From Streptomyces sp. SLBN-118 (GTDB lineage Bacteria > Actinomycetota > Actinomycetes > Streptomycetales > Streptomycetaceae), in NCBI RefSeq assembly GCF_006715635.1, contig NZ_VFNP01000002.1, positions 496,001 to 560,000 on the forward strand: 64,000 nt of DNA, written 5' to 3'. Under the pieces are notes generated by a model. That model was not told the origin of the DNA. It searched no databases and worked only from the letters and a program-made list of their open reading frames with translations. The position numbers and the translations under genes were made by a program. Position 1 is the stretch's first letter; each line of letters starts with the position of its first letter. Positions 1 to 64,000 of this stretch are shown in pieces.

Positions 1-859
1 CGGTGGTGCCGGTCTCGCCCATCGCCTTCCATGCCTCGCACGTCAGTCCGGTGGAGTGGATGAGGGTGACGTCGGGGCTGAGGATGCCGGCCTCGGCCCA
101 GCGCAGCACCGCCTTGGATGAGGACATGCCGAAGACTGCGTCCACACTTACTCCGATGCCCAGCTCGCGGGCCACCGCGGCAAGTTCGTTCCCGTACGCA
201 AAATCAGGGCCTGAGATCTCGTCGGTGGCGAGCGCGGCGAGACGCAGTGTCAGCAGTTGGTCTTCGGTGCTGAAGTACTGGTCCTTGATGCGGGTCAGAT
301 CGCCGGGCCATTGCCGGTCCCACTCGCCGAAGTGCGGGCCCATGGAGGCGTGGACGCCTCGGATGCCGGTGTCGAGCAGAGCCTGGATGGCGGCGTGAGA
401 GTGCTCGCGTGTGCGGGAGTTGTGGGAGAAGTCGAGCATGGTCGTGATGCCGCTGTCGATCGCTGTCAGGGCGGCCAGTCTGGTGCCGATGTACATGTCC
501 TCGGGCCGGTAGACGGTGGCGTAGCCGGCCAGGGTGGCCGTGATGTAGCCGCCGAGGTCGTCGACGTCCGGCATGATCCGGCGAAGCTGAGCCTCCCAGG
601 CGTGCCGGTGGGTGTCGACGAAGCCGGGGGTGAGGATCGCGCCGGTGGCGTCGACGACCACGGCGTCACCGGCACTCAGGTCGGGGCCGACCGCCGTGAT
701 CGTGTCGCCCTCGACGAGGAGGTCGCCGCGGTCGATGACGCCGAGGCCGGGGTCCATGGTGACGATGGTCGCGCCGGTGAACAGGATGCGCCGCCTGTCG
801 GCGGGCTGACGCCGGAGCTGTTCGAGTACGGCATGGCTGGTGGTGTCGTTGGGACTCAA
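1..859 (-). CDS. Amidohydrolase family protein (cytosine deaminase / TRZ-ATZ-like), 3' end beyond window
   Basis: Translating the minus strand from a TTG at 857-859 gives about 286 residues that run off the left edge. The N-terminus has the usual composite beta-domain segment (ILFTGATIVTMDP), then TPGFVDTHRHAW, the HxH metal-binding motif after strand 1 of the TIM barrel. Later come a MLDFSHNSRT segment and LIHSTGLT. These are features of metal-dependent amidohydrolases acting on cyclic amidines or aminohydrolase substrates; the substrate cannot be told. GGAAG lies 6-8 bases upstream of the TTG, which decided the start, although the frame stays open further upstream. The C-terminal third, with the metal-binding Asp, is outside the window. 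Family confidence is high, specificity unknown. Confidence 0.8.
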   Translation of the reverse strand, partial: MSPNDTTSHAVLEQLRRQPADRRRILFTGATIVTMDPGLGVIDRGDLLVEGDTITAVGPDLSAGDAVVVDATGAILTPGFVDTHRHAWEAQLRRIMPDVDDLGGYITATLAGYATVYRPEDMYIGTRLAALTAIDSGITTMLDFSHNSRTREHSHAAIQALLDTGIRGVHASMGPHFGEWDRQWPGDLTRIKDQYFSTEDQLLTLRLAALATDEISGPDFAYGNELAAVARELGIGVSVDAVFGMSSSKAVLRWAEAGILSPDVTLIHSTGLTCEAWKAMGETGTT

Positions 860-1052
860 AGGGACTTCTTCCGTATGCCGGTGAAGGCTGGGATCATGGT
901 CCGCCCGGGGGCCGACCGAGGCTGCTGGACCACAAGCCTTGTCCGCCCGCGCCTTGGCAACCAGGTCGCCGTTTCCCCAGGTATGGCGCACCCAGGATCG
1001 ACATCACGCCATCACCCCCGGCCTGAGCTCTACGACACCCGAACCCCCGACG

Positions 1053-1928
1053 TCAGGTGTCGCTGAGAGCGCGGCCGGATCCCTCCCGCTCCGTCCGTGC
1101 AAATTCCCCTCGGTCGGCTCCGGAACGCAGTTCGACGAAGGCAGCCGCGGTGGCACTGGCGGGCTCGGCCTGGTAGACGACCAACTGCTGGTGCGGGGCA
1201 CCGTTGACTGTGAAGGCCGAGACCTGGATCTCCAGAGCACCGACCTCGGGGTGTTTGAGGTACTTCGCCTGCTGGGTCTTGCGCTTCACCTCGTGCCGTG
1301 CCCACAATGCGGCGAATTCAGAGCTCTTCATACAGAGCGCGTCGACGACTTCGGTGATCCGCGGGGAGTCGGGGTCGCGTCCGTAGGCGGTGCGGATCTC
1401 AGCGACGCAGGAGTTCGCCACCTTCTCCCAGTCCCGGTAGAAGGTGCCCCCGGCGGGGTCGAGGAAAACCATGCAGGCCAGGTTCTCGAACCGCTGGAAC
1501 CCGCTGTGCAGGGCCGCGGCGAGGGTGTTGTGCGCCAGGACGTCAAGGGCCGGCCCAAGGACGAAGGCGGGGGTGTCGGGCCAGCTGTCGAGCAGTTGGA
1601 GGAGCTGAGGGCTGATCCGGTCGTGCCCGGCGGGAAGGCGGCGGCGTTCCCGCGGCGCCCGGGTGAGTCTGCGCAAGTGGTCACGTGCCTCGTCCTCGAG
1701 GTGGAGCGCGGCGGCGACCGCGTCGATCACCTGGGGCGACGGGCTGGTCTCCCGGCCCTGTTCCAGGCGCATGTAGTAGTCGGAGCTCACGCCTGCGAGC
1801 ATGGCAACTTCCTCGCGGCGCAGCCCGGGTACCCGCCTGCGGCCGTGTCCCGGAAGGCCTACGTCCTGCGGCTTGAGGGCTCCGCGTCGTGCTCTGAGGA
1901 ACTCTCCCATAGGAGTGCTGTCGCTCAT
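1053..1928 (-). CDS. XRE-family transcriptional regulator with MmyB-like ligand-binding domain
   Basis: This is a 291-residue regulator. An N-terminal helix-turn-helix sits at about residues 30-60 (REEVAMLAGVSSDYYMRLEQG). From about residue 105 onward follows the MmyB-like PAS-fold region (WPDTPAFVLGPALDVLAHN), which in this family binds small hydrophobic ligands such as fatty acids. Length and domain order are normal for the many streptomycete paralogues. Such genes commonly control a neighbouring oxidoreductase; here the downstream same-strand gene is an amidohydrolase about 190 bases away, so the target is not obvious. The ATG lies just downstream of an inverted repeat (1952-1976) that could be its autoregulatory operator. 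Confidence 0.88.
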   Translation of the reverse strand: MSDSTPMGEFLRARRGALKPQDVGLPGHGRRRVPGLRREEVAMLAGVSSDYYMRLEQGRETSPSPQVIDAVAAALHLEDEARDHLRRLTRAPRERRRLPAGHDRISPQLLQLLDSWPDTPAFVLGPALDVLAHNTLAAALHSGFQRFENLACMVFLDPAGGTFYRDWEKVANSCVAEIRTAYGRDPDSPRITEVVDALCMKSSEFAALWARHEVKRKTQQAKYLKHPEVGALEIQVSAFTVNGAPHQQLVVYQAEPASATAAAFVELRSGADRGEFARTEREGSGRALSDT

Positions 1929-1951
1929 GACCCCAACCTAGTAGGCCTGGT

Positions 1952-1976
1952 CAGGTTCAGATGCCGCCCGAACCTG
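1952..1976. promoter_or_regulatory. Candidate operator upstream of the XRE regulator
   Basis: A perfect 7-bp inverted repeat, CAGGTTC then 11 bases then GAACCTG, lies 24 bases upstream of the XRE start codon, overlapping where its promoter should be. A partly overlapping second repeat (AACCT at 1935-1939 with AGGTT at 1953-1957) shares one arm. Autoregulation by XRE/MmyB proteins is common, so this is a plausible self-binding site; this is inference from position and symmetry only. Confidence 0.4.
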
Positions 1977-2051
1977 TCGCCGGACGCCCTCCCGGTCGGC
2001 TCGACGCGCGGGTCCCTCCTGGTCCAGTGGCAACACCGCAGGCCGGTCAGA

Positions 2052-2096
2052 AGCGAGTGCCTGGCCCCCGCGTCCACGGATGGCCAGACACTCGCT
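2052..2096 (-). terminator. Strong stem-loop terminator after the lysyl oxidase gene
   Basis: A 15-bp inverted repeat (AGCGAGTGCCTGGCC at 2052-2066 and GGCCAGACACTCGCT at 2082-2096, pairing throughout if one G-U is allowed) with a 15-base loop begins 17 bases after the lysyl oxidase stop codon at 2113. There is no T-tract, as is usual for streptomycete terminators. Confidence 0.8.
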
Positions 2097-2112
2097 CTCA
2101 CCTTGAGGTCAC

Positions 2113-3756
2113 TCAGGGGGCGTTGACGAGGTCATGGGGAGGAACGGTCACCTTGCGGGCTCCGGGCGTGCCGCTCAGGATCACCTTGCGCAGCGCCACG
2201 TTGTTGTTCAGGTTGCTTTCGTGGAGCCGCTTCTCGGGATTGGCGATCACCTGGATGTAGTACGTGCCGTTCGGCAGGTTGGTGACGTCGAAGGACTGGC
2301 CGGGGCGGTACTGGGTGTACGTGTCGCCGGAGCCGACATCGAGCACTTCCCGTACGGAAATGGAGTTCTGCTGGCCACAGGCAGTGGACAGGTCGGTGTT
2401 GTACGGGTGCCAGTTGGCTCCCTTCACGGTGTAGTCGATCGCGTCCGTGTTGGCCAGGCAGAAGGCCTCCTTGCCGCTGCGCACGATCTCCCTCTGGTCG
2501 GCGCCGAGCAGGCGGTAGCTGGCGAAGTCGGTGAAGTGCCAGTGCTCGTGGCCCACCCGGGCATCCCACTCCATGGTGCCCGAAGGGGCGTAGCCGACCT
2601 GCTTGCCGTTGGTGTCGTAGAAGTACTGAAAGGCGTCCATCAGGCCCTTGCCCGGCTTGCGAAAGCCGTCCACGACCAGCGGAGCCGGGCCCGCGTTCCA
2701 GACGTTGGCGCTGAAGACCATGTAGTCCTTGCCCGGGACGTCTCCGTCCTCCCCGTCGGAGATACTGATGTCCCAGGCCGGCAGCGAGCGGAGGTCGGGC
2801 TTGGGCACATTGGGCACAGCGGCCTTGCCGACCGGGCGCTTCGCGTTGGGCCCGAGCGCTGGGGCGATCCGGGAACCGTCCGTCTGTCCGGGCCCGTCGC
2901 CCAAGTGCGCCGCAGCCTGGGCCGCCTTGAACGCATAGGGCAGTGCGGGCGGAGCGGGGGCGTCCGCGCCCCGGCCCTGGTGGAGAGCGTGTCCGGCACT
3001 CGGGGCCGAAATGGATCCGTGCGTGCTGTGCACGGCTGAGTGTGCTGCTCCGCCGGGTTCGGTTTCGCGGACCGTCACCTTCAGCGTCCGGGTCTCGTTC
3101 GGCAGGCCGAGCAGATCGCGATAGGGCTTCGTGACGGACAGTTTGGCGGTGTACTGACCAGCAGGCAGGTCCACCGGCTCGGAGTAGGAGCCGGCGTAGG
3201 TGTTGGAGGCCCAGCCGTTCTCCACGCCCCACACCGAGCCGAGAGTGAAGGGGTTCGTCGGACAGCTCTCCGGATATTTCGACTTGGGCGGAGCGTCGGG
3301 CCGGATCCGTCCGGACGCGTTGTTCGGGCAGAAGGTTTCCTTCCTGTTCGCGACCGTCCTTCCCTTCGCGTCGACGATGGTGACCTGCAGGAAGGCAGTC
3401 AGGCCGGAGAAGTCCTTCACAAGACCGTTCGGCAGCTTTCGGGTCCGGGTCTTGTTTCCTTCGCGGATGACCTGCTGGACGACGACAGGGTGTTTGTACG
3501 ACGTGCGTGTCGCCTTGAATTCGAGGGGACCGCCCTCTGTGGTGACATACGTGCCGAGGTCCAGGTAGACGCCGCCGGGTTCGCCTTTCTCCCGGTCGAG
3601 CGTCACAGAAGTGGACGCGGCTATCAGACGGAGCTTCGGTGAGGACGCGGTCGTTCGGGTGTCGGGCGCGGCAGCGGCCACGGCCGCGATGACGGCGAAC
3701 GCGGCGGTTGCGGCGAGTGCTGAACGCCAGAGGCGATTGCAGTGGTGTCTGATCAT
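2113..3756 (-). CDS. Secreted lysyl oxidase family protein
   Basis: The product is 547 residues from the ATG at 3756, chosen because GAGGA precedes it and an export signal follows at once (RSALAATAAFAVIAAVAAAAP). The middle is a poorly conserved region with PxxP and Ala-rich linkers. The C-terminal 220 residues match the lysyl oxidase domain, with the copper-binding His cluster GHEHWHF and a conserved end including LPNGTYYIQV and ESNLNNN. Family members are copper/quinone amine oxidases that oxidise peptidyl lysine; streptomycete examples are extracellular. It is monocistronic and ends at a strong hairpin. A frame opening 24 codons upstream exists but lacks a ribosome-binding site and would bury the signal peptide. 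Confidence 0.88.
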   Translation of the reverse strand: MIRHHCNRLWRSALAATAAFAVIAAVAAAAPDTRTTASSPKLRLIAASTSVTLDREKGEPGGVYLDLGTYVTTEGGPLEFKATRTSYKHPVVVQQVIREGNKTRTRKLPNGLVKDFSGLTAFLQVTIVDAKGRTVANRKETFCPNNASGRIRPDAPPKSKYPESCPTNPFTLGSVWGVENGWASNTYAGSYSEPVDLPAGQYTAKLSVTKPYRDLLGLPNETRTLKVTVRETEPGGAAHSAVHSTHGSISAPSAGHALHQGRGADAPAPPALPYAFKAAQAAAHLGDGPGQTDGSRIAPALGPNAKRPVGKAAVPNVPKPDLRSLPAWDISISDGEDGDVPGKDYMVFSANVWNAGPAPLVVDGFRKPGKGLMDAFQYFYDTNGKQVGYAPSGTMEWDARVGHEHWHFTDFASYRLLGADQREIVRSGKEAFCLANTDAIDYTVKGANWHPYNTDLSTACGQQNSISVREVLDVGSGDTYTQYRPGQSFDVTNLPNGTYYIQVIANPEKRLHESNLNNNVALRKVILSGTPGARKVTVPPHDLVNAP

Positions 3757-4010
3757 CGGTTCCTCGTCTGCGAGGGCCAGTGGAGCAGTGGGATGAACCG
3801 GGGCGCACGGACGTCGAGTTGTGGTCAAACCGTGGCCGACATGTGAGAACGGTGGAACGCGCCGCTGGTTGTCTGCCGATGCTCACATCACTGATCGTTG
3901 TCCGGAAATGGCTCTCGCACGGCGGATCAAGCCTCCCGGTACCGCCTTTTGAGTGGTGTGGTGGGGCGATGGCCATGTCCGCGCTGCGCCATGACGCGCC
4001 GGCCGCAGGC

Positions 4011-4616
4011 TCAAGGCGCCCGTCGTGCCCGCCGGTTCAGGCGAGGGATCCGGTCGAAGACCGCGGCGAGCCTGGCGGCCTGGTCGAAGTGGGTCGCCGG
4101 ACGGGACCGGTCGCCGCCGAGATGGGTGAGGGTTTCCATGCCGAGGTAGAACGCCACGGCCGCGCTCGCCAGTACGGATACGCGTATGACGGAAGCGAGT
4201 GGCTTGCCGCGCAGCATCGCGGTCAGCAGTTCCTCGGCCAGCTCCTCCCAGTTCCGGGTTTCGAGGGCCAGCTGGGCGGCCAGCCCCGACCCGGGCCTGG
4301 CACCGGCGTACAGCTCCTGAACGGCGGCGATGTGCCCGGTCTCGGTGTCCTCGTCGTAGAGCTCGCGGAGCCGTGCGACCGCGGGCACGGCCCGGTCGGT
4401 CCCGGACAACTCGGCGCGGTAGCGCCGTATCCGGGACGCGCTGGTCCGTGCCAGCGCCGCCACCAGCAGATCGTCCAGGTCCGAGAAGTGGTAGTAGATG
4501 ACGCCGGGCGCGAACCCGCCGGTCTGGGCGATCGCCCGCGCGGTGGTACCTCCGTGGCCGTTGCGCACCAGGCAGGCGAGGGTGGCGTCGAGAACGCGGT
4601 CACGAGTGTCAGACAA
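4011..4616 (-). CDS. TetR/AcrR family transcriptional regulator
   Basis: About 201 residues from the TTG at 4616. The N-terminal HTH is clear (TRDRVLDATLACLVRNG, then TTARAIAQTGGF and GVIYYHFSDLDDLL), followed by an all-helical ligand domain. The start overlaps the stop codon of the minus-strand desaturase remnant by 8 bases, so the original arrangement was a translationally coupled desaturase-TetR pair. Longer frames from 4718 only translate the desaturase remnant in the wrong frame. Its natural target was probably the desaturase, of which only the 3' end survives here, so this regulator may now be orphaned. Its present promoter is uncertain because upstream DNA has been replaced by the scar near 4736. 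Confidence 0.82.
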   Translation of the reverse strand: MSDTRDRVLDATLACLVRNGHGGTTARAIAQTGGFAPGVIYYHFSDLDDLLVAALARTSASRIRRYRAELSGTDRAVPAVARLRELYDEDTETGHIAAVQELYAGARPGSGLAAQLALETRNWEELAEELLTAMLRGKPLASVIRVSVLASAAVAFYLGMETLTHLGGDRSRPATHFDQAARLAAVFDRIPRLNRRARRAP

Positions 4617-4736
4617 CGCGCACCGGCCGAACCCCGTGAGCGGCGAAATGGCCTTCGAGCCGGCGCGCGAGCTCCGGCAGGTGATGGCTGGGCACGCGCG
4701 GGTAGAGATGGTGTCCAAGTGGTAGGTGAGCTCGAC
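4609..4736 (-). pseudogene. C-terminal stub of a fatty acid desaturase
   Basis: Only the last 40 or so codons remain. Reading minus, one frame gives ELTYHL and the next gives HHLYPRVPSHHLPELA, then a stop overlapping the TetR start. Joined, they form the third histidine box (YHLxHHLYP) and end of membrane fatty-acid desaturases. One base is missing inside the box at about 4717, so even the stub is frameshifted. Upstream, homology stops near 4736 where a plus-strand kinase fragment begins. This is a deletion scar, not a functional gene. Confidence 0.75.
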
Positions 4737-6696
4737 TGCGGATCCTCAGCGGCCGGCTGGCGCAGGCCCTGGGCGAGGTCCACCGGGCGGGGCTGGTCCA
4801 CCGGGACCTCAAACCGGGCAACGTGCTGATTGCCTCGACGGGCCGCGGCTCATCGACTTCGGTATCGCGCGGGCTCCCGAGGACACGGCGCTCACCGCGA
4901 CGGGGCTGGTGGTCGGCACACCCGGCTATCTGTCACCGGAGCAGGCCGAGGGGCGCGGCGGGCAGGCGATCGGTCCAGCCAGTGATGTGTTCTCCCTCGG
5001 TTGCGTCCTGGCGTTCGCGGCGACCGGTCGGCCGCCGTTCGGTACCGGGGCGCTCGACGCCCTGCTGTACCGGGCCGTGCACGACCCTGCCGACCTCGAT
5101 GGTGTCCCGCCCGCGCTGGGCGAGGTGGTGTCGCGCTGCCTGGAGAAGGACCCGGCGCAGCGGCCCGGTGTCGAGGAACTGGTGCGGGAACTGCTTCCCG
5201 GTCACCCGGCCGGTGAACCGGCTGATGCGCCTGCCCGCGGCCTGACCCAGAACGGGCCCAACCGTGGCCCGGCGGACGGCGCTGCGAAGGCGGTCAGCGG
5301 CGCCGCCTCGTGGCTGCCGGAAGGAGTCACGAGGCTGATCGCCCGGCGCTCGGCCGCCGCACTCGCGCTGCCGGACATCGACAGCACCGAGATCTCGGCC
5401 GGCACCTCGCGAACGGAGAGCTCCCCGGGGAAAACTCCCGGGGCAGGAACGGACCTCAGGATGCCGACACCGAACCGGCATCGGAGCGCCCCGACAACGA
5501 CGACGCGGTGCCGGCGGTCACGGACGGCACCCGGACTCCCGGACGGCGCCGCTTCCTTCTGCTCACCGGTGGGGGCGCGGTGCTCGCGGCGTCGGCGGGC
5601 GCGGGCTGGTGGAGCCTGGGCAGGGACGGCGGCCCTGGCGAAAGGAAGCCCGCCGCTTCCCGGCGCCCCGCCTACACCCTCGCGGTGCACGGCGACCTCA
5701 GCGGCACCCGGCGCGAGACGGGGCAGGCTCAGGAGCGCGGACTGGGGCTGGCATGTCGCGGAGTTCAACGCCCGAGGCGACGCGCCCTTCGACGTGAAGG
5801 TGCGGGCCGTCGACGACTCCGGCGACCCGGCCGTCGCGGCACGGCTGGCCAAGCAGCTCGCGGACGACCCGTCGGTGCTCGCCGCGTACGACGCCGGCCT
5901 CCTGCCGGTGGTCGCCGTGTCCCCTGTAGCCATCAACCTCAGCGTCCAGGGCTTCCGTTCGTTCCTGCACGCACGGCTCCCCGACTCCCTGCTCCCCTTC
6001 TTCATGAGCGCCTATCTGCGCGGGACCGCGCACTCGCGCAGGATCGGTGTCGTTGTCGACCGCGCGGCCGACAATTACGGCTGGGAGCTCAGCAGCAACC
6101 TGAGCAGGGTGCTGCGGGACGAGCGACAGCCGTACCTGCCCCGGGTGGTGGGCGCGATGCGGTCCGGCTTCGGTGACGCGGTGGACGATCTGCTGGCCGC
6201 CGATGCCGACTCCATCGCCTTCGCCGGACTGCACGACCGGGCCGCCTCGCTCGCCCGGACGCTGCGGCAGCGCGAGTTCTCCGGTGCCCGCGCCTCCGGC
6301 CCGGACCTGCTCGATTCTCGTTTCCTCAACTTGGCGAAGGAGGCCGCCGACGGATGGACGATCGTCGCACCGGTCGTCGACGCGACGCTCAAGCCCGAGG
6401 CCAAGGCGTTCGCCGATGTCTACCGGAAACGCTGGAACGAGGCGCCGCCTCGGTACGCGGCGGAGGCCTATGACGTGACGGGCATGGTGCTCAAGGCCCT
6501 GGCGAACCTGCCGGCGAAGAGCCGCACCCGCAAAGAACTGCTCGCCGCCGTGCGGGCCATCAAGTACCAGGGCGTCACAAAGCCGTTCGCGTTCGACAAG
6601 ATCGGCCACATGGTCATCGACGGCACCGGGGTCTTCCTCTGGCGGGTCGAAAAGGGTCGCTTCGTGTACGGCGGCCCCGCGCCGCACACGGCCTGA
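4737..6696 (+). pseudogene. Degenerate bifunctional Ser/Thr kinase / ABC-type substrate-binding protein (copy 1)
   Basis: This is a decayed paralogue of the next gene. The kinase N-lobe (glycine loop, invariant Lys) is absent; homology starts at helix E (SGRLAQALGEVHRAG), then the catalytic loop VHRDLKPGN and, after a one-base loss near 4835, DFGIAR and GTPGYLSPEQ. After a linker the frame changes again (about 5430-5470) so that the membrane segment RRRFLLLTGGGAVLAASAG is in a third frame. An extra base near 5754 returns to the frame encoding the extracellular Leu/Ile/Val-binding-like domain (VAEFNARGD...). About 15-17 codons are missing inside that domain after DDPSVLA. The last 300 codons are open. 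Three frame changes plus loss of half the kinase make function very unlikely. Confidence 0.82.
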
Positions 6697-8899
6697 TGGA
6701 ACCGCTCCGTACGGCCGATCCGTCCCGGCTCGGCCGCTACCGGATGCTTCGGCGGCTCGGCGCCGGCGGCATGGGCGTCGTCTTCCTGGCCCGCGCGCCG
6801 GGAGGGGCGTTCGCCGCGGTCAAGGTCGTGCGGGCGGTCCACGCCGACAGCGAGGATTTCCGGGTCCGGTTCCGCCGGGAGATCGCCGTGGCACGGCAGG
6901 TGGACAGCCCCTGGGTGGTTCCGCTGCTGGACGCGGACGCCGAAACGGAGGATCCGTGGCTGGCGACCGCGTTCGTACCGGGGCCTTCCCTCTCCGAGGT
7001 GTGGCGTCGCAAGGGCCGTTGTCCTCCGCCACGGTGTGTGTCCTGGGGCTGCGGCTCGCCGAGGCGCTGGAGGCGGTCCACCGGGCGGGGCTGGTGCACC
7101 GCGATGTGAAGCCGGGCAACGTGCTGCTGGCCCCGGACGGGCCCCGGCTGATCGACTTCGGCATCGCACGGACACCAGAGGGTACGGCGCTCACGTCCAG
7201 CGGCGTGATCGTCGGCTCCCCCGGATTCCTGTCGCCCGAGCAGGCGCGGGCACGCGCCGACGAGATCGGTCCGCCCAGCGATGTCTTCTCGCTGGGCTGT
7301 CTGCTGGCCTTCGCCGCCACGGGCGTACGGCCGTTCGGCGGCGGTGCGGCCGCCGGCATGCTGCTCCGCACGGTCTACGAGGAGCCGGACCTGCCCGGGC
7401 TGCCGGAGGCGCTGGAGCCGCTCGTACGAGCGTGCCTGGACAAGCATCCGGCACGGCGGCCGACCGCCGCCCAGGTCCGCGAGACGCTGGAAGAGATCGC
7501 GCCCGACGACCGGGAGCGGTGGCTGCCCGAGCCGGTCACGGGGCTGATTGCCGACCGGTCCGCGGCCGTGCTCGGCATGGAGGCGATCGAGCCGACCCGG
7601 GTGTCCGCACCTGCCGACACGGCGTCCTCGGAAGCCGCTACGGTGACGTCGCTGGTGGATCCGGAGTCCCGCACACCCGTCGTGGGCCGCCGTGGTTTCC
7701 TGCGCATCGGTGGGGCGGCCGGAGCACTGGTGGTCGGCGGCGGAGCCTGGTGGTGGAGCACCCGTGCCGGCCGGAAGACAGGCGGCGGCGCCTCGCCCGC
7801 CTCCGCCTCACGGCCCGAACTCGTCGTGGCCTTCCAGGGTGACCTGTCCGGCACTACGAAGGACACCGGGCACGCACAGCTCAACGGCGCCCAGCTGGCC
7901 GTCGAGCGTGTCAACGCCGAGAGCAGTCGCCCGTTGCGGCTGAAGCTGCGAGCGTACGACGACGGGGGCGAGCCCGAACGGGCCCGGGACCTGGCAGGGC
8001 GACTGACGGCGGACAAGGGTGTGCTCGCCGTGCTGGGCCCCACCACCGACAGATGCTTCGTCGCCGTGGAGGACACCTACACCAAGGCTGTGATGCCGGT
8101 CCTCTCGGTTTCAGTGGGGGTCGCGCCGCAGGTCAAAGGGGCCAACACGTCCACCCTCCGCTCGCATGCGGCGCTGCGGCCAGCCGATCAGCTGCTCGCG
8201 GCCCCCTGCTACGCCTATCTCACCGGCCCCGCCCACGCGCGCAAGGTGTTCCTCGTGGACGACCGGGCCGAGGGCGACTTCGCCTGGACCTTGTGCGACG
8301 ACCTCCAACGGGTGCTGCGTCGGGAGGGGAGGGACGCGACCGTCACCAGCGTCGCTGCCGGGACGTTCGACTCCGCCGCGCTCGCAGGGAAGGTCATGGC
8401 GGATCGTGCGGACGCGGTTGTGTTCAGCGGAAGCCACGAACGTGCGGGCGCCTTCGCGTCGGCGCTGCGGAAGGCGCGGTTCACCGGGGCCCGGGTCGCG
8501 ACCCAACGGGCCTTCGGCACACGGTTCCTGAAGTCCGCGGGTGCCGGCGCCGAGGGCTGGGTGTTCGCCACCACCTTCATCGATCCGACGTCCGCGCCGA
8601 GGACCCGCTCCTTCACGGCGGCCTACCGCGCACGGTTCGGCGAGCGCCCTGGCTGGTACGCGGCGGAGGCATACGACGCCGTGCTGTTCCTGGCCGAGGT
8701 CTGTGCGAGGAAGGGCTCTGCTCTGGGGGAACGGGGCGCGATCGTGCGTCACATGTCCGAGGTCGACCACCGCGGCATCAGCCGGACGATCGAGTACACC
8801 GCGGACAAGGGCTACACCAACGACGCGCTGTTGTTCCTGTTCCGTACCGTCGGCGGAGAGTTCGACTTTCTCGGGCAGTACAAGGAAGTGGTCTCGTGA
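6696..8899 (+). pseudogene. Bifunctional Ser/Thr kinase / ABC-type substrate-binding protein (copy 2), one frameshift
   Basis: The ATG at 6696 overlaps the stop of copy 1 (TGATG). Residues 1-100 form a kinase N-lobe (LGAGGMGVVFLA, VKVVRAV). At about 7000-7003 one base appears missing (GTGTGGCG where GTGGTGGCG is expected), and the rest continues in another frame: VHRDVKPGN, DFGIART, SPEQ, a C-lobe, a linker, a membrane anchor (RRGFLRIGGAAGALVVGGG), and a periplasmic-binding fold of the branched-chain amino acid receptor type (about 350 residues). Intact homologues are single polypeptides sensing an extracellular ligand and signalling through an inside kinase domain. Here translation stops soon after the N-lobe unless the base is a sequencing error, which is quite possible because everything else is intact. 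Confidence 0.78.
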
Positions 8900-9102
8900 G
8901 CCGGGCGCGGCAGCGGGCGAATCCGAGTTCCCGGAGGCCGACGCGGAGCGCCGCCGCGGTCGTCCTGGCTCGGCCAGAGCTACCCGGGGCAGAGCACGTC
9001 CGTGACTGTGCGAACTTTCCTGCTGCGCCTTAGAGTGAATTTGAAACGGCTCTCATGCCGCTTCCACTCTCCGGCGTCCATGGCCGGGTTCACGATCGCC
9101 GC

Positions 9103-9108
9103 TATAAT
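9103..9108 (+). promoter_or_regulatory. TATAAT -10-like element in the leader of the glycosyltransferase operon
   Basis: The 287-base gap 8900-9186 has an A/T-richer stretch than its surroundings and contains a perfect TATAAT 78 bases upstream of the glycosyltransferase ATG. No good -35 (TTGACA-like) is spaced 17 bases upstream (TGGCCG is found), so the assignment rests on the hexamer only. A GGGGAG ribosome-binding site precedes the ATG at 9187. Nothing else is recognised in the gap. Confidence 0.4.
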
Positions 9109-9186
9109 CCGGGAAACGGCGCGGGCTGGGGGCCAATGGTTTTCGCAGATCACTGACGTGCTACAGCGGGCAGGGGAGCCGATTCC

Positions 9187-11802
9187 ATGACCGTTCTGTG
9201 GGGAGTATCCTTCGACGCCACTCCGATTTCCGGCCTGGTGGTGGAATTCGTGAAGGCCGCGCGAGTGTTCCGGGACCAGGGCTGTCGCGTACATCTCGAC
9301 CTCGGTTACGACATCAAGGCCGACAAGGGTCTCTTCTTCAAGCCCTACCGCGACGAAGCCGCACTGCTCCCCGACTGGGTCCGGCTCGGCCGGATCAACG
9401 GTATTGACGAGATCCCCGGCTACGACCAGTCGTTTGTTTCCACTGTCATGCGGGAGTACATCCAGGACGGAGCGGGCGAGCAACTGCTGCCCCGGATAGA
9501 TGCTGTTGCCGAGGCTCTGGGCCGGCGGATCGAGGAGCACTGGCAGCGGCTCGACGTGTCCTTCGTGATAGTCGAAAACGGCACCCTTCCGGAGAACGTC
9601 GTGTACACGAAGGCGCTCTACCGGGCCATCGAGCGCTACGGGCGCCGAAACGGGCTGGGCCGATTCGTTCTGTGGCGCGACCACGACCTCATGTGGCAGA
9701 GCGAACCGGGCATCAAGAAGTACGGTGACTTTCCCTATTCACACACCGTGGCTCCAGTGAACTCACCCCACATCCACTACGTTGTGCTGCACGACCAGGC
9801 CCGGCGCAAGACTCTTGAGTGGGTGCCGGGTCTGGAGAACATCGGTGTCCTGCCCAACAGCTTCACGCACGTACCAGCGGTCATTGACCAGCACAACGCC
9901 GATTTCCGTCGTGAGCACCAAATCCCCGAGGATGCCCTGCTCATTGCCCGTTGTACCAGGATCATTCCGCAGAAACGGATCGACCGGGACATACACCTGG
10001 TGGCCGGCCTCGCGGACCGCGCGGAGGTGTATCTCTTCGTCGCCGGCGACCCCACGGAATCACCGGGTGAGCACGCGAGGCTCATATGTCTCGCCGAGTC
10101 GCTCGGCGTCCGTGACCGGGTGGTCTTCGGTGGTTGGCTCGCGCCGCACGAGGCCCAGGTCGGATGTCCGTCCGGGCGTGGATACTCGGTACAGGACGTG
10201 CTCGCCCATGCCGACGTAGCTTCCTTCCTCACCTCGTACGACTACGAAAGCTATGGGAATCCGATCGGGGAAGCGATTGCGTCGCGCGTCCCTTACATCG
10301 CCAGTCGCTACGCACTGTATGACACGGTGTATGGCGACAAGGGTTTCCGCGCCCCCGTCCTGGAGCTCGCCACCAGCGATCTGCCCACCCCATCGTTTGT
10401 CGACAGTGTGGCCGACCTGCTGCTGGACGAGCGGAAGCGCGACGAGACGGCGGAGTTCAACTACCGGCTGGGCATGGAGCACTTCGGTGTGGCCCATGTC
10501 GGCGAGGTGCTGGCCGAGCTGCTGTTGCCCCCGATGGGCGAGCGGACACGGCTGAGCGTCGTACTACCGGTGTACAACGAGGCGGACAACCTGCCTGCTG
10601 TGCTGAGCTCGCTCCACGAACAGCGTTGTGGAGATGGCCCCCTGGACAAGTCGCTGTACGAGGTTGTGCTGGTGGACAACAACTCCACCGACGACACGGT
10701 GAGGATCGCGCGCCGATTCGCCGTCGACCACCCCGATCTCGCGATTCATGTCGTTCCCGAACCCGAGCAGGGCGTCGCCTGCGCGCGGAAGAAGGGCATG
10801 GACTTCGCGTCAGTGCGCAGCAGGAGACGCGCGCGATCCGCCGCCGAGGAGAGGTTCTACCTCGTCTCGGCCGACGCCGACTGCACAGTGGACCAGGATT
10901 GGTTGTGGGAGCTGTACACCGCGATGGAGTCCAGTAAAGCCGCCATCGGTGTCTGCAACTACTACTACGCCAAGGAGCACTTCACCCGTCGACCGAGGTT
11001 GTGGACCGCCATCCAGCGCACGCTGCGCTGCCGAGCCGAAACGTTCGGACTGTTCGGCGGTTTCCCGGACGGCAAGGGATTCGCTGTCGACAGGGATGCC
11101 TACGAGAAGGTCGGTGGTATCGAGATCTTCTACCAGCTACGGGACGGTCATTTCGTCAGCCACCTCTCCGACGACTGGGATTTTGGAATTCGAGTCTCCA
11201 GTGCGGGAGAGGAGATCACGTACGTGCCCGGCTCCCGGGTGGAAATCAATCCGCGGCGGGTCAACCACGCCATCGATGAGGTGATCACCGGCCGCGCCTA
11301 CGGATCCGACGGGATCATCGTCATGCGGGACATCCGGGTGCAGGATACGGCAGCGGACCGCGAAGGAGACCTCACTGCGGAGGAGGCTCAACAGGCATGG
11401 GAGTTCTCCATCAAGGACTTCGTGCCGAAAAACACTCTCCTACCGGTCCTGTTGACCCCCTCCCTGCTCGACGACGACGCAGTCGTGCAGTTCTTCGGAT
11501 CCGCACTCGCGAAACAACTCGGGCGGCGCATAGCGGAGATCAGGGACGAAATGCGGGTACTTGACTTCACCGCCATCCACTCCTACAAGACCCCGTCCTA
11601 CCGGTTGTACTTCGAATTCGCCGACGAGCTGTTCGCCAGACTGCGCGCCGCCGTGGGCGAGGACATCGGCTCTCCGCCACCGCTGCCGGCTTGCCTGCGA
11701 GACGTCCCGCCCGAGCGATTCCACGAGTTCGTCAAGTACTTCTGCGAGGACAGGGAATCCGGCGAGGCACACAACTACTTCGGGAATGGAGGGGTCTTCT
11801 GA
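9187..11802 (+). CDS. Fused GT4-GT2 glycosyltransferase
   Basis: The 871-residue protein carries two glycosyltransferase modules. Residues 1-430 are GT-B/GT4-like, with RIIPQKRIDR near 258 and the EX7E signature ESYGNPIGE near 353. Residues 455-750 are GT-A/GT2-like: VVLPVYNE near 457, VDNNSTDDT, and the metal-binding SADADC near 562, followed by GGFPDGKGFAVD as an acceptor-loop-like segment. About 120 unassigned residues finish the chain. No signal peptide or membrane segment is seen, so it is likely cytosolic. Five in-frame ATA codons, very rare in streptomycetes, suggest recent acquisition. Its stop overlaps the start of the radical SAM gene (TGATG), so the two are co-translated. Donor and acceptor are unknown; two sequential sugar additions are inferred. 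Confidence 0.85.
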   Translation: MTVLWGVSFDATPISGLVVEFVKAARVFRDQGCRVHLDLGYDIKADKGLFFKPYRDEAALLPDWVRLGRINGIDEIPGYDQSFVSTVMREYIQDGAGEQLLPRIDAVAEALGRRIEEHWQRLDVSFVIVENGTLPENVVYTKALYRAIERYGRRNGLGRFVLWRDHDLMWQSEPGIKKYGDFPYSHTVAPVNSPHIHYVVLHDQARRKTLEWVPGLENIGVLPNSFTHVPAVIDQHNADFRREHQIPEDALLIARCTRIIPQKRIDRDIHLVAGLADRAEVYLFVAGDPTESPGEHARLICLAESLGVRDRVVFGGWLAPHEAQVGCPSGRGYSVQDVLAHADVASFLTSYDYESYGNPIGEAIASRVPYIASRYALYDTVYGDKGFRAPVLELATSDLPTPSFVDSVADLLLDERKRDETAEFNYRLGMEHFGVAHVGEVLAELLLPPMGERTRLSVVLPVYNEADNLPAVLSSLHEQRCGDGPLDKSLYEVVLVDNNSTDDTVRIARRFAVDHPDLAIHVVPEPEQGVACARKKGMDFASVRSRRRARSAAEERFYLVSADADCTVDQDWLWELYTAMESSKAAIGVCNYYYAKEHFTRRPRLWTAIQRTLRCRAETFGLFGGFPDGKGFAVDRDAYEKVGGIEIFYQLRDGHFVSHLSDDWDFGIRVSSAGEEITYVPGSRVEINPRRVNHAIDEVITGRAYGSDGIIVMRDIRVQDTAADREGDLTAEEAQQAWEFSIKDFVPKNTLLPVLLTPSLLDDDAVVQFFGSALAKQLGRRIAEIRDEMRVLDFTAIHSYKTPSYRLYFEFADELFARLRAAVGEDIGSPPPLPACLRDVPPERFHEFVKYFCEDRESGEAHNYFGNGGVF

Positions 11803-13253
11803 TGAATCTCAGCTATGAGCAGGCGGTGGCCTCTCTGCATCAGCTTGATCCCGGATACCCGGTTCCTTCAGTACTGGCTGCGCTGGACGACCCAGCGAAC
11901 CGGCACCTGCTCGAATATGTGACCGCGGACCCGTTCGGCGCGCATGTGTTCCCCGGCGACATCACGGACTACCCGCCGTCCGAATTCCTCATCGATCTCA
12001 ACCGGCAGCTTGCCTCGACTGCCCCGATACACCTGTGGTCCTACATCCCCACCTGCGCGTACCGGTGCCGCTTCTGCCAGTACCCGGTGGTCCTGGTCAA
12101 AGGACAACCGGAAGTCACCGACAGCAAAGCAACCCAGTGGGTCGACTGGAACATCCGCGAAGCCGAAATGTGGCTGCGCGAGGTGCCAAACCTGGCGTCA
12201 GCGCCGATCGGCGAGTTCAACGTCTTCGGCGGCACACCGTCGCTGCTTCCACCGGTCGCCATCCGCCGGTTGCTCCGCTTCTACCAAGAGAACTTCAACT
12301 TCACCCCGGACACAGCCATCCGCTTCGAAGGCGATCCCAGCACGTTCACCGTCGAGAAGCTGGAGCTGCTGGCCGAGCTGGGCTGCAGCAAACTGTCCAG
12401 CGGAGTGCAGTCGTTCGACGACTCGGTGCTCGAGCAGTGCGGCCGCGAGCACACCGCACAGATGTGTGTGGACTTCATCGGCAACGCACGGCGCGTCGGC
12501 TTCGAGTGGATCAGCATCGACCTGATGTACGGACTCCTTGACCAGAGCGTCGACAGCGTCCGCAGGGACCTCGACATGGTCGTCGAGCACGATCTGACGG
12601 CGGTGGTGTGCGCCAAGCTGCATCTGAAGTCCTTCAGCGACACCAGAACCGGAGTGTCCGGGGAGAAACCTGCGGCCTGGCAACTGCCCGCCTACAGAAA
12701 CAAGCTGGTCGAAGACGGCCATCGCTGGCCGACGCTCGGCGAGCAGTACCAAATGCGTGAGATCCTCACCGAGGGTCTGACCCGCGCCGGTTTCCGTGAG
12801 CAGCCCACCATGTACTTCGCGCGCGAAGGCCTTGGCCCGGAGACGTGGAAGTCCATCATGGTCGACCAGGACAAGCAGGAAGCCGAGGTCGCAATCGGAC
12901 TGGGTGGCAGTTCCAGTTGCCGCGCATCGGAGGCGATCGCCCATGTGGACTGGAGGACGTACTCCGCAGCCGTAGAGGCCGGCCGGCTTCCGCTCGGCTC
13001 AGCGACCCGTTTCTCCGAAGATGCTCAGGAGGCCAGGTCCATCAAGATGGCGCTGTCGACTCTGCAGCCGCTGCGCGACACGTTCCATCAGCAGCGTTTC
13101 GCCGGACGATCCCTGCTGGACGAGCCGTGGCGGCACATTTTTCAGTCACTGGAGAAACGCGGCCTGACCGTCGTGGACGACTGCGCCGAACAGATCAGTA
13201 TGACGTCGGAGGGCAAAGTCCTGGTCGAGGCGATCATCAACAGCGAGTTCTGA
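11802..13253 (+). CDS. HemN/HemW-like radical SAM protein
   Basis: The 483-residue protein begins at the ATG overlapping the previous stop, with GGAGGGG 7-8 bases upstream. The radical SAM cluster motif CAYRCRFC (CX3CX2C) lies at residues 85-92 and the SAM-binding glycine motif FGGTPSLLP follows, as in the HemN family; SSGVQSFDD and a C-terminal winged-helix-like region (EGKVLVEAI) also fit. HemN relatives include coproporphyrinogen dehydrogenase, HemW heme chaperones, and methyltransferases or cyclopropanases in natural-product pathways. Pairing with a glycosyltransferase and the absence of any heme gene nearby argue for a tailoring role, but the reaction is not known. Nothing recognisable follows until the cupredoxin at 13434. 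Confidence 0.85.
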   Translation: MNLSYEQAVASLHQLDPGYPVPSVLAALDDPANRHLLEYVTADPFGAHVFPGDITDYPPSEFLIDLNRQLASTAPIHLWSYIPTCAYRCRFCQYPVVLVKGQPEVTDSKATQWVDWNIREAEMWLREVPNLASAPIGEFNVFGGTPSLLPPVAIRRLLRFYQENFNFTPDTAIRFEGDPSTFTVEKLELLAELGCSKLSSGVQSFDDSVLEQCGREHTAQMCVDFIGNARRVGFEWISIDLMYGLLDQSVDSVRRDLDMVVEHDLTAVVCAKLHLKSFSDTRTGVSGEKPAAWQLPAYRNKLVEDGHRWPTLGEQYQMREILTEGLTRAGFREQPTMYFAREGLGPETWKSIMVDQDKQEAEVAIGLGGSSSCRASEAIAHVDWRTYSAAVEAGRLPLGSATRFSEDAQEARSIKMALSTLQPLRDTFHQQRFAGRSLLDEPWRHIFQSLEKRGLTVVDDCAEQISMTSEGKVLVEAIINSEF

Positions 13254-13433
13254 CGTTCTGGCCGACGTCATCGGCATCGAGCGGCGCCCCCGTGCTCGGC
13301 ATTCAGGTGAGCCGGCGCCGCGGCTGGCGGTACCGCTCTGGCGAGCGCCACCGAGGACGGTGAATCTGGATGCGGCGACCGATCACCGGCCGCGCCCAGA
13401 CCACAGCATCCATCGTCGGAAGGTCCGCCCGGC

Positions 13434-13856
13434 ATGTCACTCACCTATCCCCACCGGGCCCACACCGCCCTCAGAGTGGGCGGAGTCTGCATCCTGCTCG
13501 CCCTGGCCGGCTGCTCGAACGGCGGCAACGGCAGCGGCAACAACACCACCACCCCAGCGACCACCACCAGCGCCGCGTCCGCCCCGAGCACCTCCAACAC
13601 TGGCGCGGCGCACCTCTCGATCAAGAACTTCGCCTTCACGCCGGCGAGTCTTCAGGTGCGGCCCGGGACGAAGGTCATCGTCGAGAACCTGGACTCGGTC
13701 ACGCACACCGTGACCGCCACCGGGGACAAGGCATTCGACACCGGCGACATCGATGCCGGCGAAACAGCCACCTTCATCGCTCCAGCCACATCCGGCAGCT
13801 TTCCCTACATCTGCACCATCCACCCGAACATGAAGGGCACCCTCACCGTGAGCTGA
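13434..13856 (+). CDS. Cupredoxin-domain lipoprotein
   Basis: The 140-residue protein has a lipoprotein signal with lipobox LAGC at about residue 25, a Ser/Thr/Ala-rich spacer, then one plastocyanin-like domain. The type-1 copper ligands are visible: His in SVTHTVTA, and the Cys, His and Met of YICTIHPNMKGTL. It should be anchored outside the membrane and act in copper binding or electron transfer. It is monocistronic, and no oxidase partner lies beside it. Confidence 0.86.
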   Translation: MSLTYPHRAHTALRVGGVCILLALAGCSNGGNGSGNNTTTPATTTSAASAPSTSNTGAAHLSIKNFAFTPASLQVRPGTKVIVENLDSVTHTVTATGDKAFDTGDIDAGETATFIAPATSGSFPYICTIHPNMKGTLTVS

Positions 13857-14032
13857 TGCCCGAGCTCGGTGCCCACGCGTCGGCTCCCAGCCGTGCCGCC
13901 CGTTCCCTCACAGCTGCGGCCACCGCAGTGGCTGACCCGGCGACCGGCCATACGTACCGCCACTCGGGTTGTCCGGTGTCCTGATGCGCTGGTCGGGATG
14001 CGATGTGGTTCCCCCCATTGGATGGTGGAGAC

Positions 14033-14314
14033 ATGAACCATCCCCACCAGTCCCAGCGGACGATCGAGATCGACACCCGGCTCGTCACGGCCGGTGCTGT
14101 GCTCACCGCGGCCGGTGCCGCGGTGGCGTGCGTCGGCATGGCCACCGTGGCCTTCGCTGTGTTCAAAGAAGGTCGGCGCATGATCCGTGACATGGATGTG
14201 CCCCCGGCCCAGCAAGCGGCCATGAAGTGGCGCCAGGCCAAGGAGGCGTCCCGAGCGGGCATGGAGGCGTGGCAGTCCGCGTCCGGCGCCCAGAACGGGG
14301 CGCTCGCCCGCTAG
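14033..14314 (+). CDS. Small single-span membrane protein of unknown function
   Basis: 93 residues from the ATG at 14033, preceded by GGTGGAG. One hydrophobic segment (about residues 20-42, VTAGAVLTAAGAAVACVGMA) is followed by a basic, amphipathic tail (KEGRRMIRDMD, QQAAMKWRQAKEA). Streptomycetes have many such one-span proteins with no assigned role; no family is claimed. Confidence 0.62.
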   Translation: MNHPHQSQRTIEIDTRLVTAGAVLTAAGAAVACVGMATVAFAVFKEGRRMIRDMDVPPAQQAAMKWRQAKEASRAGMEAWQSASGAQNGALAR

Positions 14315-14519
14315 GTCGGCCAGGCCACTCTCTCCACCGGAGCCCGTGCCGGTCCCGGTGGAACGATGCCGTGTGCCGCGACGCCGACTGCGCGCAGCAC
14401 GCTTCGCCGAGCAGATACCGGGTCTGACCAGTGCGTACGGCCCGTGGCATGCCGGGCGTGCGCCCCGGTGGCCGGCGCGTCCAGGTCGCTGTCGGTGGGT
14501 TCAGGGAACCGCCCGCCGC

Positions 14520-14559
14520 TCACATCCTGCGGATACGCATCACATCCTGCGGATACGCA
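14520..14559. repeat. Tandem 20-bp duplication at the end of the DUF6893-like gene
   Basis: TCACATCCTGCGGATACGCA occurs twice head to tail (14520-14539 and 14540-14559). The stop codon of the small minus-strand gene lies in the right-hand copy, so the left copy is an untranslated duplicate of its last codons. This looks like a recent slippage duplication. Confidence 0.9.
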
Positions 14560-14647
14560 GGTACCGCACGAGATCCGGCAGCATCTGTTTGACAGCCGCC
14601 GCAAGAACGACCGCAGCGGCCGCGCCGCCGATGATTGTCTTCTTCAT
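14540..14647 (-). CDS. DUF6893-like 35-residue membrane peptide, last gene of the hydrogenase operon
   Basis: The minus strand encodes MKKTIIGGAAAAVV and on to a basic end (YLRIRRM), 35 residues with one hydrophobic helix. GAGGAG lies 7 bases upstream of the ATG at 14647, and the gene starts 10 bases after the maturation protease stop. Peptides of this size and pattern (KK/IGG/hydrophobic/LPDxxRYLxxRxM) are the DUF6893 type; I recall them beside actinobacterial Hhy hydrogenases. Function unknown; membrane anchoring of a partner is a guess. Confidence 0.7.
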   Translation of the reverse strand: MKKTIIGGAAAAVVLAAAVKQMLPDLVRYLRIRRM

Positions 14648-14657
14648 GGTTGTCTCC

Positions 14658-15206
14658 TCACTTCGCGGTCTCGCCGACCGCAGCCGACGGCACGGGCGAT
14701 TCCTGCTCGCCGCCCCGTAGTAGACCCAGGATCAGTCGTACGGCCTCCGGCACCGCGGCAGCCACCGGTGGACTGAGGCCGATGCCTTCCTCCACGTCGG
14801 CGGGTTCGCAGCCCACGACCAGGGTGCGCCGCGGTGGATGTGCGCCGGTGCCCGCGCAGAGGGTGCCCAGGAGGGCCAGGACCGCGTCGGGGGACATCCG
14901 GTGGCCGTCCAGCAGGGCGCCCTGGGGCTCTATGTCGCCCGGGCGGTCGGCCTCGATCAGGTACACCGTGCCGGGGGCGCCGCCCCGTGTCGTGGCATCG
15001 ACCAGGACGAGCATGTCGTAGCCGTCGAGGAGCTGATACGCCAGGTGGACTCCCCGTACGCCGATGTCCACGACCTCGGCGTGCTCCGGAAGTTGCTCCA
15101 CCGAAAGTCCGCGCACCGTCTCGACGCCGAAGCCGTCGTCGCCGAGGAAGATGTTTCCGACACCGGCGACCAGGGTCCGGCCGCTGTTGCCCTCCGGGCG
15201 TTTCAT
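14658..15206 (-). CDS. [NiFe]-hydrogenase maturation endopeptidase (HyaD/HybD family)
   Basis: 182 residues from the ATG at 15206. The family start GVGNIFLGDDGFGVE contains the Ni-probing acidic residue of GNxxxxDDG; HLAYQLLDGYDMLVLVDA and the conserved His segment (GHRMSPDAVL) follow. The enzyme removes the C-terminal tail of the hydrogenase large subunit after nickel insertion, and the large subunit in this operon has such a tail after DPCLPCGVH. The start overlaps the upstream stop by 4 bases (ATGA), so it is translationally coupled. Confidence 0.92.
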   Translation of the reverse strand: MKRPEGNSGRTLVAGVGNIFLGDDGFGVETVRGLSVEQLPEHAEVVDIGVRGVHLAYQLLDGYDMLVLVDATTRGGAPGTVYLIEADRPGDIEPQGALLDGHRMSPDAVLALLGTLCAGTGAHPPRRTLVVGCEPADVEEGIGLSPPVAAAVPEAVRLILGLLRGGEQESPVPSAAVGETAK

Positions 15207-16627
15207 CCGTCCTCCAGGGGGACGACCTCGTCGGGCTGGAAGTACAGGAAGCGGCCCTGCTCGCGGCGGATGTCGGCTCCCGGATCGCCTTCGACGGTCA
15301 CCGCAAGGTGCACTGCCCCGTCCACGTCGTGCAGCACCGCCTCGACCCTGGCGCTGCGGCCGTTCAGGAACAGGTCCTGTGCGTCGGTGCGCCGCAGACC
15401 CGGGCGCAGTTGTACGCGGCTCCCGGCGCCGAGCGAGTGGCCGTCGACGAGGGCGCGGTCGTGTGCCGGGTCGAAGCCGGAGTCGCTTGCCGGGTCCCAC
15501 CAGGGCGTGTCCGGCCGCTGCACCCCGTCCGGCACGTCCGGCGTGGCTGGGGCGGCTGGTGCGGCTGGGGCGGTCACCTCGCGCAGCGAACGCACCGCGC
15601 CGTGCAGGCGCTCGAGGACCTCGGGGGGCATCGAGTCGGCCAGGTCGATCACTGCGGCGGCCCGTTCGTCGGTGCCACGGGCCTCGCGCTTCTCCTCGTC
15701 GGTGAGGGCGGCGGTGCGCAGCGCGAGGATCTCGTCGATCTCGGTGGCGTCGTAGAGGGTCCCTGGACTCTCCGGTGCGATGGCCGGGTGGTCCTCCAGG
15801 ATGATGGGAGAGGACAGCACCAGGTCCGCGCGGCCGGGTTCCCCGGCGAGGACAGGCCAGGTGTGCAGGTTGCGGCAGTTGGCGACTGCGCCCTTGGCCC
15901 ACTCGGGCGGATCCGTCATCGACAGGAACGATCCGGCGCTGAGGCCCATCAGGAGGTGCGCGGCCACCAGCGAGCGCGCCAGTGCCGCGTCACGGTCGCC
16001 CGAGCCGTCGGGCGGGCTCCAGGAGCTGGTGTTCTCCACGACAGCGGTCAGGCACATCACCCGGTAGGGCCCTTCGAGTTCACGCGCTGTCAGCCGCACG
16101 ACGCCGCTGATCTCCTCGCACCGGCGAATCAGCCGGCCGACCGTCCGCCCGGCCGCGTCCAGGACGGGCTCGGTCTGCTCGCGGGCGGGGCGGGTGAAGG
16201 GGACGGTGACGCCGTCTCCTGTCAGCCTTTCCACAGGTTCGAGCACTTCGACACGCTCTTCGACGCCCTCGTCCCAGGGCACCAGGACGCGGTCCTCCAG
16301 GGGGAGTTCGGGCACCGTCTCGAACCCACCGTCCTGCCGGACCTGTTGCACGGTCCGGCGCTGGGCGTGCAGGAAGCGCACCTCGACCGCGAGGCGTGCG
16401 CCCGCCTTCGGTTCCATCAGGCATTCGGTGTGCTGGAAGTCGTGCTCCTCGCATTCGGCGGCCCAGGCCGGTGGCACGAGCACCCCGAACTGCCAGCGCA
16501 ACCGGTTCTTGGCGGCCGAGGCACGGTACGGGTAGAGCACATAGCCCTCAAAGAGCACCGCGTCCGCCACCTGCCGGGCAACGGCGAGCCGGGCTTCCGT
16601 ATCCGGTGAAAAGGCGGTTGTCGTCAC
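15203..16627 (-). CDS. Conserved hydrogenase-operon protein of unknown function (474 residues)
   Basis: A GTG at 16627 with GGAGGG 8 bases upstream gives 474 residues; it overlaps the upstream stop by 4 bases. The sequence is soluble-looking with a segment rich in aromatic and basic residues near the start (FEGYVLYPYRASAAKNRLRWQFG) and Cys-containing ECEEHDFQHTECL at about 60-75. Further on come SSPIILEDHPAIAPESPG, ALTDEEKREARGTDERAA and a C-terminal beta-rich part. I recognise no enzyme motif. Position inside the operon and tight coupling on both sides imply a role in hydrogenase assembly or partner binding. Confidence 0.8.
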   Translation of the reverse strand: MTTTAFSPDTEARLAVARQVADAVLFEGYVLYPYRASAAKNRLRWQFGVLVPPAWAAECEEHDFQHTECLMEPKAGARLAVEVRFLHAQRRTVQQVRQDGGFETVPELPLEDRVLVPWDEGVEERVEVLEPVERLTGDGVTVPFTRPAREQTEPVLDAAGRTVGRLIRRCEEISGVVRLTARELEGPYRVMCLTAVVENTSSWSPPDGSGDRDAALARSLVAAHLLMGLSAGSFLSMTDPPEWAKGAVANCRNLHTWPVLAGEPGRADLVLSSPIILEDHPAIAPESPGTLYDATEIDEILALRTAALTDEEKREARGTDERAAAVIDLADSMPPEVLERLHGAVRSLREVTAPAAPAAPATPDVPDGVQRPDTPWWDPASDSGFDPAHDRALVDGHSLGAGSRVQLRPGLRRTDAQDLFLNGRSARVEAVLHDVDGAVHLAVTVEGDPGADIRREQGRFLYFQPDEVVPLEDG

Positions 16628-17322
16628 CGTGCCGTCCCTCCGGTCGCGTGGGGCAGCAGCGTCCGGTCCGGGTTGTGGCCCGGCGGGGGCTCCGGCCTGT
16701 CGGCCTCGGCCAGCAGGGCGCGGACGGCCGCCTCCCAGGAGGGCAGCGCCCGCTGTGACCGGAAGGCGAGCAGTGCGTCCACGGTGTCGCGCGGCAGCCG
16801 GATCCAGCCGCAGCCGGGGAAGTGCTGCTCGACCATCTCCCGCCACACCTCGACCGGCATGCGGAAGGTCGCTTCCCGGTCCCACGGCACAGGCTCGACG
16901 CGGAAGCCGCCGGCTCCCGTGAAGGCCGTTCCGGAGAACAGCATGAGCAGCGGCACCTCGCCCGCTTCCAGGGCGTTGAAGTACCGGCCGGCGGCGACGT
17001 CCATGTCGTAGGTGCAGGGGACGACGAGGTCGGTCTCCGTCTCCCCCGTGAAGCCGGGAACCATGTGCGAGACCTGGGCGAACTGAACCGGCTGGAGCGT
17101 GCTGCCCCAGCGCGAGCGCTCACCGAAGAGGACGTTCAGCGCATCGGCCTCCGCGGGCTCGTAGCCGCGCCGCGCGGGCTCGATGCGGATCTGGCAGCGC
17201 AGGGCCAGGGCGTGCACACGGGCGTTGTCGGACGGGGTGATGCGCAGCCTGAAGACGAGCGTCGGACCGGCCGCGTACGGGTCGGCCCGTACGCCGGTAC
17301 ACGTGAAGGCGAGCTCGGTCAT
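16624..17322 (-). CDS. DUF6084-like hydrogenase-associated protein
   Basis: 232 residues from the ATG at 17322, overlapping the upstream stop by 4 bases. It begins MTELAFTCTGVRADPYAAGP and is mostly beta-rich, with ALRCQIRIEPARRGY and DLVVPCTYDMDVAAGRYF; the end is helical. This pattern fits the DUF6084 family that I associate with Hhy-type hydrogenase loci. No catalytic residues can be named. It is probably an assembly or stability factor for the hydrogenase. Confidence 0.7.
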   Translation of the reverse strand: MTELAFTCTGVRADPYAAGPTLVFRLRITPSDNARVHALALRCQIRIEPARRGYEPAEADALNVLFGERSRWGSTLQPVQFAQVSHMVPGFTGETETDLVVPCTYDMDVAAGRYFNALEAGEVPLLMLFSGTAFTGAGGFRVEPVPWDREATFRMPVEVWREMVEQHFPGCGWIRLPRDTVDALLAFRSQRALPSWEAAVRALLAEADRPEPPPGHNPDRTLLPHATGGTAR

Positions 17323-17996
17323 GGCCGGTCCACCCCCTGCACCGCTCTGGCGCGGCACCGTACCTGCTCGAAGAACGACTCCAGATCGGCCCGGGCTTCG
17401 GCTCCGCCGTCGAAGCCCTGCCACAACAGGCGCATGCGGCCCACCAGTTCGTAACAGATGTCGATCGGGACGAGGTAGCACTCGGTCCGGCTGCCGCCCT
17501 GCTCACGGCGCAACAACAGTGCTTCCACGTCGGGTTCGAGGAGCGCAGCCAGCCGGCTGTTGCCGAGCACGCTCTGCCAGGCCGACGGTTCGAGTTCACT
17601 CTCGGTCGCACCCGCGGGACTCGGGTAGAGGGCGACCAGGCGATCGAGCGCGGCGTTGCGGAAGAAGAAGGCGACGCCGACCGGGATCTGCAGAACCTCC
17701 CAGGCACTGTCGTCCAGGCGATGGTCCGCGTCCGCCAGATAGCGGTCCGGGACGGCGCGGAAGCGGCCGCCCGCAGCACCCGGCCGATCGAACAGGAGGG
17801 CACACGGGACGCAGGCGCAGGCTAGTGCGCGCTTGTCCGTGTCCACCAGGTGGCGGTGGCTGTCCTCGGCCACCGCCACTCCGCACAGTTCGCATCGCTC
17901 CTGCTGCACTGGGCGGTCCGTCAGAAACCGCCGCAGGCCGCGTACTTCACCGGCCGGAGGCCCAGAGGGCTGCCGCCGGAGGTGAGCCGCGCTCAC
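17319..17996 (-). CDS. DUF5947-like hydrogenase-associated protein
   Basis: 225 residues from a GTG at 17996 that overlaps the upstream stop by 4 bases (GTGA). A Cys/His-rich stretch near the N-terminus (ERCELCGVAVAEDSHRHLVD, then LACACVPCALLF) looks like a metal site: CxxC plus CxCxxC. The remainder includes IPVGVAFFFRNAALDRLVALYPSPAGATES and ECYLVPIDICYELVG. DUF5947 proteins occur next to the same hydrogenase type. Metal binding is inferred from the Cys spacing only. Confidence 0.72.
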   Translation of the reverse strand: MSAAHLRRQPSGPPAGEVRGLRRFLTDRPVQQERCELCGVAVAEDSHRHLVDTDKRALACACVPCALLFDRPGAAGGRFRAVPDRYLADADHRLDDSAWEVLQIPVGVAFFFRNAALDRLVALYPSPAGATESELEPSAWQSVLGNSRLAALLEPDVEALLLRREQGGSRTECYLVPIDICYELVGRMRLLWQGFDGGAEARADLESFFEQVRCRARAVQGVDRP

Positions 17997-18589
17997 CGCG
18001 TCTTCGCCACGGCCGGTCCGGGCCCGGTGCGGGCGGCGGAACGGGTGCCGATCTGGAGCAGCGCAGGCTCCCCGGCGGCGACGCCCGTCTCCACTTCCAC
18101 GGCCCTCACCTCGGGCGCGAAGCAGGCCAGAGCGTCCTCGACGGCCTGTTGAGCCCCCGCCGTCGTTGCGGCACAGCCGCAACCCGCACCGCCCAAGGAC
18201 CGCAGACGCAGCGTCCCGGAGGCGTCGTCGAAACCGGCCACCTCCCAGGCGCGGTCCCCGGCCGCGTCCAGAGCACGGGTGATACGCGTGGCGGTGTCCT
18301 CGGGGTGCAGGTCGTGCAGGAGGAGCAGGCTCGAGACCAGTTCGTCTCCGAGCAGGCCGGTCAGGCGGCTGCCGGGGGCGTCGAGCAGCCGGACGATACG
18401 GGCCAGTCCGGCGCCGTAGAAGTCCATCAGGACCCGTACCAGTTCCTCGGCCCCCGCGCGTACCGATTCGTCACCGGCGGCGGCCAGCCGGTCGAGAACC
18501 TCTTCCACGCGCCGTCCGGCCTGCTCCGCGTTCATGCCTCCGGCGGCCCCGTCTGCGGGCGGGGCCGCGGTGCGAGCTGCCGCGCTCAT
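17993..18589 (-). CDS. NifU-like protein of the hydrogenase operon
   Basis: 198 residues from the ATG at 18589, overlapping the large-subunit stop by 4 bases. The N-terminal two thirds are helical (AEELVRVLMDFYGAGLARIVRLL). The C-terminal part resembles a NifU C-terminal domain, with LRLRSLGGAGCGCAATT, but the usual CxxC is CGC here (CxC). It may carry or donate an Fe-S cluster to the hydrogenase small subunit. The family assignment is moderate; the role is inferred from context. Confidence 0.66.
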   Translation of the reverse strand: MSAAARTAAPPADGAAGGMNAEQAGRRVEEVLDRLAAAGDESVRAGAEELVRVLMDFYGAGLARIVRLLDAPGSRLTGLLGDELVSSLLLLHDLHPEDTATRITRALDAAGDRAWEVAGFDDASGTLRLRSLGGAGCGCAATTAGAQQAVEDALACFAPEVRAVEVETGVAAGEPALLQIGTRSAARTGPGPAVAKTR

Positions 18590-20370
18590 CCGGCAAGACC
18601 GCTCAGGCCGGTGGGCACGTGCATCGACTTCACGGTCTTGCCGCCTCCGACGTACATGTGGACGCCGCAGGGAAGGCAGGGGTCGAAGCTGCGCACGGCG
18701 CGCATGATGTCGATGCCCTTGAAGTTCTCCGGGGAGTTCTCCTCGAAGATGGGCGTGTTCTGCACGGCGTCCTCGTACGGGCCTGGTGTGCCGTAGGTGT
18801 CGCGCGTGCTGGCGTTCCACGGAGTGGGCGGGTACGGGTGGTAGTTGGCGATCTTCCCGTCCCGGATGACCATGTGGTGGGAGAGGACCCCTCGCACGGC
18901 CTCGGTGAATCCGCAGCCGATGGACTCGTCCGGCACCTCGAACTTCTCCCAGGTCTGGCTGCGGCCCGCCCGTACTTCCTCCAGGCCCTTCTCGGCGCAG
19001 TGCAGGGCGATGGCCGCGGCGTAGGCCTGGAAGTAGGTGCGGGCGCGGTTGCGTTCCAGCGCATTGCTCCAGCGCGGGATCTTCCATTCGAAGGTGGTCT
19101 CGGGCTTGGTCATCGTGCGCGGCAGGTTGATGACGACGCTGTTGCCGGTGGCCTTGACATAGCCGACGTCGACGAGTCCGGACAGCGCCGTCGACCACAG
19201 GCGTGCGATGGGTCCGCCACCGGTGTCCAGCGGCAGATGGTCCTTGCCGTCGAACCAGCGCGGGGACATCACCCAGCTGTACTTGTCGTTGAAGTCCCGC
19301 TTCTGCGGGGCCGGGATGGTGTGCTGGTTCCACGGGTGGCGCGGGTCGACGGGATTGCCGAGCGGGTCGTGGGTGACGAACTGCTCCTGGCCCTGCCAGT
19401 CGTCGTAGTACGAGCTGCCCAGCAGGATGCGGATGCCGAGGTTGATCTCGGTGAGGTCGTTGGTGACGAGCTTGCCGTCGACGACGATGCCGGGGGTGAC
19501 GAACATCCGCCGCCCCCAGTCGCTCATGTTGGCGTAGGTGAAGTCGCAGTACTCTGGGTCGTTGAGGGCTCCCCAGCAGCCGAGCAGCACGCGCCGGCGG
19601 CCGACTTCCTCGTACCCGGGCAGCGCCTCGTAGAAGAAGTCGAACAAGTCGTCGTGCAGGGGGACGACACGCTTCATGAACTCGACGTACCGCATGAGGC
19701 GGGTGAGGTAGTCCGTGAACAGCTGTACGGAGGCGACGGTGCCGACGCCGCCCGGGTAGAGCGTGGAGGGGTGCACATGGCGGCCCTCCATCAGACAGAA
19801 CATCTCCCGTGTGTAGCGGCTCACCTGGAGGGCTTCGCGGTAGAACTCGCCTTCGATCGGGTTGAGCGAGCGCATGATGTCGGCGATGGTGCGGTAGCCG
19901 TGCTCCCCCGCGTGCGGCGCCTCGGTGCGCTCGGCGAGTTCGAGGACGCCGGGGTTGGTCTCGCGGACCATTTTTTCGCAGTAGTCGACCCCGACCAGGT
20001 TCTCCTGGAAGATGTTGTGGTCGAACATGTACTCCGCGGACTCACCGAGGTTGATGATCCACTCACCGAGATGCGGGGGCTTGACGCCGTACGCCATGTT
20101 CTGCGTGTACACCGAACACGTCGCGTGGTTGTCGCCGCAGATTCCGCAGATCCGGCTGGTGATGAAGTGCGCGTCCCGCGGGTCCTTGCCGCGCATGAAG
20201 ACGCTGTAGCCGCGGAAGACGGACGAGGTGCTGTAGCACTCCGCGACCCGCTTCTGCTTGAAGTCGATCTTTGTGTGGATACCGAGACTGCCCACGATCC
20301 GGGTGATCGGATCCCAGGACATTTCCATCAGGCCACTGCCGTCGCCGGCCGCCTTGGTCTTCGGTGCCAT
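18586..20370 (-). CDS. hhyL: [NiFe]-hydrogenase large subunit, Hhy type (group 1h, formerly group 5)
   Basis: 594 residues from the ATG at 20370; a TTG eight codons upstream is possible but neither has a strong ribosome-binding site. Both Ni-Fe ligand motifs are present: RICGICGDNH near residue 80 and DPCLPCGVHM near 570. A 23-residue tail (ending GLSGLAG) follows the His and should be cut off by the operon's endopeptidase. The motif form and operon partners match the oxygen-tolerant, atmospheric-H2-oxidising Hhy enzymes of actinobacteria, which support persistence during starvation and sporulation. A 98-base gap separates it from the small-subunit gene. Confidence 0.93.
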   Translation of the reverse strand: MAPKTKAAGDGSGLMEMSWDPITRIVGSLGIHTKIDFKQKRVAECYSTSSVFRGYSVFMRGKDPRDAHFITSRICGICGDNHATCSVYTQNMAYGVKPPHLGEWIINLGESAEYMFDHNIFQENLVGVDYCEKMVRETNPGVLELAERTEAPHAGEHGYRTIADIMRSLNPIEGEFYREALQVSRYTREMFCLMEGRHVHPSTLYPGGVGTVASVQLFTDYLTRLMRYVEFMKRVVPLHDDLFDFFYEALPGYEEVGRRRVLLGCWGALNDPEYCDFTYANMSDWGRRMFVTPGIVVDGKLVTNDLTEINLGIRILLGSSYYDDWQGQEQFVTHDPLGNPVDPRHPWNQHTIPAPQKRDFNDKYSWVMSPRWFDGKDHLPLDTGGGPIARLWSTALSGLVDVGYVKATGNSVVINLPRTMTKPETTFEWKIPRWSNALERNRARTYFQAYAAAIALHCAEKGLEEVRAGRSQTWEKFEVPDESIGCGFTEAVRGVLSHHMVIRDGKIANYHPYPPTPWNASTRDTYGTPGPYEDAVQNTPIFEENSPENFKGIDIMRAVRSFDPCLPCGVHMYVGGGKTVKSMHVPTGLSGLAG

Positions 20371-20468
20371 CGTGAGTGCCGTGCCCTTCTTCAAGCGGGA
20401 GTTGGGTCGTGCGGAGAGGTCTCATTCGGATGCGGCGCGGGGAAATCTGATGCGGATGGGGCAGGGGA

Positions 20469-21557
20469 TCACCACGGCCGCCGGTAACCGGTGGTCAGCT
20501 TCTCCCCCGTGTGGCGCCACTTCGGCTCCTTGTCCACCGTCCTGGCCGTGATGGACCGCAGCCTGCGGATCACGGTGCCGTACACTCCGCTGGCGCCGCT
20601 CGAGACCCTCGCGCCGGGCGGTTCGTCCATGAACGGCATGAACTTGTCCGGGAATCCCGGCATCGTGCAGGCGATGCAGATGCCGCCGACGTTCGGGCAG
20701 CCCCCGATCCCGTTCATCCAGCCCCGCTTGGGCACGTTGCACTTGACGACGGGTCCCCAGCAGCCGATCTTGACGAGGCACTTGGGTGAGTCGTACGTCT
20801 CGGCGAACTGGCCCTGTTCGTAGTAGCCGGCGCGATCGCAGCCCTCGTGCACGGTGGCACCGAAGAGCCAGGTCGGCCGGAGCTTGTCGTCCAGCGGGAT
20901 CATCGGAGCGGCACCCGCCGCCTGGTAGAGCAGGTAGGTCAGGGTCTCGGAGAAGTTGTCGGGCTGGATCGGGCAGCCGGGCACACACACGATCGGAATG
21001 CCGGCCTTGGACTTCCAGTCCCAGCCCAGATAGTCGGGCACTCCCATCGCGCCGGTCGGGTTGCCCTCCATGGCGTGGATGCCGCCGTAGGTGGCACACG
21101 TTCCGATCGCGACGACAGCCAGCGCCTTGGGCGCGAGCCGGTCGATCCACTCGCTGGTGGTGATCGGCTGGCCGGTTTCGGGGTTGTCGCCGAAGCCGCA
21201 CCAGTAGCCTTCCGGCTTGATCGACTCGTTGGGGACCGACCCTTCGATCACCAGGACGAACGGGTCGATCTCGCCGCGCTCGCCTTTGAAGAACCATTCG
21301 ATGAACGTGTCCGCTCCCCCGACCGGACCGCACTCGAAGTCGATCAGGGGCCAGTGGACAGCGATCTTGGGCAGGCCCGGCAGCGCGCCCGTGACGATCT
21401 CCTCGATACTCGGCTGCATGGCCGCCGTCAGGGCCACCGAGTCGCCGTCGCAGCTCAGCCCGGCATTGATCCAGAGGATATGGATGGGGCCGGCTTCGTC
21501 GGCGGGTCCTGCGGCGGCGTCCGCGTCCTGGGCCGCGGTCGGCGTGGCTGCATTCAT
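20469..21557 (-). CDS. hhyS: [NiFe]-hydrogenase small subunit, Hhy type
   Basis: 362 residues from the ATG at 21557, with GAGGGGG upstream and a 1-base overlap with the hypX stop. No Tat signal peptide is present, which fits the cytoplasm-facing Hhy enzymes. The proximal cluster motif reads GLSCDGDSVAL, where the Asp two residues after Cys is the position reported as an unusual Asp ligand in Hhy-type enzymes. Further cluster-binding Cys lie in GTCATYGG, VPGCPIQP, EGCDRAGYY, KCLVKIGCWGPVVKCN, GGCPNVGGICIACTMPGFPD. It passes electrons from the Ni-Fe site to an unknown acceptor; no cytochrome b or Rieske gene is in the window. Confidence 0.93.
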   Translation of the reverse strand: MNAATPTAAQDADAAAGPADEAGPIHILWINAGLSCDGDSVALTAAMQPSIEEIVTGALPGLPKIAVHWPLIDFECGPVGGADTFIEWFFKGERGEIDPFVLVIEGSVPNESIKPEGYWCGFGDNPETGQPITTSEWIDRLAPKALAVVAIGTCATYGGIHAMEGNPTGAMGVPDYLGWDWKSKAGIPIVCVPGCPIQPDNFSETLTYLLYQAAGAAPMIPLDDKLRPTWLFGATVHEGCDRAGYYEQGQFAETYDSPKCLVKIGCWGPVVKCNVPKRGWMNGIGGCPNVGGICIACTMPGFPDKFMPFMDEPPGARVSSGASGVYGTVIRRLRSITARTVDKEPKWRHTGEKLTTGYRRPW

Positions 21558-23389
21558 CAGGGTGCCCCCTCGGGGAGGTATGGCGTGACAGTCGGCATGT
21601 GGTACCCGCCTTCTTCGTAACAGGCATCCGGTGCCGGGGCCTTGTTTTCGGGGGCCGGTCCAGTGACACGGGGCTCGGAGAGCCGGTCCGTCACACGCGC
21701 TCCCGGCACCGCGACGCTCAGATGCGGCGGCGTTCGCAGCGGCTTCTCCTTGCGTACGAATGCGTGTCGCAGCGCGTGGTAGGGGGCGGACGGGTCGGAG
21801 AAGGTCCGGCGCATGAGGGCCAGTTCCTCCTCCCGGAAGGCTGCGAGCGGCCTCAGACTCTCCTGGTGGTCCCGTTCGGCTTTCTTCGCGGCGATCCGTT
21901 GCTGCAGGGAGGGCAGGGAAGCGAGGTGTCCGGCGAGCCGGGCTGCCTCTGCCGTGAACGCCTGTGGGGTGCACTCGACCAGGCGGTCGACGAGGCCCAG
22001 CCGCTGCGCTGCCGTCCCGCTGACGGGCAGTGCCTGGCGCATGAGGCGCTCGGCGACTGCCGGACCGACCCGGCGCGGCAGGGTGTACGTCCAGAACTCG
22101 GAGCCGTACAGCCCCATCAGCCGGTAGTGCGGGTTCAGCACGGTGCCCGATCTGCACCACACCTCGTCCGCGGCCAGGGCGAGCATCACCCCGCCCGCAG
22201 CGGCGTACCCGCCGACGGCGGCGACCACCAGCCGGTCGGTGGTCCTCAGCACGGCCTCGACCAGATCGTCGATCGCGTTGATGTTCGCCCAGGATTCCGC
22301 ACCGGGATCGTCGGCGGCCTCGATCACATTGAGGTGGATGCCGTTGGAGAAGACCTGGCCGCCGCCGAGGACCAGCACCGACGTGGGGCGCGAGCAGGCC
22401 TCGTGATAGGCCGCCAGCAGGCGCCGGCACTGCGTCGTACTCATGGCGCCGCCGGGGAAGGAGAAGGAAAGGAAGCCGACGGTGCTCTCCTCGCGGTAGC
22501 TGATGTCGCTCCAGGCACGCCACTGACCGTCCGGACGCGACGGCGCAGGGCTCTCCGGCAAGGAGGGCAGCCGGCCGCCGAGCGCGGTGACGGCAGGGAG
22601 TTTGAAGGTGGGGGGCTGCCCCGGCCCGCGCCGGGCCCGCAATTCGGGAATCCACACGGCGCCGTCCGTCGTCGCCCGGCAGACGGCTCCGGCCCGGGTC
22701 GCCAGAAGGTCGCCGGGGTGCCCTCGCAGCTCGTATTCGCGGTGGCCACCGTGCATGTACCACTCGCTGCCCAGCAGTTCGTCCAGTACGCCGGGCTGCG
22801 AGTCCGCGGCCCGCAGCTTGCGGACGATCGTCTCGGTGGACTCCGAAGCCCAGTCGATCTGCCGGACGCTCTGATCGAGATACGGCCGGGTTCTTCCCCC
22901 ACCGCCTTCGGTCTGCGGCTGCGGTGAATACGTCCCGGTCGCGAAACGCTCCACCGCCAGCATCACCGCGGCAGCCGCCGCGTCGGACACCTCGCCGCGG
23001 TACAGCTCGCTCTTGGCCACCCGGGGCACCGGGCAGGCGACCGAGGCCCAGACGTCGCCCGCGTCCATCTCCGCGTCGGCCTGCAGGACCGTCACGCCCC
23101 ACTCGCCGACGTCCTCGTGAATCGCCCAGTCGAGGGACGAGGGCCCGCGGTCTCCGACGGGCCCGGGATGGACGACGAGACATGTGTATGCGGACCACAC
23201 CTCGCGCGGGATCGGCGTCTTCAGCATCGGCGCGACGACGAGCTGCGGTTCATGGCGGCGTACGGCGTCCGCCAAGGACTCACCGTGCACCGCGAGTTCC
23301 ACCGCCACGCTGTGACCGTGATCCCTGAGCTCGGCATGGAGGCGCTGCGTGAGGCTGTTGAACGCGGTGGCGACAAGCAGAATGCGCAA
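21557..23389 (-). CDS. hypX: HypX-type hydrogenase maturation protein (CO ligand synthesis)
   Basis: About 610 residues from a TTG at 23389, chosen because GGGAGG is 7 bases upstream and the formyltransferase fold starts immediately (LRILLVATAFNSLTQRL). Residues 1-270 form a formyl-transferase-like domain (VVHPGPVGDRGPSSLDWAI, the HPG substrate loop). Residues 330-540 form an enoyl-CoA-hydratase-like domain (SNGIHLNVIE, AAGGVMLALAADEVW). HypX makes the active-site CO ligand from formyl-tetrahydrofolate by way of formyl-CoA in aerobic hydrogenase producers. It is the first gene of the operon and its stop overlaps the small-subunit start. Other hyp genes are not here. Confidence 0.9.
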   Translation of the reverse strand: MRILLVATAFNSLTQRLHAELRDHGHSVAVELAVHGESLADAVRRHEPQLVVAPMLKTPIPREVWSAYTCLVVHPGPVGDRGPSSLDWAIHEDVGEWGVTVLQADAEMDAGDVWASVACPVPRVAKSELYRGEVSDAAAAAVMLAVERFATGTYSPQPQTEGGGGRTRPYLDQSVRQIDWASESTETIVRKLRAADSQPGVLDELLGSEWYMHGGHREYELRGHPGDLLATRAGAVCRATTDGAVWIPELRARRGPGQPPTFKLPAVTALGGRLPSLPESPAPSRPDGQWRAWSDISYREESTVGFLSFSFPGGAMSTTQCRRLLAAYHEACSRPTSVLVLGGGQVFSNGIHLNVIEAADDPGAESWANINAIDDLVEAVLRTTDRLVVAAVGGYAAAGGVMLALAADEVWCRSGTVLNPHYRLMGLYGSEFWTYTLPRRVGPAVAERLMRQALPVSGTAAQRLGLVDRLVECTPQAFTAEAARLAGHLASLPSLQQRIAAKKAERDHQESLRPLAAFREEELALMRRTFSDPSAPYHALRHAFVRKEKPLRTPPHLSVAVPGARVTDRLSEPRVTGPAPENKAPAPDACYEEGGYHMPTVTPYLPEGAP

Positions 23390-23697
23390 GGCGGGCCTCC
23401 CTACGGTCAACGAGTCCGGCGGGGGTCTCCCCGGCCGCCTGTGATCGTCGAGTACGCGGGAGAGGCCATGGCGACGCCGAGCCACGAGGTCACCCGAAAG
23501 CGGACATGGCGACGGCCACCCGGCGGTTCGGTCCGGCGGTACGCAGCGGCCCCCGCTCCCGCGCCCGACGCTGTCGGGCAGACACGTCGCACGACTGCGA
23601 GTCTGGATGTGACTTGACTTGTTCGAGGGAGTTTTGGGGCGGAGGGGACCCATAGGCTGGGCCCGAATGATCACTGTCGAGCCCAGAGGAGTCCCCT
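23390..23697. other. Divergent intergenic region between hypX and the M1 peptidase gene
   Basis: 308 bases that must hold the hydrogenase operon promoter (leftward) and the peptidase promoter (rightward). A perfect 7-bp hairpin (GCCCGAC, 3-base loop, GTCGGGC) lies at 23573-23589. A TTGACT hexamer near 23615 is a possible -35 for the peptidase gene, but no convincing -10 is spaced correctly. No gene is visible. Confidence 0.5.
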
Positions 23698-25128
23698 GTG
23701 ACGCACCCCCCGCACCAGCCCGCCGGGCGCCCAACTGACCATCGGCGAGGCGCCATTGTCGCGGCCGGCCTCCCCGCCGCCGTCGTGGCGCTGCTTGCCG
23801 CCACCGCCGGGCCCGCGGCCGCCGCCACGGCGGGATCGTCCGGTGCGGGAGACCCGTATTTTCCCCTCGCGGGCAACGGTGGCTACAACGTCCACCACTA
23901 CGACCTGACACTCGGATACGACCCGAAGACCCGTCACCTCGAAGGACGCGCTGTCATCACGGCCCGGGCCACCGAACGGCTGACCCGCTTCGACCTCGAC
24001 CTGAAGGGGCTGAAGGTCACGAGCGTCACGGTCAATCACGCCAAGGCGGCCTTCCGCCGCGACGGCCAGGAACTCGTGGTCTCCCCCAGCAGGCCCCTTC
24101 GCAAGAACCAGGAGTTCCGCACCACGGTGACCTACGCGGGCACTCCCCGGCCGGTCACCGATCCGGACGGGTCCCTGGACGGGTGGATCCCCACCGATGA
24201 CGGGGCGTTCGTGGCCGGTGAGCCCCAAGGCGCCATGACATGGTTCCCCGCCAACAACCACCCCAAGGACAAGGCGTCCTACGACTTCGCGATCACCGTA
24301 CCCGCGGGGCGCACCGCCGTGTCCAACGGTGTATTCCGCGGGCAGAAGACCGCCAACGGGCGCACCACCTTCCGCTGGCGGCAGTCCGAGCCGATGGCGG
24401 CCTACCTCGCCACGGCGACCGTGGGCACATTCAAGGTCGAGCAGTACACCGCGCCCGGCGGTCTCAAGGTCTTCAACGCCGTCGACCCCCGTGAGGCGGC
24501 CGCCTCGGCGCCCGTGCTCAAGAAGCTGCCGTCGGTCCTGGCCTGGGAGAGCAAGCTCTTCGGCCCGTACCCCTTCAAGGGCGCCGGAGCCATCGTGGAC
24601 CGTGCGCCGCAGGCCGGATACGCGCTGGAGACCCAGGCACGGCCGTTGTACGACCGGGCACCGGACCTGAGCACCCTTGTCCACGAAAGCGCGCACCAGT
24701 GGTTCGGAGACTCCGTCTCCATCACCACCTGGAAGGACATCTGGCTCAACGAGGGCTTCGCGACCTACGCCGAGTGGCTCTACGACGAACAGCACGGCGG
24801 CCAGAGCGCGCAGAAGGCCTTCGACGCGCTGTACGCCAGCCCGGCGAGCAGCGACCTGTGGGCATTCCCGCCCGCCGACCCGGGCAGCGGGGCGCACATC
24901 TTCGATACGCCCGTCTACGCACGGGGGGCCATGGCCCTGCACAAGCTGCGCACCGCCGTCGGCGACAGAACGTTTCTTCGAATCCTGCGCACATGGGCAG
25001 CCGACCGCCGCGACGGTCACGGAACCACAGCGCAGTTCATCCGCCTGTCGGAGCGGCAGTCCGGAAAGGACCTGGACCAGCTGTTCCGCACGTGGATCGG
25101 CACGAAGGGCAAGCCGTCCAAGCCCTAA
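23698..25128 (+). CDS. Secreted M1-family (gluzincin) metallopeptidase
   Basis: 476 residues from a GTG at 23698 with GAGGAG upstream. An N-terminal export signal (about residues 17-43, GAIVAAGLPAAVVALLAATAG) precedes an aminopeptidase-N-like beta domain. The zinc site is complete: HESAHQWFGD near 328 and NEGFATYAEW with the third ligand Glu. The GAMEN substrate loop of classical M1 enzymes reads AGYALETQ. It lacks the large C-terminal helical domain of PepN, as do the short secreted actinobacterial members. It is monocistronic and ends before a strong hairpin at 25156. Confidence 0.9.
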   Translation: MTHPPHQPAGRPTDHRRGAIVAAGLPAAVVALLAATAGPAAAATAGSSGAGDPYFPLAGNGGYNVHHYDLTLGYDPKTRHLEGRAVITARATERLTRFDLDLKGLKVTSVTVNHAKAAFRRDGQELVVSPSRPLRKNQEFRTTVTYAGTPRPVTDPDGSLDGWIPTDDGAFVAGEPQGAMTWFPANNHPKDKASYDFAITVPAGRTAVSNGVFRGQKTANGRTTFRWRQSEPMAAYLATATVGTFKVEQYTAPGGLKVFNAVDPREAAASAPVLKKLPSVLAWESKLFGPYPFKGAGAIVDRAPQAGYALETQARPLYDRAPDLSTLVHESAHQWFGDSVSITTWKDIWLNEGFATYAEWLYDEQHGGQSAQKAFDALYASPASSDLWAFPPADPGSGAHIFDTPVYARGAMALHKLRTAVGDRTFLRILRTWAADRRDGHGTTAQFIRLSERQSGKDLDQLFRTWIGTKGKPSKP

Positions 25129-25155
25129 GGCTGTGTGACGGGCCGCGGACCCACG

Positions 25156-25180
25156 GGGAGGGGACAGTACGTCCCCTCCC
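25156..25180 (+). terminator. Stem-loop terminator after the M1 peptidase
   Basis: A perfect 10-bp inverted repeat, GGGAGGGGAC and GTCCCCTCCC, with the 5-base loop AGTAC, lies 27 bases after the peptidase stop codon. No T-tract follows. Confidence 0.78.
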
Positions 25181-25344
25181 TCCAGGCTTGAACGGGAGGT
25201 ACCCACCGGCCCGTATGTAGCCTTGAGACATGCCAGAAGGCCCCCGACGTGCCCCGACGGGCAACGCCCTCTCCCGGCCGCGGATCCCCCCGCCCTCGAA
25301 CCCCGGCCAGCACCGCAGATCCGCCTGACACGAGGAGGTCGGTG

Positions 25345-25794
25345 ATGAAGAACAGAGCACGTGCGACCCTGCACCTCCAGCGCATCCTGCTCGCACCGCG
25401 GGCTGCCGTGTTCCGGGCCCTGACCGAACCGCAGGAGCTGGCGAAGTGGTTCGGCCCGGACGGATTCTCGATCCCCCACGTGGAAAGCGACCTGCGGACC
25501 GGCGGCGACTACCGCATCGCCATGCAGCCCCCTGAAGGAGACCTCTTCCACCTGGCGGGTCAGTTCCTCAAGGTCGACCCGCCAGTCCACCTGTCCTACA
25601 CCTTCCGGTGGGAGCCCCCCGCCCCCGACGACCGGGAGACAGTGGTGTCCCTCTCCCTCCACGATCTCGGATGGACGGCCACGGAGCTGGTGTTCACGCA
25701 GGGCGACTTCGCCACGGAGGAGCGCTACGCCCTTCACGAGGCAGGCTGGACTCAGAGTCTCGACAAGCTGGAGCGACTGATGTCGGCAGCCTGA
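25345..25794 (+). CDS. SRPBCC / AHSA1-family protein
   Basis: 149 residues from the ATG at 25345, with GAGGAGG 9 bases upstream. It shows the AHSA1 pattern: RILLAPRAAVFRALTEPQELAKWFGPDGF, then LRTGGDYRIAM, and a C-terminal helix ALHEAGWTQSLDKLERL. These helix-grip proteins bind hydrophobic ligands or act like activators of Hsp90 ATPase homologues; in actinomycetes they are often next to ArsR regulators, but none is here. The actual ligand is unknown. Confidence 0.82.
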   Translation: MKNRARATLHLQRILLAPRAAVFRALTEPQELAKWFGPDGFSIPHVESDLRTGGDYRIAMQPPEGDLFHLAGQFLKVDPPVHLSYTFRWEPPAPDDRETVVSLSLHDLGWTATELVFTQGDFATEERYALHEAGWTQSLDKLERLMSAA

Positions 25795-25827
25795 TGGGCA
25801 CGCGTTCAGGTCCGAAACGCGAACGCC

Positions 25828-26523
25828 CTACCCAGCCGCCTCCAGAAGGACCCGCGCCAGCTCGCGCGGCTGGGAGAACATGGGCCAGTGGCCGGTGTCC
25901 ATCGTGACCAGACGCCAGTGCTCGCTGCTCAGCAGCTCGGCTACGTCGGGGCTCGGCTCGGGTCCGTCGAGCAGGCACTTGATGTACGTCACCGGAAGCT
26001 CGCCGAGCGGCCGTGCCAGCACGGCCGGCTCGGCCAGCGAGGAACCCGGGTGCGGTGTCGAACCGTCCACGATCCGTGCGATCTGCTCATCGGTGAGCCC
26101 CTGGCCTTCATAGTCGGCCTGGGTCATCGGTGCCCAGAAGCCGCCGTTCGCGGCGATTGAAGCCTCCAGCTTCGCGGGGCCCTCCCACCAGCCGGACACA
26201 AACGACTCGCCGTCCGCCGGGACATTGGAGTCGACGAAGACGACGCCGGCCAGCCGGTCGCCGATCCGCTCGGCGGCCTGACCGACCGGGATGCCCGAGT
26301 AGCTGTGTCCGACCAGGACGACATCGCGCAGATCGAGGCGTTCGACCTCGTCGACGATGTCCTGGACGTGGGCCTGCTGCCCTGCCGGAACGCCCTGCTT
26401 GTCGGCGAGGCCGGAGAGCGTCAACGGGTGGGTGCCGTGGCCGGCGGCGCGCAGGTGCGGCACCACGTCGTCCCACGCCCACGCTCCGAGCCACGCGCCC
26501 GCAGCGAGTACGAAAATTGTCAT
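25828..26523 (-). CDS. Alpha/beta hydrolase (EstC-like)
   Basis: 231 residues. The nucleophile elbow is GHSYSG near residue 73, the oxyanion segment is FVLAAGAWLGAWAW at the N-terminus, and the catalytic His is in MDTGHWPMFSQP near 215. This is the compact esterase/hydroxynitrile-lyase-like branch. It converges on the AHSA1 gene with 33 bases between them. The substrate is unknown. Confidence 0.85.
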   Translation of the reverse strand: MTIFVLAAGAWLGAWAWDDVVPHLRAAGHGTHPLTLSGLADKQGVPAGQQAHVQDIVDEVERLDLRDVVLVGHSYSGIPVGQAAERIGDRLAGVVFVDSNVPADGESFVSGWWEGPAKLEASIAANGGFWAPMTQADYEGQGLTDEQIARIVDGSTPHPGSSLAEPAVLARPLGELPVTYIKCLLDGPEPSPDVAELLSSEHWRLVTMDTGHWPMFSQPRELARVLLEAAG

Positions 26524-26565
26524 GCCGGCAACTAGCGGAGGGGTCTGACATCCCGGTCCCGGGCG

Positions 26566-26880
26566 CTACGCCCGAGGTGGCCGCGGCTTCAGCGCCGGTG
26601 GCCGGGCGCCGGCGCTGTCCACCGCGGACTGCAAAGAACGCAGCGCGAGCAGCAGAACGCCGATGTCGTCCAGGAGGACCGGGTCGGGCAGCAGGTCGAC
26701 GGGGCACGCCAGGTAGATCAGGGCACCCCAGAAGACCACCTTGTTCTCCACCGGAATTCCGGCGTGCCGCAGCAGCCGCCGAGCCCTGACGAGTCTGACC
26801 AGGAGCACCCCGGCCATAACCAGAGTGGCGGCGATCAGGACCGCGAGGACCGCCACCACCATCCACATCTCAGTGCGCAT
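26566..26880 (-). CDS. DUF1232 (YkvA-like) small membrane protein
   Basis: 104 residues from the ATG at 26880, preceded by GGAGA. Residues 5-28 are a membrane helix (VVAVLAVLIAATLVMAGVLLV). Then comes the DUF1232 core: WGALIYLACPVDLLPD followed by LDDIGVLLLALRSL. The PxDLLPDxxxxxDD pattern is diagnostic for the family, whose role is unknown. The N-terminal helix is an addition seen in actinobacterial members. Confidence 0.82.
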   Translation of the reverse strand: MRTEMWMVVAVLAVLIAATLVMAGVLLVRLVRARRLLRHAGIPVENKVVFWGALIYLACPVDLLPDPVLLDDIGVLLLALRSLQSAVDSAGARPPALKPRPPRA

Positions 26881-26929
26881 GACTTCTCCCGTCTCCTGGG
26901 AGGAGGCATGGCCCACTCCATGTCCGGTG

Positions 26930-27205
26930 TCAGCCGGCGAGAATCTTGCTCTTCTGCGCGGCGAACTCTTCTTCGGTCAGTACCCCTTGAGCCTTCAGGT
27001 CACCCAATTGCTTGAGCTGGTCCATCTTGGCGGTCATGTCGTCGCCCGGGGGAGGCGGCGGTGCGGCCGGAGGGGGCGCGGCCTGCTGCTCGGCGTCCTG
27101 CTCCGCCCATCGGCCGGCCTGGCGCCGCGACACGCGGTTGGACACCGCCGTGGCCGTTCCGGCGACGACGGCGGTGCGGGCGACTCCACGAAGAAGTCCG
27201 GGCAT
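26930..27205 (-). CDS. SHOCT-domain small protein
   Basis: About 91 residues from an ATG at 27205; a GTG two codons earlier (27211) is equally possible since GGGAG lies 4 or 10 bases upstream respectively. A short N-terminal region (RTAVVAGTATAVSNRV) and a proline-rich linker precede the C-terminal SHOCT motif (LKAQGVLTEEEFAAQKSKIL). SHOCT is a short oligomerisation helix pair of unknown role. It follows the DUF6325-like gene at 27 bases, so the two probably share a transcript. Confidence 0.82.
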   Translation of the reverse strand: MPGLLRGVARTAVVAGTATAVSNRVSRRQAGRWAEQDAEQQAAPPPAAPPPPPGDDMTAKMDQLKQLGDLKAQGVLTEEEFAAQKSKILAG

Positions 27206-27232
27206 ATTCACTCATCTCCCACGGTGTGCGGC

Positions 27233-27670
27233 TCACGCAGTCGCTTCGGTCGCGTCCAGCGAGGCGAGCAGGGCTTGTACGGGAATGCGCCCGCTCGCCA
27301 CCAACTGCGCACCGCTGCGCCGCATGGCCCGCGCGAAGGGTGCGGCCCAGAGGTTCTCGTAGATCAGGATGCCTGCGGAGCTGTTCGGCTCCAGCGCCTT
27401 GGCGGCCTCCTCGATGTCGTCCTGGCCGAGCAGCCCGGACGAAGCGCCGTCGAAGACGGTCAGATCCACCTCGTCCCCGAAATCCTTCACGTCCAGTGCC
27501 GCGACAGACCCATCACTGTCCTTACGGATGAAAAGGAGGTCGAGGATGCGGATGATGCCGCGCTCGACCAGGTCGAGGAGGATCGGGAAGCCCTCGCCCG
27601 TCATGCGGTTGCCGGGGAACTCGACGACCAAGTAGTCGACGGGGCCCATCTGTTCCACGTCATCGCTCAT
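27233..27670 (-). CDS. DUF6325-like protein
   Basis: 145 residues from the ATG at 27670, with GAGGAG 5 bases upstream; two codons further up is a weaker GTG. It starts MSDDVEQMGPVDYLVVEFPG, typical of the DUF6325 (earlier DUF1269-like) family, and continues with IRILDLLFIRKDSDG and IYENLWAAPFARAMR. No catalytic motif. Pairing with a SHOCT gene is common and suggests a membrane- or stress-linked function that has not been defined. Confidence 0.78.
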   Translation of the reverse strand: MSDDVEQMGPVDYLVVEFPGNRMTGEGFPILLDLVERGIIRILDLLFIRKDSDGSVAALDVKDFGDEVDLTVFDGASSGLLGQDDIEEAAKALEPNSSAGILIYENLWAAPFARAMRRSGAQLVASGRIPVQALLASLDATEATA

Positions 27671-27815
27671 GGCCACTCCTCACGAGCGGTTCGGGGTCCG
27701 GGCCTCGCCCGCGGCTCATGTCTGGCGGCGCTCGCCGCCTCAGACGCGACGAACGGGCCCTTTCAACCATTGCAGCACCGTGCGCACGGCTTCGCACTTC
27801 CGAGATTGCCGCACG

Positions 27816-27945
27816 TCAAGCGGTCAGCTGGTAGATCTGTTCCCGGTCAGCCACAGGCCGAGCAGGGGACAGATGACCACGATCGCCCGGTCCTGGTGTC
27901 CTGCCAGCCAGGCGCGGAGTTTCACCAGCCGCGCCTGCGCCGCCT
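27816..27945 (-). pseudogene. C-terminal stub of a GAP-family (Sap-like) membrane protein
   Basis: The minus strand encodes LVKLRAWLAGHQDRAIVVICPLLGLWLTGN; after a missing base near 27834 the next frame gives SIYQLTA and a stop at 27816. The joined end LGLWLTGNSIYQL is the usual last membrane helix of actinobacterial GAP-family transport proteins. Everything upstream of about 27945 is missing, replaced by a plus-strand YihY fragment. It is a remnant with a frameshift. Confidence 0.6.
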
Positions 27946-27946
27946 C

Positions 27947-28204
27947 GGGGGCGACGGTGCCCTCCTCACGGCGATCGCCGTGACCGGCCTGTCGATCGGG
28001 GCGCGGTTCTACATGCCGCGGGCACTCAATCGCGCGCTGTCCGAGTACGGGTCGGTCGGCGCGGTCTTCGTCATATTCTCGTGGCTCATCGTGATCTGCG
28101 TGGCGAGCTCCATCGGCATCACCGCGGGAGCCGTGGCGGCCCAGCAGCCGCTTCTGGCCCCTCACCTGGGCACTGCGCCTTCCGCCTGGCAGAAGGGGAC
28201 ATGA
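27947..28204 (+). pseudogene. C-terminal stub of a YihY/YhjD-family inner-membrane protein
   Basis: About 85 codons starting GDGALLTAIAVTGLSIG, with YMPRALNRALSEYGSVGAVF and the last two membrane helices (VIFSWLIVICVASSIG), correspond to the end of YihY (formerly RNase BN-like) family proteins. No start codon with a ribosome-binding site exists; the 5' two thirds are gone. It abuts the minus-strand GAP stub, so both genes lost their N-terminal parts at one junction. Confidence 0.7.
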
Positions 28205-28315
28205 CGCGCGCACCATGAGGGCCATCCGTAGGAGGCGACGAGCCCACCCGTGAAGGGTGATGCGTGAACCGCCTCGCGGCGGTGCAATGACCCACAGGCA
28301 GCGGCGGGAGGGTCC

Positions 28316-29647
28316 ATGGGCATCGTGGCCGGAGCGCGCAGCGCCCGGGCGAGACGCTGGCTCGCCCGTTCGGCGATCGTCGCGGGGGTCGCGGCCGTAC
28401 TCGTACTGCTGATGTTCGCGGAGCTCGAGAGCATCGCCCTGGTGGGCCTGGGAATTGCCGCACTGGCCCTGAGTGCGGCCTGCGCGTGGTGGGCACTGAG
28501 CCGCCGCGGGCTCGGCCGCATCCTCGCTTTCCTGGTGGGGGTGGCGGCACCGGTGGGCGTGCTCGTGCTCTACGCGCTGTCCGGGCTGCTGTGGGTGGTC
28601 TTGGTCTCCCTCGCGCTGTGTGGGGCGGCGGGTTCAGCGGGGCGCGCCGCCCTCAGGGAGCCGAGGCATGCGCCCACGCCGGAATTCCGGGTACCGCCCC
28701 CGAAGCGGCCGTTCTTGATCATGAACCCCTGGTCCGGCGGGGGAAAGGTGGCGAAGTTCCGGCTGAAGGAAAAGGCCGAGGCGCTGGACGCGGATGTCCT
28801 GGTGCTGGAGCCGGGCCCTCAGCAAGACGTCGCCGAGCTCGCGCGCCGGGCCGTCAGCGACGGCGTCGACCTGCTCGGCGTCGCGGCCGGCGACGGCACA
28901 CAGGCCCAAGTGGCAGCGGTCGCCGCGGAAAAGGGCATTCCCTTCCTGGTCGTCCCGGCCGGAACGCGCAACCACTTCGCGCTGGACCTGGGTCTCGACC
29001 GCGAGGACCCGTCGACCTCCCTCGACGCACTCACCGACGGCGTCGAACTCCGCGTCGACCTGGGTTACATCGGTGAACTCGCCTTCGTCAACAACGCGTC
29101 CTTCGGCGCATACGCGGCAGTGGTGCAGAGCCCCGCCTACCGCAACGACAAGGTGGGCACCATCCTCAAGATGCTTCCGGACCTGCTGACCTACCGGAGC
29201 GGCCCCCGCCTGGTCCTGCGTGCCCTGGACGGGAAGACCGGCGAACAGCAATCCGTACTCGAGCCACAGGCCGTACTGGTGAGCAACAACCCGTACCGGG
29301 TGGGCGATCATGCGGGACTGGGGCGCCGGGACCGGCTGGACTCCGGCATGCTCGGCATCCTGGGCATCAAGGTCGACAGTGCGGCGCAGGCGGCAGGCAT
29401 GCTACGCGGCAAACATGCGTCCGGACTCACGGTGCTGACCGGCCGTGACGTCGTCGTCGACGCGAACGAGCCCGAGGTCCAGGTCGGCGTCGACGGTGAG
29501 TCGCTCACCCTGCCTGCGCCCGTACACTGCCGGATCCAGCCGCAGGCCCTGCGCGTACGGGTTCCCCGTAACCGGCCCGGTGTGCCGCCGACGAGACCGC
29601 CGATGGACTGGCGGCGGTTGGGGAAGCTCGCCCTGGGCGACGGCTGA
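28316..29647 (+). CDS. Diacylglycerol/sphingosine-kinase-like lipid kinase with N-terminal membrane anchor
   Basis: 443 residues. Residues 20-110 hold three or four hydrophobic helices (SAIVAGVAAVLVLLMFAELE and others). Then the catalytic domain: FLIMNPWSGGGKV, and the nucleotide loop AAGDGTQAQVA where GGDGT is altered to AGDGT, VPAGTRNHFALDLGL, and the NNPYRVG segment. Enzymes of this family phosphorylate diacylglycerol or related lipids at the membrane inner face. It is likely monocistronic. Confidence 0.87.
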   Translation: MGIVAGARSARARRWLARSAIVAGVAAVLVLLMFAELESIALVGLGIAALALSAACAWWALSRRGLGRILAFLVGVAAPVGVLVLYALSGLLWVVLVSLALCGAAGSAGRAALREPRHAPTPEFRVPPPKRPFLIMNPWSGGGKVAKFRLKEKAEALDADVLVLEPGPQQDVAELARRAVSDGVDLLGVAAGDGTQAQVAAVAAEKGIPFLVVPAGTRNHFALDLGLDREDPSTSLDALTDGVELRVDLGYIGELAFVNNASFGAYAAVVQSPAYRNDKVGTILKMLPDLLTYRSGPRLVLRALDGKTGEQQSVLEPQAVLVSNNPYRVGDHAGLGRRDRLDSGMLGILGIKVDSAAQAAGMLRGKHASGLTVLTGRDVVVDANEPEVQVGVDGESLTLPAPVHCRIQPQALRVRVPRNRPGVPPTRPPMDWRRLGKLALGDG

Positions 29648-29715
29648 GCTCTCAGCACGGGCCTCCAGATGCCTCAAGGCAGGGCGTGCGCCCGGCAGTT
29701 CAGTAGCATCGGGCG

Positions 29716-30525
29716 ATGCATCCTCCTCGGCTGATCGCCACCGATCTCGACGGCACCCTCCTGCGCAGCGGCGGCGTTCTCTCGGAGCGCACCGTGCGCG
29801 CCCTGCGCGGCGCGGTCGACGCCGGAGCGGAGGTCGTCCTCGTCACCGCCCGGCCACCCCGCTTCGTCGACATGCTCACCACCGCGAGCGGGCTGGTCGG
29901 AACGGCGGTGTGCAGCAACGGTGCCCTCGTCTACGACACCGCGGCCCGCACCGTCCTCGAAACACGAGCCCTGCCCGTGGCCGCCGCCCGCCGGGTGGCC
30001 ACCGCACTGTCGCAAGCCGCACCCGGACTGGGCTTCGCCGTGGAAACCGGCCACCAGGTCCTGTACGAACCGGGGTTCGGCCTTCGGTTCCCCGGAGCCG
30101 CCGACACGGAGATCGCCGTGGCGTCCCTGCCGGACCTGTGGCTGTCCGATGTGCCGATCACCAAGCTGCTCGCCTGGTCCGCGCAGCTCGACGCGGACTT
30201 CCTGCTCGCAGCCGCGGAAGCCTCGGCGGGCGGGGTGGCACAGTTCACCCACTCCGGCGGGGCGGGCCTGCTGGAAATCAGCGCCACGGGCGTCAGCAAG
30301 GCAAGCACCCTTGCCGCGTTGTGCGCCGCGCGCGGAATCGGCGCCACGGAGGTGGTCGCCTTCGGCGACATGCCGAATGACCTGACCATCCTTCAATGGG
30401 CAGGCACCGGCTACGCCATGGCCAACGCTCACCCGGCCCTCCTGGCGGCTGTGCCGCGGCACACCGCGTCGAACGAGGAGGACGGGGTGGCCGTCGTCCT
30501 TGAACAACTCTTCGGCAACGCTTGA
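29716..30525 (+). CDS. HAD-superfamily phosphatase, Cof-type (subfamily IIB)
   Basis: 269 residues. Motif I ATDLDGTLLRSGG, motif II VTARPPR, motif III TKLLAW and motif IV GDMPNDLTIL are all intact, with a IIB cap in the middle. Such enzymes dephosphorylate sugar phosphates, flavin precursors or other small phosphates. It lies 68 bases after the lipid kinase on the same strand, so co-transcription is possible. Confidence 0.9.
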   Translation: MHPPRLIATDLDGTLLRSGGVLSERTVRALRGAVDAGAEVVLVTARPPRFVDMLTTASGLVGTAVCSNGALVYDTAARTVLETRALPVAAARRVATALSQAAPGLGFAVETGHQVLYEPGFGLRFPGAADTEIAVASLPDLWLSDVPITKLLAWSAQLDADFLLAAAEASAGGVAQFTHSGGAGLLEISATGVSKASTLAALCAARGIGATEVVAFGDMPNDLTILQWAGTGYAMANAHPALLAAVPRHTASNEEDGVAVVLEQLFGNA

Positions 30526-30702
30526 TCCTAGGTCCTGTCGGCCGGGCTGCCGCCGTTCTCGGTCTCCCCGCGCCAGGCACCGTAGGCGGCCGGCGGCGTG
30601 GGCAGCGTGGGAAAGATCCGGTCCTCGCCCACCGACCGGATCACCGACCAGCCCCTCTTTCCCTTCAGGGGAGCCCGGCGCGTCCCGGGCCCCCGGCCAC
30701 GG

Positions 30703-31050
30703 TCACGGCCCGCTCGTGCCACCGTCGGGGGCGGGAGCGTCCTCGGCCTCCACCGCTGCCGCACGGGCAGCAGCGTGGAGCACCTTCCGGGCTCGGCGTT
30801 CGACCAGGATCGGGATGAAAGCTCTCACCCTGGCTTGGTGGAATGAGCCGTACACGGAACTGACCGTGGCCTCGACGGTGGCCGCGTCGGCCAGGGGGTA
30901 GGCGGCGCTCAGCCGCGCCGCCACGTTCTGAATGGCCACGAGTTCTTCCTTCGAGGAGGGTGGCACGATCCTCGGTTGCGTTGCCGGATGCCCGTCCTCC
31001 GCCAGGCCGGGATATCCAGCGGCCTGAGGTATCTGCTCGTCGGCGGTCAT
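30703..31050 (-). CDS. Small three-helix-bundle domain protein
   Basis: 115 residues from the ATG at 31050. The recognisable part is residues 42-95: VAIQNVAARLSAAYPLADAA, then VEATVSSVYGSFHQARVRAFIPILVERRA, which fits the three-helix bundle dimerisation domain common in streptomycetes. An acidic/Pro tail follows. It is predicted soluble; no function can be assigned. The 275 bases upstream (31051-31325) show no gene that I can support. Confidence 0.65.
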   Translation of the reverse strand: MTADEQIPQAAGYPGLAEDGHPATQPRIVPPSSKEELVAIQNVAARLSAAYPLADAATVEATVSSVYGSFHQARVRAFIPILVERRARKVLHAAARAAAVEAEDAPAPDGGTSGP

Positions 31051-31325
31051 GGTCGCGCCCCGGGATCCGGGGGCGAGAGCGGCCCGGCCGCTCCTTGTTC
31101 CCCCTGCGTTTTGGGGACGCGCACGGTCGGGCCCCGTGCTCCGTTCCGGACTGTCACAGACTGCATGGCCCACGACCTCCAGACCCCAAAACCTCGGAGC
31201 ACGAAATCGCCTGACAGCGAATTCGCCACGCCCATTCTCCGGCCGAACGGTCAAGATCGCCTCCCCGGCCGCCAACGAGGCTGACGACGCCGGTTCGGTC
31301 TTGGTCACCCAGTCCGTACCCCATG

Positions 31326-31685
31326 TCAGTGCAGGTGCCGCTCCCAGTCCGCAGGCACAGCGCCCTTGGGCCCCGGGGTCGGCTGTCTCGTCGGATGCGA
31401 GGTGGGGGAAGCCAACTGGGGCCCCTCGTAGTACTCCTGTGTGTTCACGTTCCAGAACCAGGTTTCCCCGGGCTCGAAGCTCGTGATGAAGGGGTGCCCC
31501 GTCTCCTTGGCGTGTCTCGTTCCGTGCTGCGAGGGCGACGAGTCGCAGCAGCCGATGTGGCCGCACTCGGCGCAGCGCCGTAGGTGGAGCCACCAGCCCG
31601 GACCGTCACCTGCCAGGCACTCCACGCACCCGTCGCCGCTCGGCGTGGCTGCGAGGTCGATGCCCGGAATCTGGTCGTCTGCCAT
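31326..31685 (-). CDS. UBP-type zinc-finger protein
   Basis: 119 residues. The zinc-binding residues follow the UBP pattern: GDGCVECLA, WLHLRRCAECGHIGCCDSS, SQHGTRHAKETGHPFITSFEPGE. Eukaryotic UBP fingers bind ubiquitin tails; bacterial stand-alone ones have no known ligand. It is the last gene of the redox-signalling operon, 15 bases after the histidine kinase, and the same trio occurs in other actinobacteria as far as I recall, so it probably works with these two proteins. Confidence 0.87.
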   Translation of the reverse strand: MADDQIPGIDLAATPSGDGCVECLAGDGPGWWLHLRRCAECGHIGCCDSSPSQHGTRHAKETGHPFITSFEPGETWFWNVNTQEYYEGPQLASPTSHPTRQPTPGPKGAVPADWERHLH

Positions 31686-31700
31686 CGCTTCTCTCCTCGC

Positions 31701-33203
31701 TCATCCGGAGGCAGTTTCGGTTCGAGGGGTTCGGGTCGCCTCGGCAGCGGCGGGCTGCGGCTCCCCGGCGCCAGTGAGCGGCGTGACAGGCAGGCAGACA
31801 CGGAACCTCGTGTCGCCCGGCTGCGAGTCCACTCTGATGTCGCCGTGGTGCTTGTTGACCACGATGCGGTACGAGATGTCGAGACCCAGGCCGGTGCCCT
31901 CGCCGACCGGTTTCGTGGTGAAGAAGGGCTCGAAGATGCGCGGACGGATGTCGGCCGGGATGCCGTGACCGGTGTCGCGGACCTCGACGAACAGGCGGTC
32001 GCCCTCGCGCCAGGTGGTGATCGTGAGGGTGCCGCTGCCGTTCATCGCGCCGAGCGCGTTGTCGATGAGGTTCGTCCAGACCTGGTTGAGTTCCGCGCCG
32101 TACGCCGGGACGGCGGGCACGTCACGGCCGTACCCCTTCACGACCCGCACGCCCGAGGGGATCTTGGCCTGCAGCATCACCAGGGTGGCGTCGAGGAGTT
32201 CGTGGACGTCGACGGGCTGCTGAGAGGCGCGGTCGAGCTGGGAGTACTGGCGTGCCGCGTCGACGAGGCCGGAGATCCGGTTGACGGCGTCCTCGATCTC
32301 CCCCATCAGCAGCTCGGTGTCGATCGTGTACGTGAGCCAGCCCACCGCGGCCTGAAGGTTCTCCTCTCCCAGGCTGCCGGTGGCCTCGGACAGCCAGGCG
32401 GAGTCGATGCCGCCGGCGACCAGGACGGGGGCGATGTCCCAGGACCGTTCGATCTCGTGGTCCTCGAGCCAGTCGGTGACCTCGTCCTCGGCATCGGCGG
32501 CCTCGATCGCCGACAGCTTGGGGGCGCTGTAGGCGCGCTTGACGGCCTCGTCCTGCATCTCGACCAGATGGTGCAGACGGGTGCCGTCGACCCGGCCGTC
32601 GGCGATCCGGGCGAGCTTGTGGCGCATCTTGGTGACCCGGTCGCGCAGGGTGTCGGTGGCTCGTACGGCCGCGGCCGCGGGGTTGTTGAGCTCGTGGGTG
32701 AGTCCTGCGGTGAGTGAGCCGAGCGCCTCCAGTCGTTCGCGTTCGCCGATGATGGTGTTGCTGGCACGGGTGCCGAAGAAGAGGCCTTCGAGCAGATGCA
32801 GGGCCATGGGGAACCAGGTGCGGATCGCGTGGGCGAACTCTTCGGCGGGCAGCACGAAGAGTTCGACGTCGGTGATGGCCTTCAGGGTGTTGGGGTAGAC
32901 CTGGTCCACCCGGTCCCCGAGGTAGGCCTGCGTGGCTCCGCTGTAGACGCCCACCTGGTCGGTGCGGCCGAACTCGATGTCGTCGCCGTGGACGCGGCGG
33001 AAGACGGCGACCGTGCCGCTGAGGAGGACGAAGAAGCAGGTGGCGGGCTCGCCCTGGGAGTAGACGGGCTTTCCGCCCTGCCGAACTTCGACGCTTCCAC
33101 GCTCGGCGAGCCAGGCCAGCTGCCCCTCGTCGAGGGCCTCGAAGAGGAAGAGGGCCTGCAGTTCGGCCGGGCTGAGTTTGTCGCGCGGGCTCGGGGCATT
33201 CAT
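31701..33203 (-). CDS. Sensor histidine kinase with N-terminal cyclic-nucleotide-binding domain
   Basis: 500 residues from the ATG at 33203, which overlaps the upstream stop by 4 bases. Residues 10-130 form a CNB/Crp-like domain (GEPATCFFVLLSGTVAVFRR). The H-box LGSLTAGLTHELNNP places the phospho-accepting His at 170. A long helical stretch follows, then HATPase motifs NQVWTNLIDNALGAM (N-box), VRDTGHGIP, FEPFFTTKP and GTGLGLDIS. No membrane segment, so it is cytosolic. The likely partner is the receiver domain of the gene immediately upstream. Confidence 0.92.
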   Translation of the reverse strand: MNAPSPRDKLSPAELQALFLFEALDEGQLAWLAERGSVEVRQGGKPVYSQGEPATCFFVLLSGTVAVFRRVHGDDIEFGRTDQVGVYSGATQAYLGDRVDQVYPNTLKAITDVELFVLPAEEFAHAIRTWFPMALHLLEGLFFGTRASNTIIGERERLEALGSLTAGLTHELNNPAAAAVRATDTLRDRVTKMRHKLARIADGRVDGTRLHHLVEMQDEAVKRAYSAPKLSAIEAADAEDEVTDWLEDHEIERSWDIAPVLVAGGIDSAWLSEATGSLGEENLQAAVGWLTYTIDTELLMGEIEDAVNRISGLVDAARQYSQLDRASQQPVDVHELLDATLVMLQAKIPSGVRVVKGYGRDVPAVPAYGAELNQVWTNLIDNALGAMNGSGTLTITTWREGDRLFVEVRDTGHGIPADIRPRIFEPFFTTKPVGEGTGLGLDISYRIVVNKHHGDIRVDSQPGDTRFRVCLPVTPLTGAGEPQPAAAEATRTPRTETASG

Positions 33204-34858
33204 TGCGCCTCCAGGTAGCGGTGCACCAGGGAGACGGCCATGGCGCCTTCCCCCACCGCGGATGCGACCCGTTTGACCGAGTCGGCCCGTACGTCGCCTG
33301 CGGCAAAGACACCGGGCACGCTGGTCTCGAGGTGGTACGGGTCCCGTGACAGCGGCCATCCCGCAGGGCGCGCTCCCCCGGACAGCAGGTCGGGACCGGT
33401 CAGCACGAAGCCCCGCTCATCACGGGAGACGACTCCTTCGAGCCAGTGCGTGGGCGGTTCGGCGCCGATGAAGACGAAGAGCCAGGAGGCGTCGGCCGTC
33501 GTGACGTCACCGGTGAGGTTGTCGCGCAGTGTCAGGCGCTGCAGATGCAACTCGCCCTCGCCCCCCGCCACTTCCGTGTGCGGGTGCACCTGGATGTTGG
33601 GGATGCTCTCGATCTGCTGGATCAGGTAGTGCGACATCCCCCGGGTCAGGTCGGGGCCCCGCACAAGGAGATGGACGCGGTCGGCATAGCGGGAGAAGTA
33701 GACGGCGGCCTGGCCCGCCGAGTTGGCTCCTCCGACGATGTACACGTCCTCCCCCGTGCAGTGGGTCGCTTCGAAGGACGCCGAGCCGTAGAAGACGCCC
33801 GCGCCCGTGAACTCGTCCAGGCCCGGCCCCTCCAGCCGCCGGTAGGACACCCCCGTGGCCAGGACGACGGTGTGCGCCCCGATCGAGGTGCCGTCACTGA
33901 AGCGCAGCACCCGGCCCGCGCCGGCCGCCTCGAGCGACACCACCTCCCGCGCACTGAGGATTTCGGCACCGAAACGGGTGGCCTGCCGACGTGCCCGGTC
34001 CGTCAGCTGGGCGCCGGACACTCCGTCGGGGAAGCCCAGATAATTCTCGATACGGCTGCTCTGACCGGCCTGCCCGCCGGTCGCACGACGCTCCACCAGC
34101 ACCGTGCGCAGACCTTCGGAGGCCGCGTAGACCGCGGCGCCGAGACCTGCGGGGCCCGCGCCGATGACGACCACGTCGTAGAAGTCGGAGGCGGGGGTCG
34201 TGCTCAGCCCCACCTGGGCGGCGAGTTCGGCCTCGGTCGGCGCCTGCAGGGTCTTGCCGTCGGCCGTGATCACGAGGGGCACGTCATCGGCACCGAGCCC
34301 GGCCGCGTCCAGAAGCCGCCCGCCCTCGGGGTCGTCTGCGGCGATCCAGCGATAGGGCACGAGATTGCGGGCGAGGAATTCCCGTACGGCGAACGACGGC
34401 GCGGACCAGCGGTGGCCGACGATCCTTGTCTCTCCCACCTCCGGGTCGGGCGCGCTCGCCCACACGTCCAGCAGTGCGTCCAGCACCGGATAGAGGTTCT
34501 CCTCCGGGGGACTCCACGGCTTGAGCAGGTAGTGATCGAGATCGACGATGTTGATCGCGTCGATGGCCGCGCCCGTGTCGGCGTACGCCGTCAGGAGCAC
34601 CCGCCTGGCCAGCGGGAAGAGGTCCATGGCCGCTTCGAGGAACTGCACGCCGTTCATCGTGGGCATGCGGTAGTCGGCGATCATGACGGCAAGCGGCTCG
34701 CCTCGCAGCTTGACCTCGCGGAGGGCGTCCAATGCCTCTTCACCCGAAGGCGCCCGAATGACCCGGTACCGGTCGCCGTACCGGCGCCGGAGGTCTCGGG
34801 CGATGGCTCGGGAGACCCCCGGATCGTCATCGACGGTCAGGATGGTCGGCTTCGCCAT
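33200..34858 (-). CDS. Response-regulator receiver fused to a thioredoxin-reductase-like flavoprotein
   Basis: 552 residues from the ATG at 34858. Residues 1-130 are a CheY-like receiver (VDDDPG, phospho-acceptor Asp62 in MIADYRMP, YLLKPW). Residues 145-220 resemble a glutaredoxin/GST N-terminal fold without active-site Cys (GHRWSAPSFAVREFL). Residues 230-540 are a two-dinucleotide-fold flavoprotein (VIGAGPAGLGAAVYAA, VIGG-type second GxGxxG as IVGGANSAGQAAVYF, and FAAGDVR). At the spot where TrxB has CxxC the protein reads YGSASFEATHC, so there is no redox disulfide. It thus probably senses NAD(P)H or passes electrons under control of phosphorylation, not classical disulfide reduction. Confidence 0.9.
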   Translation of the reverse strand: MAKPTILTVDDDPGVSRAIARDLRRRYGDRYRVIRAPSGEEALDALREVKLRGEPLAVMIADYRMPTMNGVQFLEAAMDLFPLARRVLLTAYADTGAAIDAINIVDLDHYLLKPWSPPEENLYPVLDALLDVWASAPDPEVGETRIVGHRWSAPSFAVREFLARNLVPYRWIAADDPEGGRLLDAAGLGADDVPLVITADGKTLQAPTEAELAAQVGLSTTPASDFYDVVVIGAGPAGLGAAVYAASEGLRTVLVERRATGGQAGQSSRIENYLGFPDGVSGAQLTDRARRQATRFGAEILSAREVVSLEAAGAGRVLRFSDGTSIGAHTVVLATGVSYRRLEGPGLDEFTGAGVFYGSASFEATHCTGEDVYIVGGANSAGQAAVYFSRYADRVHLLVRGPDLTRGMSHYLIQQIESIPNIQVHPHTEVAGGEGELHLQRLTLRDNLTGDVTTADASWLFVFIGAEPPTHWLEGVVSRDERGFVLTGPDLLSGGARPAGWPLSRDPYHLETSVPGVFAAGDVRADSVKRVASAVGEGAMAVSLVHRYLEAQ

Positions 34859-34949
34859 GCACCCCATGATGCGCCGCCTCGATCACGAAAGCGATGGGAA
34901 TGGCCAAGGTGACGGGTGGGAGTTCGGGCGACGGGAGGTGCCGCGGGCG

Positions 34950-35120
34950 GTGACGATCCCGTCTGCCGTTTCAGCGTCCCTTCAGGTGGGTCGGAGCATC
35001 GAGGTCACGCTCGCCGACGGCCAGCAGACGGATGTCCACCTGGACAAGAACTTCACGGTGCTGAGCAGCGCGACCGACAGCGACAGCGGGGACCAGGACT
35101 GGTCCGGCAACCAGGGCTGA
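34950..35120 (+). CDS. Possible small protein of unknown function (56 residues)
   Basis: A GTG at 34950 with GGGAGG 11 bases upstream opens a frame reading VTIPSAVSASLQVGRSIEVT and LDKNFTVLSSATDSDSGDQD. The length, acidic end and alternating hydrophobic pattern look protein-like and third positions are GC-rich. It lies between two genes transcribed away or toward it and no family is recognised, so it may be chance. Confidence 0.35.
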   Translation: MTIPSAVSASLQVGRSIEVTLADGQQTDVHLDKNFTVLSSATDSDSGDQDWSGNQG

Positions 35121-35189
35121 GAGCTCACGCCAGGGGATCCGGCCGGCGGCACCGCCGCTGTCGCGATGCCGCCGCTGCCGGGTGAGGCC

Positions 35190-36278
35190 CTACTTCAGAC
35201 CGAGTTCGCCGCAGGCCGCCTTGTACTTCGGGGTGCAGATCTCAGCGGCCGTGTAGACGCCGTCCTTGATGACCGTCTCCTGGATGTTCTCCTTGGTCAG
35301 CGAGATGACCGGGACCAGCACCGAGGGGATGGACTTGGTGGTCGGGCTGTCGACGTCCGTCTGAGCCATGCCGAGCTCCATACCCCTGGCCAGGAGGATG
35401 GCCATCTCGGCGGCGGCCGCCGCCTCCGGCGCGTACGGCTTGTAGACGCTGGCGTACTGCTCCCCCGCGACGATCCGCTGCACGGCGGCGAGCTCGGCGT
35501 CCTGGCCGGTGACCGGCGGGACCGGGAAGATACCGGCCGACTTCAGTGCGGTGATGATGCCGCCCGCCATGCCGTCGTTGGCGGAGTAGACACCGATGAT
35601 CTTGTCGTTGCCGATCGACTCGATCGCCGCCACCATGTTCGCGGTGGCGTTCTCCGGCTTCCAGTCCTTGGTGTCGTACTCCTCGCCGATGTTGACCTTG
35701 CCGTCGAGCTCTGTGTGTGCGCCCTTCTTGAACATGGCGGCGTTCGGGTCGGTGACGGCGCCGTTCATCATCACTATCTGGCCGTCCTTGGCCCTGGAGC
35801 CGAGGGCCGTGAGCAGCGCCTTGCCCTGGACGTGGCCGACCTCTTCGTTGTCGAACGACGTGTAGGCGTCGATCGGGCCCTCGGCCAGGCGGTCGAAGGC
35901 GACGACCGGGATACCCGCCTCGTCGGCCTTCTTGATCGAGCCCGCGATGGCCTTGGAGTCCACCGCGTCCACGATCAGCACATCGACCTTGTCGGCGATC
36001 ATCGTTTCGACCTGCCGGCTCTGCAGCGTCGCGTCCTGCTTCGCGTTGACGTAGACGACCTTGCCCTTGTCGTTCGTCAGCTGCCCGATCTTCTCCTTGA
36101 TGACCGGCAGGTCGAACTTCTCGTAGCGAGCAGCCTCGTTCTCCGGAAGGAGCAGACCGACGGTGATGTCGTCGCTTATCCTCACGCCCGAGCCCTCATC
36201 GCCGCCGCAGGCAGCGAGCGAAACACTCATGGTGGAAGCGGCGACAACAACGGCGGAACGACGCAGTAGTGCGTTCAT
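35190..36278 (-). CDS. Sugar ABC transporter substrate-binding lipoprotein (XylF/ChvE-like), orphan
   Basis: 362 residues. Lipobox LAAC at about residue 24, then a periplasmic-binding fold of the ribose/xylose class: VGLLLPENEAARYEKFDLPV, DVLIVDAVDSKAIAG, VVAFDRLAEG, GVYSANDGMAGGIITAL, PVTGQDAELAAVQRI. Xylose-type receptors keep this spacing. No ATPase or permease gene is adjacent, so it must serve a transporter encoded elsewhere or act as a receptor. An inverted repeat 95-126 bases upstream may be its operator. Confidence 0.87.
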   Translation of the reverse strand: MNALLRRSAVVVAASTMSVSLAACGGDEGSGVRISDDITVGLLLPENEAARYEKFDLPVIKEKIGQLTNDKGKVVYVNAKQDATLQSRQVETMIADKVDVLIVDAVDSKAIAGSIKKADEAGIPVVAFDRLAEGPIDAYTSFDNEEVGHVQGKALLTALGSRAKDGQIVMMNGAVTDPNAAMFKKGAHTELDGKVNIGEEYDTKDWKPENATANMVAAIESIGNDKIIGVYSANDGMAGGIITALKSAGIFPVPPVTGQDAELAAVQRIVAGEQYASVYKPYAPEAAAAAEMAILLARGMELGMAQTDVDSPTTKSIPSVLVPVISLTKENIQETVIKDGVYTAAEICTPKYKAACGELGLK

Positions 36279-36372
36279 CTGTGGAACTCAACCTCCCTGG
36301 CCGACCGCGTTGCTGCGGCCGAGGTGGCTGGAAGTCAACTGCACCCCCATAAAAGCGTCAAGAAGTACAATC

Positions 36373-36404
36373 CTAACGAGATAGCAACGGCGCTCATTCG
36401 TTAG
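36373..36404. promoter_or_regulatory. Candidate operator upstream of the xylose-type binding protein
   Basis: CTAACGA (36373-36379) and TCGTTAG (36398-36404) form a perfect 7-bp inverted repeat with an 18-base spacer in an unusually A/T-rich stretch. TTAG...CTAA arms are reminiscent of ROK/XylR-type repressor sites. The repeat sits where the promoter of the minus-strand binding-protein gene should be. Regulator unknown; inference only. Confidence 0.4.
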
Positions 36405-36473
36405 CTAAGTGAAGGCATGCACACACGTCGACCAGCAGCGACACCTTCGGAAACACATCGCCCCCGCCCGGCC

Positions 36474-36728
36474 TCAGGCGTCGGCAGCGTAGCGCCAGAA
36501 GTCCCGCATCAGATCCGGTGGAGTCGGTCCGGCCATCTCCAGCTGGCTGAGCAGGACGGTGACGGCCCCGGTGGATGAGGTGATCTGCGCTGCCGTTCCG
36601 GTGCCGCCGATCCAGCCGTAGCGACCGGCGGTTCCAGGGGTCGATGGCCTCGACGTCGACCGAGCCGCCGAAGCCCCAGCCCTGGCCTTTCCAGGAACAG
36701 CGTGCTCGCAGCGCGCTGGGGGAGGGCG
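36474..36728 (-). pseudogene. C-terminal stub of a beta-lactamase-type serine hydrolase
   Basis: In the upstream frame the minus strand gives GQGWGFGGSVDVEAIDPW; near 36640 the frame changes and continues TAGRYGWIGGTGTAAQIT, VTVLLSQLEMAGPTPPDL and MRDFWRYAADA before a stop. Joined, this is the end of class-C beta-lactamase-like esterases (GWGFG and the terminal MRDFWRYA are typical). The first 250 or more residues are absent and a frameshift is present. Confidence 0.7.
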
Positions 36729-36813
36729 ACTGATCAATGAGCCGCGACAAAGCAGGCGTAGGCTGACCATTACGCCGCATTGCACCGCGAAATGAACGAT
36801 GGAGGCGCGGCGC

Positions 36814-38331
36814 ATGACCGACCCCTTCGGCTTCCTCAAAGTCCCCCGCCGGCCCGTCCCTGCGCGCCCCGTCGAAGAGCGGCTGAGCGACTGGAACGAG
36901 GTCTACGCGGGACAGGTCCTGCTGCCCCTTGTGTCGGAGCAGGCGGGGCGCTGCATGGACTGCGGCATACCGTTCTGTCACAGCGGCTGCCCGCTGGGCA
37001 ATCTCATCCCCGAGTGGAACGCGTACGCGAAGCACGGCGACTGGCGGGCAGCGGCCGAGCGGCTGCACGCGACGAACAACTTCCCCGAGTTCACCGGACG
37101 GCTGTGCCCCGCGCCCTGCGAGGACGCCTGCGTGCTGGCCATCAACGCCGATCCGGTGACGATCAAGAACGTCGAACAGGCCATCGCCGACCAGATCTGG
37201 GAGCACGGGTACGCCTCCCCCCAGCCACCGGAGCGCCTCAGCGGTAAGTCCGTCGCCGTCATCGGGTCCGGACCCGCCGGACTGGCCGCCGCGCAACAGC
37301 TCACCCGGACCGGTCACACCGTCGCCGTCTACGAGCGGGCCGACCGCATAGGCGGGCTGCTGCGTTACGGCATCCCCGCTTTCAAGATGGAGAAGCGGCA
37401 CCTGGACCGCCGCATCGAGCAGATGCGGGCGGAGGGCACCAAGTTCCGCACCGGTGTGGACGTCGGCCACGATCTCGACGCCACCGAGCTCAGAAGGCGG
37501 CATGACGCCGTGGTCGTCGCCGTCGGAGCCACCCTGCAGCGGGAGCTCCCCGTTCCCGGCCGCGAGCTGTGCGGCATCCATCAGGCCATGGACTACCTGA
37601 CCCTCGCCAACCGGGTCGGGGAGGGAGACTACGCCTCGCCTCCCGTCACCGCCGAGGGCAAACACGTGGTGATCGTCGGTGGCGGGGACACCGGCTCGGA
37701 CTGTCTGGGCACCGCCCTGCGCCAGGGCGCGGTCTCCGTGATGCAGCTGGACATCAATCCGGAGCCGGGCGGCTCCCGGCCGGACGCCGAGCCCTGGCCC
37801 ACCTATCCGAAGGTCTACCGGATCTCCCATGCCCATGAAGAGGCCCGGGGCCGGGAGGGCACGGATCCAAGGGTCTTCGCCTCCGCCACGTTCCGCTTCG
37901 AAGGGGACCCGGCCGGACATGTGCGCGCACTGCACCTGTCGGAAGTGGAACCCGGACGCAGAAGGCCGCGGCCCGGCACCGAGCGGATCATTCCGGCGGA
38001 GCTGGTACTGCTCGCCCTCGGCTTCTCCGGTCCCGAAGGGGGCTCCGGTCTGATGGAGCAGCTGAGGCTCACGCTGGACGAGCGGCAGAACTTCGCGCGG
38101 GACGCCGCCTTCGCGGCCGAGACCGCCGAATCGACGGAGCGCGCCGGGACGACGGGCCGCCCCGCGGTCGACGGGGTCTTCGTGGCGGGCGACGCGGGAC
38201 GAGGCCAGTCCCTGGTGGTGTGGGCCATCGCGGAGGGGCGCTCCGCGGCGGCGGCCGCGGACCGCTATCTGACCGGCTCCACCGTGCTCCCGGCCCCCGT
38301 TGCCGCAACGGACCGGCCCCTGGTGGCATGA
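36814..38331 (+). CDS. gltD: Glutamate synthase (NADPH) small/beta subunit
   Basis: 505 residues from the ATG at 36814 with GGAGG 8 bases upstream; a GTG/ATG 5 codons earlier overlaps that site. The N-terminal Cys clusters for the two [4Fe-4S] centres are complete (CMDCGIPFCHSGCPLGN and GRLCPAPCEDACVL). FAD/NADPH folds follow: VIGSGPAGLAAAQQL, VVIVGGGDTGSDC, and VFVAGDAGRGQSLVVWAI. It channels electrons from NADPH to the large subunit GltB for glutamate synthesis from glutamine and 2-oxoglutarate. gltB is not adjacent, which is unusual because streptomycetes often have gltBD together; a solitary copy may partner another protein. Confidence 0.93.
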   Translation: MTDPFGFLKVPRRPVPARPVEERLSDWNEVYAGQVLLPLVSEQAGRCMDCGIPFCHSGCPLGNLIPEWNAYAKHGDWRAAAERLHATNNFPEFTGRLCPAPCEDACVLAINADPVTIKNVEQAIADQIWEHGYASPQPPERLSGKSVAVIGSGPAGLAAAQQLTRTGHTVAVYERADRIGGLLRYGIPAFKMEKRHLDRRIEQMRAEGTKFRTGVDVGHDLDATELRRRHDAVVVAVGATLQRELPVPGRELCGIHQAMDYLTLANRVGEGDYASPPVTAEGKHVVIVGGGDTGSDCLGTALRQGAVSVMQLDINPEPGGSRPDAEPWPTYPKVYRISHAHEEARGREGTDPRVFASATFRFEGDPAGHVRALHLSEVEPGRRRPRPGTERIIPAELVLLALGFSGPEGGSGLMEQLRLTLDERQNFARDAAFAAETAESTERAGTTGRPAVDGVFVAGDAGRGQSLVVWAIAEGRSAAAAADRYLTGSTVLPAPVAATDRPLVA

Positions 38332-38360
38332 CGCCTGTGCGCGTGCCCGCGCGAGCCCTG

Positions 38361-40196
38361 TCACGGGGCCGACGGGGAAGGCGTGGCACCGGGCGCCGGG
38401 CCGTACGCCTTCAGGAAGCGGTCGCGGAACGTGTCCATCTTCCAGACCGGGCCCTTGGGGGCGGGCTTCAGGCCGTCCTGCCAGCCCCAGCCGGATATCC
38501 GGTCCAGCACGGCGGGGTCGTGGGCAACGATCGCGATCGGTATGTCCCGGCTGGCGTGCTTGCCGGAGACCTTCGCCACTGGCTGGTGGTCGCCGAGGAA
38601 GACGAGCACGGTGTTCTTGTTGCCGTACTTCTCCACGTAGGAGGTGAGGCTGTTCAGCGAGTACTCGATGGACTTGGCGTACTCACCGCGCAATTCGCCG
38701 GTGTCCTTCCACACGTCCACGGGGTCCTTGCCCGCCTTCTCGATGGCGTCGTATTCGGAGCCGTCACCGACCGCGTCCCAGTCCAGGGTCTTGGGGAGGG
38801 GTGCCCAGGGGTTGTGGCTGGAGGTCAGGATGATCTCCGACATGAGCGGCTTGTCGTGCTTCTTGCCGTGCTCGAGGCGTTCGAATGCCTTCAGGGCGTA
38901 CTGGTCCGGCATGGTCGACCAGCTGAACTCCGGGCCCTCGTACCCGAGATGCCGCGAATCGTAGACCTTGTCGAAGCCGTAGAACTTTCCCTCCGGCCAG
39001 TTCTTGGTGACGCCCGGCATGATGCCGACCGTCCGCCAGGCGCCCGTCTTGCGGAAGGCGCTCGGGAGGGTCAGGTGATCCCCGGCGGTGATGGTGCGGT
39101 AACGCTGCTGATTATCGATCCACAGGCCCGACGCGAAGGTGGAGTGGGCCAGCCAGCTGCCGCCGCCGTACGTCGGCGAGGTGAGCCAGCCGCTCCTGGC
39201 CGAGTACCCGGCCGCGCGCAGCCGCTTGGTCCCGTCCGCGAGCGCCGCGTCGACCCGCGGCGCCATCTCCGGGTCCTCGACCGCGCTGCGGCCGTAGCTC
39301 TCGATGAAGGTGAAGATGACGTCCTTGCCGCGCAGTCCGGTCAGCAACTGGTCGGGCGGGGTGTCACCGAAGGCGTCGACCGCGGCCTCCTTGGCGAACG
39401 CCTTCTCATCCCTCAGGGTCGCGTTCACCAGGTCCACACGGTTGCGCGCGAGCGCAGTGGTGTTCCTGGAGGCAACCGGCGCACCGGCGAGCTGGAGGCC
39501 GAGCGCCGCGCAGGTTATCCAGGCGGTCCCGAGTACCAGAGTCGTAGGGATCGCCACGGCGCTGTGCCGGGCCATGAGGTTGCTGAGCCGGACGACCGCC
39601 AGCGTCATGAGGACGAGCAGGGCGAGCACGAGGATCACGACCACGACGACGACACCGATCGCGCCCGACCTGCCTATCGAGTCCTGGAGGAACGACTCGC
39701 CGTCGTCGAGCAGAATCCAGTCGAGCACGAGGTTGAATCCCCGGCCGAAGACCTCGTGGAAGCCCATGTCAAGGAAGTTGAGGAGGGTCAGCACGCCGAG
39801 GACCGCCCCGGCAACCGCCGCCGCCGCACGCCTTGCCCTCGGCGGCAGGACAAGCAGTACGGCGGCGCCGAATATCCCCTCCACCGGTATGCGTACGAAC
39901 GTGCTCGGCGTGAGGCGTGCGGCGTCCTGCGGCATGAGGAGAGCGAAGAACACGAGCACGGCGGCCAGGGCGGTGGTCGTCCACGCCACCGCACGCACCG
40001 CGGCCGGATGCCTGTCGCGCCAGCCGATGGCGGCAGCGGCGTCAGGGTCGTCACCGGTGGCGTCACCCGCGGTGCTGTCCCGGCCTGCGGCGGTGTCGTC
40101 CGGCGTGCCCTCCCAGGGGCCGTCCGGCGCCGGGCCCTCTTCCGTGGGTGCCTGGTCCGAGTGCGGCAGCTGAACAGAGCGCGTGAAGAGCGACAC
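38361..40196 (-). CDS. LtaS-like membrane sulfatase / phosphoglycerol transferase
   Basis: 611 residues from a GTG at 40196 (GAAGGA upstream); an alternative start 34 codons further up lacks support. An acidic cytoplasmic tail precedes four or five membrane helices (residues 70-260, e.g. WTTTALAAVLVFFALLMP). The extracellular C-terminal domain has sulfatase-fold metal residues: FTFIESYGRS, the nucleophile region SPTYGGGSWLAHSTFASG, SHNPWAPLP and FLGDHQP. The family transfers phosphoglycerol or phosphoethanolamine to polymers such as lipoteichoic acid; which one is unknown. Confidence 0.86.
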   Translation of the reverse strand: MSLFTRSVQLPHSDQAPTEEGPAPDGPWEGTPDDTAAGRDSTAGDATGDDPDAAAAIGWRDRHPAAVRAVAWTTTALAAVLVFFALLMPQDAARLTPSTFVRIPVEGIFGAAVLLVLPPRARRAAAAVAGAVLGVLTLLNFLDMGFHEVFGRGFNLVLDWILLDDGESFLQDSIGRSGAIGVVVVVVILVLALLVLMTLAVVRLSNLMARHSAVAIPTTLVLGTAWITCAALGLQLAGAPVASRNTTALARNRVDLVNATLRDEKAFAKEAAVDAFGDTPPDQLLTGLRGKDVIFTFIESYGRSAVEDPEMAPRVDAALADGTKRLRAAGYSARSGWLTSPTYGGGSWLAHSTFASGLWIDNQQRYRTITAGDHLTLPSAFRKTGAWRTVGIMPGVTKNWPEGKFYGFDKVYDSRHLGYEGPEFSWSTMPDQYALKAFERLEHGKKHDKPLMSEIILTSSHNPWAPLPKTLDWDAVGDGSEYDAIEKAGKDPVDVWKDTGELRGEYAKSIEYSLNSLTSYVEKYGNKNTVLVFLGDHQPVAKVSGKHASRDIPIAIVAHDPAVLDRISGWGWQDGLKPAPKGPVWKMDTFRDRFLKAYGPAPGATPSPSAP

Positions 40197-40355
40197 GCGG
40201 GGGTCCTTCCGTACGAAGCCGGGTGGTGGCGGTCCCGGCAAGAGAGGCCGGGGGCCGCGCACATGTGTACGGCCTGCCTGCGGCTTCCGTTCAATCACCG
40301 CGGTCGCCCGCGCGGGAAGGGTACGCGGCGAGGGTGAACCAGTTGACGCCGTCCC

Positions 40356-40394
40356 CTTGTTACTGGATCTTGTGACTGGATCTTGTTACTGGAG
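40356..40394. repeat. Three tandem 13-bp repeats after the ricin-lectin gene
   Basis: CTTGTTACTGGAT, CTTGTGACTGGAT and CTTGTTACTGGAG lie head to tail, differing by one base each from the consensus. They start 5 bases beyond the stop codon of the minus-strand gene at 40399, in an otherwise featureless 202-base gap (40197-40398). Confidence 0.9.
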
Positions 40395-40398
40395 GTTG

Positions 40399-42078
40399 CT
40401 AGTTCCTCGGGGCGGATCCGGCGGTCCACCGCTGGTCGCTGTCGCCGTCCGCGGGGTCGAAGTCGAGAAAACCGCCCTCCCAGTTGCCCAGGGGTTCAAG
40501 GGCGAAGTCCGGCGCGATCTGCGGGCGTACGGCGCCCGATCCATCGACGGTGAAGAGCAGATTCAGGCCGTTCCTGCCCTCGACCGAGGAGCAGGTCCAA
40601 ATACCGACGCCCCGGTCGGTGCTGCCGCGCGAGTCCAGGCAGTAGTCGGGGTCCTCGTAACTGTGCAGGAGCCCGATGGAGTCCAGACTCCACTTCTGGG
40701 TCCGGGCGCCGTCGCAGCGGGCGGTGAAGACGTCGGTACGGTTCTCCATCACCCCGTCCACGATGTCCAGGCACAGCCCGGAATCCGCGTTCACGACCTG
40801 CGTATAGCCGCCGCCGGCCACGATCGGCGACGGCGGGCGCCGGAGTTTCTTCGAGACAGTGGGCGACGGGGTGTTGGGGACGGTGGCCGAGGGGGTGGGG
40901 CTCGGCGAGGGTGAGGGCTTCTTCGACGGCTGCTGGGTGGGACTCTTCGGAGCGGGGGCGGGCGGGGCAACGGCGGGCCAGCTCTCCCTGAGCGGGGGCT
41001 CCTTCGCACGGACGCGTGCCGGACCGGAATCCTCGGAGGCGTGCAGTGTGCCGGCGACGACGGCGCCCGCGACGGCCACAGCGATGATGACGACGGTCCG
41101 GGACGGCCACCTCGCGTCCGTCCGAGATGTCCCGCCGCGCTGGTGGGGCCTCGCAGAAACGGCGAAGGCCGACGTGGTGGCCATGGCCTTCGACCGGTCG
41201 GCCTGCGCCGGTACGGCATCGAGCAGGGCGCGCACCGGACCGCGGGCCGCGTAGGCCGATCCGCCCCAGCCGAGCAGTCCTTCGGCGAACACGGCACGGG
41301 GATCGTTCCCCATCCGCGCCAGCTCCGCGAGCAACCGGGTGCAGCTGGGGCATTCCGCCAGGTGGAGCGTCAGATCATCGCTGTGACGCCGGTCGCCGGG
41401 CCGCGCCGCCGCCTCGATGATGCGGCGGAAGCCCAGGCACTTCTTGTCCCCGCCACGCTCCAGATACGCCAGCAGATAAGCCTGACGCATGGCGTCCTGC
41501 GCCCTCTCCCGCAGCTCTGGAACGAGAGCGGCCCGGATGTTGAGGAAGGTGGCGACGGTGGCGTCCTGTTCCCCGTCCACCACCGCGTACCACAGGACGC
41601 CCCGTGTCAGCTCCGGCAGCCGGTAGAAACCGGTGAGCATCGCGGACGACGCCTCGAACCGGAGCCGGGACAGCGGCACACCGGGCGCGGTGAAGTCGGC
41701 CGACTCGTCGATCCATACGGCGAAACCGGATTCGAGCCGGTCCCGGCGGCTGCCGGCGGCCCAGTTGAGACCCACCCGCTGAACGAGCATCAGGACATGG
41801 TGCCGCCAGTTCCCCCGGGGTTCGATGCCCCGGCACGCCTCCTGAACTGCCAGGTCGAAGGCCTGCACCGCCAGTTGGTGCCCGGCGGCCGGGTTGCGTC
41901 CGCAGACCCGGGCGTAGGTGAGGGCGGCGGGCAGGTGGCGACGCTTGAGCTCCTGCGCGGCAGGATGGGCGGCCGGAGCGCCGGCGCGGACGCGTTCGGT
42001 GAGTTCCGCGTCCGACAGGGCGGCGTAGACCGGCGTCTCGTCCCCGGGACCGGGACCGATCTGGTGGAGCTCTGGCAC
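40399..42078 (-). CDS. Sigma-70-like / zinc-finger / transmembrane / ricin-B lectin protein
   Basis: 559 residues with four parts in one chain. Residues 20-215 resemble an ECF sigma factor (SDAELTERVRAGAPAAH; then a region-4-like LPELTRGVLWYAVVDGEQDATV). Residues 230-260 carry a zf-HC2 anti-sigma motif, LHLAECPSCTRLL. One membrane helix (VVIIAVAVAGAVVAGTL, near 335) is followed by a Pro/Ser-rich stalk. Residues 425-555 form an extracellular ricin-type beta-trefoil with repeats such as SGLCLDIVDG, DYCLDSRGS and QKWSLDS. It looks like a membrane receptor linking extracellular carbohydrate to transcription. Whether the sigma part binds RNA polymerase is not known. Third codon positions are GC-rich as in neighbours. 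Confidence 0.85.
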   Translation of the reverse strand: MPELHQIGPGPGDETPVYAALSDAELTERVRAGAPAAHPAAQELKRRHLPAALTYARVCGRNPAAGHQLAVQAFDLAVQEACRGIEPRGNWRHHVLMLVQRVGLNWAAGSRRDRLESGFAVWIDESADFTAPGVPLSRLRFEASSAMLTGFYRLPELTRGVLWYAVVDGEQDATVATFLNIRAALVPELRERAQDAMRQAYLLAYLERGGDKKCLGFRRIIEAAARPGDRRHSDDLTLHLAECPSCTRLLAELARMGNDPRAVFAEGLLGWGGSAYAARGPVRALLDAVPAQADRSKAMATTSAFAVSARPHQRGGTSRTDARWPSRTVVIIAVAVAGAVVAGTLHASEDSGPARVRAKEPPLRESWPAVAPPAPAPKSPTQQPSKKPSPSPSPTPSATVPNTPSPTVSKKLRRPPSPIVAGGGYTQVVNADSGLCLDIVDGVMENRTDVFTARCDGARTQKWSLDSIGLLHSYEDPDYCLDSRGSTDRGVGIWTCSSVEGRNGLNLLFTVDGSGAVRPQIAPDFALEPLGNWEGGFLDFDPADGDSDQRWTAGSAPRN

Positions 42079-42378
42079 CCTCTTGACTCCTCGTTCACGG
42101 CGCGACCGAACTGCTGCTCAGGGGCAACACGCCGGTGTTACCAGCAAGAAACAAGAGCCCATAGTGAAGCAGTGAGCCCTGCGGGGATAGATGTTTCCGC
42201 GGGTAAGTCGCCGCTCGCGGCGAGACCCGCCAGCGGCGCTCAACTCGCCCGCCACAGCGGGAGCAGTCGCCCCCGCTCGTTCGTGGCTCGGCACCGCCGC
42301 GAGGCAGGCCAACAGCCCGTCCGCCACTGCGTCCGAGCCGCTCCGGTGCGATGCTGGTCGGGAGACGCGGAGGTCGCC
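42079..42378. other. Divergent intergenic region between the ricin-lectin gene and the methyltransferase gene
   Basis: 300 bases. The part next to 42078 is A/T-richer (around 42130-42170) and must hold the leftward promoter. GGAGG at 42369-42373 serves the methyltransferase. I see no further gene or strong hairpin. Confidence 0.45.
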
Positions 42379-43041
42379 ATGGGGTTCTACGCCGAGCGAG
42401 TCCTGCCGCGGGTCGTCGACGTCGCCTGCGGTGCCAAGACAGCCCGCCCGCTGCGACGCCGAGTCTGCGCGGGCCTCAAGGGCGAAGTCGTCGAGATCGG
42501 GTTCGGGACGGGGCACAACGTTCCCTTCTACCCCCCGGCAGTCACCGGCGTGGCCGCGGTGGAGCCCTCCGATGCCGGATGGAGGCTTGCCGGCGAGCGT
42601 GTCAGGGCGTCCCGGGTCCCGGTGCGGCGCGCCGGGCTGGACGGACAGTCGTTGCCCTTCGAAGACGCCAGTTTTGACGCCGCGTTGTCCACGTGGACGC
42701 TGTGCACCATTCCCGATGCCGACGCCGCCCTGCGCGAGGTGCGCCGCGTCCTCAGACCGGGTGGTGCCCTGCACTTCGTCGAGCACGGGCTGGCCCCCGA
42801 AGGGGACGAGAACGTCCGCCGCTGGCAACGACGCCTGGAGCCGGTGAACAAGCGGCTGTTCGGCGGGTGTCATCTCACCCGGCCGATCGTCGACATGCTG
42901 ACCAGCGCGGGGTTCACCCTCTCGGAACTGGATGTCTTCTACGAGAAGGGTGCGCCGAAGCCCATGGGAGCCGACTCCCTCGGCGTCGCGCTGCGGGAAG
43001 CGCCTCTCCCGGGCCGGGAAAATCTATGGCCGCCAAGGTAG
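42379..43041 (+). CDS. Class I SAM-dependent methyltransferase
   Basis: 220 residues from the ATG at 42379 with GGAGG 5 bases upstream. Motif I VVEIGFGTGHNVPFY, motif II/III region DGQSLPFEDASFDAALSTWTLC, and motif LREVRRVLRPGGALHFVEHG are typical of UbiE/Methyltransf_11 enzymes. The C-terminal half (EPVNKRLFGGCHLTRPI, FYEKGAPKPMG) matches the small UbiE-like proteins that are often annotated phosphatidylethanolamine N-methyltransferase or unknown. The substrate is not assignable. It is monocistronic. Confidence 0.88.
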   Translation: MGFYAERVLPRVVDVACGAKTARPLRRRVCAGLKGEVVEIGFGTGHNVPFYPPAVTGVAAVEPSDAGWRLAGERVRASRVPVRRAGLDGQSLPFEDASFDAALSTWTLCTIPDADAALREVRRVLRPGGALHFVEHGLAPEGDENVRRWQRRLEPVNKRLFGGCHLTRPIVDMLTSAGFTLSELDVFYEKGAPKPMGADSLGVALREAPLPGRENLWPPR

Positions 43042-43411
43042 AAATTGAGCGACCGTCCGGCTAGAGTTTTTCGTAGCCGATCAAGTCGGCGATACGCAAC
43101 GGACTGGTGCGAGCAGTGCAGGCACGGCCACGCCGTGCGACACCAGACGCCCGAAGCAGTACACCCCGAAGAAGGAGAGGAGCAGACGCCATCAGGATCG
43201 CCCGGGCGAGGCTTGTCCGCCCGGGTGCCACAGGCCCCGGATTGGAAGGTGGTCCCCGGTCACGCATCAGCGATCCCCGCACGTCCGGTCTCAAGGACGG
43301 ACCTGCGGAATACGAAAGCCAGCGCACAGCGCCGGCAGATGGTGTTGATACCCCTCGGGGCCCCGGTGTGTACGCATCGGGGCCCCTCGACGCGTTCCAG
43401 AAGAGGTGCGA
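43042..43411. other. 370-base non-coding region with a hairpin before the MerR-type gene
   Basis: No frame in this stretch looks like a gene. A perfect 9-bp inverted repeat (GGGGCCCCG at 43357-43365, CGGGGCCCC at 43378-43386, 12-base loop) ends 15 bases before the AAGAGG ribosome-binding site at 43401. It may be a leader attenuator or a terminator for an upstream transcript; no T-tract follows. A weaker hairpin (GCCGA/TCGGC) is at about 43077-43091. Confidence 0.5.
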
Positions 43412-43759
43412 ATGCCCCCAGAAACCCCCTCGCCCGCCGCCGACCGGTTCGACGATGACGACTACCCCGCCTACACGATGGGGCGCGCCGCCGAAATGAT
43501 CGGCGCCACGCCCGGCTTCCTGCGATCCCTCGGGGAAGCCCGGCTGATCACCCCGCTGCGGTCCGAGGGCGGCCATCGACGCTACTCCCGCTACCAGCTA
43601 CGCATCGCCGCCCGGGCACGCGAGCTCGTCGACGGCGGAACGCCGATCGACGCAGCCTGCCGCATCGTGATCCTGGAAGACCAGCTCGAGGAAGCCCTGC
43701 GACTCAACGAGGAACTGCGGCGGACCACGGCCGACTCCAGCGGGGCGGCCGAATCCTGA
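43412..43759 (+). CDS. MerR-family transcriptional regulator (short)
   Basis: 115 residues from the ATG at 43412; a GTG two codons upstream is also possible. The winged HTH is complete: YTMGRAAEMIGATPGFLRSL and GLITPLR-type segment LITPLRSEGGHRRYSRY, followed by a coiled dimerisation helix (CRIVILEDQLEEALRLNEELRR). No Cys for metal binding and no large effector domain. It sits 320 bases upstream of cspA on the same strand, so it may belong to the cold-shock block. Confidence 0.86.
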   Translation: MPPETPSPAADRFDDDDYPAYTMGRAAEMIGATPGFLRSLGEARLITPLRSEGGHRRYSRYQLRIAARARELVDGGTPIDAACRIVILEDQLEEALRLNEELRRTTADSSGAAES

Positions 43760-43836
43760 CAGCGGCCCGAGCCCGGCCGACGCACACAAGCAGCCGATAC
43801 CTGTCACGGCAGACATAGATATTCGAGCAACGAGCG

Positions 43837-44078
43837 ATGAGGGTTTATGGTGCGACGGGCGGAGTGATATTACTGGCCGCGCCCGACTGCTTGCGCCGTG
43901 CTACCTTTGATCTCAGTTGCAGTTGTGGTTCCCAAAGACTTCAAGTGCCCGCTCCGGCATCAATGGCCGGAGCGTGCGCTTACGTATTGCCGGATGAATT
44001 TCCGGACGGGGCAATCATCAAGGCGACACGGAGCTCGCACAGTGCGAGCACCAAGCACTGCCCCGAAGGAGAAATGAC
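43837..44078 (+). promoter_or_regulatory. Structured leader of cspA
   Basis: The 319-base gap 43760-44078 has no gene. Its 3' part contains three short perfect hairpins in a row: GCTCCGGC/GCCGGAGC near 43953-43976, CCGGA/TCCGG near 43991-44006, and GCTCGCA/TGCGAGC near 44033-44049. GAAGGAG then precedes the cspA ATG. Long structured leaders govern cold-dependent translation of cspA genes in other bacteria, so a similar role is likely; no start point of transcription is assigned. Confidence 0.55.
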
Positions 44079-44282
44079 ATGGCTACTGGCACCGTCAAGT
44101 GGTTCAACGCAGAAAAGGGCTTCGGCTTCATCGAGCAGGAGGGTGGCGGCCCCGACGTCTTCGCCCACTACTCGAACATCGCCACCTCCGGCTTCCGTGA
44201 GCTTCAGGAAGGCCAGAAGGTGAACTTCGATGTCACGCAGGGCCAGAAGGGCCCGCAGGCCGAGAACATCGTTCCCGCCTGA
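44079..44282 (+). CDS. cspA: Cold-shock protein, CspA family
   Basis: 67 residues with both RNA-binding motifs: [10 protein letters not shown] (RNP1) and VFAHYSNI (RNP2-like; VFVHxS with Val to Ala). It melts RNA structures and is usually abundant. The length and spacing are standard for streptomycetes (SCO5921-like position beside a DEAD-box helicase). A strong terminator follows 18 bases after the stop codon. Confidence 0.95.
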
Positions 44283-44300
44283 CGCTGACACGCACAACGC

Positions 44301-44345
44301 AGCTGGGGCCCGCACCTTGGGGTGCGGGCCCCAGCTCGTTGCTTT
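44301..44345 (+). terminator. Rho-independent terminator after cspA
   Basis: A perfect 16-bp stem (AGCTGGGGCCCGCACC and GGTGCGGGCCCCAGCT) with the 4-base loop TTGG is followed by CGTTGCTTTT, a T-rich tract. Confidence 0.92.
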
Positions 44346-44608
44346 TCCGAGTTTCGGCCAGGCCGCAGTGACGTCAAACGCGGCGAGACGTCATACGTTT
44401 TCACGCCTCAGGGCGGTCGATCCGCCCCCCTGCCCCTGCCTGACACAGGTCCGCCCGATCACCCATGATTCGGCATCGCAGCCGCTCCGGCGCATGTCAG
44501 TCATCTGACGTAACGGCCCCGCCGCTTTTCCGGCGGCCGTACTTCGTCTTCGTTTTCACTCCGGCTCGTTCTTGCGATTCCCTTGGCTGCTCATGTTTGC
44601 CGGGAACC

Positions 44609-44631
44609 CCTCGATACGTGCCGCATCGAGG
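44609..44631 (+). promoter_or_regulatory. Hairpin that sequesters the ribosome-binding site of the DEAD-box helicase gene
   Basis: CCTCGAT (44609-44615), a 9-base loop, and ATCGAGG (44625-44631) form a perfect 7-bp stem whose 3' arm includes the GAGG of the GAGGAAGG ribosome-binding site 6-13 bases before the ATG at 44642. The surrounding 300-base leader (44346-44641) has no gene. This could be a temperature- or RNA-chaperone-sensitive switch. Structure is predicted by eye. Confidence 0.55.
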
Positions 44632-44641
44632 AAGGTTCTGC

Positions 44642-46186
44642 ATGAACCGCACAGCCCGTACGAACGACCGCTATTCACGCGCCCGCAAGGGAAACGCCGC
44701 TTCCGGCAGGAGCGGCGGCTTCCGTGCGCAGTCGCAGGGACGCCAGGGTGCTCCGGGCCGCTCGGCCGCCCCCAGCCGCTCCGGCGGCTACGGGCGCCGC
44801 CCCGCGGCACGCCAGGGAGAGTTCGCCCTGCCCGTCACCATCACCCCGGCGCTGCCCGGCGTCGAGGCCTTCGAGGACCTGGAGATGCCCGCACCCCTGC
44901 TGGCGGCGCTCCGCTCCGAGGGAGTGACCGTGCCGTTCCCGATCCAGGCGGCCACCCTGCCGAACACCCTGGCCGGCCGGGACGTGCTGGGCCGTGGACG
45001 CACCGGGTCCGGCAAGACCCTCGCGTTCGGCCTTGCGCTGCTGGCGCGGACCGAGGGAAGGCGCGCCGAGCCCCGGCAGCCGCTTGCCCTGGTCCTCGTT
45101 CCCACCCGCGAGCTGGCTCAGCAGGTCACCGACGCGCTCACCCCGTACGCCAGGTCGCTGAAGCTGCGACTGGCCACCGTGGTCGGCGGTATGTCGATCG
45201 GCCGCCAGGCCGGTGCGCTGCGCGGCGGGGCCGAGGTCGTCGTGGCAACCCCCGGTCGGCTCAAGGACCTCATCGAGCGCGGCGACTGCCGCCTGGACCG
45301 CGTCGGCATCACCGTGCTGGACGAGGCCGACCAGATGGCCGACATGGGCTTTATGCCGCAGGTCACCGAACTGCTCGACCAGGTACGCCCCGAGGGCCAG
45401 CGGATGCTCTTCTCCGCCACCCTCGACCGCAACGTCGACCTTCTGGTCCGCCGCTATCTGCACGACCCGGTGGTCCACTCCGTCGACCCGTCGGCAGGCG
45501 CGGTCACCACCATGGAGCACCACGTACTGCATGTCCACGGCGCCGACAAGCACGCCACCACCACCGAGATCGCTGCCCGCGACGGGCGAGTGATCATGTT
45601 CCTGGACACCAAGCACGCTGTGGACCAGCTCACCAAGCACCTCCTCAGCAGCGGCGTACGCGCCGCGGCCCTGCACGGCGGCAAGTCGCAGCCCCAGCGC
45701 AACCGGACCCTGGCCCAGTTCAAGACCGGTCATGTCACGGCACTGGTGGCCACCAATGTCGCGGCCCGCGGCATCCATGTCGACAACCTCGACCTCGTGG
45801 TCAATGTCGATCCCCCCAGCGACCACAAGGACTACCTGCACCGGGGCGGCCGCACCGCCCGCGCCGGTGAGTCGGGCAGCGTGGTCACGCTGGTCCTTCC
45901 CCATCAGCGCCGCGACATGACCCGCCTGATGGCGGACGCCGGCATCACCCCGCACATCGCCCAGGTGCGCTCCGGCGAGGCCGAACTGAGCCGTATCACC
46001 GGCGCCCAGGCGCCCTCGGGTGTTCCCGTCACCGTCAGCGCACCGGTGGCGGAGCGTGCGAAGAGCGGCTCCTCGTCCTCCCGCGGCAAGCGCAGCCGTC
46101 CCTCCCAGGCTCGCCGCACCCGCGCTGCGTCCCAGGGGCGGACAGGTACCTCGCAGCGCCCGTCCTCGTTCAAGAACGCCGCATGA
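44642..46186 (+). CDS. DEAD-box ATP-dependent RNA helicase
   Basis: 514 residues from the ATG at 44642 (GAGGAAGG upstream); an in-frame start 177 bases earlier would translate the leader. An Arg/Gly/Ser-rich tail of 60 residues precedes the helicase core: Q-motif VPFPIQAATL, motif I GRTGSGKTLAF, Ia PTRELAQQ, motif II DEAD, motif III SAT, IV IMFLDTK, V VATNVAARGIHV and VI HRGGRTARAG. The basic C-terminus (SSRGKRSRPSQARR) fits RNA binding. Homologues act in cold-adapted ribosome biogenesis and RNA decay. It lies in the cspA block as in other streptomycetes. Confidence 0.94.
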   Translation: MNRTARTNDRYSRARKGNAASGRSGGFRAQSQGRQGAPGRSAAPSRSGGYGRRPAARQGEFALPVTITPALPGVEAFEDLEMPAPLLAALRSEGVTVPFPIQAATLPNTLAGRDVLGRGRTGSGKTLAFGLALLARTEGRRAEPRQPLALVLVPTRELAQQVTDALTPYARSLKLRLATVVGGMSIGRQAGALRGGAEVVVATPGRLKDLIERGDCRLDRVGITVLDEADQMADMGFMPQVTELLDQVRPEGQRMLFSATLDRNVDLLVRRYLHDPVVHSVDPSAGAVTTMEHHVLHVHGADKHATTTEIAARDGRVIMFLDTKHAVDQLTKHLLSSGVRAAALHGGKSQPQRNRTLAQFKTGHVTALVATNVAARGIHVDNLDLVVNVDPPSDHKDYLHRGGRTARAGESGSVVTLVLPHQRRDMTRLMADAGITPHIAQVRSGEAELSRITGAQAPSGVPVTVSAPVAERAKSGSSSSRGKRSRPSQARRTRAASQGRTGTSQRPSSFKNAA

Positions 46187-46248
46187 CATCGCAGCCCGGC
46201 GCACGCCCGGCCGACTGATCCACGGAACACGACACGAAAGGTGTCCCT

Positions 46249-46647
46249 TTGACGCTGATTCTCACGCAGCCACGGCAGACGGACCGCACCAGACTGACCG
46301 CCGCCGACGCCATGACCTCACCGGGACCGCAGGTCGGCGACGACATGATCGTCGACGACGCACTCTCCGTTCTCATCGGCGCCGGCGTGGGGCACCTGAT
46401 CGTCCGCGGTGAGGACGATCGCTGTGCCGGTCTCGTCTCACGCACCCAGCTCACCGCGTACCGGGGCGGGTCCTGGTACACCGAGGACACGCGTTTGCGG
46501 GACATCGTCCACGACCGCGGACCCTTCACCCTGTCAGAGACCTCGCTGCCCGAGGCGGAGAACGCCATGCGGGCCCGAGCCCTCGGCACATCGCCCGTGG
46601 TGGACGAAGAGGGGTACATCCTCGGCGTCCTCGCCCTCGGAAGCTGA
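46249..46647 (+). CDS. CBS-domain protein
   Basis: 132 residues from a TTG at 46249 with GAAAGG upstream. Two CBS motifs form one Bateman module: DDALSVLIGAGVGHLIVRGEDDRCAGLVSR and LPEAENAMRARALGTSPVVDEEGYILGVLA (quoted here in part). It probably binds adenosyl ligands and regulates a partner; its place beside the helicase is conserved as the SCO5917-type gene. No catalytic domain. Confidence 0.85.
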   Translation: MTLILTQPRQTDRTRLTAADAMTSPGPQVGDDMIVDDALSVLIGAGVGHLIVRGEDDRCAGLVSRTQLTAYRGGSWYTEDTRLRDIVHDRGPFTLSETSLPEAENAMRARALGTSPVVDEEGYILGVLALGS

Positions 46648-46702
46648 TCTCCCCCTGGCCGGCATCCGTGTCCGCCCATCCCTCCAACCCTGTTGAGGCA
46701 CT

Positions 46703-47011
46703 ATGCGCTGCGTCATTGCCCGCTTCCCCTTCGACCTGGTCAAGAGTGACGTGCAGGAATCGATGAAGGGCATCAAGCCCGAACCCGTCACGGCCGAGTC
46801 AGTGACCATCGGCCGCCGCACGTTCCCCGTCAAGCAGGTAGGCGAGGTGATCACTGGTCAGGACCGCCGTGACTTCACCGCCGGCGAAGTCACCAGGGCC
46901 CTCACCCGGCTCGGCTTCACCTGCCATGCCGCCCCCGCACCCGTCCGGCCCCCCGTGCTCTCCGCGCTCGAATCGGCGTCCGCGCAGCTCGGAACAGCGC
47001 CGCACATGTGA
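46703..47011 (+). CDS. SCO5918-family small protein
   Basis: 102 residues. The N-terminus MRCVIARFPFDLVKSDV and the segment VTIGRRTFPVKQVGEVIT, followed by DRRDFTAGEVTRALTRLGF, match the small family found next to CBS and DEAD-box genes in streptomycetes. No fold or role is known. It is last in the block, 55 bases after the CBS gene, and a strong hairpin follows. Confidence 0.82.
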   Translation: MRCVIARFPFDLVKSDVQESMKGIKPEPVTAESVTIGRRTFPVKQVGEVITGQDRRDFTAGEVTRALTRLGFTCHAAPAPVRPPVLSALESASAQLGTAPHM

Positions 47012-47049
47012 CGGACAGCCGCCCGGCCAGAACCTTGACCGGGCTGCAC

Positions 47050-47084
47050 AGCGGGCCCCGACCGGCAACAGGTCGGGGCCCGCT
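47050..47084 (+). terminator. Stem-loop terminator between the cold-shock block and the phz operon
   Basis: A perfect 14-bp inverted repeat, AGCGGGCCCCGACC and GGTCGGGGCCCGCT, with a 7-base loop. It isolates the phenazine genes from upstream transcription, so the phz promoter must lie within 47085-47259. Confidence 0.87.
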
Positions 47085-47259
47085 GCTGTCTGCGCTCGAC
47101 CGGGGCGGGGAGCCCGGTGTCACGGCGTGGAGCGGCCCGCGGTCCACCGCGCCTCAGGCAGGCCCCGAGCAGGCGCCGAGCCGATCCCGAGTGCGCACCT
47201 GGACGATCGCGCTGACCGCCCGCTCACTGCGCCTGTCCACGTACCAAGGGGGAAGAGCC

Positions 47260-47748
47260 ATGTCCGACGCCGTCAGGACGCACGGTTTCACCGATGCGGC
47301 CGAACTGCGCCGCACCAACCGTTCCACCGTCGAGAAGTACATGCACACCACCGGCCCCGACCGGCTGCGCCGGCACGAACTGTTCACCCCGGACGGCAGC
47401 GGCGGACTGTGGACCACCGACAGCGGGGAACCGATCGTCATCGCCGGCCAGGACAGGCTGGCCGAGCATGCCGTCTGGTCGCTGGCCTGTTTCCCGGACT
47501 GGGAGTGGTACAACATCCAGATTTTCGAAACACAGGACCCGAACCGTTTCTGGGTCGAGTGCGAAGGCCGCGGAAAGATCCTCTTCCCCGGCTATCCGGA
47601 GGGCTACTACCACAACCACTTCCTGCACTCCTTCCTGCTCGACAACGGAAAGATCAAGCAGAACCGCGAGTTCATGAACCCCTGCGAGCAACTGCGCGCG
47701 CTCGGCGTCCCGGTGCCCCGGATCAAGCGCGAAGGAATTCCCACCTGA
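47260..47748 (+). CDS. phzB: PhzA/PhzB-family phenazine biosynthesis protein
   Basis: 162 residues, the normal length. Characteristic stretches are RRHELFTPDGSGGLWTT, WYNIQIFETQDPNRFWVE, FPGYPEGYYHNHFLHSF and the end VPVPRIKREGIPT. PhzA/B dimers catalyse or template condensation of two aminocyclohexenone molecules into the tricyclic phenazine scaffold. A single copy, not tandem A and B, is usual outside pseudomonads. ATG chosen at 47260 with GGGGGAAGAG upstream. Confidence 0.93.
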   Translation: MSDAVRTHGFTDAAELRRTNRSTVEKYMHTTGPDRLRRHELFTPDGSGGLWTTDSGEPIVIAGQDRLAEHAVWSLACFPDWEWYNIQIFETQDPNRFWVECEGRGKILFPGYPEGYYHNHFLHSFLLDNGKIKQNREFMNPCEQLRALGVPVPRIKREGIPT

Positions 47749-47776
47749 AGGCCGGCCGGGAACGAGGGGCGATGTG

Positions 47777-48991
47777 ATGGAAGACCTGCTGAGCGAGACC
47801 CGGTTCGGCAACGCGCTGCACCAGCCGCAGTGGAGCGACCCCGTACAAGCAAGACGACTGCGCCACGCCCTCGCCGCCCGCCCCGCGCTCGTGCGGCCCC
47901 AGGACCTGCGTACGCTCTCCGGTCTGCTGGCCCAGGTCGCGGCCGAACGGTGCCTGGTCGTGCAGTGCGGCGACTGCTCCGAGGACCCCGCAGAGTGCAC
48001 GCCCGCCCACGTCAGCCGTAAAATCGCCGTACTGGAACTGCTCGCCGGGACCCTGCGCATGGCCACCGCCCGGCCGGTTGTGCGTGTCGGCAGGATCGCG
48101 GGACAGTTCGCCAAGCCCCGTACCCACCGGACCGAGCAGGTCGGCGACCTCGAACTCCCCTCCTACCAGGGGCACATGGTCAACGGGCCGCAGCCGACGC
48201 CGGACAGCCGCAGGCCCGACCCCCTGCGCATCCTCACGGGCTACATGGCCGCGAGCGACATCATGTCCCACCTGGGCTGGGCGGCACCGCCCGGCAGCGC
48301 GCGCATCGATGCGCCCGTCTGGACCAGCCATGAAGCACTGCTCCTCGACTACGAAGTGCCCATGCTCCGCCGGGACGAAGCGGGCCGGCTGTATCTCGGC
48401 TCCACGCACTGGCCCTGGATCGGCGAGCGCACCCGTCAGGTGGACGGCGCGCATGTCGCGCTCCTCGCCGCCATCGCCAACCCGGTCGCCTGCAAAGTCG
48501 GCCCGACCATCAGCCCGGGCGAGCTACTCGGCCTGTGCGAACGCCTCGACCCTGAGCGACAGCCGGGCCGGCTCACCCTGATCGCCCGGATGGGCGCCGA
48601 CACCGTGGCCGATCGTCTGCCCGGTCTCGTCGCCGCGGTACGCGCCGCCGGCCACCCCGTCAGCTGGCTGACCGACCCGCTTCACGGCAACACCGTGCAG
48701 AGGACCGACGGCACCAAGACTCGCGTCGTCCAGCACGCGATCCGCGAAGTCGTCGCGTTCCGGCAGGCCGTCCGGGCCGGCGGAGGCATCGCCGGAGGAC
48801 TGCACCTGGAGACGACTCCGGACGCCGTCCTGGAGTGCGTCGGCGACGAAACCGACCTGGCCCGGACGGGCGAGCAGCACTCCACGAGCCTGTGCGACCC
48901 CCGCCTCAACCTCGACCAGGCCCTGTCCGTCGTCTCCGCCTTCTCCGCCCGCACGGAGTACGGCTCGCACCCGTTCGAGGAGGCTGCATGA
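47777..48991 (+). CDS. phzC: Type II DAHP synthase of the phenazine operon
   Basis: 404 residues from the ATG at 47777; a GTG one codon earlier is possible. The class II DAHP synthase signatures are present: VVQCGDCSEDP, RVGRIAGQFAKPRT, LPSYQGHMVNGPQP, YLGSTHWPWIGERTR, NPVACKVGPTISP and DPLHGNT. It condenses erythrose 4-phosphate and phosphoenolpyruvate, boosting shikimate flux. Overlaps nothing; 28 bases from phzB. Confidence 0.94.
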   Translation: MEDLLSETRFGNALHQPQWSDPVQARRLRHALAARPALVRPQDLRTLSGLLAQVAAERCLVVQCGDCSEDPAECTPAHVSRKIAVLELLAGTLRMATARPVVRVGRIAGQFAKPRTHRTEQVGDLELPSYQGHMVNGPQPTPDSRRPDPLRILTGYMAASDIMSHLGWAAPPGSARIDAPVWTSHEALLLDYEVPMLRRDEAGRLYLGSTHWPWIGERTRQVDGAHVALLAAIANPVACKVGPTISPGELLGLCERLDPERQPGRLTLIARMGADTVADRLPGLVAAVRAAGHPVSWLTDPLHGNTVQRTDGTKTRVVQHAIREVVAFRQAVRAGGGIAGGLHLETTPDAVLECVGDETDLARTGEQHSTSLCDPRLNLDQALSVVSAFSARTEYGSHPFEEAA

Positions 48992-49025
48992 GGACATCCG
49001 TGACCGGAACCAAGGAGGCCCTGGC

Positions 49026-50957
49026 ATGAGCACTTTGCTGGACCGGATCCTCCGCGATCCCCCACCCGCTTACGCCATCCTCCACCGCCCGCACACCACG
49101 GACCCCGGCCAACTGGACATCCTCACCGGCAACGTGACGCACCCGGTGACGCTGGCCCGGATCCCGCTCCCGCGCAGCGCACCCGCCGGCAGGGGCCGCC
49201 ACGAAACACTCGTACTCGTCCCCTACCGGCAGATCACCGAACGCGGATTCTCCTGCCACGACGACCACTCCCCGCTGATCTCGATGGCGGTGACCGAGCA
49301 GCAGACCATGCCGCTCGGAGCAGCGCTCGCCCGGCTGCCGGACGTCGCGACCTCCCTGTCGGGCGGGCACTTCGACAGCGAAGACGCCACCTACGCACAG
49401 ACCGTCAAACAGGTGATCACGGATGAGATCGGGACCGGCGCGGGGGCCAATTTCGTCATCCAGCGGTCGTTCGTGGCCGACATCACCGACTACGGGCCCC
49501 ACGGCGCCCTGGCCTTCTTCCGCCGACTGCTGGAGGGCGAGGAGGGTGCGTACTGGACCTTTGTCGTCCACACCGGCTCACGCACGTTCGTCGGGGCATC
49601 GCCGGAGCGGCACATCAGCGTACGAGGCGCGACAGCGGTGATGAACCCGATCAGCGGCACATACCGCTACCCGGCCGCAGGCCCCACCCTGGCCGGCGTC
49701 ATGGACTTCCTCGCCGACGCCAAGGAGAGCGACGAACTGTGCATGGTCGTCGACGAAGAACTCAAGATGATGGCCGGGATCTGCGAGCCGGGCATCAGCG
49801 TCCTGGGCCCGTATCTCAAGGAAATGGCGCGGCTCGCACACTCCGAGTACTACATCCGGGGGCGCACCGCGCGCGATGTGCGCACCATCCTGCGTGAGAC
49901 GCTGCTCGCGCCGACGGTGACAGGCGGCCCGCTGGAGAGCGCCTGCCGCGTCATCGCCCGATACGAGAAGCGGGGCCGCGGCTACTACAGCGGAATCGCC
50001 GCCCTCATCGGCCGCGACGAGCAGGGTGGCCGCATCCTGGACTCGGCGATCCTCATCCGCAGCGCCGACATCAGCGCGGCCGGGCGCGTGCGGATCGGGG
50101 TCGGATCGACGCTCGTACGCCATTCCGACCCGGGCACGGAGGCGGCCGAGACACGGGCCAAGGCGGCCGGGCTGATCGCCGCCCTGGAATCCGGACCCGC
50201 CACATCCCGCCCCACGCGCACCGGCGCCGCCACACAGTCCGGCACAGTCGTCTCCTACGCTGCGCATCCCAGCGTCCGCGCCGCACTTGAGCGCCGTAAC
50301 GACACCCTGGCATCCTTCTGGCTGCACCCGGGCGCCCCCGGGGACCAGTCGCCATCCGACCTGGCGGGACGCACCGCTCTGGTCATCGACATGGAGGACA
50401 CCTTCACCTCCATGATCGCCCATCAACTCCGTTCCCTCGGGCTGGTGGTGACCGTCCGCCGGTTCGATGAGGCACACACCTTCGACGGCTGCGACCTGGT
50501 GGTGCTGGGACCCGGACCCGGCGACCCCGCCGAGCGGGGCCACCCGCGCATGGAGGCCCTGCGCTCGGCGGTGCATTCGCTGCTGGCGCAGCGGCGGCCG
50601 TTCCTCGCCGTCTGCCTGAGCCATCAGGTCCTCAGTCTCCGGCTCGGCTTTTCTCTTCAGCGCCGCGATCATCCCAGCCAGGGCGCGCAGCACGAGATCG
50701 ACTTCTTCGGAGACCGGGTCCGGGCCGGTTTCTACAACACGTACGCCGCACACAGTCGCCATGACACCACGCACGTCGACGGTGTCGGCAGGGTGGACGT
50801 CTCTCGCGACCGGGCGAGCGGCGAGGTCCACGCGCTGCGCGGCCCGCACTTCACGTCGATGCAGTTCCACCCCGAGTCCGTACTCACCGAGCACGGAGTC
50901 CGCATCGTCGCACAGGCAGTTCGCCGGGCGATGCGCCCGGCCGCTGTGCCCGCCTGA
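49026..50957 (+). CDS. phzE: 2-amino-2-desoxyisochorismate (ADIC) synthase
   Basis: 643 residues, AAGGAGG upstream. Residues 1-410 form the chorismate-utilising MST domain (FVGASPERHISV, NPISGTYRYP, CMVVDEELKMMAGIC, GGPLESACRVI, YYSGIAALIG). Residues 440-640 form a glutamine amidotransferase domain (DLVVLGPGPGDP, nucleophile Cys in AVCLSHQVL, and FHPES). It makes ADIC from chorismate and glutamine. The next pathway gene, phzD, would be expected beside it; only 34 bases separate phzE from phzC and 42 from phzF, so there is no room for it. Confidence 0.94.
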   Translation: MSTLLDRILRDPPPAYAILHRPHTTDPGQLDILTGNVTHPVTLARIPLPRSAPAGRGRHETLVLVPYRQITERGFSCHDDHSPLISMAVTEQQTMPLGAALARLPDVATSLSGGHFDSEDATYAQTVKQVITDEIGTGAGANFVIQRSFVADITDYGPHGALAFFRRLLEGEEGAYWTFVVHTGSRTFVGASPERHISVRGATAVMNPISGTYRYPAAGPTLAGVMDFLADAKESDELCMVVDEELKMMAGICEPGISVLGPYLKEMARLAHSEYYIRGRTARDVRTILRETLLAPTVTGGPLESACRVIARYEKRGRGYYSGIAALIGRDEQGGRILDSAILIRSADISAAGRVRIGVGSTLVRHSDPGTEAAETRAKAAGLIAALESGPATSRPTRTGAATQSGTVVSYAAHPSVRAALERRNDTLASFWLHPGAPGDQSPSDLAGRTALVIDMEDTFTSMIAHQLRSLGLVVTVRRFDEAHTFDGCDLVVLGPGPGDPAERGHPRMEALRSAVHSLLAQRRPFLAVCLSHQVLSLRLGFSLQRRDHPSQGAQHEIDFFGDRVRAGFYNTYAAHSRHDTTHVDGVGRVDVSRDRASGEVHALRGPHFTSMQFHPESVLTEHGVRIVAQAVRRAMRPAAVPA

Positions 50958-50999
50958 CCCCCGAAGCCGCTGTTCCCGGCGGTGAATTGGAGACATCGG

Positions 51000-51836
51000 A
51001 TGCACCCCTACGTCGTGGTGGACGTCTTCGCCCGAGAACGCCTGCTCGGCAACCCCGTGGCAGTCTTCTTCGACAGTGACGACCTCGGCCCGGAGGTCAT
51101 GCAGCGCATCGCACGCGAAATGAACCTGTCCGAGACCACCTTCGTCCTGCGTCCGCGTCAGGGCGGCGACGCCCGGATCCGTATCTTCACGCCGGTCAAC
51201 GAGCTGCCGTTCGCCGGGCATCCGCTGCTGGGAACGGCGCTCGCGCTGGCCCGCCGGATCCCGGGCGACCGGCTCCGGCTTGAGACCGCGGTGAGCGTCA
51301 TCCCGTTCGAACTGGACCGCACGGACGGGCCGGTGGTCACGGCCCGGATGCAACAGCCGCTGCCCACCTGGGAACCCTTCGACCGGACCGGGGAACTTCT
51401 CGAAGCGCTGGGTGTACCCGCCTCGACGCTTCCCGTGGAGATCTACCGCAACGGGCCCCGCCACGTGTTCGTCGGCCTGGACAGCGTGAGCGCACTGTCC
51501 GCGCTGGATCCCGACCACCGCGCGCTGGCAGCCTTCGAGGACATGGCGACCAACTGCTTCGCCGGTCACGGCGCACACTGGCGCAGCCGTATGTTCTCTC
51601 CTGCCTACGGAGTGACCGAGGACGCCGCCACGGGCTCCGCCGCGGGCCCGCTGGTCGTCCACCTCCTGCGGCACGGCGCCCTCACCCGCGGTCGCTGCAT
51701 CGAGATCCTGCAGGGCGTCGAGATGGGCCGCCCGTCCCGCATGCTCGCCCGCGCCGAAGGCGTCGGAGCCCACATCGAGTCCGTCGAGGTCGGCGGCGAA
51801 GGCGTGATCACAGCCCAGGGGACCCTCCATGTCTGA
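51000..51836 (+). CDS. phzF: DHHA isomerase
   Basis: 278 residues from the ATG at 51000; an earlier start 6 codons up lacks a ribosome-binding site. The PhzF/DapF-like fold shows catalytic Glu in NLSETTFVL, PVNELPFAGHPLLGT, and GVTEDAATGSAAGPL. It isomerises trans-2,3-dihydro-3-hydroxyanthranilate to the ketone that condenses. The last 8 bases overlap the phzG start. Confidence 0.93.
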   Translation: MHPYVVVDVFARERLLGNPVAVFFDSDDLGPEVMQRIAREMNLSETTFVLRPRQGGDARIRIFTPVNELPFAGHPLLGTALALARRIPGDRLRLETAVSVIPFELDRTDGPVVTARMQQPLPTWEPFDRTGELLEALGVPASTLPVEIYRNGPRHVFVGLDSVSALSALDPDHRALAAFEDMATNCFAGHGAHWRSRMFSPAYGVTEDAATGSAAGPLVVHLLRHGALTRGRCIEILQGVEMGRPSRMLARAEGVGAHIESVEVGGEGVITAQGTLHV

Positions 51837-52494
51837 GCTGCCCATGAACGCGAGTCCCGGCATCCGGACCGGCTCGGAATCTCTTACGGCGACCGTCGAC
51901 ATCGCCTTTCCTGAGTATGCGGCGCCGCCGTCCGACCCGATCGCTCTGCTGCACAGCTGGCTCGATGATGCGCACGTCCACGGTGTACGTGAACCGAGAG
52001 CCCTGGCTCTGGCCACCGCCGACACCCAGCGCCGGACTTCCCTGCGCACCGTGGTCGTGGGCCGGCTCACCGAGTGCGGCCTGGTCTTCACCACCCACCG
52101 CACCAGCCGCAAGGCCCGCGAACTGCGGGCGAATCCCTGGGCCTCCGGCCTGCTCTACTGGCGCGAGACCAGCCGGCAGGTCAGCCTGAGCGGCCCGGTG
52201 CGGCAGCTGTCCGACGCCGATACCGAAGCCCTGTGGGCGGGGAGGCCGGTGTTCACCCACGCGATGACGACGGCATCACGCCAGAGCGAACCGCTGGACG
52301 ACGTGCCCGCCCTGCGCGCCCGCGCCCACGCCCTCGCCCAAGCGGGACCCCACCCACGCCCACTGACCTATGTCGCCCTCGAACTCGTCCCGCACGCCGT
52401 CGAGTTCTGGGCCAATGGCACCGACCGCCTCCACGAAAGACTCCGCTACGACCGCACACCGAACGGCTGGAACACCACTCGCCTTCAGCCCTGA
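51829..52494 (+). CDS. phzG: FMN-dependent oxidase PhzG (pyridoxamine-oxidase-like)
   Basis: 221 residues. The FMN-binding split barrel of PNPOx type is evident: REPRALALATAD, RRTSLRTVVVGRL, GLVFTTHRTSRKARELRANPWASGLLYW, and the terminal segment FWANGTDRLHERLRY. It oxidises dihydrophenazine intermediates. It begins inside the phzF coding end, is coupled to it, and ends the operon; no phenazine-modifying genes follow. Confidence 0.92.
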   Translation: MSELPMNASPGIRTGSESLTATVDIAFPEYAAPPSDPIALLHSWLDDAHVHGVREPRALALATADTQRRTSLRTVVVGRLTECGLVFTTHRTSRKARELRANPWASGLLYWRETSRQVSLSGPVRQLSDADTEALWAGRPVFTHAMTTASRQSEPLDDVPALRARAHALAQAGPHPRPLTYVALELVPHAVEFWANGTDRLHERLRYDRTPNGWNTTRLQP

Positions 52495-52580
52495 CGGGTC
52501 CGCCCTCCCCCACACCGCTGCGGGCGCAGCCGTAGGTCCGAAACCCGGGCCTGGTGCCCATGGGGCGACCGCAGCCCGGC

Positions 52581-53129
52581 TCAATGACCCGCGAGGAGCT
52601 TCACGCTCACAACCCCGACGCCGATCACAGTGTCCAGCAGGCCCGACACGAGTGCGCTCAGGGGCCCGTTGCCCATCCGCAGGCCGGTTCGCCAACCCCA
52701 CAGGAAGAGGGTCGCCACTTCAACCCCGGCGCTGATCATCAGCGCGGTGCCCAGATCCATCGCGCCCAGCGCCGACAAGCCGATCAGTACCAGCGGCCCC
52801 ACCGCGCCCAGCAACAACGGAGCAGAGACATACAAAGCCGTCCGGATCTCCGCCCGGCTCGCGCCACGCTTGCTCACGGCACGGTGCGCCTGCTCGTCGG
52901 CGACCAGCGTTGCCAGCCAGACGCCGAGAGCTGCCCCGGCCACGGTGAGCGCCGCCTCCTCGGGGTCAGACGTTTCTCCCTCGGCGAGAGTCACCACCAC
53001 GGCGGCCAAGGTGATGGTCGCGTAGATCCGTTCCTTGAGCCGTGCGGCCGCTGTGTCGCCGACGCGGGCGGCGGTGGCGGTGTTCTGCTCGACGGGGCCG
53101 GTTCGCAGTTCCGGTTCCGGTGTCGTCAT
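52581..53129 (-). CDS. Integral membrane protein of unknown function (VIT-like layout)
   Basis: 182 residues with four or five hydrophobic helices (ATITLAAVVVTLAEG, AALTVAGAALGVWLATLVAD, LYVSAPLLLGAVGPLVLIGL, TVIGVGVVSVKLLAGH). Layout resembles the small VIT/CCC1-like membrane proteins of actinomycetes, but I cannot claim metal transport. It converges on phzG with 86 bases between. Confidence 0.68.
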   Translation of the reverse strand: MTTPEPELRTGPVEQNTATAARVGDTAAARLKERIYATITLAAVVVTLAEGETSDPEEAALTVAGAALGVWLATLVADEQAHRAVSKRGASRAEIRTALYVSAPLLLGAVGPLVLIGLSALGAMDLGTALMISAGVEVATLFLWGWRTGLRMGNGPLSALVSGLLDTVIGVGVVSVKLLAGH

Positions 53130-53309
53130 GCCGGCACAGAACCGGGCGCGCCGACCACGGCGTCGGCCAGGATCGGGATCATGCGTACGCCCTTCGCCGT
53201 GAAGTCACCATGCCCCAAATGCGGCTTTCAGTGACAAACGGTAGCCGACGTGACATGGCGCAGCTACCCGGCCACGCCCACCGGCGCAGCCGGCCCGCGG
53301 GGCCACAGC

Positions 53310-54788
53310 TCACTCGACGGGCCAGGTATGAGCGGGCGCGTTGAGATGCATGTACTCCATGTACTGCCGTGTCATCCGCCGCAGCGCCTCATGGTGACTG
53401 ACATGGGCCGCGCCATCGATGTGATGGAACATCTCCTTCTGCCAGACCGCGCCGTTGCGGCCGGTGACGCACCGCTGTTCGATGATCCCCAGCAGCGGCT
53501 CCCGCCACGCCGCGTCCATTCCGGTCTGCTCCAGGCCCCGGTGCGCCAGCGGCAGGAGGCGTCTCAGTACGAGTTCCGAGGCGGGCACCTCGCCCATGCC
53601 GGGCCAGTACAGCCGCGCGTCGATCCCGTTGCGGGCCGCGGCGTGCAGGTTGTCCTCGGCCGCCGAGAACGACATCCGCGACCAGACCGGCCGTTCCTCG
53701 TCCACCAGCGCGCGCGTCAGCCCGTAGTAGAAGGCGCCGTTCGCGAGAACGTCGGCGACCGTGGGGCCGGCGGGGAGCACGCGGTTCTCGACCCGCAGAT
53801 GCGGTTTGTCGTGAGACACGGCATAGACCGGGCGGTTCCAGCGGTAGATCGTGCCGTTGTGCAGCGTGAGTTCGGCCAGCTCGGGGGTGTCGCCACGGTC
53901 CAGGATCTCCCGCGGTTCCTGCTCGTCGCACAGGGGCAGCAGCGCGGGGAAATAGCGCACGTTCTCCTCGAAGAGGTCGAATACACTGTTGATCCAGCGC
54001 TCTCCGAACCACACCCGTGGTCGCACCCCCTGCACCTTGATCTCTTCCGAACGGGTGTCCGTGGCCTGCTCGAAGAGCGGGATGCGCGTCTCGTGCCAGA
54101 GCTCCTTGCCGAACAGGAACGGCGAGTTCGCGGCGAGAGCCACCTGCACCCCCGCGATCGCCTGTGCCGCGTTCCAGTAGGGCGCGAACTCATCCGGCGA
54201 GACCTGCAGGTGGAACTGGGTGCTGGTGCACGCCGCCTCCGGCGTGATGGTGTCCGCGTACGTCCGCAGCCGGTCCACGCCGTCCACTTCGATCCGCAGA
54301 TCCTCACCGCGGGCCGCGAACACCTGCTCGTTCAGCAGGCGGTACCGCGGGTTCTCCGACAGCGCCGACTCACTCACATCGGGCTGGCGCAGTGTCGGCA
54401 GGATTCCCACCATGATCAGATGCGCGCCGACCTCCGCGGCGCGGCCTTCGGCGTGATTGAGCGCGTCCCGGATCTCCTGCTCCCACGCGTCGGGACCACC
54501 GGCTGTCAGGCGGCGGGGCGGAATGTTGATCTCCAGGTTGAATCTGCCCAGCTCGGTCGCCCAGGCCGGGTCCGCGATCGCCTCCAGAACGTCGGTATTG
54601 CGCATCGTGGGCTCGCCGCGCGTGTCCACCAGATTGAGTTCGATCTCCAGACCCACCTGGGGCCGCTCGAACTCGAATCGCGACTCACGCAGCATCTGGG
54701 CGAACGCGTCGAGGCATTCCTGCATCTTGATCCGGTACCGGCGGCGGTCGTCACGGGTGAATACCAGCGCCGGGACATCTCGTCCCAT
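53310..54788 (-). CDS. Glutamate-cysteine ligase family protein (GCS2/YbdK type)
   Basis: 492 residues. GCS2 signatures: VGLEIELNLVDTRG with the acidic metal residues, RFNLEINIPPR, ACTSTQFHLQVSPDEF, NSPFLFGKELWHETRIPLFEQ, RVENRVLPAGPT. The family joins glutamate to cysteine; in actinomycetes one paralogue (EgtA) serves ergothioneine, others have unknown acceptors. No egt or mycothiol genes are adjacent, so the acceptor is open. Confidence 0.88.
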   Translation of the reverse strand: MGRDVPALVFTRDDRRRYRIKMQECLDAFAQMLRESRFEFERPQVGLEIELNLVDTRGEPTMRNTDVLEAIADPAWATELGRFNLEINIPPRRLTAGGPDAWEQEIRDALNHAEGRAAEVGAHLIMVGILPTLRQPDVSESALSENPRYRLLNEQVFAARGEDLRIEVDGVDRLRTYADTITPEAACTSTQFHLQVSPDEFAPYWNAAQAIAGVQVALAANSPFLFGKELWHETRIPLFEQATDTRSEEIKVQGVRPRVWFGERWINSVFDLFEENVRYFPALLPLCDEQEPREILDRGDTPELAELTLHNGTIYRWNRPVYAVSHDKPHLRVENRVLPAGPTVADVLANGAFYYGLTRALVDEERPVWSRMSFSAAEDNLHAAARNGIDARLYWPGMGEVPASELVLRRLLPLAHRGLEQTGMDAAWREPLLGIIEQRCVTGRNGAVWQKEMFHHIDGAAHVSHHEALRRMTRQYMEYMHLNAPAHTWPVE

Positions 54789-54904
54789 CGGCCCTCCCGA
54801 GTCCCCTCGGCAGACACCCCACTACACAGGGTCCCACTCCCCCGCTGCACGGACCAGCCAAGAGGTTCCCCGCCCCGGCGTGCTCCCGCTCGTAGGCTCG
54901 GCAT

Positions 54905-55741
54905 GTGAGTCACAACGAAGAGCGCGCCGAGGGCGCCGGACCGTTCACCACGCGCCTCACCTGGCGCTTCGCGGGGGGCGGCACAGCGGTCTGGGAATCG
55001 CGCGCCGCGCGCAAACGCGGAAAGCTCACGGTCAGGCCAAAGGGAGCCGAGGCCGTCACTCAGTACGCGGACGAGGAAGCCCTCCACCGCCTGCGCGTCC
55101 TCAACGCGACCGCCGCGGTGTCGTTCACGTTCGGTGGAGCGCTGTTCGTCCTCGGCGCCGCACTCGCCCAGTTCGGGTCCGGCGATCCGACCCAGAGCGC
55201 CACGGTCTACTTCGTCGGCGGCCTTTTCTTCACCACCGGCGCGTACACCTCCCTGCTGCAGACGGTCAACGCCCCCAGGCGCCGCAGCGACGCCGGCACC
55301 CTGATCACCCATCGATGGCGGTGGTGGAGCTACGAGCCCCTGCGGATCGACTGGCTGAGCACGTTCGTCCTGTTCGTGGGCACGCTGGTGTTCGGCGTCA
55401 ACCTGCTGGACTCCTTCCTCCAGGGGCTGTCCACCCAGCAGGTGAACCGGCTGATCTGGACGCCGGACCTCATCGGCTGCCTGCTCTTCCTCGTCTCCGG
55501 GCACCTGGCCCTCGTCGAGGTCAGCCACGGCCCTCCCCGCCTGCGCGTACGAGACCTCGGCTGGTGGATCGTCGCCGTCAACCAGCTCGGCTCGGTGCTT
55601 TTCCTGGTTGCGGCACTGGCCGACTTCACCGACCCGGGTACCGGGGACGTCATCAACGCCGACGTCGCCAATTGGGGGACCATCACCGGCGCTGCGTGCT
55701 TCTCGGTCGGCGGCGTAATGCAGCTCTTCGAGCACCCCTAG
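54905..55741 (+). CDS. Membrane protein with YrhK-like domain
   Basis: 278 residues starting GTG at 54905. A soluble N-terminus (TWRFAGGGTAVWESRAARKRG) is followed by six hydrophobic segments in two groups of helices, including AAVSFTFGGALFVLGAALAQFG, IDWLSTFVLFVGTLVFGVNL and WWIVAVNQLGSVLFLVAALAD. The pattern (membrane pairs containing FxxG...LF) resembles YrhK-like proteins. Function unknown. It lies divergent from the glutamate-cysteine ligase gene. Confidence 0.7.
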   Translation: MSHNEERAEGAGPFTTRLTWRFAGGGTAVWESRAARKRGKLTVRPKGAEAVTQYADEEALHRLRVLNATAAVSFTFGGALFVLGAALAQFGSGDPTQSATVYFVGGLFFTTGAYTSLLQTVNAPRRRSDAGTLITHRWRWWSYEPLRIDWLSTFVLFVGTLVFGVNLLDSFLQGLSTQQVNRLIWTPDLIGCLLFLVSGHLALVEVSHGPPRLRVRDLGWWIVAVNQLGSVLFLVAALADFTDPGTGDVINADVANWGTITGAACFSVGGVMQLFEHP

Positions 55742-55827
55742 GCATGCGGCCGGATGCCGGACGTGTCGGGCGTGGTCATCATGGAAGGGCCCGGCCCGCG
55801 CTCGCGCCGTGCAGGAAGGGTGCCACG

Positions 55828-56085
55828 ATGGAGCCGTTCCCGGCGATGCCGCTCAGTCTGTGGCAGGACACCCACTGGACGGCGAAGCGAGGTCGTTCCC
55901 GCTCGCGGGCCAGTCGGTCGCGTACACCCGGTTCTCGGGGCGTCACACCGATCAGCCGCCGGACGTCGACCCGGTGACGCGGGAGGCGCACTCCCGTGAG
56001 TTGATCAGCTTTGGATTCTGGTTCGGGGACGAGATATTTCCCGAGCCGGCTTTCTCCTCCTACGCGGAAGGAGCGCGGTGGACCC
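55828..56085 (+). pseudogene. Decayed DUF5996-family gene
   Basis: The start MEPFPAMPLSLWQDTHWT in one frame matches the family N-terminus. In another frame, after about 60 bases, comes the family C-terminal part: VAYTRFSGRHT, REAHSRELISFGFWFGDEIFPEPAFSSYA. More than half of a normal DUF5996 protein (about 300 residues) is missing between them, and the end is truncated too. Together with flanking DNA it fills the 380-base gap 55742-56121. Confidence 0.72.
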
Positions 56086-56121
56086 GGCAGCGCGGCGCTC
56101 CACGGCTGCCGGGTCCCGGCG

Positions 56122-57546
56122 TCAGCCGCACCTGCGGCCGCTGTTGATGCAGTTCACCGCCTTCCGCATGAGCGACGCGGACATCACGTTGATGAAGTCA
56201 CCGTGGTCCGTACCGGGCTTGTGCAACTGCTCGGGGAAGCTGTCGACGGCGAAGACCGAGCCGGGCGCAATCTTGTAGGTGATCCGCTGGACAAGCTGGG
56301 GGATGGCCCTGAAACCGTTGGGACACGTGCCGTTGGCGCGGGCGAAGGCCACATGCGTGCGGTGGTTCGCACTGTCGGTGTTGCTGCCGTCCCAGCAGCT
56401 CTGGAACTTGAACGTACGCACCACATTGCTGCCCTGCGGACACAGCGGGTACTTGTCCTTCAGCTGCCGGTTCTCGAAGCCGGTGCAGCTCCAGGAGGCG
56501 TTGGCGTTGGCCGTTCCGTTGGTGAACGCCTTGGCGTCGCCGGTGATGATGCGCAGGAACGTGGGCATCGCCGTCACCTTGCTGACAGGGCTGCCACGGA
56601 AGGTGAGTTGTACGGAAGCGGGCTGGAGAATGCGTCCCACGTTGCCGTCCTGGCCTCCGCCGGGCAGGTTCGCGTCGGCCTCGATCTTTCCGTTGCGCAG
56701 GCGCAGAACCGGCCAGTAATGGGTGGAGCGGTCGCCGTTGGTGCAGGTCGTCCCGGCAGCGGCGAGGTCGTCGTTGGTGGCGAAGGCGTCGGTCTCCAGA
56801 TTGCCGACGTAGTCGTGCATGTGATGGGCGCCGTTGCTCACGCCGGGGGCGACGATCACGTTGTCGGGGTTGAAGTGCTTGTTCTCGTTGCGCCCGCAGC
56901 GGGACTGGAAGGTGCCGCGCGAGGCGCCTGCCTGGAGGCGCGGCCCCGCGGCATTGGGCCGCACTCTGCGGATGTCGACGAAGTCCGACCTGCGGGGGCC
57001 GGTCTGCGCCTTGCCGCCATTGGCCGCAGCGGACGCGCCCGGTGCGGGGGCGTTCGGAGCCGCGGAGCCGGACGCGGGTGCGGCGGCCGTGGCCACATCG
57101 TCCTTCTTGACGGTGCAGGAGGCCATCGATTCCAGACCCTCGGGTCGGTTCGAGACACGCTCGATCTCGGTGGCGATAAGGTTCAGGGTGCCGCGGCGCT
57201 GGGACGAGAGCGGGTCCAGCACACGGGTTCGCACCCAGTTCCGGTCGGCCTGCATGCCGCCCGCGGCGAGCTGCCCGTAGGCATCCGCCACCTGACTGTC
57301 CAGCTGCGCCAGTTGATTGTCCACGGCTGGCCTGGCCTGCTCCGGCACATTCGACAGACGGACTGCGACGTCAGGGCAGTTGATGGTCATCGGCGCCTGT
57401 GCGGCCTGCCCGCCCCAGGAGTCACGCGCGGCCTGGGCGTTGTTGTCGGTCATCAGCAGCGCCCCGCCCCCGACGGCCAGCGCTGTCACTCCGACGACGG
57501 TGATGCCGATCCACCTGGACCGCTTGTGTCTCTGCCTGTACCTCAC
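56122..57546 (-). CDS. Secreted DUF1996-family protein
   Basis: 474 residues. An uncleaved or signal-type hydrophobic segment (WIGITVVGVTALAVGGGALLM) is near the N-terminus. A Pro/Ala-rich spacer is followed by the DUF1996 domain with FQSRCGRNENKHFNPDNVI, NGAHHMHDYVGN, CTNGDRSTHYWP, FQSCWDGSNTDSANHRTHV and a C-terminal Cys pair. These His/Cys-rich patterns suggest extracellular metal- or carbohydrate-active folds, but the function is not known. It is monocistronic. Confidence 0.83.
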   Translation of the reverse strand: MRYRQRHKRSRWIGITVVGVTALAVGGGALLMTDNNAQAARDSWGGQAAQAPMTINCPDVAVRLSNVPEQARPAVDNQLAQLDSQVADAYGQLAAGGMQADRNWVRTRVLDPLSSQRRGTLNLIATEIERVSNRPEGLESMASCTVKKDDVATAAAPASGSAAPNAPAPGASAAANGGKAQTGPRRSDFVDIRRVRPNAAGPRLQAGASRGTFQSRCGRNENKHFNPDNVIVAPGVSNGAHHMHDYVGNLETDAFATNDDLAAAGTTCTNGDRSTHYWPVLRLRNGKIEADANLPGGGQDGNVGRILQPASVQLTFRGSPVSKVTAMPTFLRIITGDAKAFTNGTANANASWSCTGFENRQLKDKYPLCPQGSNVVRTFKFQSCWDGSNTDSANHRTHVAFARANGTCPNGFRAIPQLVQRITYKIAPGSVFAVDSFPEQLHKPGTDHGDFINVMSASLMRKAVNCINSGRRCG

Positions 57547-57741
57547 TGGTCCGCCCCTCTGTGGTCGTCGCGCCGGGACTTCGTGTCCTCGGCCGAGTCG
57601 GGCCGTGCCCCACCCGCTCAGGCTTGGGACACAGCACGACGCACAGGGATACGGAGACGGCGACTGTTCTGCTCAGAGGGATTCAAAACTTGTTGATGGG
57701 GGTCGGGCCCAACAGGGCCTGGAGTACGCCCGCGTGTGCTC

Positions 57742-58965
57742 TCACTGCTCGCGCATGCCCCATGGGGAGCCGTACTCGGTCAGCAGGTCCAGGAAGGGCC
57801 GGGCGGGAAACGCCTCGGGGCCGAGGACGCCGCTGCCGGTCCAGGTGCCCGCGGCGATCAGTTCCAGGGCGACGACGGGGTTGATCGCGGTCTGCCATAC
57901 GACGGCCTGGGAGCCGTACTCACGCATCGACCACTGGTTGTCGACCACGTGGTACAGGTAGACCTCGCGCGGGCGGCCGTCCTTGGTGCCCTTCACCCAG
58001 GTGCCCGCGCAGGTCTTGCCGTGCATCCGCTGCCCGAGAGCTGCCGGGTCGGGGAGGCAGGCGGCAACCACGTCGCGCGGGGAGACGTGGACCGTACCCG
58101 ATCCGTCCGCCGCGGGCACCGGCACCGGATCGGTACGGTCCAGGCCCAGCAGGTGCAGCGTCTGCAACGTACGGATGAAGTCCTCACCGAGGCCGTACTT
58201 GAAGGTGACACGTCCCGCGTCCACCCAGCGCGGCACCAGCAGAACCTCCTCGTGCTCGACATTGACGCACTCGACGGGGCCGATCCCTTCGGGGAAGTCG
58301 AAGACCTCGGGCTCGCTGAAGGGCGGGGTGGTGAACCAGCCGCGGCCCGCCTCGTAGACAACGGGTGCATTGAGGCATTCCTCGATGGTGGTCCAGATGC
58401 TGAACGAGGGCGCGAAGTCGTAACCGTCGACCGTGAGGTCGGCCCCGTCGCGGATGCCGATCTCCTCGATCTCGTCGAAGAGTTCGTCGGCGGCGTGCCG
58501 CGCGAAGACGTCAGACAGGCCGGGTTCGACACCCATGCCGACCAGGGCGAGCGATCCGGCCTCCTCCCAGTCCCCTGCCCGCTCGAACTGGGCGTCGCCG
58601 AGCTTGACTCCGCACTGTTCGTACGGGCGCTCCGGGTGCGGGCGGGACAGCGACATCGCCATGTCCAGGTAGTGCGCTCCGGCGGCCAGGGCGGCCTGGA
58701 ACAGCGGCATCACGAAGCGGGGGTCGGTCGCGTTCAGCAGCACGTCGCATCGCTGCTCCGCCAGCAGGAAGGTGACGGCCCCCTCGTCACTCGCGTCGAT
58801 CCGTACGGCGCTGAAGCGGCCGTCCGGCTCCAGGGCCGCGACGGCGGACCGGGCGCGGGAGAGGTCGTAGTCGGCGACGACCATGTGGTCGAAGAAGGAT
58901 CGGCGGGCTGCGATCCGGGTGATGGCAGTACCGACGCCGCCGGCTCCCACGAGCAGAACACGCAT
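57742..58965 (-). CDS. Saccharopine dehydrogenase-like oxidoreductase
   Basis: 407 residues from the ATG at 58965 with GGAG upstream. The N-terminal Rossmann motif is VLLVGAGGVGTAI. Then VLLNATDPRFVMPLF, a catalytic-region segment MGVEPGLSDVFARHAADEL, and the LYS9-like C-terminal domain ending GSPWGMREQ. Family members reduce or oxidise saccharopine-type imines or related polyamine intermediates. It is divergent from a TetR gene 178 bases away, which probably regulates it. Confidence 0.87.
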   Translation of the reverse strand: MRVLLVGAGGVGTAITRIAARRSFFDHMVVADYDLSRARSAVAALEPDGRFSAVRIDASDEGAVTFLLAEQRCDVLLNATDPRFVMPLFQAALAAGAHYLDMAMSLSRPHPERPYEQCGVKLGDAQFERAGDWEEAGSLALVGMGVEPGLSDVFARHAADELFDEIEEIGIRDGADLTVDGYDFAPSFSIWTTIEECLNAPVVYEAGRGWFTTPPFSEPEVFDFPEGIGPVECVNVEHEEVLLVPRWVDAGRVTFKYGLGEDFIRTLQTLHLLGLDRTDPVPVPAADGSGTVHVSPRDVVAACLPDPAALGQRMHGKTCAGTWVKGTKDGRPREVYLYHVVDNQWSMREYGSQAVVWQTAINPVVALELIAAGTWTGSGVLGPEAFPARPFLDLLTEYGSPWGMREQ

Positions 58966-59143
58966 GACAGAACTCCGTTCCAGGGCATATCTGGGCACAG
59001 CGGGCATGTCAGAGGTAACAGACAGTGCGCCGCTTCCGGTCGCGGCGCCCGCTGTCATCGATCCAACGCTCGCGGCCCTTTTCACGTCAATGGTGTTGGC
59101 ATAAGATCGCCGGACCGGAAGGTCCCCGTGGAAGGAGCGTGCC

Positions 59144-59875
59144 GTGGCCAAGCCCGTCGTGCCGGAAGAGGCCCGGCGACGCCGTCGTCCCACCAAGAAC
59201 GGGGCGGTGCTCTCCGAGCAGCTGATCATCGAGACCGCCCTGCGCATGCTGCGGGAGCACGGCGGCGCGGGCCTGACCGTGCGCCGCCTCGGCACCGCCC
59301 TGGGCGCCGACCCGAGCACCCTGTACCGGTACTTCAGCGGTATCGACGACCTGACGCTCGCCATCGGGGACGTACTCGTCGGGCGGGCCGTGGCGGGCTG
59401 GAAAGGCAGCGGTGACTGGCGGGCCGACCTGCGCGACCTGGGCCTGCGCATCCATGCCGCGTACCTCGGGCACCCGCAGGCCGCCGTCCTCACCGCGAGC
59501 CGGGTGTCCGGCCGTGCGCACGAGGTCGCGGCCGACGAGACGATCCTGGGGGTGCTGCGTGCGGCGGGCTTCGCGGACGCCGACGCCGTACGGATCTATC
59601 AGGCGTTCATCGACCAGACCCTGGCGTTCGCAGCGCTGGACGCGGCCTCGCTCGCGCTGCCGGCTGCCGCGCGCGAGGCGGACGAGGAGGTATGGCGGGC
59701 CACCTACGCCCGGCTGCCCGCGACGACGCATCCCCACATCGAGGCCACGGCGCACCTGCTCGTCGCCCGTATGAATCACAGCGCGTATCCCACAGCCCTG
59801 GACATGCTGCTGGACAGCGCATCCGCCCAGCTCGGCCGCACGGCCCCGAAAACGCGGCCGCCCCGGCCGGCATGA
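59144..59875 (+). CDS. TetR/AcrR family regulator
   Basis: 243 residues from a GTG at 59144 with GGAAGGAG upstream. HTH residues 25-65: LSEQLIIETALRMLREHGGAG, RRLGTALGADPSTLYRYFSG (quoted in part). The C-terminal helices belong to the TetR_C family used in ligand binding. It is divergent from the saccharopine-dehydrogenase-like gene, the probable target. A bidirectional terminator overlaps its 3' end. Confidence 0.9.
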   Translation: MAKPVVPEEARRRRRPTKNGAVLSEQLIIETALRMLREHGGAGLTVRRLGTALGADPSTLYRYFSGIDDLTLAIGDVLVGRAVAGWKGSGDWRADLRDLGLRIHAAYLGHPQAAVLTASRVSGRAHEVAADETILGVLRAAGFADADAVRIYQAFIDQTLAFAALDAASLALPAAAREADEEVWRATYARLPATTHPHIEATAHLLVARMNHSAYPTALDMLLDSASAQLGRTAPKTRPPRPA

Positions 59876-59891
59876 GTGCCGACCGGGGCGG
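59858..59891. terminator. Bidirectional terminator between TetR and icd
   Basis: CCGCCCCGG-C-CGGCA, loop TGAG, TGCCG-A-CCGGGGCGG: a 14-bp stem with one mismatch. It spans the TetR stop codon at 59873-59875 and lies 43 bases from the end of the convergent icd gene, so it can stop both transcripts. Confidence 0.85.
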
Positions 59892-59933
59892 AACAGGTGC
59901 GCAACGGACGGCGTCGATGCCGCCGTTCTCGCG

Positions 59934-62258
<2,325 letters not shown>

Positions 62259-62364
62259 CTACCTGTGCCAGGCCGGGATACGGGTGCCCGTGGACCGGGT
62301 GCCTTCGGGCTAATAACGCACCGGTGGCGTGGCACGCGGCGCCCGTGGTGGTACGTGCTTGTGG

Positions 62365-63606
62365 ATGTGGCCACCATCGGATCCGCAGCCCGTGAATCCG
62401 GACCCCGGCCCGCCCCCCACCGGGCGCCGGGACCGGATCCGCGCTGCGACGCGGCAAGCCCTGCACGGCATCAGCCGCCCCGCAGCCGGAAACCCGGGCG
62501 CCGGGCTGCTGTCCCGCTCCCGGCCCGGCGACGGTCTGCCGGTGCATCCCGCCCTGCAGACGGCAGCCTCGTACGCCTGGCGGATCCTCGTGGTGGGCGG
62601 GCTCGTCTACGCCGTCTTCTCGGTGCTGGGGCGGTTCCACGAGGTCGCCGTGGCCGTCTTTCTCGGCATGGTCATCACCGCGATGCTGCGGCCGTTGGCC
62701 GACCTGCTGGAGCGGGTGATGCCGCGGCCGCTCGCCGTGGCCGTATCCCTGGTCGGCAGCATCGTCATCGTCCTCGGGGTGCTGGCCCTGATCGGCGAGT
62801 CGGTGGCGGGAGAGCGGGCCGGACTGCAAAGGGAGTTCGAGGCAGGTGTCGCAAGGATCGAGCGCTGGCTCGAGAAGCCGCCCTTCCGGCTCAACCCCGA
62901 CGCACTCGACGACCTCCAGTCCCGGATCGGGGAGTACCTGTCGAGCCACCGCTCGACCCTCATCAGTACGGCGGTGAGCGGCGCACACCGGCTGGTCGAG
63001 GTGCTGACCGTGCTCGTCCTGTCGCTGTTCTGCTCGGTCTTCTTCATTCACTCCGGCGACCGGCAGTGGGGCTGGTTCTGCGAGCAGCTTCCGGTGGCCG
63101 CCCGGGAGCGGGCATCGGTCGCGGGCCGTGCGGCCTGGCGGACCTTCACCGGCTACACGCACGGCATCGTGCTGGTGGCCGCGACCAATGCCGTCCTGGT
63201 CGGCGTGGCCCTGTTCATCCTCGGCGTGCCGCTCGCGCTCCCGCTGGCTCTGCTGGAGTTCTTCGCCGCCTTCATTCCGCTCATCGGCTCGCCCATCGCC
63301 CTGGCCGTCGCCGCCGTGGTGGCCCTGGCGGCGAAAGGCCCCCTCATCGCGGGGCTGGTCATCGCGCTCATCGTGATCATCGGGCAGATCGAGGGCCACC
63401 TTCTGCACCCGATCGTGATGAGCTGGGCGGTTCGGCTGCACCCGGTGGTGGTCGCACTCACGGTCGTCGGCGGCGCCATCGCGGCCGGGATCCTGGGCGC
63501 GGTGGTGGCCGTACCGCTGGTGTCCGTCTTGTGGTCGGCCCGTCAGGCACTGCGCCAGGCGTCCGAACCCGAATCGCCCAGGACGGCGGCCTCTCCCGGC
63601 CCGTGA
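62365..63606 (+). CDS. AI-2E family (PerM-like) membrane exporter
   Basis: 413 residues from an ATG at 62365; ribosome-binding site weak and alternative starts 12 codons upstream exist. Eight hydrophobic segments with the family pattern: WRILVVGGLVYAVFSVL, VAVFLGMVITAMLRPL, a large central soluble loop, GYTHGIVLVAATNAVLVGVAL, LALLEFFAAFIPLIGSPIAL and GHLLHPIVMSWAVRLHPVVV. The latter GPxxxGP-like and HP elements are typical. Substrates of this family range from AI-2 to Na+/H+ or unknown metabolites; none is assigned. Confidence 0.88.
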   Translation: MWPPSDPQPVNPDPGPPPTGRRDRIRAATRQALHGISRPAAGNPGAGLLSRSRPGDGLPVHPALQTAASYAWRILVVGGLVYAVFSVLGRFHEVAVAVFLGMVITAMLRPLADLLERVMPRPLAVAVSLVGSIVIVLGVLALIGESVAGERAGLQREFEAGVARIERWLEKPPFRLNPDALDDLQSRIGEYLSSHRSTLISTAVSGAHRLVEVLTVLVLSLFCSVFFIHSGDRQWGWFCEQLPVAARERASVAGRAAWRTFTGYTHGIVLVAATNAVLVGVALFILGVPLALPLALLEFFAAFIPLIGSPIALAVAAVVALAAKGPLIAGLVIALIVIIGQIEGHLLHPIVMSWAVRLHPVVVALTVVGGAIAAGILGAVVAVPLVSVLWSARQALRQASEPESPRTAASPGP

Positions 63607-63625
63607 CGCCCTGCGGAGTCCGAGA

Positions 63626-63655
63626 GCGCCCCGGCCCTCAGCGGGACCGGGGCGC
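63626..63655 (+). terminator. Stem-loop terminator after the AI-2E gene
   Basis: Perfect 9-bp inverted repeat GCGCCCCGG and CCGGGGCGC with a 12-base loop, 20 bases after the stop codon. The stretch 63656-63798 shows nothing further. Confidence 0.75.
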
Positions 63656-63798
63656 CGGTCCTGCGCGCATCGCATCACCAACGGCGGCAGCTCCCCGCTG
63701 ACCGGCTGGACCGAGTGCACGCCATCGTGTCAAGGGCAACGACTCCACCCAGATGGCCCGCGCGTTCTGCTGCAGCCCCGCGGTTCGCGCGCTCGCGC

Positions 63799-64000
63799 CT
63801 ACCGGCGTTCCAGAGAGCCCCGGACGAACGCGGCCTGGCCGGCGTGCTGCAGATCGTCGGCAATGACACTGACCAGCCGCACGCCCAGGGTGACCGGCGG
63901 GGACCAGGACTCGTCGACGACACTGTCGAGCGCCGCGTCATCGAGCCCCTCGACGAATCGCATGGTCTCCTCGTGGACGGCGTCGAAGTAGCCGAGCAGC
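63799..64000 (-). CDS. DinB-family (YfiT-like) protein, 5' end beyond window
   Basis: The minus strand ends with LLGYFDAVHEETMRFVEGLD, SWSPPVTLGVRLVSVIADD and LQHAGQAAFVRGSLERR, then TAG at 63799. The fragment holds the C-terminal helices of the DinB four-helix fold, including the conserved His of DDLQHAGQ. DinB-like proteins are metal-binding, some acting as thiol S-transferases with mycothiol. About 67 residues are visible. Confidence 0.8.
   Translation of the reverse strand, partial: LLGYFDAVHEETMRFVEGLDDAALDSVVDESWSPPVTLGVRLVSVIADDLQHAGQAAFVRGSLERR

Follow-up and report, generated by a model that had tools for sequence, protein, structure and literature searches.

What would a glycosyltransferase (GT) with two folds and a HemN-like radical SAM (rSAM) enzyme make together when their genes overlap? 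Positions 9187 to 13253 of a Streptomyces sp. SLBN-118 contig stretch of 64,000 nucleotides (the window) raise this question, and the preliminary description could name no standard pathway for the two genes. That still holds: the libraries used leave the pair unassigned, and a literature search conducted without most subscription journals returned no paper describing it.

Organization of the locus

The locus comprises the following features, given with the evidence for each:

9187..11802, + strand, GT gene, GT4-GT2 fusion protein of 871 aa (ORF, Pfam, relatives)
9187..10521, + strand, GT4 (GT-B fold) part, residues 1-445 (PF00534; structural matches over model residues 1-450)
10522..11376, + strand, GT2 (GT-A) part, residues 446-730 (Pfam match; alignment)
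11377..11742, + strand, C-terminal, mostly helical domain without a Pfam match, residues 731-852 (Pfam search; structure prediction)
11743..11799, + strand, C-terminal tail, residues 853-871, CEDRESGEAHNYFGNGGVF (conservation; low prediction confidence)
11800..11804, + strand, TGATG junction of GT stop and rSAM start (sequence; relatives)
11802..13253, + strand, HemN-fold radical SAM gene, 483 aa (Pfam, NCBIfam, fold search)
12054..12077, + strand, CX3CX2C cluster motif CAYRCRFC, rSAM residues 85-92 (sequence; alignment)
12228..12242, + strand, GGTPS motif, rSAM residues 143-147 (sequence; alignment)

The first ORF opens with ATG and encodes both transferases in one chain, as had been proposed from motifs: Pfam GT family 1 (PF00534) matches residues 239-386 with 37.0 bits (gathering cut-off 26.4) and GT family 2 (PF00535) matches residues 457-639 with 84.4 bits (gathering cut-off 23.3), which places the two parts in the GT4 and GT2 families. 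Its TGA stop (11800-11802) shares one base with the ATG of the rSAM gene at 11802, and the rSAM protein carries both of its reported motifs intact (CAYRCRFC, and FGGTPS at residues 142-147). The five ATA codons counted earlier in the GT gene are there, the rSAM gene contains a further one, and both genes have a GC content of 62.9% vs 69.0% for the window. This low GC, together with the presence of the pair in only 4 of 295 congeneric genomes (its own included), makes the suspected horizontal acquisition probable.

Conservation and spread of the pair

The pair is a real conserved unit. In a contig scan of species genomes, the GT2 and rSAM genes keep their adjacency and order in all 65 close relatives, and 59 of these have the same one-base TGATG overlap. 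Adjacency and overlap thus stand as conserved traits, and the fusion does not stand as an essential one: it is found in 61 of the 65 loci, both forms occur in proteobacteria, and two distinct genes encode GT4 and GT2 in Kosakonia, Cupriavidus, Rhizobium jaguaris and Duffyella. Within one family, the GT and rSAM genes have an identical distribution (25 of 200 genomes) and adjoin in every genome that carries them, these genomes partly overlapping with the 65 loci of the scan. Moreover, GT2 and rSAM distances are correlated (r 0.905, 64 sequences).

The distribution is patchy; an Enterobacterales-wide search found the pair in 1 of 295 genomes, the centre genome only. Among 72,556 plasmid records, GT4 and the tail match exactly ten, the same ten that lead the rSAM search, so that tail and rSAM occur together in 10/10; the C-terminal domain with its tail is confined to these system-carrying records, plus one match at E 6. 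The plasmid-borne relatives (45-49%) include several on legume-symbiosis plasmids, and six of the ten records are predicted conjugative plasmids. GT4, GT2 with the C-terminal domain and tail, and the HemN-fold rSAM are kept together across two phyla, with no third gene in most loci examined, which leaves a near-minimal pathway of two genes, the number rising to three if GT4 has a gene of its own.

Proposed function of the cassette

We tentatively favour reading the two genes as a compact biosynthetic cassette that has spread horizontally and yields a single conserved metabolite, small and glycosylated, with the tail docking GT2 to the rSAM enzyme. Specifically, GT4 would use a nucleotide sugar to glycosylate a small, soluble compound of primary metabolism, GT2 would add a second sugar or conjugate the product, and the rSAM enzyme would then introduce a radical change, either a methylation of the class C type or a HemN-like oxidative change. 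The nearly invariant tail would dock into the rSAM protein, and coupled translation would thereby yield a functional complex. An adjoining MFS protein would export the product in some lineages, and in rhizobia the unit would be active inside nodules. The product, a small molecule decorated with sugar, is probably the same in soil actinomycetes and in plant-associated bacteria. A near-minimal pathway that is patchy, plasmid-borne, spread over two phyla and NifA-dependent in one rhizobium points to a shared bacterial metabolite of which we found no description.

The glycosyltransferase and its C-terminal tail

Structural matches of the GT4 part include enzymes that act on soluble acceptors (BshA, MshA, sucrose-phosphate synthase, SenB, TreT), and also lipid and LPS GT4s. 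The GT2 motifs DADC (563-566) and SDDWDFG (661-667) are invariant across 44 sequences, and RmlT is among the structural matches of the GT2 part; a second GT fold search listed GT4 matches only, so that GT2 and the C-terminal domain were barely probed by it. This separate domain and the tail add to the features described previously. Across the two phyla, the tail is better conserved than any other 19-residue stretch of the GT (0.981 vs a GT2 mean of 0.789), and its NGGVF end is present in 127/127 sequences (120 listed of 251 matches, plus 7 proteobacterial ones). It is a direct handle for telling a docking element from a built-in substrate. A glycyl-radical loop was also considered for the tail and rejected, with only R-x-S-G in common with that motif.

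The tail could instead be the substrate of the rSAM enzyme, that is, a ribosomal peptide that the glycosyltransferase carries on itself and whose core lies at the C-terminal GVF or close to it; the rSAM would alter it, for instance by decarboxylating the C-terminal Phe oxidatively (a kind of chemistry that HemN shares with MftC), the GTs would glycosylate it, and a host peptidase would release it. We regard this as unlikely, even if several observations fit: the extreme conservation of the tail and its uniform end, the low model confidence (pLDDT 63, 55 and 38 over residues 851-871), the co-occurrence of tail and rSAM in all ten plasmid records, and the finding that among the 12 largest clusters listed no separate precursor ORF in the 600-base flanks of the pair is common to different genera. 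The mycofactocin peptide, with a C-terminal Val-Tyr after Gly in the available part of its description (PMC7491314), offers a parallel. However, other conserved GT loops are modelled with low confidence too (64 for residues 171-180, 55 for 651-660), and low confidence is thus no sufficient mark of a substrate; the rSAM lacks SPASM-type cysteines, and peptidase genes are not a recurrent part of the unit. A divergent relative opposes this reading as well: its rSAM (43%) lies beside two proteins with profile matches to this GT4 (54 and 46 bits), and neither a GT2 nor the tail occurs within 20 kb of it. In favour of docking, 10 of 16 conserved rSAM positions are changed in two low-confidence loops of this single tail-less sequence vs 20 of 124 elsewhere, the loop bounds having been chosen after the confidence profile was seen. 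An "APH-like" label for one gene of the same locus was dropped, as it has no Pfam or NCBIfam match. If the tail were the substrate, this C-terminal piece of a glycosyltransferase would be the precursor of a ribosomal natural product or cofactor, a single conserved molecule that actinomycetes would share with bacteria associated with nodules, plants and insects.

Active-site loops of glycosyltransferases are commonly both conserved and low in confidence, and others of this kind exist in the same protein. The tail might accordingly be a flexible lid on the GT2 active site, with the rSAM acting on a free small molecule and having no contact with the GT. This too has a low probability in our estimate, because it leaves unexplained both the strict coupling and why, in the sets examined, GT2 was not found without the rSAM (25/25 genomes and 10/10 plasmid records).

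Neighbouring genes and regulation in nodules

An MFS gene lies next to the two genes in 8 of 63 actinomycete loci, in both Kosakonia loci and in Duffyella; most actinomycete loci have the pair without it. No gene family of at least three genera recurs beside the pair in most loci, and its recurring neighbours include no peptidase and no thiopeptide genes. In Duffyella treRBC lies directly upstream, Pseudochrobactrum has ThuA, Gfo/Idh and sugar ABC genes upstream, and P. sabiae has treS about 5 kb downstream; the remaining proteobacterial neighbourhoods that were read have no trehalose-type genes, and the trehalose link is therefore a lead only. For trehazolin or allosamidin as the product, the literature search yielded no gene cluster for comparison.

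In Paraburkholderia phymatum nodules, both genes, there Bphy_7706-7707, are strongly NifA-dependent according to a published table (PMC8305402, partly available), and the GT is RpoN-dependent in the accessible portion of the nodule data, a dependence common there to many envelope genes. In the available parts of two nodule papers, the genes of the pair appear in tables and one list. Upstream of the GT, no NifA site was found in eight proteobacterial loci, and one-mismatch sigma-54 sites occur only in S. garamanticum (-177) and R. jaguaris (-474), the background being 32 such sites in 438,580 bases. P. phymatum itself showed no sigma-54 promoter in this region, and the NifA dependence may therefore be indirect.

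That shared RpoN dependence, the frequency of GT4 and GT2 families in envelope synthesis and the RmlT match of the GT2 part would agree with a role of the pair in modifying a cell-envelope polysaccharide or lipid. We consider such a role improbable given that no neighbouring family recurs in most loci, and we know of no HemN-fold rSAM enzymes in envelope synthesis.

The radical SAM protein

The rSAM protein matches Pfam Radical_SAM with 78.4 bits (cut-off 29.5) and HemN (PDB 1olt) over the full length of the fold (Foldseek E 2.6e-27, TM 0.80 by target), which, with the CX3CX2C motif, places it in the HemN-like fold group. Only C85, C89 and C92 are at least 95% conserved among 42 sequences, and SPASM/twitch auxiliary-cluster cysteines are accordingly missing. 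Its best NCBIfam matches are HutW/ChuW (TIGR04107; 103.7 bits vs a curated cut-off of 400), STM4012 (NF006067; 100.9 vs 380), HemN (TIGR00538; 98.1 vs 324.95) and HemW (TIGR00539; 89.4 vs 205.4), while the HemW of the same genome, encoded elsewhere (L002), scores 231.5 bits. A heme-related HemN, HemW or HutW variant with the GT as a chance neighbour, the kind of outcome that would have refuted the preliminary description, is very improbable despite the fold and these matches, as every score is far below its cut-off, the genome has its own HemW, and the conserved adjacency refutes a chance association.

Comparison with known systems

The rSAM protein resembles HemN in its full-length fold and CX3CX2C motif, and differs from it in its family score and in always accompanying this GT in the close relatives examined. 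It resembles the class C methylases NocN/NosN (PDB 9p2u) in its NocN profile score and in having no conserved auxiliary-cluster cysteines; in contrast to those systems, the genes that recur beside the pair include none for thiopeptides. The rSAM profile scores HemN (110.8 bits) and NocN (107.8 bits) alike, so methylation and decarboxylation are indistinguishable by this measure. BshA and MshA, the GT4s of bacillithiol and mycothiol, share 12-18% identity with the GT4 part, but here two GTs and an rSAM stand in place of a thiol pathway. In borosin-type fused precursors, an enzyme carries its own conserved C-terminal peptide; the likeness applies only if the tail is a substrate, and the modifying enzyme would here be a separate rSAM.

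Mycofactocin is the other comparison that touches the tail. The GT2 part scores 27.9 bits against the MftF cut-off of 280, and no mycofactocin rSAM exceeds its cut-off in this genome or in 14 control genomes. In the part of the mycofactocin paper available (PMC7491314), MftC oxidatively decarboxylates and cyclises the C-terminal Val-Tyr core, MftF glycosylates it, and a host peptidase of unknown identity can replace MftE. Both systems combine an rSAM, a GT and a conserved C-terminal Gly-Val-aromatic end, but the rSAM of the pair is of the HemN fold without SPASM cysteines, and its aromatic residue is Phe, located on the GT itself.

The gene pair and its conservation as a unit

The window contains a gene pair in which a glycosyltransferase protein (GT), divided into a GT4 part (residues 1-445), a GT2 part (446-730), a C-terminal domain (731-852) and a tail (853-871), precedes a radical SAM protein of the HemN fold (rSAM).

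4726-6696 and 6956-8899, + strand: tandem genes immediately 5' of the pair, each coding for a Ser/Thr kinase domain fused to a Peripla_BP_6 ligand-binding domain, a receptor-kinase-like architecture
9187-11802, + strand: GT gene, 871-residue protein, with glycosyltransferase family 1 at residues 239-386 and family 2 at residues 457-639 (Pfam, both above the gathering score)
11800-11804, + strand: TGATG junction of the GT stop and the rSAM start
11802-13253, + strand: rSAM gene, product with Radical_SAM (Pfam) above the gathering score
13434-13856, + strand: small cupredoxin-like protein, 180 bases 3' of rSAM
20472-23198, - strand: reading frame coding for NiFe hydrogenase small-subunit domains

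Reading frames and Pfam bear out the preliminary description of two glycosyltransferase folds in a single polypeptide coupled to rSAM through TGATG, and a count returned the five ATA codons ascribed to the GT gene. The GC content is 62.9% in both genes versus 69.0% in the window; in 63 related loci the pair lies on average 2.0 points below its own flanks, and below them in 55, so the deficit in the window is more extreme than most.

A species-genome scan with the rSAM alignment produced 66 loci, 65 of which were retained; L068, with 28% identity over residues 76-251 and no GT, was set aside as a distant HemN-type protein. The adjacency proved to be conserved, since GT2 and the C-terminal domain lie directly 5' of rSAM in 65/65 loci. 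GT4 and GT2 share a single reading frame in 61 of the 65 (they are split in L010, L058 and L059, and L062 has no GT4 match), and the one-base overlap between GT and rSAM is kept in 59; in L017, L019, L065, L047 and L049 rSAM starts 0 or 1 base past the GT stop, and in L010 the usual rSAM start codon is not seen. Moreover, among 200 genomes from the family of a Lentzea genome, rSAM occurs in 25 and GT (counted at E 1e-50) in the identical 25, adjacent in every one, with the GT match restricted to residues 486-871 in one of them; this survey and the 65-locus count are not independent, because their genomes partly overlap. The GT2 and rSAM distances are correlated (r 0.905, 64 sequences; 0.862 without Kosakonia).

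The unit is patchy: it is found in 4/295 genomes of the genus, one of them the window's own and another a divergent relative, in 6/394 genomes of the class, own genome included, and in 1/295 Enterobacterales genomes, namely the centre genome of that search. Clustering of the neighbours of related loci revealed no third gene family recurring in most loci, and the cupredoxin-like gene is absent from the families common to several genera beside the pair. A related MFS gene lies directly upstream on the opposite strand in 8 of 63 actinomycete loci (L004-L009, L018, L060). The record name of locus L020 (Rhodococcus rhodnii NRRL B-16535) looks wrong, as its flanks cluster with Kibdelosporangium and Actinosynnema and its 12.4 Mb genome was drawn into the family of the Lentzea centre genome. 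Two different GT copies of Amycolatopsis vastitatis, with contigs of equal length, appear among the listed matches (P0181, P0185), hence some strains may hold two units.

Relatives outside the actinomycetes

A search of 72,556 plasmid records with rSAM gave some match in 394, and the best 15 rows were considered. The leading ten align over 98-100% of rSAM with identities of 45-49%, ahead of a fall to 25% in row eleven; they belong to Sinorhizobium garamanticum, Pseudochrobactrum, Rhizobium jaguaris, Cupriavidus taiwanensis, Duffyella gerundensis (three) and Paraburkholderia (three). In the same collection, the GT tail occurs in exactly these 10 records, the C-terminal domain in these 10 plus one match at E 6, and the P. 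phymatum GT4 part matches these 10 only. P. phymatum, P. sabiae and S. garamanticum carry the GT4-GT2 fusion, and C. taiwanensis, R. jaguaris and Duffyella (one region read) have separate GT4 and GT2 genes; P. phenoliruptrix has an annotated break within GT4, and in Pseudochrobactrum the GT2 and rSAM frames are both broken. The best 120 of 1718 matches to the P. phymatum rSAM protein include Azotobacter, Pseudomonas, Pectobacterium, Serratia, Cedecea, Asaia, Kosakonia, Lonsdalea, Arsenophonus, Pantoea and Xenorhabdus. Of these genera, the neighbourhood was read for Kosakonia, where, as in Duffyella, the unit is accompanied by an MFS gene and by two proteins that are paralogues; a Pfam scan of three of these four paralogues gave no match. 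Trehalose-related and hemerythrin-domain genes lie nearby in several loci:

L082 (Duffyella), 6902-11182: treR-treB-treC, beside the unit
L083 (Pseudochrobactrum), 5315-11282: sugar ABC genes with ThuA and Gfo/Idh, beside the unit
L102 (P. sabiae), 18575-20638: treS, beside the unit
L078, 15977-16537, and L101, 10978-11538 (two Paraburkholderia loci): hemerythrin-domain gene 3' of rSAM

In P. phymatum, nodS, nodU and cysC lie upstream of the unit with an RND efflux set in between, and the corresponding position in P. sabiae is occupied by nodU, cysC and the same efflux set. According to Table 1 of PMC8305402, nifA-mutant nodules of P. phymatum show rSAM (Bphy_7706) down by log2 4.07, GT (Bphy_7707) by 4.98 and the downstream Bphy_7704 by 5.92; this last gene, an "AraC regulator" in that table, is a hemerythrin-domain gene by domain scan. 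PMC5979394 reports GT down by 3.6 in an rpoN mutant. A sequence search found no sigma-54 promoter upstream of the unit in P. phymatum, hence the control may be indirect, and other causes can lower the expression of genes in non-fixing nodules.

The radical SAM protein and its divergent relative

The rSAM is not an ordinary HemW: it falls far below the NCBIfam cut-offs for HutW, STM4012, HemN and HemW, and its own genome encodes a separate HemW. The rSAM model (mean pLDDT 90.8) aligns with HemN over the full length, every other structural match being much weaker, and the rSAM profile gives HemN and the methylase NocN similar scores. The cysteines conserved at 95% or more are the three cluster cysteines only, so nothing indicates auxiliary clusters. 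Residues 41-52 and 282-294 (DPFGAHVFPG; RTGV...WQ) are strongly conserved and modelled with low confidence; they are likely substrate or partner loops.

Locus L072 represents the divergent relative, found in one genome of the genus; its rSAM shows 43% identity.

L072, 8000-16700: rSAM, two GT4-like genes, two TauD-type oxygenases and a Gfo/Idh oxidoreductase

Neither GT4-like protein has a Pfam match, and both match the profile of this GT4 (54 and 46 bits); one oxygenase is near GntD and VioC, below the cut-off for both, and a further gene of the locus falls outside known families. This gene content supports the idea that rSAM and GT4 share chemistry on a small molecule. Of the positions that the other 42 aligned rSAMs conserve at 95% or more, 10/16 in loops 38-55 and 276-299, chosen from low model confidence, are changed in L072 versus 20/124 elsewhere (Fisher p 1.7e-4, one tail-less sequence compared).

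The glycosyltransferase tail and the role of the unit

The 19-residue tail is the most conserved stretch of GT, scoring 0.981 against 0.789 for GT2 on average, in an alignment of 127 rows comprising the best 120 of 251 GT matches and seven proteobacterial sequences; the NGGVF terminus is present in 127/127, and identity to the window sequence is 0.932 in the seven proteobacterial rows. The best reading, at somewhat under even chances, is that the two genes constitute a pathway devoted to a single small glycoside and that the tail is a docking element; we infer the step order and chemistry of this pathway, in which GT4 would act first, GT2 next, and rSAM would carry out the radical step last.

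The same conservation would also suit a tail that is itself the rSAM substrate, by analogy to mycofactocin, in which, as described in PMC7491314, the radical SAM enzyme oxidatively decarboxylates and cyclises a C-terminal Val-Tyr following Gly, MftF glycosylates, and the releasing peptidase can be replaced by the host. This is unlikely: L072 has an rSAM and neither GT2 nor tail within 20 kb, which argues against a general substrate role for the tail, and the low confidence of the tail in the GT model (pLDDT 63, 55 and 38; model mean 84.5, pTM 0.66) is no proof of a substrate role, because other conserved loops (171-180, 651-660) also score low. A profile search found no mycofactocin radical SAM protein above cut-off in the own genome, nor in 14 control genomes.

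None of the NCBIfam and Pfam models used assigns the GT-rSAM unit, and a search of mainly open-access literature found no description of it. The GT4 part structurally resembles HepE, BshA, MshA, sucrose-phosphate synthase, trehalose transferase and SenB, as well as lipid and LPS enzymes, and the GT2 part is similar to PcManGT and RmlT.
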